From: Thermotogaceae bacterium
GTDB lineage: Bacteria > Thermotogota > Thermotogae > B21-G9 > HyVt-16
Direction of reading: 5' to 3'
DNA length: 34,190 bases
Assembly: GCA_029981435.1 (NCBI GenBank)
Contig: JARRBB010000015.1
Coordinates: 1 to 34,190 of the forward strand
The notes under the pieces were generated by a model. The model was not told where the DNA came from and searched no databases. It worked only from the letters and a program-made list of their open reading frames with translations. Of the stretch, positions 1-34,190 are shown in pieces. The position numbers and the translations under genes are program-made. Every line of letters begins with the position of its first letter. Positions within the stretch are counted from its first letter, which is position 1.

Positions 1-357
1 AGAATAGTGGAAAGCATAGACGAAGATGCCCTTGAACTTCTGAGAAAATATCACTGGCCGGGAAATGTCAGGGAACTTGAAAATGTCCTTGGACGCGCGA
101 TAATCAACATGGACTACGATGAGAAAAAAATAATGAGACATCACATTCCTCCATTAGCTTTCGAAAAAAACATTGACAAAGCCATTCAGAAGCTCAAATT
201 AGATTCTTTGAATCTTAAAGATGTTATTGAAAGTGCCGAAAAAGCTGCAATAGAAGCCGCGTTAGAAAAGACCAACGGTAACAGAGAACGTGCGGCAAAA
301 ATACTCGGAATAAGTATCAGAAACCTTTATTACAAGCTCAATAAATACAATATTTAA
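1..357 (+). CDS. Sigma-54-dependent (NtrC-type) transcriptional regulator, C-terminal fragment
   Basis: This is the 3' end of a gene that enters the window from the left; the frame is open from base 1. The first visible residues end the AAA+ domain and carry the PGNVREL motif (encoded near bases 58-78), typical of the sensor II region of sigma-54 activators. A linker rich in Lys and Glu follows, then a Fis-type helix-turn-helix (NGNRERAAKILGIS, then a Tyr/Lys-rich recognition helix) at the extreme C-terminus. Family knowledge: such proteins bind enhancer-like sites and use ATP to open sigma-54 promoters, or occasionally act as sigma-70 regulators (TyrR type). The sensor domain and the GAFTGA loop lie outside the window, so signal and class cannot be named. 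A GGDEF gene follows after 36 bases and may share the transcript. Confidence 0.88.
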   Translation, partial: RIVESIDEDALELLRKYHWPGNVRELENVLGRAIINMDYDEKKIMRHHIPPLAFEKNIDKAIQKLKLDSLNLKDVIESAEKAAIEAALEKTNGNRERAAKILGISIRNLYYKLNKYNI

Positions 358-393
358 ATAGATTCATTACTTTAGTTATCAAGAGTGGGGGTA

Positions 394-1992
394 ATGAATG
401 AGTTTTCCGAGCTTTCAAGAAAAAGTAAAGTATTACCTTTTACTTTTTTAATATCACTTGTTATGTTTGCTTCAATAATGATCACCTACAGAGTTTTGAC
501 CAACCCTGAAGGTTATTACATAAAATCCTGGAATCTGTTGGATGAATATGGAAATTCCGTAGAAAAACTCGATGGTAGGTTCTATAAAAGTTTGAAAGAA
601 CCCTCAACATTTCTTTTAATAACTGAATTTGACAGCTCATTGTTTTCTGGTCATTTAAAAGGTGTAGAAAAATACCTCTATATTCCCCAAGTTTTTTGTT
701 CTGGTATTTCAATTTATGTTGATGGCTCAAAAATCCATGGTACCGATTTTGGAAAAAAATTTACAGGTTTTTTCTGGTATCAGCCAATCATAGTCGAGCT
801 CCCAGAAAATTTCAGCAGTATTTCTATTGAAATAAGCGGGGTTTATGGATTAGGAATTGAGCTTGGAGCATACATAGTCCCTCATTCCGAAGCCGGCAAA
901 TTTGCATTCTTATACTTCCTGATGAGCATTTTTCTCCCATTTACTGTGGGAGTAAGTTTTGGTATATCTTTAATCCTGGTTTTAATGACATTTGAGATCA
1001 AATCTGAAGTAAAAACAGCGTTTCTTTTTTTAGGAACCGCAGGTATTTTGAGTAGCGTTTGGCTTTTCGCTTTCTTTGATTTTCCATTTTTTTCATCGGT
1101 AGTGTCTCTTTTGTTTTTCAGAAAGTTTTTCGCAAGTCTCGGATATTTCTCAATGATGTTTTTCATAGCAGGTATTTCAAAATTTAACCCTTCCCAGAAA
1201 AAAATAGATGTTATTTTCATTTTGCTCAACCTTTTTGCAGGCGTTACTTTGCTACTTTCCCAAAATTTTGAAATATTGGAGAGAGTGATTAACATAGCTG
1301 CTCTGACAACGTTCGCGGACATAATCTATCTTTTTCCAAAATTCCTCAATTTATACTCCAGATATCTTTTTGGTTTCTACATGTTCTTTTTGATGTCTTT
1401 ATTACACGATGGAATTGTTCTGGCATTTGGATTAAGCAGAAAACTCACGTTGAATTATGGAATAATGTCTTTAGCTCTCGGCTTTGGTTATATTTTGCTT
1501 TCTCAACACAAAGAAATCCTGGAAAAACTTTCTAAAGCTTATATTAAAAGTTTAATAGATCCTCTAACAGGTGCGTATAACCGTGGAATTCTTTCAGAAC
1601 TGAAGTTGGAAAGCGAGAGCGTTTTTATCTTTGTAGATCTCAATAATTTCAAAATGGTAAACGATTCCTTTGGACATGAAAAAGGAGATTTTATGCTGAA
1701 AGAATTGGTCAAAAGAGTCAAAGAAAATATAAGAAAGACGGATTTAGTTGTAAGAATGGGAGGAGACGAATTCTTGATAATTTTGAAAGGATGTAATACA
1801 GAAAAAGCTTATGAAATAATTCAAAAAACTCATTCTGAGTTTGCTCAGAACTATCCATACCTTCCAGCTTTTTCATACGGAATCGCGCCACTTGAAAAAT
1901 CAATAGAAGCTACCATTATAAAAGCTGATGCTCTGATGTATAAAATGAAAGAATCAGAAAAAACAATCAAAGAAAATAAAACGGCTTTTTAA
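394..1992 (+). CDS. Membrane-anchored diguanylate cyclase with multi-TM sensor region and GGDEF domain
   Basis: The 532-residue protein has one N-terminal membrane segment (about residues 14-33) and a roughly 140-residue, probably extracytoplasmic domain. A block of six or seven hydrophobic helices (about 170-365) and a cytoplasmic GGDEF domain (about 375-525) follow. The layout resembles 7TMR-DISM-type sensors. The catalytic signature GGDEF is intact (about residues 456-460). An RKTD stretch sits five residues before it, matching the RxxD inhibitory site, so a product-inhibited cyclase making c-di-GMP from two GTP is expected. ATG at 394 is preferred over the in-frame GTG at 385, which has no upstream Shine-Dalgarno; the G-rich run just before 394 is close but not ideal. 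The ligand of the external domain cannot be read from sequence. Confidence 0.87.
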   Translation: MNEFSELSRKSKVLPFTFLISLVMFASIMITYRVLTNPEGYYIKSWNLLDEYGNSVEKLDGRFYKSLKEPSTFLLITEFDSSLFSGHLKGVEKYLYIPQVFCSGISIYVDGSKIHGTDFGKKFTGFFWYQPIIVELPENFSSISIEISGVYGLGIELGAYIVPHSEAGKFAFLYFLMSIFLPFTVGVSFGISLILVLMTFEIKSEVKTAFLFLGTAGILSSVWLFAFFDFPFFSSVVSLLFFRKFFASLGYFSMMFFIAGISKFNPSQKKIDVIFILLNLFAGVTLLLSQNFEILERVINIAALTTFADIIYLFPKFLNLYSRYLFGFYMFFLMSLLHDGIVLAFGLSRKLTLNYGIMSLALGFGYILLSQHKEILEKLSKAYIKSLIDPLTGAYNRGILSELKLESESVFIFVDLNNFKMVNDSFGHEKGDFMLKELVKRVKENIRKTDLVVRMGGDEFLIILKGCNTEKAYEIIQKTHSEFAQNYPYLPAFSYGIAPLEKSIEATIIKADALMYKMKESEKTIKENKTAF

Positions 1993-2027
1993 TACGTTAG
2001 ATTTCGCCAACGAATCAAAAGCTATTA

Positions 2028-2056
2028 TTGACATAGAAGTTCTAAAATGATAAAAT
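2028..2056 (+). promoter_or_regulatory. Sigma-70-type promoter for the tRNA-infC unit
   Basis: A perfect TTGACA (2028-2033) and a TAAAAT -10 box (2051-2056) are separated by exactly 17 bases. Predicted initiation is around 2062-2064, five to seven bases before the mature 5' end of tRNA-Val. No comparable promoter is visible between the tRNAs and infC, so this is probably also the main infC operon promoter (inference). Confidence 0.8.
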
Positions 2057-2068
2057 CCAATAGCGGAC

Positions 2069-2143
2069 GGGTGCGTAGCTCAGCGGGAGAGCGCTTCCTT
2101 CACACGGAAGAGGTCGCAGGTTCAATCCCTGCCGCACCCACCA
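2069..2143 (+). tRNA. tRNA-Val (anticodon CAC)
   Basis: A full cloverleaf can be drawn: a 7-bp acceptor stem (GGGTGCG with CGCACCC), a D arm with GCTC/GAGC, and an anticodon stem CTTCC/GGAAG. The anticodon loop is TTCACAC, giving CAC, which reads GUG valine codons. The T arm is GCAGG/CCTGC with a TTCAATC loop. The discriminator is A and CCA is encoded in the DNA (2141-2143). It is the first product of the transcript from the promoter just upstream. Confidence 0.96.
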
Positions 2144-2159
2144 GGTTAGGATTTTAATC

Positions 2160-2235
2160 GGGCCGTTAGCTCAATAGGTAGAGCAACTGATTCTTAATCA
2201 GTAGGCTGCAGGTTCGATTCCTGCACGGCCCACCA
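2160..2235 (+). tRNA. tRNA-Lys (anticodon CTT)
   Basis: The acceptor stem is GGGCCGT paired with ACGGCCC. The D arm has GCTC/GAGC, the anticodon stem is ACTGA/TCAGT, and the loop TTCTTAA gives anticodon CTT, which reads AAG lysine codons. The T arm is GCAGG/CCTGC with loop TTCGATT, and CCA is encoded (2233-2235). It lies 16 bases after tRNA-Val. The infC leader hairpins begin only a few bases downstream with no intervening terminator, so processing from a shared transcript is likely. Confidence 0.96.
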
Positions 2236-2237
2236 TA

Positions 2238-2343
2238 ACTTTGTGATAAAGCAAAGTAGAAGCCACCCGGCTTCTCACCTTGGGGTATCGACCACCAAGG
2301 TTAATAGTTTTGAAGGTTTGAAATGCGGGTGGTTTTTGCCCGC
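2238..2343 (+). promoter_or_regulatory. Structured infC leader, candidate L20/IF3-operon autoregulatory RNA
   Basis: The leader contains consecutive helices: ACTTTG (2238-2243) with CAAAGT (2252-2257), GAAGCC (2259-2264) with GGCTTC (2269-2274), and ACCTTGG (2277-2283) with CCAAGGT (2295-2301). An alternative long-range pairing joins CCACCCG (2263-2269) to CGGGTGG (2326-2332), followed by TTTTT (2333-2337), the form of an intrinsic terminator. A third helix, GCGGG (2325-2329) with CCCGC (2339-2343), would exclude that terminator. Family knowledge: infC-rpmI-rplT operons in Bacillus and relatives carry the L20 leader, in which L20 binding promotes premature termination. Position, downstream genes and mutually exclusive pairings fit that idea, but membership of the named RNA family was not tested. 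Confidence 0.65.
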
Positions 2344-2370
2344 TTAATTTTTTAAAAAGGGGTGGATAAA

Positions 2371-2892
2371 ATCAAGGAACTGAATCTCAAGAGAAATGAA
2401 GAGATAAGAGTACCAAAGGTTAGATTAGTAGATGAAAATGGTCAGATGATAGGAATTATGCCCACCAACAAAGCACTTGATATTGCCCGGGAAAAAGGTT
2501 TAGATCTTGTTCTGGTGTCGCCGAATACTGATCCGCCAGTTGCAAAAATAATGGATTTTGGAAAGTACAGGTATGAAGCAACTAAGAAATCCAAAGAAGC
2601 TAAAAGTAAGCAGAAAAAGACTCAGTTAAAACAAATGAAGTTCAGGCCAAAGATCGATGTTCATGACTATCAGACTAAATTGAAGCATTTGAGAAGATTT
2701 CTTGAAGAAGGGCATAAAGTTAGAGTCACAATCATGTTTAAAGGAAGAGAGATGGCATTCACCGATAAAGGTAAGGAGATACTTGAAAAGGTTGCCAACG
2801 ATCTCAAAGATATAGCTGAAGTCGAAGGGAGTCCAAGATTAGAGGGCAGAGATATGTGGTTGAATCTCAGACCGAAAAGTCAGAAAAATTGA
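2371..2892 (+). CDS. infC: Translation initiation factor IF-3
   Basis: IF-3 binds the 30S subunit, prevents premature 50S joining and discriminates against non-standard start codons. The N-terminal domain (from RNEEIRVPKVRL) carries the characteristic stretch ending in PPVAKIMDFGKYRYE. A Lys-rich linker and the C-terminal domain with the HDYQTKLKHLRRFLEEGHKV block follow. The preferred start is ATC at 2371: the strong Shine-Dalgarno AAGGGGTGG (2357-2365) stands five bases before it. The only conventional in-frame start, GTG at 2362, lies inside that Shine-Dalgarno with nothing suitable upstream. AUU/AUC starts are the classical autoregulatory feature of infC. With ATC the protein is 173 residues; with GTG it is 176. 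It heads the infC-rpmI-rplT operon. Confidence 0.95.
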   Translation: MKELNLKRNEEIRVPKVRLVDENGQMIGIMPTNKALDIAREKGLDLVLVSPNTDPPVAKIMDFGKYRYEATKKSKEAKSKQKKTQLKQMKFRPKIDVHDYQTKLKHLRRFLEEGHKVRVTIMFKGREMAFTDKGKEILEKVANDLKDIAEVEGSPRLEGRDMWLNLRPKSQKN

Positions 2893-2914
2893 GCTAACGA
2901 GGAGGTAAATAAAA

Positions 2915-3115
2915 ATGGCGAAGCTGAAAATGAAAACTAAAAAGAGTGCCAAAAAGCGTTTCAAAGTCACCGGAAGTGGTAAGATAATGAAAAATCACTC
3001 TGGAAGACGCCATTTTAATGAAAAGAAAAGAGGTAACAGAAAAAGACATCTGAGACATAAAGAAGTTGTCAGTGACGCTGATAAGAAGAGAATAAAGAAA
3101 ATGCTCGGAATATGA
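2915..3115 (+). CDS. rpmI: 50S ribosomal protein L35
   Basis: A 66-residue, very basic protein of the usual L35 length. The N-terminus [19 protein letters not shown], the HSGRRHF motif and the KKRIKKML ending are typical. A near-perfect Shine-Dalgarno (GAGGAGGT, ending 8 bases before the ATG) lies in the 22-base gap after infC. It is the middle gene of the conserved infC-rpmI-rplT trio and assembles into the 50S subunit. Confidence 0.97.
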
Positions 3116-3142
3116 TTTGAACTATGATCAGGAGGGATCAAC

Positions 3143-3514
3143 ATGAGAGTAAAACGTGCAGTAAACGCTAAAAAGAAAAGAAAGAAGTTTTTAAAGGCCG
3201 CAAAGGGCTACAGAGGTGCACTCAGCAGAAGATATAAACTTGCAAAGCAGCAATATTACAGATCAGGTGAATATGCATACGCTGGCAGGAAAGAGAAAAA
3301 GAGAAATTTCAGAAAATTATGGATAACAAGGATAAATGCACTCGCAAGACAAAACGGATTGAAATACAGTCAATTCATACATGGATTGAAACTTTCCGGA
3401 GTCACTATAAATAGAAAAATGCTGGCTGATCTTGCGGTTAACGATCCTGCGGCTTTTACAAAATATGTTGAAATAGCCAAGGAAGCTCTGAATGTAGAAG
3501 TGTCAGCAAAATAA
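3143..3514 (+). CDS. rplT: 50S ribosomal protein L20
   Basis: The 123-residue protein starts [20 protein letters not shown], with an arginine/lysine-rich extended N-terminus, and continues into the globular domain ([20 protein letters not shown], residues about 53-72) typical of L20. It binds 23S rRNA early in 50S assembly. In several phyla it also represses its own operon through the infC leader, which fits the structured leader at 2238-2343. A Shine-Dalgarno (CAGGAGGGATC) precedes the ATG. It is the last gene of the operon and is followed by a strong terminator. Confidence 0.97.
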
Positions 3515-3531
3515 GATCTTGGTTTTAAAAT

Positions 3532-3567
3532 AAAAAAAGCCCTATCTGAATGATAGGGCTTTTTTTA
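3532..3567. terminator. Bidirectional intrinsic terminator between rplT and coaE
   Basis: A 9-bp stem (AGCCCTATC at 3538-3546 with GATAGGGCT at 3552-3560) has a 5-base loop. It is followed by a T run on the + strand and preceded by an A run (3532-3538) that acts as the T run on the - strand. It lies between the converging ends of rplT and coaE and should terminate both transcripts. Confidence 0.93.
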
Positions 3568-3569
3568 TT

Positions 3570-4157
3570 TTAAACCATACTTTTAAGTAATTTCAGAAGC
3601 TTTTTTGCCTGTTCCAACGTCTTATTTATATCTCCAGAGGTATCTATTACATAGTCAGCGAGTTCTAACCTTTTTTTTCTATCCATCTGATAATTGACGA
3701 TCCTTTCCGCCAAGTGAAAAGGTATTTTGTTTCTTTCGGCAACTCTTTTTATCTGTACCTCTTTTGGTACATCGGTAATCACAATAAAGTCGAAATCTTT
3801 CGTCAACCCAAGCTCAGGAATTATAGCACCCTCAACAACTACGATATTTTCATCATTCAATTCCCTTATTTTTCTCCACAACATATTTATCATTTCTGGA
3901 TGGACAATTTCGTTCAATTTTTTGAGATTTTCTTTGGAATCAAAAGCTATATTTCGTAGTTTTTTTCTGTCTATGCGGTCATCTTTTAAAATTTCTCTCC
4001 CAAAAACTTCCACAAGTTTTTTCTTAACATTTTCCAGTTCAAGTGTTTCATGCCCAACTTTATCAAGATCTATAACGGTGATACCGCTTTTTCTAAGAAA
4101 TTCTGCCACTGTCGTTTTACCTGTCCCCGCGCCTCCTGTCAATGCTACAAGCAACAA
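3570..4157 (-). CDS. coaE: Dephospho-CoA kinase
   Basis: The enzyme phosphorylates the 3'-hydroxyl of dephospho-CoA, the last step of coenzyme A synthesis. The 195-residue protein opens with a P-loop (TGGAGTGKTT, residues 7-16). It has the conserved VIDLDKVGHE region (about 29-38), the VVVEGAIIPE segment (Walker-B-like strand) and the VAERNKIPFHLAERI lid region with its Arg. The start is a TTG six bases after the stop of the upstream radical SAM gene. A GGGAG Shine-Dalgarno lies inside that gene's last codons, so translation is probably coupled. No ATG start fits the frame. It is the last gene of the leftward operon. Confidence 0.95.
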   Translation of the reverse strand: MLLVALTGGAGTGKTTVAEFLRKSGITVIDLDKVGHETLELENVKKKLVEVFGREILKDDRIDRKKLRNIAFDSKENLKKLNEIVHPEMINMLWRKIRELNDENIVVVEGAIIPELGLTKDFDFIVITDVPKEVQIKRVAERNKIPFHLAERIVNYQMDRKKRLELADYVIDTSGDINKTLEQAKKLLKLLKSMV

Positions 4158-4163
4158 AGAGCA

Positions 4164-5099
4164 TCATCTCCCGAAAAGTTCTGAAAATCTAATGGATTCA
4201 ACCTTTCCAAGCATATCTATATAAGGTACATTGTACATGATACCGTTTGGAGATTCGTTGTAAAAAGGCCTGTTGCAGTGATCGCAACCACTGGTTAAAA
4301 AGGCATTATTAAATTCTTCAGAATATTCAACTTTGAAACCTTTTATCTCCTCGTTCTGAAATAAGATGGCATCCTCTTCGATATTTTTTTCAAAGATCAG
4401 AAATCTCGCGAGCTGTATTCTTCTGTAAGATTCGAGTGAAGGACTTGAATAGGATTCAAGTTGAGTCCCTTTCACAGGAGTGAATGCAAAAAGCGCAACT
4501 CTTATGTTCAGAGATCTCATGAAAAACATGAATTCCACTGCCTGTCTTTCAGTTTCACCGAGACCTATTATCAGATGAGTCGAAATTTTTCCTGGAAAGG
4601 CTTTCGCAGCATCAATCAATAATTGAATATGTCTCCGCCACGAACCACCCTTGATTTTTTCGAACAGTTCTTCTGTTGCAGTATCAGTGGCGATACCAAT
4701 TCTATGCACTCCAAGATCGAAATATCTCTCTATCTCCTCAAAATTTTTCGGTCGTACCGATATAGACAGAGAAACATTGAATTCACTTAAAATTTTTATA
4801 GTTCCCACCAGTTCCGCTTCGTAATTTTTACTTGAGATCACCTGAACACAGAAACGCTTTAATTCTTTTCTATCGACTGTTTTCAATCTTTCTTCTACCA
4901 ATCTCAACGGAAATCTCGGCCAGGTAATCCTCGACAATTTCAAAACATTGGCTCTTGAACTTCGGGAATGCGTGCAAAATTTGCAGTCGTAAACGCAACG
5001 TTGACCAACCATAAAGTAAAATGTAGGAAGGGGTCTGGAAAATTTGAAATCAACCAGTCCAAGTTTAGATGCGGTGGCGAAAGAAACCCCTATTTCCAT
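4164..5099 (-). CDS. Radical SAM protein, biotin synthase-related (COG2516-like)
   Basis: The 311-residue protein carries a CxxxCxxC cluster (C35, C39, C42, in QRCVYDCKFC) for the S-adenosylmethionine-binding [4Fe-4S] centre. A TIM-barrel-like sequence with a THLIIGLGET segment (about 174-183) follows. A distinctive C-terminus has a second Cys pair, SGCDHCNRPFYNESPNG (C272, C275), which may bind a second metal or cluster. I recall this ending from biotin synthase-related radical SAM proteins of thermophiles. The reaction is unknown, and neither biotin synthase nor LipA activity should be assumed. The ATG overlaps the end of the dihydrouridine synthase gene by 10 bases and has an AAGGAG Shine-Dalgarno. 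The neighbours suggest co-expression with tRNA modification and CoA synthesis, not a proven pathway. Confidence 0.82.
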   Translation of the reverse strand: MEIGVSFATASKLGLVDFKFSRPLPTFYFMVGQRCVYDCKFCTHSRSSRANVLKLSRITWPRFPLRLVEERLKTVDRKELKRFCVQVISSKNYEAELVGTIKILSEFNVSLSISVRPKNFEEIERYFDLGVHRIGIATDTATEELFEKIKGGSWRRHIQLLIDAAKAFPGKISTHLIIGLGETERQAVEFMFFMRSLNIRVALFAFTPVKGTQLESYSSPSLESYRRIQLARFLIFEKNIEEDAILFQNEEIKGFKVEYSEEFNNAFLTSGCDHCNRPFYNESPNGIMYNVPYIDMLGKVESIRFSELFGR

Positions 5100-6052
5100 T
5101 TAATCCGCTCCTTAATTGACAATTCAAGTTCATCGATCAATCTGAAAACTTGATCAGCTTTTTCTACTAATTTTAATCTATCCCGGAAATATTTGGAACT
5201 TTTCAAATTTTTTGAAAAGGCGATACCAAATGCCTTGTATTTTCTAACTCCACGTTCTTCTCCATAGAAGTCAAGCATATTCTGGAAATGTTTTCTCATC
5301 ATCTTTATAACCTCTAAATCGTCGTATTCCTTGATTTTTCCCTCTGTAAAAAAAGCGTGGAGCTGCTCGAATATCATTGGTCTTTCTCTTGCTCCTCTCG
5401 CAATTAAAACACCATCAAAACCCATTTGCAACGCCTTTGCAACTGCTTCTACATCAAAGATATCTCCACTCAGAAAAACAGGTATTGACAGTTCTTCCTT
5501 TATTCTATAAGCGAATTCCCAATCTGCTTTTCCGGAGTAACCTTGCTGAACCGTTCTACCATGAATTGTGACAAGATCAACACCGATTTCCTGAAGTTTC
5601 AAACACACTTCCAAAAGATTGTCCGTTTTTCTCAATTTGAAAGAAACAGGTATACTTATATTTTCCTTCAAAACTTTAGCAATATCGTACAATTTTTGAG
5701 GCTCTTTCAATAAAGCTGCTCCAGAACCTGTTTTCATAACCTTTCTAACAGGGCAAGCACTGTTTATGTCTATCCAAAACGTTAGGTTCTCAATTCTTTT
5801 GGCGGCTTCATATATGATTCTGTAATCGCTTCCAAATAACTGTATTGCGGTTCTTGGTTCATCTGGTTTGGGTAACATATCAAGAGTTTTCGGATTTTCT
5901 TCTATTACAGCTCTCGCATTTATCATCTCTGTAAAACAAAAAGGAGCCTTGTATTCATAGCAGAGTTTTCTGAATGGATAATCGGTGACACCTGCCATCG
6001 GTGCAAGACCGTAAGGAGTTATGTGATGATCTCCGAGTTTAACCATTTTCAT
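5090..6052 (-). CDS. dus: tRNA-dihydrouridine synthase
   Basis: This is an FMN-dependent reductase that converts specific tRNA uridines to dihydrouridine with NAD(P)H. The 320-residue protein has the family start LAPMAGVTDYPFRKL (residues 16-30), the catalytic-cysteine segment INSACPVRKV (C100) and the FKLRKT segment. It also has the barrel motif VTIHGRTVQQGYSG and the FMN phosphate-binding end (GFDGVLIARGARERP). A C-terminal helical domain completes it. The usual NxGCP motif reads NSACP here; the cysteine is kept. The ATG overlaps the nadD stop as ATGA. The Dus subfamily (A/B/C) and target position cannot be assigned by eye; a DusB-like enzyme is most likely. Confidence 0.93.
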   Translation of the reverse strand: MKMVKLGDHHITPYGLAPMAGVTDYPFRKLCYEYKAPFCFTEMINARAVIEENPKTLDMLPKPDEPRTAIQLFGSDYRIIYEAAKRIENLTFWIDINSACPVRKVMKTGSGAALLKEPQKLYDIAKVLKENISIPVSFKLRKTDNLLEVCLKLQEIGVDLVTIHGRTVQQGYSGKADWEFAYRIKEELSIPVFLSGDIFDVEAVAKALQMGFDGVLIARGARERPMIFEQLHAFFTEGKIKEYDDLEVIKMMRKHFQNMLDFYGEERGVRKYKAFGIAFSKNLKSSKYFRDRLKLVEKADQVFRLIDELELSIKERIKWK

Positions 6053-6615
6053 TCTTTCGAATATACCTCCAGAAGTTCTTCGATTATAATGTCAGGTACA
6101 AATCCTCTTACAGATCGTCCTTCTTTCAATCTTTTTCTTATATCACTTGATGATATCTGTATTAGAGGAAGGTTTAAAGCAACCAGACCGCCTTCAAGTT
6201 TCATTTCAGAAGGAAAGTGATATCTTGGATAAACGCAAACCGTTGCTTTTTCAAGAATTTCCTGATATCTGTGCCATTTGTGAAACATCTCCGCCATATC
6301 TTCACCTATGAGAAGATAAGGTTTTTCGCCCGTTTTTTCTATGAAATGTTCAACAGTATCTATAGTGTAGGATAACCCACCCTTTTTTCTCTCAAAATCA
6401 CTCAAATCTATCTTTTGAATCCCTTCAAGACACTTTGAAACCCATTCGTATCTTTTTTCAAAAGGTGCAAGATTTTCCGATGACTTGTGAGGAGGTTTAT
6501 AAGCCGGAACTACAAACAATTTATCGAGATTCAGATATTCAAGTGCAAGCTGAATTATTATTATGTGTCCATTGTGAATAGGGTTGAACGAACCACCGAA
6601 TATCCCGTATTTCAT
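6049..6615 (-). CDS. nadD: Nicotinate-nucleotide adenylyltransferase
   Basis: NadD transfers AMP from ATP to nicotinate mononucleotide, making deamido-NAD, the penultimate step of NAD synthesis. The 188-residue length is usual. The nucleotidyltransferase signature [12 protein letters not shown] is at residues 6-17, the substrate-binding VPAYKPPHK at about 37-45, and the C-terminal [10 protein letters not shown] (SSTxIR-type) motif at about 155-164. Its ATG overlaps the obg stop codon (ATGA), and its own stop overlaps the dus start the same way. It is therefore part of a translationally coupled obg-nadD-dus block. obg followed by nadD is a common bacterial order. Confidence 0.96.
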
Positions 6616-7925
6616 CTATATTCAAACTCCCTGTCGCCTATTATCACAGTATCTCCAGGTTTAACACCGAGTCTTTGAAGCTTCTTATTGAGACCAGATT
6701 TTTCAAGAATGTTCATGAAGTATCTCAAACCGTCTGTATAATCCATCCTTATCTTCTTCATAAGTCTTATCACATCGTCCCCTACAACCTCAAAAACACC
6801 TTCGTCTATTTTTCTAACCTCAAAATCAACGTTCTGATAAGCCTTTATACTGATACTATCAAGTGTGATGGTTTCTGCTGTTTCCTTCTCCACATCTTCT
6901 TCATGTGATTCTGTAGTTTTTTCTTCCTCAAGTAACTGCCATATTCGGTATTTCAATTTATCGAGGTTTTCACCGGTTAGTGCCGAAATAAATATTATTT
7001 CCCTGCCAATATCCTCGAAAAATTTTTCGAATTTTTTCAAATAATTTCTATCCATAACCATATCAAGTTTATTACCAACAACAATTTCCCTTTTTTCTGC
7101 AAGAAAAGTGTGGTATTTCTCAAGTTCTTCTCTTATATCTTTATAATTCTGAATAGGATCGCTACCATCTAACGGCATCAAATCTATAACATGAACGAGC
7201 AGACGACATCTTTCAACGTGTTTAAGAAAAACATCACCAAGTCCCACACCTTTATGGGCACCTTTTATAAGTCCAGGTATATCGGCTATAACATAACTTT
7301 TATCATGGTCTATTTGAACTACACCAAGATTTGGAACAAGCGTGGTAAAAGGATAATCGGCTATTTTAGGTCGGGCATTACTGAGTCTCGAAATTATGGA
7401 CGATTTCCCGACGTTAGGATAACCTATTAAAGCCGCGTCGGCAAGCAATTTGAGTTCAAGAATTATCCACCTTTCTTCACCGGGATCGCCATTTTCCGCT
7501 ATCCTCGGCGCTTGATAGGTAGGAGTAGCAAAATGCGCATTTCCCCTTCCACCTTTACCTCCACGTGCAACGCAGACCATCTGTCCTTCCTTTTTTAAGT
7601 CGGCAATAACTTCTCCAGTTTGTGCATCCTTCACCACAGTCCCAACAGGTACCTCTATGATAAGGTCTTCTCCGCTTTTTCCGTATCTTTTTCCACCTTC
7701 ACCAGGGCGTCCATTTTCTGCCATGAAATGTCTTTTGTACTTGAAATCTATAAGGGTATTTTTACCCGATGAAGCTCTTAGAAAAACACTTCCACCGTCA
7801 CCGCCGTCACCACCATCAGGGCCACCCTTTGGAACGTATTTTTCTCTTCTAAAACTTATAGCACCGTTTCCACCTTTTCCCGCTTTCACAAAAATCTTCG
7901 CATAATCCACAAAATCCAGGTTCAT
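6612..7925 (-). CDS. obg: GTPase Obg/CgtA
   Basis: Obg is an essential ribosome-associated GTPase in late 50S assembly and stress signalling. The 437-residue protein has the glycine-rich Obg fold (residues 1-158, with [12 protein letters not shown] and several GGxGG repeats). The G domain follows, with G1 GYPNVGKSS (168-176), G3 DIPG (215-218), G4 NKLD (285-288) and G5 SAL (314-316). An acidic linker and a C-terminal OCT domain (about 355-433) complete it. The start ATG has a GGAGGT Shine-Dalgarno 11-12 bases upstream. It lies 23 bases downstream of the VOC gene, and its stop overlaps nadD. Confidence 0.97.
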
Positions 7926-7948
7926 GAAATTTCAGATACCTCCAGGAA

Positions 7949-8311
7949 TTACTTTATTTTTATTATTTCAAGTGTTTCACCATTGGGTCCTTTGAAATGG
8001 CAGTAGGTTATATTCCCTGCTTTGTTCAGATCAGTTTTCAACTCCACACCAGCGTTTTTAATCTTTTCAAAAGCCGCTTCTATATCCTCTGGTTCAAATG
8101 CTATGTGCACATTGTCGTTGAATTCAACTTCCTTACCTTTCAAATCCGCCGGTGCTATCAATTCTATAAGAGAATTACCCGTTGAAAGAAATGCTATATC
8201 AGAATCTCCCGCCATAAATCTCTGGTTGACCTCTAATCCTAACACTTCGCAGTAAAAATCGATACTCTTTTCCATATCACCAGTTATAACCGCAACATGA
8301 TGCAACTTCAT
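7949..8311 (-). CDS. VOC-fold (glyoxalase/methylmalonyl-CoA epimerase-like) metalloprotein
   Basis: A single-subunit vicinal oxygen chelate protein of 120 residues with two beta-alpha-beta-beta-beta units. The expected four metal-ligand positions are visible: His in LHHVAV, Glu in LIELIAP, His in NVHIAF and Glu in GETLEII. The family includes lactoylglutathione lyase and methylmalonyl-CoA epimerase; which applies cannot be read from sequence. ATG at 8311 is chosen because GGAGGTG lies about 6 bases upstream; the longer frame from GTG at 8320 would start inside that Shine-Dalgarno. It lies between a hydroxyacid dehydrogenase and obg. A role in detoxifying 2-oxoaldehydes would fit the mgsA gene elsewhere in the window, but that is inference. 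Confidence 0.85.
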   Translation of the reverse strand: MKLHHVAVITGDMEKSIDFYCEVLGLEVNQRFMAGDSDIAFLSTGNSLIELIAPADLKGKEVEFNDNVHIAFEPEDIEAAFEKIKNAGVELKTDLNKAGNITYCHFKGPNGETLEIIKIK

Positions 8312-8345
8312 CCACAACACCTCCGGTTTTTTTATTAAAATTCGT

Positions 8346-9314
8346 CTAACTTAACTTTAACTCTGGTACAAGATTTGGTGGTCTCAGACCATCAAGTGCA
8401 GCAATCACATTTTCTACAACCATAAGAGCCATCTTCTCACGTGTTTCGACAGATGCACTGCCTATGTGAGGAGCAAGAACCACGTTGTCCATTTGAAGAA
8501 GTTCTGAAGTTACCTCAGGTTCGTTTTCGAAAACATCAAGGGCTGCACCCTTGATTTTTCCAGATTTCAGAGCATTGACAAGTTCTTTTTCGTTTACAAC
8601 AGGTCCCCTTGAGGTGTTTATAAGATAAGAACCATCTTTCATGATTTCAAATTCTTTTCTGTCGATCAAGTGATAGGTTTCTTTCGTCAAAGGGGTATGA
8701 ATGGTTATGAAATCCGAACTCTTCAGCAATTCTTCAAGTGAAACATAGGTAGCGTTCAACCTTCTTTCAAGTTCCTCACTTTTTCGAGTCCTGCTGTAAT
8801 AAAGAACTTTCATGTTGAATCCCAGAGCTCTTTTTGCAACGGCCTGGCCAATTCTTCCAAAACCTATAACACCCAGAGTTTTGCCAAAAACATCATCACC
8901 AAGTAAAAGCTCTGGCCGCCAGCCCTTGAATTTCCCTTCTCTAACGAATTTATCGGCTTCAACGATTCTTCTTGCTACACTCAACAGCAAAGCCCAGGCC
9001 AAATCTGCCGTTGTTTCGGTTAGAACATCCGGTGTGTTTGTAACAAGTATGCCTTTTTGCTTAGCATAATCCACGTCTATGTTATTGTAACCGACAGCGT
9101 AGTTAGCGATTATTTTCAGATTCTTAAGATTGTCAATCACCTCTCTGTCTATAGTGTCTGCAAGTAAAGTTATCAAGGCATCAGCATCCCTCGCCAATTC
9201 GATTATCTCTTCCTTTTTCAAAAGTTCATCTTTTTCATTAACGAAAACTTCAAAACGTTTTTTTAACTCCCTCAAACCAATTTCTGGTATTCTGTAAGTT
9301 ACAAAGACCTTCAT
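8346..9314 (-). CDS. gyaR: D-isomer-specific 2-hydroxyacid dehydrogenase, glyoxylate/hydroxypyruvate reductase type
   Basis: This enzyme reduces a 2-oxoacid such as glyoxylate or hydroxypyruvate with NAD(P)H. The 322-residue protein has the dinucleotide-binding GFGRIGQA (151-158). The catalytic trio is in place: Arg in NTSRGPVV (R236), Glu in FENEPEV (E265) and His in APHIGSAS (H283). The N-terminal half has the NYAVGYNNID segment (71-80) typical of GyaR-like proteins. Its ATG overlaps the stop of the HAD gene as ATGA. The closest fit is glyoxylate reductase; D-lactate or phosphoglycerate dehydrogenase is less likely given the length and lack of an ACT domain. The exact substrate is not proven. 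Confidence 0.88.
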   Translation of the reverse strand: MKVFVTYRIPEIGLRELKKRFEVFVNEKDELLKKEEIIELARDADALITLLADTIDREVIDNLKNLKIIANYAVGYNNIDVDYAKQKGILVTNTPDVLTETTADLAWALLLSVARRIVEADKFVREGKFKGWRPELLLGDDVFGKTLGVIGFGRIGQAVAKRALGFNMKVLYYSRTRKSEELERRLNATYVSLEELLKSSDFITIHTPLTKETYHLIDRKEFEIMKDGSYLINTSRGPVVNEKELVNALKSGKIKGAALDVFENEPEVTSELLQMDNVVLAPHIGSASVETREKMALMVVENVIAALDGLRPPNLVPELKLS

Positions 9315-9961
9315 ACCAAATCCCTCACATCAACATATTTTATTCCGATTTCTTCACATGTGGAATCGTAGTGCGAATCGTTTCCAATCATCAAGCATTC
9401 TTCGGGTTTTGCTGAAAGTTTTTCGCATATTTCTTTGAAATATCTTGTGTCTGGTTTGCAATATCTGGAATTTTCCATGTGCGTTATCAGCAAAAACTCC
9501 TCTGGTTTCATGCCACTCCATGAGAGTCTTTCAAGGATGGCTATTTCAGGAAAAACAGGGTTGGTTGCAAGTATCAAACCTTTCCCTTCTTTTCTCAACT
9601 CCCTGAGAAATTCAACAAGTTCACGATTTGGTTTTGCAAGTACTGAGAGCTTTGGAAATTCTTTTTTATAAAACTCTGTGAACTTTTGTTCGAGCAACGT
9701 CTTTTTGTCCTCAAATCCCAGCTTTCTAAGCAATACATCAAAAAACCTATCGTAATTGCTGGTTTTACCATCTGGATTTTTTGTTATTTCCTCTATACAG
9801 GACATTATTGTGTAGAAAAGATTCTCAGGGTTCAAATAGTCTTTCATATGATCCTGCAACATTTTGAAATATTCGTTCGCAAATTTCATTTCATCCATTT
9901 CTATCAGTGTTCCATCAAGATCCGTGAGTATGTAGTTAAATTCACTCACTACTTCCTTCAT
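9311..9961 (-). CDS. HAD-superfamily hydrolase
   Basis: The 216-residue protein carries HAD motif I as LTDLDGTL (nucleophile D14, general acid D16). It also has a motif II-like ILATNP, a Lys in the CKPDTRYF segment, and motif IV as MIGNDSHYDS. An alpha-helical cap lies between motifs I and II (C1-type). Most such enzymes are phosphatases of small metabolites; the substrate is unknown. The gene begins inside the last 20 bases of the RNase R gene, and its GGAGG Shine-Dalgarno lies in the Glu-Glu-Glu-Lys codons of that protein. It overlaps gyaR by 4 bases. Translational coupling of rnr, this gene and gyaR is therefore likely. A phosphoglycolate phosphatase-like role beside a glyoxylate reductase is attractive but unproven. 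Confidence 0.88.
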   Translation of the reverse strand: MKEVVSEFNYILTDLDGTLIEMDEMKFANEYFKMLQDHMKDYLNPENLFYTIMSCIEEITKNPDGKTSNYDRFFDVLLRKLGFEDKKTLLEQKFTEFYKKEFPKLSVLAKPNRELVEFLRELRKEGKGLILATNPVFPEIAILERLSWSGMKPEEFLLITHMENSRYCKPDTRYFKEICEKLSAKPEECLMIGNDSHYDSTCEEIGIKYVDVRDLV

Positions 9962-12086
9962 TCTTTTCCTCCTCTACTACTTCAAAATCTATTTCCATCC
10001 TGATCTTATCAGCAGAAACTACACGTGCTTTGATTTTATCACCAAGTCTGTAAACCTTTCTTGTCCTTTCGCCAACAAGTATATTTCGCTGTTCATCGTA
10101 TATGAAATAATCGTCAAGGGTGGAGATATGAATGAGACCACTTATTGCTTTTTCCGGTATCTCTACAAAAAGTCCGAATTTGGTTACACTCGTTACAACC
10201 ACATCAAAAACTTCACCTATATGCTGTGAGATGTACTCGACTTTTTTCATCGCAACTAAATCCCACTCTGCTTCATCTGCTTTTCTTTCCCTTTCAGAAC
10301 AATGTTTTGCAACAACAAGAAGTTTCTTTCTAACTTTTTCGAGCTGTTCTTCCGATAATTTTTCACTTTTAAGGAACTTCTTGAGTAATCTGTGGACAAC
10401 AAGATCCGGATATCTTCTTATGGGGGAAGTGAAGTGAGTATAAGAATACGATGCAAGCCCAAAATGGCCTATGTTCGTTTCAGAATAAAGTGCACGTTTC
10501 ATGGATCTCACGAGCAATCTTTCAACACTGCTTCTCAAAGGGTGATTTTCAGTAGCTTCAAGAAGTTTTTGAAGTGCTCCTGGATGTATCTTCTTTGGAA
10601 AAGTGGCCTTTATTCCCAGAGCACTCAGGTACATTTTCAATTCCATTATTTCTTCTGGTTCGGGCTCTTCGTGAACCCTGTATATAAAGGGTAGATCGAA
10701 CTTATCGAAAATTTCAGCGACCGTCTCATTCGCCTTTATCATAAATTCCTCTATCAATATTTCGGCTATTCCACGTTTACGTGGGATGATATCAACGGGC
10801 CATTTTTTATCGTTCAAAATTATCTTAACTTCATCACTTTTTATGTCTATTATTGCCCCTCTTTCTTTTCGTTTGTTTCTAAGTATTCTCGCAAGTTCAG
10901 CCATCAATCTGAGTTTTTCAGAAATATCTCTTCCAAGTCTTTTTTCAACTTCCTTATCATTATCTTCGAGCAATTGGTTCACTTCAGTGTAGGTGAGTCT
11001 TTTTACACTTCTTATAACTGATTCACTTATTTCTTGATTAACCACATCTCCCTTCGGATTTATTTCCATTTCCACACTCATTGTCAACCTATCCTTGCCT
11101 TCGACAAGGCTGCAAATACCGTTCGATAGTTTGAATGGCAACATCGGTATCACTGTATCGATAAGATAGACACTCGTACCTCTGTTGTAAGCTTCCTTAT
11201 CAAGTGCAGAGTTCTCTTTTACATAATGCGAAACATCGGCAATGTGAACGCCCAGAAGATAATTATCGTTCTCAAGGCGTTTTATTGAAACTGCATCATC
11301 AAAATCCTTGGCATCTTCTCCATCTATTGTGAAAACGATCTCGTTTCTGAAATCCTTTCTATCCTTTACATCCCTCTTGTATACCCTCGTTGGAATCTTC
11401 TTTGCTTCTTCAACAACATCTTCAGGGAATTTCTCTGGAAGGTTGTGTTTTACCATAACTATCGGCAGATCGTTCCGCGGATCGTTAACATCACCTAAAA
11501 CACTCACTATTCTTGCTTCTGGATTTCGAGATTTTGTAGGATAATTGATCACCTCTGCGACTACCAGCTGTCCTGGATGTGCTCCACCAAAATTTTCGCT
11601 TGATACGTAAAAATCATAAGTTACTTTCGGATCCACCGGTACAACGAAACCAAAAAGCCCACGGGTTTCAAATACGCCAACGACTTTTTTAAGGGCTCTT
11701 TCCACAACTTGTAAAACCATTCCTTTTTTCAGCAATCCCCTGCGCCCCACTATCTCAACAACCACTTTGTCTCCATGCATTGCGTCTTTGACATTTTCAA
11801 TCGGCACGAACACACTTTCACCATCTGGTGTGGTAAGATATGCAGCTGTTCCACGTCTTGTGAATTCAAGCTTTCCGAACACTAAATTATCACCGATCTG
11901 TCTGTACCTACCACGTGAATCTCTGAAAATTACGCCTTCTTTTATCAATTCTTCAAGAATCGCTCTCAACTTCTTTTTCTGGTCTTTTTTCATTATCTTA
12001 AAAGTCCTACACAGTTCTTTCAAAGTTGAAGGTGAATAGTCGGGACTTTTCATAAACTTCAAAACACTTTTCTTAGAAATTTTCAT
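9942..12086 (-). CDS. rnr: Ribonuclease R (RNB-family 3'-5' exoribonuclease)
   Basis: RNase R degrades structured RNA processively from the 3' end and serves in rRNA and tmRNA-linked quality control. The 714-residue protein has an N-terminal winged-helix-like region (1-60) and two cold-shock/OB domains (about 65-220). The RNB catalytic domain has the acidic cluster IDGEDAKDFDDAVS (about 254-267) and GVHIADVSHYV (279-289), with ASYSYTHFTSPIRRYPDLVVHR further on. A C-terminal S1 domain (about 630-705) follows. The ATG has an AGGAGG Shine-Dalgarno seven bases upstream and lies 18 bases after the ABC-F gene. The protein lacks the long Lys-rich tail of the E. coli enzyme and ends in a short acidic tail. 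Confidence 0.96.
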   Translation of the reverse strand: MKISKKSVLKFMKSPDYSPSTLKELCRTFKIMKKDQKKKLRAILEELIKEGVIFRDSRGRYRQIGDNLVFGKLEFTRRGTAAYLTTPDGESVFVPIENVKDAMHGDKVVVEIVGRRGLLKKGMVLQVVERALKKVVGVFETRGLFGFVVPVDPKVTYDFYVSSENFGGAHPGQLVVAEVINYPTKSRNPEARIVSVLGDVNDPRNDLPIVMVKHNLPEKFPEDVVEEAKKIPTRVYKRDVKDRKDFRNEIVFTIDGEDAKDFDDAVSIKRLENDNYLLGVHIADVSHYVKENSALDKEAYNRGTSVYLIDTVIPMLPFKLSNGICSLVEGKDRLTMSVEMEINPKGDVVNQEISESVIRSVKRLTYTEVNQLLEDNDKEVEKRLGRDISEKLRLMAELARILRNKRKERGAIIDIKSDEVKIILNDKKWPVDIIPRKRGIAEILIEEFMIKANETVAEIFDKFDLPFIYRVHEEPEPEEIMELKMYLSALGIKATFPKKIHPGALQKLLEATENHPLRSSVERLLVRSMKRALYSETNIGHFGLASYSYTHFTSPIRRYPDLVVHRLLKKFLKSEKLSEEQLEKVRKKLLVVAKHCSERERKADEAEWDLVAMKKVEYISQHIGEVFDVVVTSVTKFGLFVEIPEKAISGLIHISTLDDYFIYDEQRNILVGERTRKVYRLGDKIKARVVSADKIRMEIDFEVVEEEKNEGSSE

Positions 12087-12104
12087 ACTTATTCCTCCTG
12101 TCGA

Positions 12105-13889
12105 TCAAACACTCTCTTCGATTTTCTTCTTTTCAAAATCCAGTTTTTCCATCTCATTAAGAATTTCATTCTCAAGTCTGTCTATCTTCTCAATCTCTGA
12201 ATGGATCTCTATCAGTTTCTGATAATCACGTTCATGATATAACTTTTGGTTGAGTTTTTCCCTTTCATCTGCGAGCTTTTCTATCAGTTTTTCCAACTCT
12301 TCGAATCGTTCGTTTATCTTTTTCAACCTGTTTCTAAGTTTCTTTTTTTCATTATAATCGTTTTTGGAATCGTTTAATTTATCGATAGTGTCATCTTCTT
12401 CTTTCATCAAAAATTCAAGATAATCTTCCAGTTTATCAATTTCAGTCACGCCATTTTCATTCAAAACTATGTATCTGTTGCATACCTTCTCTATCAAATA
12501 TCTATCGTGCGAAACTATCAATATCGTTCCTGAATATTCCGATAAGACATCCTCAAGCATCTGTGTTGTTGGAATATCAAGATGATTTGTAGGTTCATCC
12601 AGAATTAAAAAGTTTGGTTTTTGAATCAAATTCACCGCAAGTGAAAGCCTCAATCTCTCTCCACCACTGAGAACCTTGACAGGTTTAAAAACATCTTCAC
12701 CGACGAATCCAAATCGTCCAGCGTACGCTCTTACTTCATGATCATTCCAGTCAGGTGTTAGAAGTTTTATAACGTCGAAAATGTTGTCGGCTGAAAATAT
12801 TTCGTTGTGATCCTGAGTCAAAAAACACGGCTTTACATTGTGCCCTAAAGTGACTTTTCCAGAATAATCGATTCTTCCAGTTATGCATTTGAGGATTGTC
12901 GTTTTACCGGCACCATTCCTTCCAAGCAAAGCAACCTTCTCTCCGGAATGAATTTCAAAGCTCACATTCTCGAAGATTTTTTTGTCTCCGAAACTTTTTT
13001 CAAGTTTTTCAACTTTCAGAACAATTTCGCCACTTCTTTCAGGTTGTGGAATTCTTATATCTACAGTTTCCCAATCTTCTATCAAAACATGCGATTCCAT
13101 CTGCTTGGATAATTTTTCGAAAGCCTTTAACCTGCTTTTTCCAACCTTGCTGAGTTTCTTATCGCCGGTTTGAAGAAATTTCCTTGCCTGTTCTTCGAGT
13201 CTGTCAAGTTCTTTCATTCTGTTTTGATATGTTCTCTCAAGCTCTTTTTGTAATCTCTTTCTGTTTTCTACATAACTTTCATAGTCTCCTCTGAACTCAA
13301 ACAACTTTCCATTGCTCACTTCCCAAAAACGCTGGGCAAAACTTTTCAATATGTATCTATCATGACTCACCATCACAATGGCACCACTGAAGTTTTTGAG
13401 ATTTCGCATGAATATCTCTATACCTAAAAGATCGAGGTGATTGGTTGGCTCGTCGAAAAGCAAAAGGTCATAATCAGAAAGAAAAAGTTTGGCAAGTGAA
13501 ATTCTCGTCAGCTCTCCACCACTGAAATATCTCAATTTCCTTTTCCAATCTCCTTCTTTTATACCAAAACCTTTGAGTAAACTCCTCACCCGTCTGTCAA
13601 CAGTGGGATCGTTTTCAGGAAGGTCAATTTTCATCCATTCAAAGAGTTCTACATCCGTATCCTTGACTCTGAATTGATCCTGGTAACCTATTTTTATTCC
13701 TTTTTTTCTCTCTATGTACCCCTCGGTTGGATTCAATTCACCGTACAGTATCTTCAAAAGAGTGGTTTTCCCTGAACCATTTGGACCAACGAGGGCTATT
13801 CTTTCTCCAGGATAGATAGCCTGATTTAAGTCTTTTAGTATATAACCATTACCGTAATCAAAACCAACGTTTGAAAGTTTTAAAAGCAT
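12105..13889 (-). CDS. ABC-F family ATPase (Uup/EttA-like, ribosome-associated)
   Basis: A duplicated, soluble ABC ATPase of 594 residues with no membrane segments. Walker A motifs are GPNGSGKT (35-42) and GRNGAGKT (323-330). Signature motifs FSGGE (about 122-126) and LSGGE (about 407-411) are each followed by a LFDEPTNHLD or LILDEPTNHLD Walker B. A charged linker between the halves (about 203-260) is the ABC-F P-site tRNA-interaction motif region. A C-terminal coiled coil (about 498-594) is Uup-like. Family members act on stalled or initiating ribosomes; which branch this belongs to is not determinable by eye. ATG at 13889 has an AGGAGG seven bases upstream; the in-frame TTG at 13895 is too close to it. 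It heads the leftward operon. Confidence 0.93.
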   Translation of the reverse strand: MLLKLSNVGFDYGNGYILKDLNQAIYPGERIALVGPNGSGKTTLLKILYGELNPTEGYIERKKGIKIGYQDQFRVKDTDVELFEWMKIDLPENDPTVDRRVRSLLKGFGIKEGDWKRKLRYFSGGELTRISLAKLFLSDYDLLLFDEPTNHLDLLGIEIFMRNLKNFSGAIVMVSHDRYILKSFAQRFWEVSNGKLFEFRGDYESYVENRKRLQKELERTYQNRMKELDRLEEQARKFLQTGDKKLSKVGKSRLKAFEKLSKQMESHVLIEDWETVDIRIPQPERSGEIVLKVEKLEKSFGDKKIFENVSFEIHSGEKVALLGRNGAGKTTILKCITGRIDYSGKVTLGHNVKPCFLTQDHNEIFSADNIFDVIKLLTPDWNDHEVRAYAGRFGFVGEDVFKPVKVLSGGERLRLSLAVNLIQKPNFLILDEPTNHLDIPTTQMLEDVLSEYSGTILIVSHDRYLIEKVCNRYIVLNENGVTEIDKLEDYLEFLMKEEDDTIDKLNDSKNDYNEKKKLRNRLKKINERFEELEKLIEKLADEREKLNQKLYHERDYQKLIEIHSEIEKIDRLENEILNEMEKLDFEKKKIEESV

Positions 13890-13908
13890 TTTCAAACCTC
13901 CTTTGGAA

Positions 13909-13914
13909 ATTATA
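13909..13914 (-). promoter_or_regulatory. Candidate -10 box for the leftward ABC-F operon
   Basis: On the - strand a perfect TATAAT is read from 13914 to 13909, with no convincing -35 hexamer. Predicted initiation near 13902 would leave a leader of only about a dozen bases, with the AGGAGG (13902-13897) at its very 5' end. A TGATAGAAT extended -10 on the + strand (13927-13935) faces the M50 gene, so the 68-base divergent gap may hold back-to-back promoters. Identification is by motif only. Confidence 0.4.
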
Positions 13915-13957
13915 TCACGATTTTCATGATAGAATTGTATTGGGAGGATTGATGTAG

Positions 13958-14620
13958 ATGATAAATTTCTTCAGAAATTATCTGAAAGAGATTCTTGCTG
14001 CTTTTCCAGCGGTTTTGTTTGCAATCGTCATACACGAAGTTTCACATGGTTACGTGGCGTATTTACTCGGTGATGACACGGCAAAAAAAGCAGGAAGGCT
14101 AACTCTAAATCCATTGAAGCATCTTGACCCCATTGGTACTCTGATGCTCGTGATATTTCATTTTGGATGGGCAAGACCCGTACCTGTTAACTTTTGGAAA
14201 CTCAGAAAGATGAAAAGGGATATAATCCTTGTATCTTTGGCGGGACCTGCTTCAAATTTCTTGACAGCATTTCTTGGTGGAATAGTTTTCTTTAAACTAA
14301 GGCTCTTCAGATTTTCTACCTTTTTTGGTTATGGACTGCCGGCCGATCCGTTCATTATGTATCTGTGTGATGTGATGGCTTATCTGATGTTTATAAACCT
14401 TGTTCTGGCCATTTTCAATCTGATACCAATACCCCCCTTAGATGGTTCGAAAATAATAATGGCACTTCTCCCTGAAAGATACATGATGTGGTATGCAAAA
14501 TACGAAGTTTATGGTACCATAGTCCTGCTCGTACTGGTATTATTCGGAATAATGCAAATGATAATGAATCCTGTGTTGAATTTCTTCATAGACACCCTCC
14601 AGAAAATGTTTTTAAGATAG
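13958..14620 (+). CDS. M50 (site-2 protease-like) membrane metalloprotease
   Basis: An intramembrane zinc protease of 220 residues with about five or six membrane segments. The HExxH motif occurs as VIHEVSHGYVAYLLGD (His/Glu at about residues 26-30). The second metal-ligand motif is NLIPIPPLDGSKI (about 156-168), both embedded in hydrophobic helices. It has no PDZ domain, so it belongs to the short bacterial/archaeal S2P subgroup and not the RseP type. Substrates are unknown. It is the first gene of the rightward run. A GGGAGG stands about 11 bases before the ATG, and an HD-GYP gene follows after 11 bases, suggesting co-expression. Confidence 0.9.
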   Translation: MINFFRNYLKEILAAFPAVLFAIVIHEVSHGYVAYLLGDDTAKKAGRLTLNPLKHLDPIGTLMLVIFHFGWARPVPVNFWKLRKMKRDIILVSLAGPASNFLTAFLGGIVFFKLRLFRFSTFFGYGLPADPFIMYLCDVMAYLMFINLVLAIFNLIPIPPLDGSKIIMALLPERYMMWYAKYEVYGTIVLLVLVLFGIMQMIMNPVLNFFIDTLQKMFLR

Positions 14621-14631
14621 GTGGTGAAAAC

Positions 14632-15516
14632 TTGCTCAAAGTTAATTTAAAGCTGATTGGATCACCGGATAGAAACGTTGTCGATTTTTTCCTTTCACGT
14701 GTCAAACCTGTGGAAAACGAATATGAAATACTCATAACAGATGATGAAAAGAAGATATCTGAATGTAAAGTCACTGTTCTCACGTCTGAAAATTTCGCTA
14801 TAATCTATGAAAACTCGGAAGAAATAGCCAGAATCAAAATAAATGCAGATACTATACCATTCATGTGGGCCTTTGGAATAGAAAGAGCAATGCAAAAAAG
14901 ATTTGATGAGCTTTTCTGTGATAAGCTATCAAGTAGGAAGATGGTGAGTGGGGTTTTACAATCCATGGTAGTTTTGCGTGAAGTAGAAGACAAAAACGGT
15001 CTGAGTCATTCTCAAAGGGTAACGAATCTGCTGCTTGAACTGTCTGAAAGACTTGGGTATCCAAAGGAGAAGAAGGAATTTCTCAAAGAATTCAGCATGC
15101 TGCACGATATCGGTAAGATAGGCATAGAACAACTAATGCTGTATTCACCTACAAGAATAAGAATATTCGAAGATACTGGAGAAGATCACACAGTACTTGG
15201 CTCGGTCTATCTTGCAACCATACCCGTTCTGGCGGATCTTGCTCCACTTGTAAGATCGCACCATGAAAGATGGGATGGTAAGGGATTTCCAGATGGATTG
15301 AAAGGAAAGGAAATACCATTTGAATCACGTATGCTTGCAGTGTGCGACTGGTACGATACAGCTACAAATTTTGTGATGTCCGAGATATACAGTGGAATTT
15401 TAGAACCTGAAACCGCTCTCAGATACATTCAGATGGACAGCGGAAAGGCTTTCGATCCGGAAATAACGGAAGTTTTTATAGAAATGATGAAAGAAAAATT
15501 AAGAATATCTAAATAA
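14632..15516 (+). CDS. HD-GYP domain protein (putative cyclic dinucleotide phosphodiesterase)
   Basis: The 294-residue protein has an unrecognised N-terminal half (about 1-115) and a C-terminal HD-GYP domain. Visible metal ligands are H123 in LSHSQR, HD in MLHDIGKIG (about 158-159), H in GEDHTVLG (about 186) and HHERWDGKGFPDGL (about 210-223). The GYP signature reads GFP. Family knowledge: such enzymes hydrolyse c-di-GMP to GMP or pGpG. The loop after HDIGKIG lacks the usual KPG stretch, and the usual DVFDAL reads CDWYDTA, so activity is not certain. TTG at 14632 is chosen because GGTGGTGA lies just upstream; an upstream in-frame extension would run through the M50 gene. Confidence 0.86.
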   Translation: MLKVNLKLIGSPDRNVVDFFLSRVKPVENEYEILITDDEKKISECKVTVLTSENFAIIYENSEEIARIKINADTIPFMWAFGIERAMQKRFDELFCDKLSSRKMVSGVLQSMVVLREVEDKNGLSHSQRVTNLLLELSERLGYPKEKKEFLKEFSMLHDIGKIGIEQLMLYSPTRIRIFEDTGEDHTVLGSVYLATIPVLADLAPLVRSHHERWDGKGFPDGLKGKEIPFESRMLAVCDWYDTATNFVMSEIYSGILEPETALRYIQMDSGKAFDPEITEVFIEMMKEKLRISK

Positions 15517-15532
15517 ATTAGAGGTTATAGAA

Positions 15533-16687
15533 ATGAGAAAATCAAAGGTTTTTCCTTTGATTATTTTAATCATCAGCATCGGTATCATCAGTTTTTCTAT
15601 GAAAATATGTCTGAGTCCCGGTGACTGGCTGGAATTGAATGGGAAATACGATTTGCCGGGTGCATATATAAAAGATGGAAAGACTTTCTGGCGAATAGAT
15701 GCGCATTTTGAAAGTACAGCACTCGAATACAAGGGAATAAGCATAACCATCGAATCGTCTGAAACAATAGGGGACGATGCAACTGTTCTATTTGTTGATG
15801 CCGGTGAAAATGAAGAAAGGGTCTGGGGATATTTGAAAAAATTGTTGAAAAGTTCAAAGAAATTTGTTTATATATGCGTATACGATATAGATTATTCTCC
15901 TTTTGTACGGGAGTTAAAAAATATCAAAAAAAATGGTGTGGACGTGAAAGTGATATCGGAGTTGAACAATAAAAATCCTTTTTGTGATGAGTTGGGTCTT
16001 GTGTACGACAGTAATCCAAAACTGATGCACAATAAGTTTCTTGTGATAGATGGATATGCTGTTGTAACAGGGAGTCTAAATTTTACACAAAATGGCTTCA
16101 AGAAAAATAACAACAACGTTGTTGTAGTCTTTTCAAACGAACTGGCCCAAGAATACATGGAGGAATTTCAAGAGATGCTTGACGGTACCTTTGGTGGTGG
16201 AAAGTTCAGCCCTGTTTTGATAAGAACAGATCTTGGAACAATTCAGCCAATTTTCACTCCTGATGATAAGAACGCAACTGAAAAGATAGTGAGTTTGATC
16301 GATCGTGCCATTAAATCCGTACATGTGATGATGTTTGCTTTCACATCCCGGGATATAGCTATGGCACTTGTCAGAGCCAGAAATAGAGGACTGGATGTAA
16401 GGGTAATAATGGAAGGGTTCCAAGCTTCTAACAGATGGTCTGTTTACAGTTTTCTCAAAGACAATGAAGTACCCGTGATCCTTGACAAAAATCCAGGTGT
16501 TTTTCATCACAAAGTAATGATAGTTGACGGGAAGTATACACTGACTGGCTCATTTAATTATACAAACTCTGCACAGAGATCCAACGATGAGAATTTTTTG
16601 ATAATTACCGATCCATCCATTTCAAAAACTTTCGAAAGGAAGTTTGAATACTACTGGCAGAGCTGGTCAAAAAATGATCTGCAATAG
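15533..16687 (+). CDS. Exported phospholipase D-family protein with two HKD motifs
   Basis: The 384-residue protein has an N-terminal hydrophobic segment (residues 7-22, a signal peptide or anchor). A short beta-rich region (about 25-80) precedes a duplicated PLD domain. HKD motif 1 is HNKFLVID followed by GSLN (about residues 166-180). Motif 2 is HHKVMIVD followed by GSFN (about 325-340). Both retain His, Lys, Asp and the GS.N element, so the protein should be catalytically competent. The family includes nucleases, phospholipases and cardiolipin synthases; the single pair of motifs and the export signal favour an extracytoplasmic nuclease or phospholipase. It sits in the operon after the HD-GYP gene, 16 bases away. 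Confidence 0.87.
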   Translation: MRKSKVFPLIILIISIGIISFSMKICLSPGDWLELNGKYDLPGAYIKDGKTFWRIDAHFESTALEYKGISITIESSETIGDDATVLFVDAGENEERVWGYLKKLLKSSKKFVYICVYDIDYSPFVRELKNIKKNGVDVKVISELNNKNPFCDELGLVYDSNPKLMHNKFLVIDGYAVVTGSLNFTQNGFKKNNNNVVVVFSNELAQEYMEEFQEMLDGTFGGGKFSPVLIRTDLGTIQPIFTPDDKNATEKIVSLIDRAIKSVHVMMFAFTSRDIAMALVRARNRGLDVRVIMEGFQASNRWSVYSFLKDNEVPVILDKNPGVFHHKVMIVDGKYTLTGSFNYTNSAQRSNDENFLIITDPSISKTFERKFEYYWQSWSKNDLQ

Positions 16688-16701
16688 GAGGGTATGCATT
16701 A

Positions 16702-17583
16702 ATGGTAAAGGTTTTGAGGTTTTTCTTCGTTTCCACAGTAATTTTTGCGGTGCTTTTCTTTGTATTTTTTAACCTTTATCTCAAGGCTGCTGTGAATGAA
16801 AATAAAAATATAATTGTCGCTTCCCAACAAAAAATTCAGGAGCTTGAAGAAAAAAATCTTGAACTTCTTCAGAATCTCAAGCAGAAAGATACGGAACTTG
16901 AAACGTTGAAACAGCGTTATGAAAAAAGAATTTCAGAGCTTACTCAAATTATTAAAAATAAGGAAGATGAAATAAATCAACTGAATTCAACTGTAGAAAA
17001 TCTAAAAAGGAAAATTTCCGAGTCTTCCGAGTCTAATGATTCACAAAACAACGCTTATATTAATCTCATTTTAGGTGATATCGAACTTTCAAAAGGAAAT
17101 TTTGTAAAGAGTGCGGAGCTTTTCGAGAAAGTGGACTTGAAATCCCTGTCTCTTGGTGGGCTCGAAAGTTACTACCAGAAGAGAAAAGAATATTCTTTTG
17201 AAAAGGCTGGAAGGGAACTTTATCTGAAAGGACTCGAAGCCTCAAAATCTCAAAAATACCAGGATGCGATAAGATACTTCTTGGAAAGCTCAAAGTATTC
17301 CAGTAAGGACATTTATTATTTTGATGATCTTCTGTATTATCTTGGACTTGCATATTTAAGAATAAACAACACCATGGAGAGTCTCAGAACTTTTGAAAGA
17401 CTACTACATACCTATCAGTACTCTGATTATATCGATGAAACTATCCTGAAAGTTGCACAAATATACGAACAGCTTGAAGATTTTGAAAACGCGCTTTTTT
17501 ACTACAAACTTCTTAAATCATACGGATACCAGGATGTCGCTGATAAAAAGATAAAAGAAATAGAAGCGAAGTTGAAGAGGTGA
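16702..17583 (+). CDS. Membrane-anchored coiled-coil/TPR protein
   Basis: Function not recognised. The 293-residue protein has one N-terminal membrane segment (about 5-28) and a long heptad-rich coiled coil (about 30-115, dominated by Glu, Lys, Leu and Gln). A C-terminal helical region (about 118-290) shows TPR-like repeats, for example NLILGDIELSKGNFVKSAELF, YQDAIRYFLESSKYS, YYLGLAYLRINNTMESLRTF and ENALFYYKLLKSYG. Layout and size resemble the periplasmic coiled-coil plus TPR arrangement of YbgF/CpoB proteins, which link envelope machineries, but homology is not shown. AGGAGG precedes the ATG and glmM begins six bases after its stop. Confidence 0.78.
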   Translation: MVKVLRFFFVSTVIFAVLFFVFFNLYLKAAVNENKNIIVASQQKIQELEEKNLELLQNLKQKDTELETLKQRYEKRISELTQIIKNKEDEINQLNSTVENLKRKISESSESNDSQNNAYINLILGDIELSKGNFVKSAELFEKVDLKSLSLGGLESYYQKRKEYSFEKAGRELYLKGLEASKSQKYQDAIRYFLESSKYSSKDIYYFDDLLYYLGLAYLRINNTMESLRTFERLLHTYQYSDYIDETILKVAQIYEQLEDFENALFYYKLLKSYGYQDVADKKIKEIEAKLKR

Positions 17584-17589
17584 TCGATT

Positions 17590-18903
17590 TTGAGAAGACT
17601 TTTTGGAACAGATGGGATAAGAGGAATTGCAAACAAAGATCTGACAGCTTCTATGGCATTGAAGCTTGGTTATTCCGTGGCCAAGACTTTGAGTCAAACA
17701 GAAAAACCCATTCTCATAGCACGCGATACTCGAAACTCAGGTGAAATGTTAGAGCATGCTATAGCAGCAGGGATCTCAAGTGCAGGGAAAGATGTTGTGC
17801 TCTGCGGAATAATTCCAACACCTGCTCTTGCAATTTTGAGTAAATTGAAAGGTGAAATAGGAGTGATGATATCGGCTTCACATAATCCACCCGAATACAA
17901 TGGAATAAAAATCATATACAACGGTCAAAAACTTCCCGATGAGATCGAAGAAAAAATAGAGGAAGTTTATTTCAACGAAGACTTTAAACTTGATCCTTAC
18001 ATCATTGGCCGAATAAAAGTAGATGAAATGTTGAAAGAGGAATACATAGACTATATTGTTAAAAATGTCGCAAACGATCTTAATTTAAACGGTCTGAACA
18101 TACTTGTTGATCTTGCAAATGGGGCAGCTGTTTCAACGGTTACCGAAGTTCTCAAAAGGCTTGGCGCAAATGTTTATGAATTATCTGCAGAATTGAACGG
18201 TGATAAGATAAACGTGGGTTGCGGTGCAACAAATCCAGAGTACGTGAAGTCTGAAATCGGTCCGTTGCACGATATAGCTGCAAGTTTCGATGGCGACGCA
18301 GATAGATGTGTAATGGCAAATTCTGAACTTGTAATCGATGGAGATTACATAATGACCATAAATGCACTTTACATGAAAGAAAAAGGGACTTTGAACAAAA
18401 ATACTCTGGTAACGACCGTTATGAGCAACTTTGGAATGGAAAAGTTTTTAAACGAAAAGGGTGTAAAGGTAGTCCGAACAAAGGTAGGAGACAGATACGT
18501 CTTTGAAAAAATGGTTAAAAATGGTTACAATCTCGGCGGCGAACAATCTGGCCATGTGATCTTCATGGATCATTCTCCAACAGGTGATGGTCTAATAACA
18601 CTTTTAAGGACTCTCAAGGTTTTCACAGAGAAACCAGAATTGTTCAACAGCGTCCTGAAAAATATGGAAAGACTTCCACAGTTCTTAGAAAATGTCAAGG
18701 TTGACGACAAACAGAAAGCCATGGAATCTCACGAACTGGCCAAAAGAATGGAAAAAGCTAAGAAAGTTCTTGCTGGAAATGGAAGGATTCTTGTTAGGCC
18801 TTCGGGTACTGAAAAACTCATAAGAATAATGGTAGAATGTGAGGATGAAAATCGAGCAAAGGAGATAATCGATTACATCAAGGAGGCGATAAAAGATTTT
18901 TAA
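17590..18903 (+). CDS. glmM: Phosphoglucosamine mutase
   Basis: GlmM interconverts glucosamine-6-phosphate and glucosamine-1-phosphate, feeding UDP-GlcNAc and peptidoglycan synthesis. The 437-residue protein shows the start FGTDGIRG and the phosphoserine loop [12 protein letters not shown] (catalytic Ser at about 97). The Mg-binding DGDADR (about 234-239) and the C-terminal phosphate-binding [10 protein letters not shown] are also present. The start is TTG at 17590 with AGAGGTGATC upstream, six bases after the TPR gene. Its last codons contain the Shine-Dalgarno AAGGAGG used by uvrA, and the two genes appear to overlap by eight bases. The pathway ties to murA and murJ further along the strand. 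Confidence 0.95.
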
Positions 18904-21757
18904 CAACGGTGATGTCATACACATAAAGGGTGCTCGAGTTCATAATTTAAAAAACATAGATTTGAAACTTCCAAGAAACAGGTTGATAGTTATCACAGGA
19001 TTGTCTGGCTCAGGCAAATCATCTCTTGCTTTCGACACAATATACGCAGAAGGTCAGAGAAGATACCTTGAATCTCTTTCTTCTTATGCCAGACAGTTCC
19101 TTGGTGAGCTGGAAAAACCTGATGTTGACGAGATAACAGGCCTTTCACCTGCTATAGCGATTCAGCAGAAAACCGTCTCGCACAATCCGCGTTCAACAGT
19201 TGGAACAGTAACAGAGATATATGATTATCTGAGATTACTTTACGCAAGGATTGGCAGACCTCACTGCCCAAATTGTGGAAGACCTCTGCAGAAACAAAGC
19301 CTCGACGAAATAGTTCAGAACGTCTTTTCGAATTTTTCAGAAGATTCAAGAATATATGTCTTTGCACCTATTGTTTTTGAAAAGAAAGGAGAATTCAAAC
19401 GAGAACTTTCGACTTTGAAATCCAAGGGATTCATTAGAGTAGAAATAGATGGGGAACTTTATTCACTTGAAGAAGATGAAATTGCACTCGATAAGAACGT
19501 AAGACACACTATAAAACTGCTTGTTGATAGAATGAAACTCACAAAAGAAAATATTTACAGACTCAGCGATGCGATTGAAATCGCTTTAAACGAAGCAGAT
19601 GGACTCGTAGAAATAAGAGAACATGAAAGTGGTAAGTCAGAATTGTTCAGCGAAAAACTTTCCTGTCCTGTTTGTGGCGTTAACATTCCAGAGATAACAC
19701 CCAAGCTTTTTTCTTTCAACAGTCCATACGGTGCATGCCCAAAGTGTTCGGGACTTGGATTCACTCTGGAATTTTCGCCTGAGTTGATGATAGATGAAGA
19801 ACTTTCCATAAGAGAAGGTGCAATAATACCGTATCGCGGAAGTGATACATACACATTTCAGATGATAAAAACGATTGTTGAACATTACGGTGGTTCTGTT
19901 GATGTTCCTTTCAAAGATTTGCCAAAGAAAGTGAAGAATGTCATTCTGTATGGAACACACGAAAAAATAAAGAGAAGATACGAATTCGAGAACGGAAGTT
20001 ATGAGGTAAGTAAACCTTTTGAAGGTGTCGTGAACAACATAATCAGAAGATACAGAGAAACGCAGAGTGAGGATGTAAAGCGATGGATAGAAAACAATTT
20101 CATAGTCACTAAAACCTGCACAGAATGCAATGGCAGACGTTTGAAGAAAGAGGCTCTGGCAATTAAGGTAGGAGATTTAAACATATCACAGTTGACACAA
20201 TTGACTGTAAAGGATGCCTATAAATTTTTAGAATCCCTGAAATTAACGGAGAAAGAAGAAAAGATAGTATCAGAGGTATTGAAGGAAATAAAAAGAAGAT
20301 TGAAATTTCTAATAGACGTTGGATTGGATTATCTGACACTTGCAAGAAGTGCAGCAACACTTTCAGGAGGTGAGTCGCAACGGATCAGACTCGCGACACA
20401 GATAGGTTCCAAACTTGTGGGAGTACTCTATGTACTCGATGAACCAACCATAGGACTTCACCAAAGAGACAACACAAGGCTTATAAATACTCTTAAAGAA
20501 CTGAGAGATCTGGGAAACACCGTCATAGTTGTTGAACACGACAAGCAAGTGATAGAAAATGCTGATCATATAGTCGATATAGGTCCCGGTGGTGGTGTGA
20601 ACGGTGGAGAAGTAGTTTACTCAGGTGATGTAAAAACACTGATAAATGATCCGAGGAATTCTCTGACCGGAATGTATTTGAAAGGAATCAAAAAAATACC
20701 ATTAAAAGAAAAGAGAAGAAAGGGCAATGGAAAATTTTTGACAATCAAAGGCGTCAGGCACAACAATTTGAAAAATGTAACCGTGAAGTTTCCGCTTGGC
20801 ACATTCATATGTATAACAGGTGTTTCGGGCTCTGGAAAATCTTCATTGATAACAGAAACACTCTATCCTGCCTTGAGAAATTACTTTTACAGAAGTCACA
20901 TGCCAGTTGGTGAGTACGACAAAATAGAAGGCCTTGAAAATATTGATAAAGTCATTGCAATAGATCAATCCCCAATAGGAAGAACACCCCGCTCAAATCC
21001 TGCGACTTACACAAAGGTTTTTGATCACATAAGAGACCTTTTCGCCATGACACCGGAGGCAAAGGCTCGTGGATACAAAAAAGGCAGATTCAGTTTCAAT
21101 GTCAAAGGTGGAAGATGTGAGGCGTGTCAAGGTCAGGGAACAATAAAGATAGAGATGCATTTTCTACCTGATGTATATGTGGAGTGTGACGTTTGTAAAG
21201 GAAAGAGATATAATAAAGAAACGCTGGAAGTAAAATACAAAGGAAAAAACATCGCAGATGTTCTTGAAATGACAGTAGATGAAGCACTTGAATTTTTCAA
21301 AAACATAAATCCGATAAGAAACATTCTTAAACTTTTACAGGACGTTGGACTTGGATACATAAAACTCGGTCAACCTGCCACAACACTTTCAGGTGGAGAA
21401 GCACAGAGAATAAAACTAACATCAGAGCTCAGAAAAGTTGCTACCGGAAACACCCTGTACATACTGGACGAACCCACCACAGGATTGCATTTTGAAGATG
21501 TAAAAAAATTACTCGATGTCCTTGAAAGACTTGTTGAAAAAGGTAACACGGTTGTGGTTATTGAGCACAATCTTGATGTTATTAAAAACGCAGACTACAT
21601 AATAGACCTTGGCCCTGAAGGTGGAGAAGCCGGTGGCGAAGTGGTTGTTTGTGGTACTCCTGAAGAAGTTGCAAACTGTGATAGATCTCACACCGGTAGG
21701 TACTTAAAAGAGGTTCTTGAGCAGGAACATGATTTCTCTTTTGAGAGGAGTCGATAA
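18896..21757 (+). CDS. uvrA: UvrABC excision nuclease subunit A, apparent AUU start
   Basis: UvrA is the damage-recognition ATPase of nucleotide excision repair. Visible features are Walker [10 protein letters not shown] (about 35-43) and the zinc-binding CPNC and CPVC modules. The C-terminal zinc finger is CEACQGQG...CDVCKGKR. Two LSGGE(S/A)QRI signatures and two DEPT-GLH Walker B/D-loops are present, as are both inserted domains. The conserved start [16 protein letters not shown] is in frame, but the region between the upstream TAA (18890-18892) and this block holds no ATG, GTG or TTG. ATT at 18896 has AGGAGG (18881-18886) nine bases upstream and gives 953 residues. TTG at 18962 would delete the conserved N-terminal strand. 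Confidence 0.93.
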
Positions 21758-21759
21758 TT

Positions 21760-23457
21760 ATGCAACACAAAAAAGACATTCTATCTAATATGTTGAAAAA
21801 AGATAAGATAAAACTTCATTTTCTTGAAGATAATAGAGACTACACTGTTGATTATGGGACAAGATTGGAGCAGTTCGTTGAAAAATATTCTGAGTATCAC
21901 AAAGGTCCAATACTTGCTGCAAGGTTCAACAACAGTATTCTGGAACTTTCAAAACCCGTTGAATGGGATGGAAGTATCAAGTTCATAGATATAAGCGAAC
22001 TTGATGGACTGAGGATATATCAGAGAAGTCTGATCCTTTTAGCCAATGTTGCAATAAAAAGGTTGTTCGGTGATGATAAAAAAATGATAGTTTACCATTC
22101 TATAGGAAGGAATCTTTACTGCGAAGCGCCTGGTTTGGAAATAACGGAAGACTTTATTCGGAAAATAAAAGCAGAAATAAAAAAGTTAGTCTCTATGGAT
22201 TTACCAATAGAAAAGATAACGGTTGAGAAAAACAAGGCAATAGAGTTTTTTGAATCTCTCGGAGAATACGATAAGGTAAGACTCTTCAAATACAGAAAGA
22301 AAAAAACGGTCAAACTCTATAAACTGCTTGATTACGTGATGTATTTCTACGGTTATGTAATACCCAGAACCTCTTTTATCAGGGTTTTCGATGTAAGAAA
22401 ATACAACAAGGGATTCATCTTGATGCATCCTGATCCTAATGTGCCTGATAAAGTCACAGAATTCGTTGAAATACCCAAACTCACATCTATTTTTCTTGAG
22501 TATGAAAAATGGGCTGAAATAATGGGAGTCAGAAGTGTTGGAGATATAAATCAAATAATTGTGGATAAGAAAATCAGGGATTTAATAAGCGTTGCTGAAG
22601 CTCTGCACGAAAAGAAGATAGCGTTGATTGCTGAACAGTTTATGAATTCTAAAGCGAGAATAATTTTGATAGCTGGACCTTCCTCATCTGGAAAAACAAC
22701 CTTTTCCAAACGATTGACTTTGCAACTCAGAGCAAACGGTTTGAAACCCGTTGTCATATCCCTTGACGATTACTTCGTTGACAGAGACAGAACACCTTTA
22801 GATGAAAACGGAAAACCTGATTTTGAATCCATATACGCACTCGATCTGGAACTTTTCAATCAAAATATGCTTGGCCTTTTGAATGGTAAAGAAGTAGAAA
22901 TACCGAAATTTGATTTCAAGACTGGCAGACGTGTATGGAAAGGAAAAAAACTGAGAATATCTTCGGATCAACCGTTAGTAGTCGAAGGAATACACGGACT
23001 CAACGAATTACTCACAAGCAGTATCCCAAGAGAACTCAAGTTTAAAATATATGTCAGTGCTTTAACACAGCTTAATATAGACGATCTGAATCGAATACCA
23101 ACTACAGATACAAGAATAATAAGAAGAATGGTCAGAGACGAAAAATTCAGGGGTCACTCAGCACTTGACACACTCAAAATGTGGCCGAACGTAAGAAAAG
23201 GAGAAGAAAAGTACATATTTCCATTTCAGGAAGAAGCAGATGCCATGTTCAACTCTGCCCTGATATACGAACTTGCTGTATTAAAACTTTTTGCAGAACC
23301 TTTGCTTGTACAGGTGAACAATTCAGAACCTGAATTCTCTGAAGCAATGAGATTGCTGAAGTTTCTGGATTACTTTTTACCAATTACAGATCTTGATGAT
23401 ATACCTAAAAACTCAATACTGAGAGAATTCATTGGAATGAGTATATTCAAGTATTGA
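21760..23457 (+). CDS. TGS/ThrRS-SAD-like domain fused to uridine kinase-like P-loop kinase
   Basis: A 565-residue protein combining two unrelated parts. The N-terminus (about 15-80) looks like a TGS domain, followed by a threonyl/alanyl-tRNA synthetase second additional domain-like region (about 85-190). The C-terminal half has Walker A AGPSSSGKTT (about 305-314), the VISLDDYFVDRD segment and VVEGIHGLNE. RIIRRMVRDEKFRG follows, as in uridine kinase/phosphoribulokinase enzymes. I recall proteins of this architecture annotated as uridine kinase-like in Thermotoga and Clostridia. Whether it phosphorylates uridine is uncertain. ATG follows the uvrA stop by two bases and is preceded by GAGAGGAG. 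Confidence 0.85.
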   Translation: MQHKKDILSNMLKKDKIKLHFLEDNRDYTVDYGTRLEQFVEKYSEYHKGPILAARFNNSILELSKPVEWDGSIKFIDISELDGLRIYQRSLILLANVAIKRLFGDDKKMIVYHSIGRNLYCEAPGLEITEDFIRKIKAEIKKLVSMDLPIEKITVEKNKAIEFFESLGEYDKVRLFKYRKKKTVKLYKLLDYVMYFYGYVIPRTSFIRVFDVRKYNKGFILMHPDPNVPDKVTEFVEIPKLTSIFLEYEKWAEIMGVRSVGDINQIIVDKKIRDLISVAEALHEKKIALIAEQFMNSKARIILIAGPSSSGKTTFSKRLTLQLRANGLKPVVISLDDYFVDRDRTPLDENGKPDFESIYALDLELFNQNMLGLLNGKEVEIPKFDFKTGRRVWKGKKLRISSDQPLVVEGIHGLNELLTSSIPRELKFKIYVSALTQLNIDDLNRIPTTDTRIIRRMVRDEKFRGHSALDTLKMWPNVRKGEEKYIFPFQEEADAMFNSALIYELAVLKLFAEPLLVQVNNSEPEFSEAMRLLKFLDYFLPITDLDDIPKNSILREFIGMSIFKY

Positions 23458-23477
23458 TAAAATGTCTGGAGGAAGAG

Positions 23478-26400
23478 ATGAGAAGATTCAAGGTAATTTT
23501 TCTAATTTTTTCATTTCTAACGGTATCCTTTTTTGCCTTTGATGTTAAAATCGGTCTTTCACAAAATAACGGACCTTTTAAAAACGCAAAAGAACTTATC
23601 GTCGAGGCAAAAGACTTGATGATAAACGATGAACTGAAACTTCACGACAAAATTAAGATCAGGTTTTCCGATGGAAAACTGCTTGTATTCCAAAACGAAA
23701 AGACGATTTACAGGGGAATTTACATCAAGATTTCTACAAATTCTAATAACCTTAAAATTACAAGGACGGACAACAATTACAGTATGAAACTTCCTGGATA
23801 TCTGATCCTTTTTCCTTCAAATTACATACAGATTATAAACGTACTCGATATTGAAACTTACGTATCTCTTGTTATTCCATACGAAATTGGAAACGCTCCA
23901 TTCGAAGCAATAAAAGCCCAGGCAGTTATATCAAGAACCTACACTCTCCGAAACCTTGGAAGACACTCTGATGAAGGTTTCGATCTGTGCTCCACAGTTC
24001 ACTGTCAGGTTTATAAGGGAATTCCAGCTGTGAACATCACAAAGTACGTTAACGCCACCCATGAAACTTTCGGTGAAACCCTTTTGTACAATGGAAAACT
24101 TATAGATCCTGTCTTTTCAAGTAACAACGGTGGTGTTATTGCCTCTGCTTCAGAGGTATGGCGGGGTGATTACCCTTACATCCTACCTTTAAACGATGTC
24201 GATGAAAACGGAATACCTTATGGTGCCTTCTCAAACAGTTATTCCTGGATCGCTGAAATTCCCAGGCTTGAACTTTTCAGAAAACTTTCAGAAAATCCGG
24301 CTTATTCCCCGGGTGCATACATCTCCTCCATCGAAGTTCTTGAGAGAGGCCCTTCTGGAAGAGTGACGAAGATCAAAATTAAAGGTGAGAATGACATCGA
24401 AATGACAGGAAACACTTTCAGATTTCTTGCCGGATTAAGAAGTACTCTTTTTGATTTGGAATATGTACCTTCAACGGATAAGTTCATCTTCAAGGGCAGA
24501 GGTTGGGGGCACGGTGTTGGACTATCCCAGTGGGGCGCAATTGATATGGCAAGCAGAGGAAAAAAATACACAGATATACTACACCATTATTTTCGTGGCT
24601 CATATCTGAACGGCGGACTCAGAGTAATCGTGAATAATTTCGATTCTATTAAAGATATAGAGGTGGCTCTGTACATTGACGGAAAGAAGTATCCTGTTAA
24701 AAAATTCGAGACGATAATACCGAACATTCCGGCCGGTTTTCATGAAATCAAACTGAGCTCTTCGAATGTTATGTTCAAAGATATCGTTAAGAAAGTTTTT
24801 GTACGTGATGAAAAAGGCACAACTGTGCAATTTGATTTAGATATAAGCAAAAAATCACCCGTGATGCTTGAGAAGGTTGATACAGTATTAACCTCAAAAG
24901 ATTCCGTGAATTTGAAACTCACTTTCCTTGATTCAAACAGGATCGAAGTTCCGTACAGAGGGAAGATAAGATTTGTGAGTGAAAGTGGTACAACAAAAGT
25001 CTTTAAAATAGAAAATTCCCTAAAATCCTTTCAGATTGAACTGAACCTCAAAGAAGGTGAAAATCTATTCAAAGTTATCCCGGACGAACCTCTAAATCCC
25101 GTGTGGCTCAAAGTCGTGAAAAATACCTCCAGTCCTATAGAACCAGAAGTTTCTTTCGAAAACGTTTCAAAAGGTATAGGAATAAAGATCCTAAATTTGA
25201 ATAAAGACATTTTAAAAACTATAATTTACAGAAAAAGTTCCATAAATGAAGACTGGATAAAACTGGTTGAATTAGGAGAAAAGGACGACTATTTTTTTGA
25301 TATAGCCGTTGATGATTTTGGCGATTACATATATGGTATCAGCTTTGTGAACAGATTCGGTTCGGAATCTTCCAAAACCATCATCAGTATTTCGAGAAAT
25401 TTTGTCCCCCCCGAAATCACTGTTGAAGGGCCAAAAATTGTTCCTAAAAGGATGCCCAATCTACCTGAAAAATACATCGATGTGAAAAGTCTTTTTGAGA
25501 ACGAACTTTATTACATAGATCTTGACTCATCAATCAATATTGAACTTTCCGATGATGAAAAAGTGCTGGGTAAATCCATTAGGGTTATTCCAGCAAAGGA
25601 TTCACTGAAAGTTGTGGATAAAGACAAATTTACAACAACCAGTACCGGGCCGCAGATAATATTAAAAGGTGAAAAGAACATGCCGATCAAGGTCAAGACC
25701 TCATCGGCTAACCAATTGCAGATCTTAGCTGAGAATAACGGTCAGACCATAAAGATTATATTCTATGAAAAATTAAGGGATTACATAGCGAGACAGCTTA
25801 AAAATTTCTGCTTTGAGACCGATCCTCTTGAGTTGAAAAAACTTAAAGCGGTGATTCTGCGAACGAACGTTGTTTATTCACTTTTGACCGGAAGATACAA
25901 AACAGACTATTACGATCTGCCTTACGAACTGGATTATTTCAAAATAGGCGGAAATATAGATTTAGTGGAAGCATACAGATTGGTAGATGAGACCGAAAAT
26001 CTGGTTATAACCATCGGAAATAAAGTTGTTGATGGAGTATTCGTTGTCGATAATGGTGGCTGTATGGCAAAAGATTCTGAAAGATGGTATCTTGCTGATT
26101 CTGCTGGTATCAAAACTGATGAAACCCTCTGGACAAAACAGTACAGTTCCGAAGACCTTGGTGAGCTGATTAAAGAGTATTTCATTGATCTTGGAGATAT
26201 AACGAACATCGAAATAATCTCAAAAGATAAATATGGAAGAGTTTCACATATACGTCTTACAGGAGAAAAAGGCATTTTAAACATTTATGGAGAGGATAGT
26301 ATAAGATACGCATTGAAATTAGAAGGAAGCATATTCGAAATAATAAATCCGGGAAATATTTTCATTTTCAAGGGTAAAGCCTTTGGAAACTGTGAGGGAA

Positions 26401-26990
26401 TATCACTTAAAGATGCGACAAGTCTTGCAAAAAACGGCGTGGATTACCAGCAGATAATAAAAAAATACTACACAAATTCCAGAGTAACCTCTTTTCAGGG
26501 GTTGAGTGCCATGTTATTTTATGAGACAAAAGAAGAATACTTGTTTTCAGAATTCGACGAATCAAACTTTGAAATGGTTTCTTCGAATTCCCAAATAGAT
26601 CTTTCAAATGTAGAAGAAGGCATCAAATTGACCTATACGCTATTTGAAAATGGGATAGCTGGTATAGGAACAGAAATACTCTTTCTCAACCCTTTCAAAG
26701 CTCTCGAACTTGAATTGAAAGGTGATTTATCCGATAATTTCATAAGGTTGAAGTTTGTGGATTCACAGGGTGAGGTATTCTTAACGCCACCCGTTAGAAT
26801 TTCCTGGGATAATATTGATAAGATAAGTTTTGAAACAGAAAAGCTTGTATATCAAACTTGGAACAACGTCGAAGTGAACAAAAATCCTGATTTTCCAATG
26901 ATTTTGAAAGAAATATATCTCGTATATTCGAAAAATTCTATAAAAAGAAGTGGAGAAATAATACTCAAAAGATTAAAAATCCAAAATTGA
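23478..26990 (+). CDS. Exported SpoIID/LytB-family protein with a second, degenerate SpoIID-like half
   Basis: The 1170-residue protein has a signal peptide (1-22). Its N-terminal SpoIID domain (about 100-390) holds the conserved [23 protein letters not shown] block with the likely catalytic Glu (about 136), plus [15 protein letters not shown] (about 340-354). SpoIID proteins are peptidoglycan lytic transglycosylases that cut denuded glycan strands. A beta-rich middle (about 390-750) looks like Ig/fibronectin-type modules. A second SpoIID-like region (about 755-1000) repeats the order of motifs in weakened form: [28 protein letters not shown], then [17 protein letters not shown] at 23478 has GGAGGAAGAG upstream; TTG at 23454 would add eight residues before a normal signal peptide. 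No sporulation role is implied. Confidence 0.87.
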
Positions 26991-27001
26991 GGGGGAATGA
27001 C

Positions 27002-27505
27002 ATGTACAGAAGAAAACAGGTGAAGATGAACAAAAGAAAGAACATCGCACTCATAGCCCATGATCATAGAAAACGTGATCTTCTTGAATGGGCCAGATTC
27101 AACATGGGAACGCTTTCAAGACACAACTTGTATGCCACAGGGACAACAGGAAAGATGTTAAAAGACGAGCTTGGACTCGATGTCCATCTGTTCAAAAGTG
27201 GACCGCTCGGTGGTGATCAACAGATCGGTGCAAAAATCGCAGATGGAGAGATAGACTTTTTGATCTTCTTCTGGGATCCACTTTCACCTTTACCACACGA
27301 TGTAGATGTCAAAGCACTCCTGAGACTTGCAGTAGTTTACAACATACCTGTTGCAACGACAAGATCAACCGCTGACTTTTTGATCTCTTCTCCACTCATG
27401 AGTGAAGAGTACGAAAGGATAGTGCTGGATTATGAAGAAAAGCTAAGAGAAGAAATAATAAAAGCTATTTCTCAAGAAAGTGAGACAAATGAAGATAAAC
27501 AATGA
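27002..27505 (+). CDS. mgsA: Methylglyoxal synthase
   Basis: MgsA converts dihydroxyacetone phosphate to methylglyoxal and phosphate, bypassing lower glycolysis. The 167-residue protein has [18 protein letters not shown] (about 14-31) and the TGTTGKML phosphate-binding loop (about 46-53). The catalytic segment [11 protein letters not shown] (Asp at 72) and [22 protein letters not shown] (about 89-110) complete the diagnostic set. ATG at 27002 has GAGGGGG six bases upstream; the TTG at 26987 belongs to the end of the previous gene's region. It overlaps the next gene by 17 bases. The ten extra basic N-terminal residues are common in thermophile members. Confidence 0.95.
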
Positions 27506-28289
27506 TAAGTTCGAATTCAAACTGGGACTTTTCTTTTTCGTTATCTGGAGTATGGTGGTCGTTTTTTATCTAACCTGGGATGGCTGGATATGGGAATGGA
27601 ACTATCTTGGATACGAGGGACCAAATCAGCATTTTGATCTCAACATTTTTGATTTGAAAATAGAGCGATTGAACGATGGAGGTATAATTTATCACTCAAC
27701 AAACAATGTACACAATTTGATTTATATATGTTTCTACGTGTTTTTCCTGGGTTGGTTCGGCCTTATCACCGATTCGAAATGGATTAAAAACGGTTTTTTG
27801 GCAACAAGTGGTATATCTTTCATGGCAGCCGTTGCCACGATTTCACCGTTGAAAAATCATATATACATATTGCAAATAGTTTACGACGTGGTTCATGCTT
27901 CAGCGATAATCATGGCAATTTACATTTTCAGCAAGGAGAAATTTTCCTTTAAAAAAGGATTGCCTTTTATTTTTTTAACCTGGTTCTTTTACCTGATATC
28001 CAGAATTGTACTCGAACCTTGGCCATACTGGAAAGGGAACAAAGACGCATATTACAGCTTGAATCAGGTGAACGATATGCCTTTTTATTTTTATGGCCTC
28101 GAATATTTTATCGTGATCGCAGTTATGATTGGCCTGAATCTTTTAATCTATCTAATGTTATCGAGGGTGAAAAACAGATTTCTCAAAGTTTTTATACCCT
28201 TTGCCGTGTTTACCATCACTTATTTGATCATCTATTCACTTGGTTTGGTAAATATACCGCAGGTTGATTTGAGAACCTGGAAAAGCTGA
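27489..28289 (+). CDS. Seven-TM integral membrane protein of unknown function
   Basis: Family not recognised. The 266-residue protein has about seven hydrophobic segments, near residues 10-28, 78-95, 103-121, 127-149, 156-175, 203-225 and 235-255. Aromatic-rich soluble loops lie between the first two ([20 protein letters not shown]). Another is the [22 protein letters not shown] stretch after the fifth. Trp/Tyr/Asn-rich loops suggest an external ligand-binding or assembly role, but nothing specific is visible. ATG at 27489 is chosen over GTG at 27480. Both lie inside the mgsA 3' end, so translation is likely coupled to mgsA. There is no obvious metabolic link to methylglyoxal. Confidence 0.72.
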
Positions 28290-28321
28290 GAGCATTTTCA
28301 AGAACTTAATTAAAAAACATC

Positions 28322-28338
28322 ATGATACATGGTATCAT
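28322..28338. repeat. 7-bp inverted repeat in the gap before the second GGDEF gene
   Basis: ATGATAC (28322-28328) and GTATCAT (28332-28338) form a perfect inverted repeat around ATG. It lies in the 83-base gap (28290-28372) that breaks the otherwise continuous rightward run. It lacks GC content and a T tract, so it is a poor terminator; an operator site is possible. Nothing else is recognised in this gap apart from the GGGGG Shine-Dalgarno of the next gene. Confidence 0.45.
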
Positions 28339-28372
28339 TCTTTAAGGGATCAATTACAGAGGGGGATTTGAT

Positions 28373-29029
28373 ATGTCAGATGAGAGAATCAAAGAATTAG
28401 AAAAAAAGATTGAAAAATTAGAAGAGAAGTTGGAAGCGTACAAGAAGCGAGAGGAAGAACTTGAAAGCGTTATAGAGGAATACAACAACCTTGTGAGAAA
28501 GCAGTTCGAATATTTCGAAAATTTCCTGAGTGCTCTTGGAAGCAACGAATTCATAGATCCAATGACAAGAACGTTGAAAAAAGAGTTTGCACTTAAATTA
28601 CTCGATTTTTACCATCAGAGATACTTTGAAAATTCGAGGGAATTTGCCCTTGTCTTTATCGATGTAGACAAATTCGAAGATATCAATACCAGACATGGAA
28701 GAGAAAAAGGTGACAGGGTGCTAATAGAACTGGCGAAAACTTTGAAAAAGTGTGTTAGAATACCTCTCGACAGTGTGTCAAGATTCGGCGCTGACGAATT
28801 CGTTGTGATTTTGAGTGAAGTTACAAAAGAGCAGGCGACAAAAATCGCTCAGAGACTGCACAAAGAATGTAACAATATCTCAATGAATGAGATTGATTTC
28901 AGTGTGACAACTTCTGTCGTACATTTTCCATCCGATGCGAACAATATAAGCGATGCTCTGGAATTGGGTGAGGAGCTTCTCAACCGTTCCAAAGCTGAAA
29001 AAACAGGAGGGCTAAAATATCTTGGGTAA
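28373..29029 (+). CDS. Soluble GGDEF-domain protein with atypical GADEF signature
   Basis: The 218-residue protein has an N-terminal coiled coil (about 5-55, Glu/Lys-rich heptads) and a GGDEF domain (about 58-215). It starts with an IDPMTRTLKKEFA segment and has the LVFIDVDKFEDIN strand with its metal-binding Asp. The signature reads RFGADEF instead of GGDEF at about residues 141-145. The spaced RxxD inhibitory site is not in register: the residues at that place read IPLD, with Arg one position early. Whether it still makes c-di-GMP or only binds GTP or c-di-GMP is open. The ATG has AGAGGGGGAT upstream. The murA start lies within its last eight bases. Confidence 0.86.
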   Translation: MSDERIKELEKKIEKLEEKLEAYKKREEELESVIEEYNNLVRKQFEYFENFLSALGSNEFIDPMTRTLKKEFALKLLDFYHQRYFENSREFALVFIDVDKFEDINTRHGREKGDRVLIELAKTLKKCVRIPLDSVSRFGADEFVVILSEVTKEQATKIAQRLHKECNNISMNEIDFSVTTSVVHFPSDANNISDALELGEELLNRSKAEKTGGLKYLG

Positions 29030-30296
29030 ATTTATAATAGAAGGTCCTATCAGATTAAACGGTGAGGTAGAAATAAGTGGTGCCAAAAATTCTGCACTGC
29101 CAATAATGGCAGCTTCGATTCTTTCAAGTGGTGATGTTAGTTTAAAGAATGTACCAGATCTTGGCGATGTTAGAACCATGATCGATATACTCAACAGTGC
29201 TGGATTCAAAGTGAGCTTTGAAAATAACATACTAAGTATCAAAAAAGCGGATAAACTCAACAGCAACGTTCCCTATGAGCTCGTCAGCAAAATGAGAGCT
29301 TCCTTCAACGTCTTAGGTCCTCTAACCGTTGTGAACGGGGAAGCAACCGTTGCACTACCAGGTGGTTGCTCGATAGGTGTAAGACCAGTTGATTTCCACA
29401 TAGAAGGATTGAAAAAGCTTGGTTTTGAAGTAGAACAACAGCATGGTTTTGTAACTGCAAGAAAGCCGAAGAAACTCTCAGGAGATGTCAACATATATTT
29501 GAAATATCCGAGCGTCGGCACAACAGAACATCTGATGACAACGGCTACACTTATGAAAGGTTGCAGAGTCACGCTGAACAACGTTGCCCTTGAACCTGAG
29601 ATAATAGATTTACAGAATTTTCTGAATTCAATGGGTGCAAAGATAATTGGTGCAGGTACCTCAACAATAATAATCGAAGGTGTAGAAAAACTTTCAGGAA
29701 CCGATTATTCCATAATACCCGATAGAATAGAAGCAGGAACTTTCATAATAGCCATCCTCGCAAGTGAGGGAACAGGGAAGGTAAAGAACGTCATTCCGAG
29801 TCATCTGGATGCTCTTTTTGAAAAATTAAGAGAAATCGGTACAAAATTTGATATTCTCGAGCCTCTCAGAGAAGTTCACATCCCCAGAAATAATTTGAGA
29901 GAACTCAGTGGAACCGATATAGATATAGAACCTTATCCCGGTTTTCCAACAGATCTTCAACCACAGATGATGGCGTTTCTTTCACTGGTGAATGGAAAAT
30001 CGGTGATAGTTGAAAATGTTTTCAAGAGTCGATTTCTTCATGTTGACGAATTAAAAAGGATGGGTGCTCGCATAGACATAAAAGGTAATACAGCCATAAT
30101 AGACGGTGGTGTCAAATACACGAGCGCACCTGTCCAAGCAACCGATATTCGAGCCTCCGCAGCCCTTTTGATAGCTGCGATATGCGCTGATGGTGTTTCA
30201 ATCATAAACAACATTGAACACATATTCAGAGGTTATGAAAACGTTATTGAAAAGTTTAAAAAACTTGGTGCGAAAATAGAATACATTAAAGAATGA
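29022..30296 (+). CDS. murA: UDP-N-acetylglucosamine 1-carboxyvinyltransferase
   Basis: MurA transfers enolpyruvate from PEP to UDP-GlcNAc, the first committed step of peptidoglycan synthesis. The 424-residue length is usual. Visible are ISGAKNSALPIMAA (catalytic Lys at about 22), VSKMRASFNVLGP, and the active-site loop LPGGCSIGVRPVD with the PEP-adduct Cys (C116). EIEPYPGFPTDLQPQ-type and RASAALLIAA segments follow near the C-terminus. Retained Cys predicts fosfomycin sensitivity (family knowledge). The start is TTG at 29022 with GGAGGG ten bases upstream, overlapping the GGDEF gene by eight bases. It lies in the same strand run as glmM and murJ. Confidence 0.95.
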   Translation: MGKFIIEGPIRLNGEVEISGAKNSALPIMAASILSSGDVSLKNVPDLGDVRTMIDILNSAGFKVSFENNILSIKKADKLNSNVPYELVSKMRASFNVLGPLTVVNGEATVALPGGCSIGVRPVDFHIEGLKKLGFEVEQQHGFVTARKPKKLSGDVNIYLKYPSVGTTEHLMTTATLMKGCRVTLNNVALEPEIIDLQNFLNSMGAKIIGAGTSTIIIEGVEKLSGTDYSIIPDRIEAGTFIIAILASEGTGKVKNVIPSHLDALFEKLREIGTKFDILEPLREVHIPRNNLRELSGTDIDIEPYPGFPTDLQPQMMAFLSLVNGKSVIVENVFKSRFLHVDELKRMGARIDIKGNTAIIDGGVKYTSAPVQATDIRASAALLIAAICADGVSIINNIEHIFRGYENVIEKFKKLGAKIEYIKE

Positions 30297-30309
30297 GGTA
30301 GAGATCTAT

Positions 30310-31230
30310 ATGTATCCGTACTATCTGGAAGCGTATACCAGCGGAAAATTGAGAGAGGTTATCGAGATTCTCAACGAACAATTATCAGAGTGTAGACTCT
30401 GTCCAAGAGAATGTGGTGCAAACAGACATGAGAAAGCTGGCATATGTTTGCAGAAAGCCAAACCAAGATTGATAAACTATCTTCTTCATTTCGGTGAAGA
30501 ACCACCTTTAGTATACAGCGAAAAAAAAGAAAAACGTGGTGCAGGAACGGTCTTCTTCTCAGGCTGTTCGATGAAATGTATATACTGTCAGAACTTCGGA
30601 TTCAGTCAACTGAACAACGGCAGAAATTTCGAAATCGAGGAGCTTGCAGAAGCTTTCTTAGAGCTCCAGGAAAAGGGGGCTTTGAACCTTGATCTTGTAA
30701 CTCCAACATCCCATCTTCCATTCATTCTGGAAGCCTTATCGATAGCAATCGAAAAGGGATTGAGAATTCCCATCGTTTACAACACAAGCAGTTATGAAAA
30801 AGTGGAAATCCTGAAACTACTCGATGGAATCATAGATATATATCTTGCAGACATAAGGTACACAGACGATGAGATGGGTAAAAAATACTCCGGTGTCGAT
30901 AATTACTGGAGTACAGCCAGAAAAGCAATATTAGAAATGTACAGACAGGTTGGTCCTTTCAAAGAAGAACCGTTCAAAAGAGGATTGATAATAAGACACC
31001 TTGTTCTTCCAAACGATGTCAGTGGTTCTGAAAAAGCCTTTGAGTTTGTAAGTGGAATCTCTTTGAGTATTCCCATTTCTCTGATGTCACAGTATTTTCC
31101 TGTTTACAAAGCCCTCAACGATCCTGTAATCGGAAGAAAGATAACAAAGATCGAATATGAAACTGCTATAGAATTCATGGAAAAATACCATCTTTCAAAC
31201 GGCTGGATTCAGGAATTTGAACTTGACTGA
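30310..31230 (+). CDS. Radical SAM protein, PflX/COG1313-like (pyruvate formate-lyase activase-related)
   Basis: The 306-residue protein has an N-terminal Cys-rich module (C28, C31, C35 and C46, in CRLCPRECGANR and GIC). The radical SAM cluster motif CxxxCxxC follows (C86, C90, C93, in SGCSMKCIYCQNF). The stretch LHFGEEPPLV matches the PflX group. It is not a classical PflA, which lacks the N-terminal Cys module. No glycyl-radical enzyme gene is nearby, so a target cannot be named. It lies between murA and murJ with a 13-base gap from murA. A Memo-family gene lies 1.5 kb away on the other strand. The AmmeMemoRadiSam radical SAM component is related but reads differently, so I do not assign it to that system. 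Confidence 0.84.
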   Translation: MYPYYLEAYTSGKLREVIEILNEQLSECRLCPRECGANRHEKAGICLQKAKPRLINYLLHFGEEPPLVYSEKKEKRGAGTVFFSGCSMKCIYCQNFGFSQLNNGRNFEIEELAEAFLELQEKGALNLDLVTPTSHLPFILEALSIAIEKGLRIPIVYNTSSYEKVEILKLLDGIIDIYLADIRYTDDEMGKKYSGVDNYWSTARKAILEMYRQVGPFKEEPFKRGLIIRHLVLPNDVSGSEKAFEFVSGISLSIPISLMSQYFPVYKALNDPVIGRKITKIEYETAIEFMEKYHLSNGWIQEFELD

Positions 31231-31260
31231 CTTCATGCTTGTGATAAGAGGTGCACCAAA

Positions 31261-32775
31261 GTGGAAGAAAAATTGAAAGAAAATTCTATAAAGAACACCT
31301 TCTTTTTTTCATTTGGAACCTTTGTAAGTAGAATCACAGGGTTAATAAGAGATGCACTTTTATCAAGACATTTTGGAGTTTCACCGGAATACGATGCCTT
31401 CATGGCAGCGATACTCATTCCTTTCTTTCTAAGAAAAATATTTGCTGAAGGTGCTCTTTCAAGTGTTTTTGTGCCTCTGTACTCAAAGAAAAGAAGCAAA
31501 AGTGAAAAGGAAGCATTCGAGTTCGCCTCGAATGTTTTCACGGTTTTTTTTGTTATAACACTGGTTATCGTTATTTTATCCGAACTTTTCACTCCCCAGC
31601 TGGTGAGGTTCTTCACTACAGGATTTCGCGATGAGAGATTCGAAATCACAGTGAAACTTTTCAGAATAACCTTTCCTTTTGTCACTCTTGTGAATCTTTG
31701 GGCTATAGCGTATGGCATTTTGAACAGCCACTTCAGCTTTCTTATTCCAGCACTTTCACCATCGATTTCTAACCTGACTATGATAGTGGGAATACTGATC
31801 TCCCCTCTTCTCACTGTTCCAATTCTTGGCCCAGCTTATGGATTCACAGTTGGGGGTTTTTGTCAATTTGTAATCTTGATCTATTGGTTGAAAAAACTCG
31901 GATACTCTTACAGGTTCAAATTTAAATTATCAGAACTCAACGAGTTCTTTAGGCTTTTTCTTTATTCGAGTATTGGATTATCCATAAGTCAGATAAACTC
32001 ACTTATCGATTTGAATCTGGCTTCAAGATTACCAGAAGGAAGCGTTTCGGTGCTTCAATATGCCAACAGGTTATTTCAATTTCCACTCGGGGTTTTCGGT
32101 GTGGCCGTTGCAACCACAGCCTTACCTGTATTTTCCAGGTTGGAAGATCCTCAAAGCAGAAGAGAAACTTTTATGAAAGCTTTCAGAAACCTATTATTTT
32201 TCGTTCTTCCTTCTTTTGTAGTATTACTGATACTCAGAACGGACATAACTTCTTTGATATTTCAGGGAGGTAAATTCACCCACGAAGATACACTCAAAAC
32301 CTCAAAAGTTTTATTTTTTTATCTTCTGGGTATGCCTTTCTATGCGTACTATGGACTTGTTGCACGCCTGCATCAAGCTGTAAAGGATCATCTCACCGTT
32401 ACAAAAGCAACTATCTGGATGGTTGGAGTTAACGTAGTTTTGAACTTGATGCTTTACAAAAGAATGGGACCAGGTGGCCTTGCACTTGCAACATCTGTTG
32501 CAGGAATTGCAGGGGTTATAAGGTTGAACATAAGTTCACTGAAGAAAAAACTCATAGAATTCAAAATGGATAACGAGCTTCTCAAGATATTGAGTGCTAA
32601 CTTCATCCTGACATTTTCAACGATCTTTTTATCCAGGTACTCAAAAACGAATTCAGGCCTTCTCGTTATACTTTTCTTGCTCGGAGGTATGTACATATTC
32701 TTTCTCAAAGTTTTCAAAAACACAGAAAATGAGGAGTTTTTAAAAATTTTCAAGGATCTTTTCAAGAAACGATAA
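31261..32775 (+). CDS. murJ: Lipid II flippase MurJ (MviN family)
   Basis: MurJ moves lipid II across the cytoplasmic membrane for peptidoglycan assembly. The 504-residue protein has about 14 hydrophobic helices. The family start contains FVSRITGLIRDALLSRHFG (about 15-33) and the conserved FFLRKIFAEGALSSVFVPLY (about 54-73), with Arg and Glu residues known to line the central cavity. QYANRLFQFPLGVFGVAVATTALPVFSR (about 263-290) is a typical second-half motif. The start is GTG at 31261 with AGAGGTG seven bases upstream. Its 3' end overlaps the convergent Memo gene by 14 bases with no terminator between them. Confidence 0.95.
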   Translation: MEEKLKENSIKNTFFFSFGTFVSRITGLIRDALLSRHFGVSPEYDAFMAAILIPFFLRKIFAEGALSSVFVPLYSKKRSKSEKEAFEFASNVFTVFFVITLVIVILSELFTPQLVRFFTTGFRDERFEITVKLFRITFPFVTLVNLWAIAYGILNSHFSFLIPALSPSISNLTMIVGILISPLLTVPILGPAYGFTVGGFCQFVILIYWLKKLGYSYRFKFKLSELNEFFRLFLYSSIGLSISQINSLIDLNLASRLPEGSVSVLQYANRLFQFPLGVFGVAVATTALPVFSRLEDPQSRRETFMKAFRNLLFFVLPSFVVLLILRTDITSLIFQGGKFTHEDTLKTSKVLFFYLLGMPFYAYYGLVARLHQAVKDHLTVTKATIWMVGVNVVLNLMLYKRMGPGGLALATSVAGIAGVIRLNISSLKKKLIEFKMDNELLKILSANFILTFSTIFLSRYSKTNSGLLVILFLLGGMYIFFLKVFKNTENEEFLKIFKDLFKKR

Positions 32776-33604
32776 AACTTGCATACCCAACGACGTGTGT
32801 TAAATCCCCACTCGTATCTCCACTTGTCGCGTGTTTCAGAAGCTTTGGTTTTCCAAGTTTCAGTTTCAAAACAACCGATACAGGTCCAAAACCACACGCA
32901 GTTATATCGTTTTCTTTAACAGCTTTAACAACTTTTTTAGGATCTTCTGAAATAACTGCCTTTATAAATTTCTCGTCCTTTTTAACGGTTATTTCTTGAG
33001 ATTCGTAATGATTCAAATCCGTTGAAGCAATGATAACAAACTTTCTCTCTGGAAATCTCTCAAATACCTTCTTTATACTTTCTGAAAGAACCTCTGAAAA
33101 TTCAAGGCTTTGAATCATCATGGTTATCGGAACTATTTCAAAGTCATTGCCGTATATGTACTGCAAAAACGGCAACTGCACCTCAAGAGAATGTTCACCA
33201 ATATGAGAGGCAGTATCAGGCATTAAATTAACCGAGGATCCAAGCAAAGTTTCCACAACATCTTTTGCAACCTTCAACTCTCCAAGTGGAGTTTGCCAGA
33301 CTCCCTCAGGCCATACACCTATTTCTGCACCAGCACCAGTATGATTAGGCCCTATGAGAATCACTGTATCAGGTTTTCCAAGTTTCGAAAGTTCAAGATA
33401 GGCCCAGGCAGCTACAGGACCACTGTAAATGTATCCAGCGTGTGGAACAATCGCTCCAACATTTTTCTCCAGTTTATTTGTTGGTTTTTCAGGTAAAACC
33501 CCGGGCCCTATTCTATTATCGCTGAAACACCATTCAAGTCTTTTCAACAAATCGTCTTTGTTTAAATCATAAAATGCGCCAGCCACAAAAGGGGGGCTTT
33601 TCAT
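32762..33604 (-). CDS. Memo-family protein (AmmeMemoRadiSam system protein B)
   Basis: The 280-residue protein matches the Memo fold, related to LigB-type non-haem iron dioxygenases. Putative metal-site motifs are VPHAGYIYSG (His at about 54), IGPNHTG (His at about 87), EHSLEVQLPFL, STDLNHY and CGFGPV near the C-terminus. Human MEMO1 uses equivalent His and Cys residues to bind metal. The bacterial protein often occurs with an AMMECR1-domain protein and a radical SAM protein, with an unknown reaction. No AMMECR1 gene is in the window. ATG directly follows the secretin stop codon, with GGTGGTG upstream, so it is probably co-transcribed with the secretin gene. Confidence 0.9.
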   Translation of the reverse strand: MKSPPFVAGAFYDLNKDDLLKRLEWCFSDNRIGPGVLPEKPTNKLEKNVGAIVPHAGYIYSGPVAAWAYLELSKLGKPDTVILIGPNHTGAGAEIGVWPEGVWQTPLGELKVAKDVVETLLGSSVNLMPDTASHIGEHSLEVQLPFLQYIYGNDFEIVPITMMIQSLEFSEVLSESIKKVFERFPERKFVIIASTDLNHYESQEITVKKDEKFIKAVISEDPKKVVKAVKENDITACGFGPVSVVLKLKLGKPKLLKHATSGDTSGDLTHVVGYASFIVS

Positions 33605-34190
33605 TTAATTCACCACCCTTGCGGTTATGAATATAACGAGTTCACGTTTTTGATCGACTTTTTTCTTTGTTTTGAACAACTCACCTATGAACGGTAAATC
33701 ACCAACAACTGGAAGTTTTGAGACACTGTCAGTTTTTACTGTGGTTGTAAGTCCACCGATTACAAATGTTTCACCGTTTTCTATTATCACCCGGGTTGTT
33801 GCATTCCTTGAGGATATTATTGGAAGATCTCCCTGTTCAGGACCTGCGTATCTTGTTCCACTTATATCACTTACCTCTGCAAGGATGTCCAGTTCTATCG
33901 AATTATCAGGTTTAACTATCGGAGTTATTTTGAGCCTTATACCCGTTTCTATATTTTCAACATCAATCTGTTCTCTTCCATTTTCATCTATGGTCTTTTT
34001 GACGTATGGAACCCTATCTCCAACATGTATTTCAGCGGTATTACCACTTATGGTGACTATCTTTGGACTTGATAGAGTATCACCAGCAGAATTATCTTTG
34101 CTCGCATTTATATCTATCGCTGCTCCAAGCTGACTGAGCAACAGACCCATCAATTTATCGTATTCAAGTTTGCTAAGTACACCTGTGTAG
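33605..34190 (-). CDS. Secretin (PilQ/GspD-type outer-membrane channel), C-terminal fragment
   Basis: The frame is open from the right edge of the window, so only about 194 C-terminal residues are visible. They hold the secretin core: NSAGDTLSSPKIVTISGNTAEIHVGDRVPYV, then an amphipathic beta-rich stretch, then the diagnostic VIGGLTTT and LPVVGDLPFIGELFK. The end is ELVIFITARVVN. Secretins form multimeric outer-membrane gates for type IV pili, type II secretion or DNA uptake; the deciding N-terminal domains are outside the window. It indicates a diderm cell with an outer sheath, consistent with Thermotogota. The stop codon abuts the Memo start codon. Confidence 0.9.
   Translation of the reverse strand, partial: YTGVLSKLEYDKLMGLLLSQLGAAIDINASKDNSAGDTLSSPKIVTISGNTAEIHVGDRVPYVKKTIDENGREQIDVENIETGIRLKITPIVKPDNSIELDILAEVSDISGTRYAGPEQGDLPIISSRNATTRVIIENGETFVIGGLTTTVKTDSVSKLPVVGDLPFIGELFKTKKKVDQKRELVIFITARVVN

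Follow-up and report, generated by a model that had tools for sequence, protein, structure and literature searches.

Does the leader of the infC-rpmI-rplT operon of this Thermotogaceae bacterium contain an RNA switch that responds to ribosomal protein L20 and, if so, which of its alternative pairings ends transcription? The question arises from a prediction made on the contig analyzed here (the window, 34,190 nucleotides), which placed four short complementary strings in front of the operon. Direct reading of the sequence finds all four at their predicted positions, namely CCACCCG at 2263-2269, CGGGTGG at 2326-2332 followed by TTTTT at 2333-2337, GCGGG at 2325-2329 and CCCGC at 2339-2343. The first of these covers the loop of a hairpin (2258-2275), which we call P1, together with the 3' part of its 5' arm, and the leader as a whole runs in the order AAGN, P1 carrying strand A, CACC, helix H2, linker, strand B, strand C and U tract. 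The parts of the leader and its surroundings are as follows.

2028-2056, + strand: promoter-like TTGACA-17-TAAAAT located 5' of tRNA-Val (consensus scan, 11 of 12 matches)
2069-2143, + strand: tRNA-Val(cac), found by ARAGORN
2160-2235, + strand: tRNA-Lys(ctt), found by ARAGORN
2248-2357, + strand: whole leader as matched by the L20 leader family RF00558 (Rfam, 58.7 bits); our model R1 scores 59.8 bits at 2251-2307, with the window itself among the R1 training rows
2254-2256, + strand: AAG of the core, invariant among the 42 leaders of alignment A1
2258-2275, + strand: hairpin P1, AGAAGCC-ACCC-GGCTTCT; 98.7% of cells paired, four of six pairs changed on both sides
2259-2269, + strand: switch strand A, GAAGCCACCCG, putative 5' strand of the antiterminator, overlapping P1; 11-bp match to B, with a permutation control
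2277-2301, + strand: helix H2, ACCTTGG/CCAAGGT; 81.0% of cells paired, five of seven pairs changed on both sides
2325-2336, + strand: strand B, GCGGGTGG plus TTTT, putatively serving the terminator as 5' strand and the antiterminator as 3' strand (terminator scan, strand comparison, folds)
2337-2353, + strand: strand C, TGCCCGC at 2337-2343, and the U tract TTAATTTTTT at 2344-2353 (terminator scan)
2359-2373, + strand: Shine-Dalgarno-like GGGGTGG at 2359-2365 and probable infC start ATC at 2371-2373 (start-codon call)
2371-3514, + strand: infC (to 2892), rpmI (2915-3115) and rplT (3143-3514); NCBIfam TIGR00168, TIGR00001 and TIGR01032, all over their cut-offs

The Rfam covariance model RF00558 (L20_leader) matches 2248-2357, directly 5' of infC-rpmI-rplT, over model positions 1-127 with 58.7 bits, which equals the gathering score of 58.7 exactly and therefore sits right at the limit. 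The corresponding E-value is 1.1e-11 in a 151-base search and 3.3e-11 in a search of the whole own genome; the latter flags the match as over the cut-off, and a gathering-mode Rfam scan of the whole window, for which the score is right at the cut-off, does not list it. The prediction of an L20-type attenuator with mutually exclusive pairings in this leader is thus borne out by the family match and by the three-strand design described below; its suggestion that the leader is a divergent Thermotogota version holds as to the family, and the word divergent is weakly founded since the match reaches the Rfam cut-off. Sixteen further RF00558 matches in the own genome at E <= 1 (best 33.2 bits) are all below the cut-off and were rejected as leaders, and R1 has one match in the own genome at E <= 0.01. 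Folding of 2234-2338 gives z = -4.69 relative to dinucleotide shuffles (0 of 200 as good), and folding of 2234-2366 gives z = -3.29 (1 of 200 as good). At the other end of the operon, a long symmetric terminator flanked by A and T runs (3529-3570) lies behind rplT and faces an opposite-strand dephospho-CoA kinase gene. It carries weak Rfam matches on both strands; such matches at about 3445-3600 are far below the cut-offs and were rejected.

Conservation was assessed in 103 Thermotogota genomes. Of these, 99 have an IF3 match (G001, G012, G025 and G073, where IF3 had no match, were left out), and the region upstream of infC was read in all 99. A match to RF00558 at E <= 0.001 is present in 62 of the 103 genomes, and only the own genome (1/103) passes the Rfam cut-off; most Thermotogota members differ from RF00558 in scoring below it, so that routine annotation with the public model will miss the leader. 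The core pattern AAGN-P1-CACC-H2 occurs in 97 of the 99 upstream regions, and within 240 nt it is seen in 96 of the 99 real sequences versus 3 of 1980 shuffled ones. The two regions in which the pattern is absent belong to G086, where the infC contig is cut and R1 finds the leader on another contig, and to G002. In the latter genome (locus L200, family f3) a degenerate leader precedes infC, and neither the core pattern nor R1 has a match on the contig; this lineage is possibly losing the switch. The automatic search did not find H2 in G045 or G052. A terminator-like hairpin follows the core in 97/97 leaders (T's being required by the finder, and the terminator of G098 being set by hand).

The helices of the core also covary. 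For alignment A1 we chose 42 of the 97 leaders by hand, with at least one per genus and two rows trimmed by hand. In these 42 leaders the combined covariation score of P1 and H2 is 0.327 versus 0.161 in shuffles (0/500), a control that can be inflated by related rows, and slid versions of the two helices score at most 0.160. The number of further pair types is 21 versus 18.3 in shuffles, a value that 46 of 500 shuffles reach, and the inner two pairs of H2 are mostly unpaired in the relatives. Two hairpins and a conserved junction with covariation are therefore present in these leaders, and lack of covariation in relatives, which had been named in advance as a reason to give up the L20 reading, is not what the alignment displays. 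At E <= 0.01 the model R1, built from Thermotogota alone, matches 101 of the 103 genomes; 96 have an E-value of 5.1e-13 or lower, with 41 of those 96 being training rows. R1 misses the leaders before infC in G005 and G006, though the core pattern finds both; G005 is itself a training row, and the R1 search filters can lose matches.

Three pairings compete in the leader: 1) P1 itself, 2) A-B, in which strand A (2259-2269) pairs with CGGGTGGTTTT (2326-2336), and 3) B-C, a hairpin at 2325-2343 identified by the terminator scan. An intrinsic terminator and a mutually exclusive rival pairing are accordingly present in the sequence and in the predicted fold. If B is shared between the rivals A and C, a change in B should be accompanied by a matching change in A, and this is what is seen. 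The three-strand design recurs with other letters in the relatives, where A/B pairs include CCACCCG/CGGGTGG, CCATTCG/CGAATGG, GTCCGCC/GGCGGAC, GTCACCC/GGGTGAC and GCGCCCG/CGGGCGC, among others. When B strands are dealt at random among genera, using one genome per genus (37 of 97) and re-optimizing the register each time, the best P1-B helix has a mean of 14.3 (sd 0.55, maximum 16.6) versus 18.9 for the real strands (0/5000). A swap carried out genome by genome gives a milder result, with a B strand from a foreign family being as good for the window in 5% of swaps and, as family means, in up to 38% (family f6).

The assignment of roles to the two main pairings is where we part from the original prediction. 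It took the A-B helix followed by TTTTT as the terminator and GCGGG/CCCGC as the pairing that disrupts it. In the predicted A-B fold GAAG of P1 pairs with the U's that follow B, whereas B-C has a free U tract, TTAATTTTTT, behind it; consequently, A-B is best read as the antiterminator and B-C as the terminator, and the polarity first proposed is most likely wrong, with the two roles swapped. The opposite assignment, with A-B and TTTTT terminating and B-C opening the way to infC, can point to the TTTTT directly after B in the window, to the length of the A-B helix and, under a looser count of at least four T's among the 6 nt that follow the B stem, to 38 of 97 leaders. TTTTT within 10 nt 3' of B, however, is found in only 9 of the 97 relatives. 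Among the GC-rich hairpins behind the core, B-C is the strongest in 95/97 leaders even when no T-run is required, and the strongest hairpin is T-rich on its 3' flank in 85/97 leaders against 7/97 on its 5' flank. In addition, A-B would close a loop of more than 50 nt, and the Rfam model marks B-C as the hairpin preceding the U tract. We consider the opposite assignment very unlikely.

Of the predicted folds and energies, some speak for B-C as terminator and A-B as antiterminator and some against. RNA that ends before C is predicted to adopt the A-B fold. For RNA extending to base 2343 the two states are close, with A-B at -36.3 and P1 plus B-C at -34.1 kcal/mol at 37 C, and at -17.8 and -16.1 kcal/mol at 65 C; that is, A-B is the better state in the window as long as C is free to pair elsewhere. 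When the rival state is computed with C kept single-stranded, the window favors the terminator state by 2.5 kcal/mol at 37 C and 1.1 kcal/mol at 65 C, and so do 95/97 leaders at 37 C and 84/97 at 65 C, with the window among them. Because the terminator state is favored energetically, the open state probably depends on A-B folding first, and on these folds the action of L20 probably depends on holding P1 before B emerges. The sequence of events may then be pictured as follows. RNA polymerase would pass tRNA-Val and tRNA-Lys and make the AAGN-P1-CACC-H2 core and then B. With no spare L20, B would invade P1 and pair with A as the antiterminator, C would be left with no partner, and transcription would continue into infC-rpmI-rplT. 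When L20 exceeds free rRNA, it would bind the P1/H2 junction and hold P1 shut with A hidden, so that B would pair with C, forming a hairpin that, together with its U tract, would end the transcript before infC.

The longest stretch folded, 2234-2366, has a minimum free energy structure that corresponds to neither state alone: it contains B-C, and A is paired with the Shine-Dalgarno sequence (CCACCC at 2263-2268 with GGGUGG at 2360-2365). This structure is what one would look for if control were mainly translational, with strand A or the terminator region hiding the Shine-Dalgarno sequence, or with IF3 acting through the AUC start codon, and with L20 having no role in transcription. The match of P1 to its own Shine-Dalgarno region, in a test region that left out the Shine-Dalgarno sequence of the window itself, is slightly above that to dealt strands (12.3 vs 11.7, reached by 183 of 5000). 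The infC start was called ATC, ATT or ATA in 89 of 97 relatives by a simple rule that leaves some picks ambiguous, and in the window infC most likely starts at the ATC listed above rather than at GTG 2362 inside the Shine-Dalgarno sequence. Such non-standard starts are the kind on which IF3 acts in E. coli. L20 of E. coli is described, in the available part of the source, as acting on translation (PMC10931766). Nevertheless, the terminator-like hairpin present between core and infC in 97/97 leaders would be superfluous for a translational switch, the match to the Shine-Dalgarno region, in the region so tested, falls far short of that between A and B, and control of the start codon by IF3 would be an added layer compatible with an attenuator. 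Given the hairpin and the weaker match we reject control by translation only, which we regard as unlikely.

The setting of the leader among tRNA genes has a bearing on where its transcript begins. tRNA-Lys(CTT) lies 3-64 nt upstream of the leader AAG in 97 of 99 regions (3-10 nt in family f8), the remaining two regions both being cut by contig ends; in the window it ends 18 nt before the core. A consensus scan places the nearest upstream promoter-like site before tRNA-Val and finds none between tRNA-Lys and the leader, and the next one listed on the + strand is at 2960; overall, the scan is no richer than shuffles (29 sites vs 26.7). In many Thermotogota regions the gap between tRNA-Lys and the leader is too small for a promoter. 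Since there is little room and no promoter-like site after tRNA-Lys, transcription probably enters the leader from the tRNA genes, so that it shares a transcript with tRNA-Val and tRNA-Lys; the site at 2028-2056 is likely the start of the leader transcript, and the attenuator probably ends the tRNA transcript as well. A diguanylate cyclase (GGDEF) gene occupies 385-1992, just upstream of the tRNA pair. The closeness of tRNA-Lys could also mean that the hairpin is a plain terminator of the tRNA-Val/tRNA-Lys unit with unregulated read-through into infC. A plain terminator, however, would have no need of the conserved AAGN-P1-CACC-H2 core or of an A strand that tracks B, and on these two grounds we reject this explanation, whose probability we judge to be slight indeed.

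Taken with these alternatives in mind, the leader is in all likelihood a member of the RF00558 family of L20 leaders and an autogenous transcription attenuator of infC-rpmI-rplT, through which an excess of L20 very probably halts transcription of the operon that encodes it. The computed support consists of the family match, the conserved core, the covariation of P1 and H2, the matched letters of A and B and the terminator; from it we infer L20 binding, termination, the direction of the response and co-transcription with the tRNAs.

Wiring of the switch appears to vary within the phylum. In family f6 P1 has a short loop without a particular match to B (9.3 vs 9.7 with foreign strands, five genera), and B is predicted to pair with the 5' side of H2 instead, for example as CCCGCC/GGCGGG. 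Before C is made, the mean predicted B-H2 pairing in f6 is 0.79 (0.32-0.98) versus means of 0.00-0.17 in other families, with H2 as the main partner in 16/16 genomes, and the letters of f6 are too uniform for a strong test of this match. The predicted folds of G053 and G054 (family f7) also favor H2 (0.72), and in f8 part of the B pairing uses the 3' arm of P1 (0.29). We tentatively propose, at somewhat less than an even chance, that one L20 site has been combined with differently wired attenuators, using P1 in most lineages and H2 in f6 and in G053/G054, and that the unit hangs on tRNA-Lys such that L20 would also decide where the tRNA transcript ends.

Comparison with known systems supports the family assignment. 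The leader shares with the RF00558 consensus a core AAGN-P1-C-[A/G]CC...GG and has the terminator as its last helix, and the same model aligns here over its full length at the cut-off, before the same operon as in B. subtilis. According to the portion of the source available, L20 binds the H1/H2 junction of the B. subtilis leader, the terminator forms and expression is repressed, and infC operon promoters exist in that organism (PMC6097659); the Thermotogota leader, likened to it through the Rfam model rather than by direct alignment, differs in having tRNA-Lys just upstream with no promoter-like site between. L20 leaders are also named in Parvimonas, Veillonella and Streptococcus (PMC7160235, as far as the accessible text goes). 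R1 matches just 5' of infC in six of seven loci from a class that we take to be Negativicutes (39.7 to 18.6 bits; not in L075), whereas 15 loci of other phyla give no match at E <= 0.05. All six positive loci have terminator-like hairpins, and L121 is the only one in which an A-B match is clear by eye. That a model built solely from Thermotogota finds Negativicutes leaders indicates that the Thermotogota leader belongs to the Firmicutes family.

L20 leaders in Thermotogales are themselves already published: a 2013 paper describes L20 motifs there and raises a possible horizontal transfer from Firmicutes, with the same family and the same phylum as here, and the available part of that paper describes them without sequence, switch strands or tRNA context (PMC3766115). 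The main text of a T. maritima transcriptome paper, in its accessible part, discusses leader sequences and leaves L20 unmentioned (PMC3636130). In E. coli the regulator and the target genes rpmI-rplT are the same, but control is translational and, by the available account, involves a long-range pseudoknot and a second hairpin (PMC10931766), whereas here a terminator precedes infC. A candidate L20 leader of Deltaproteobacteria, likened by description only, has another scaffold and belongs to another lineage, and the available part of that source states that two G-C pairs and an AA dimer are common to L20 leaders and the rRNA site (PMC7247131). The 23S rRNA of G091 and G067 reads GGTGGCTAAGTG...AGCCACC (AAGTGG in G091), and the leader has AAGNRG...CACC...GGT, in an order permuted relative to 23S, as compared by eye on the letters only. 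In the assembly of the own genome (G000; 97 contigs, 93.7% complete) a search for 23S rRNA gave no match. Group I introns (RF00028) lie inside 23S rRNA genes of two relatives, at 2482-3187 (-) of L217 in G091 and at 2481-3178 (-) of L219 in G058. For the H2 wiring and the tRNA-Lys linkage, our searches of the open-licence literature, which covered some of the possible wordings, returned no report. Judged by sequence, this would be a true L20 attenuator of which the H2 wiring and the tRNA-Lys linkage are the less expected features.

The presence of the leader before infC in 97 of 99 Thermotogota regions contrasts with the view, expressed in the available part of PMC6097659, that the L20 leader RNA is narrowly distributed to Firmicutes. 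The matched switch strands form a good set for following how an expression platform is rewired around a constant protein site and, if the proposed differences in wiring are true, each of the two helices at the L20 site is able to act as the switch. The linkage to tRNA-Lys, if it reflects co-transcription, would couple a tRNA transcript to the control of a ribosomal protein operon.
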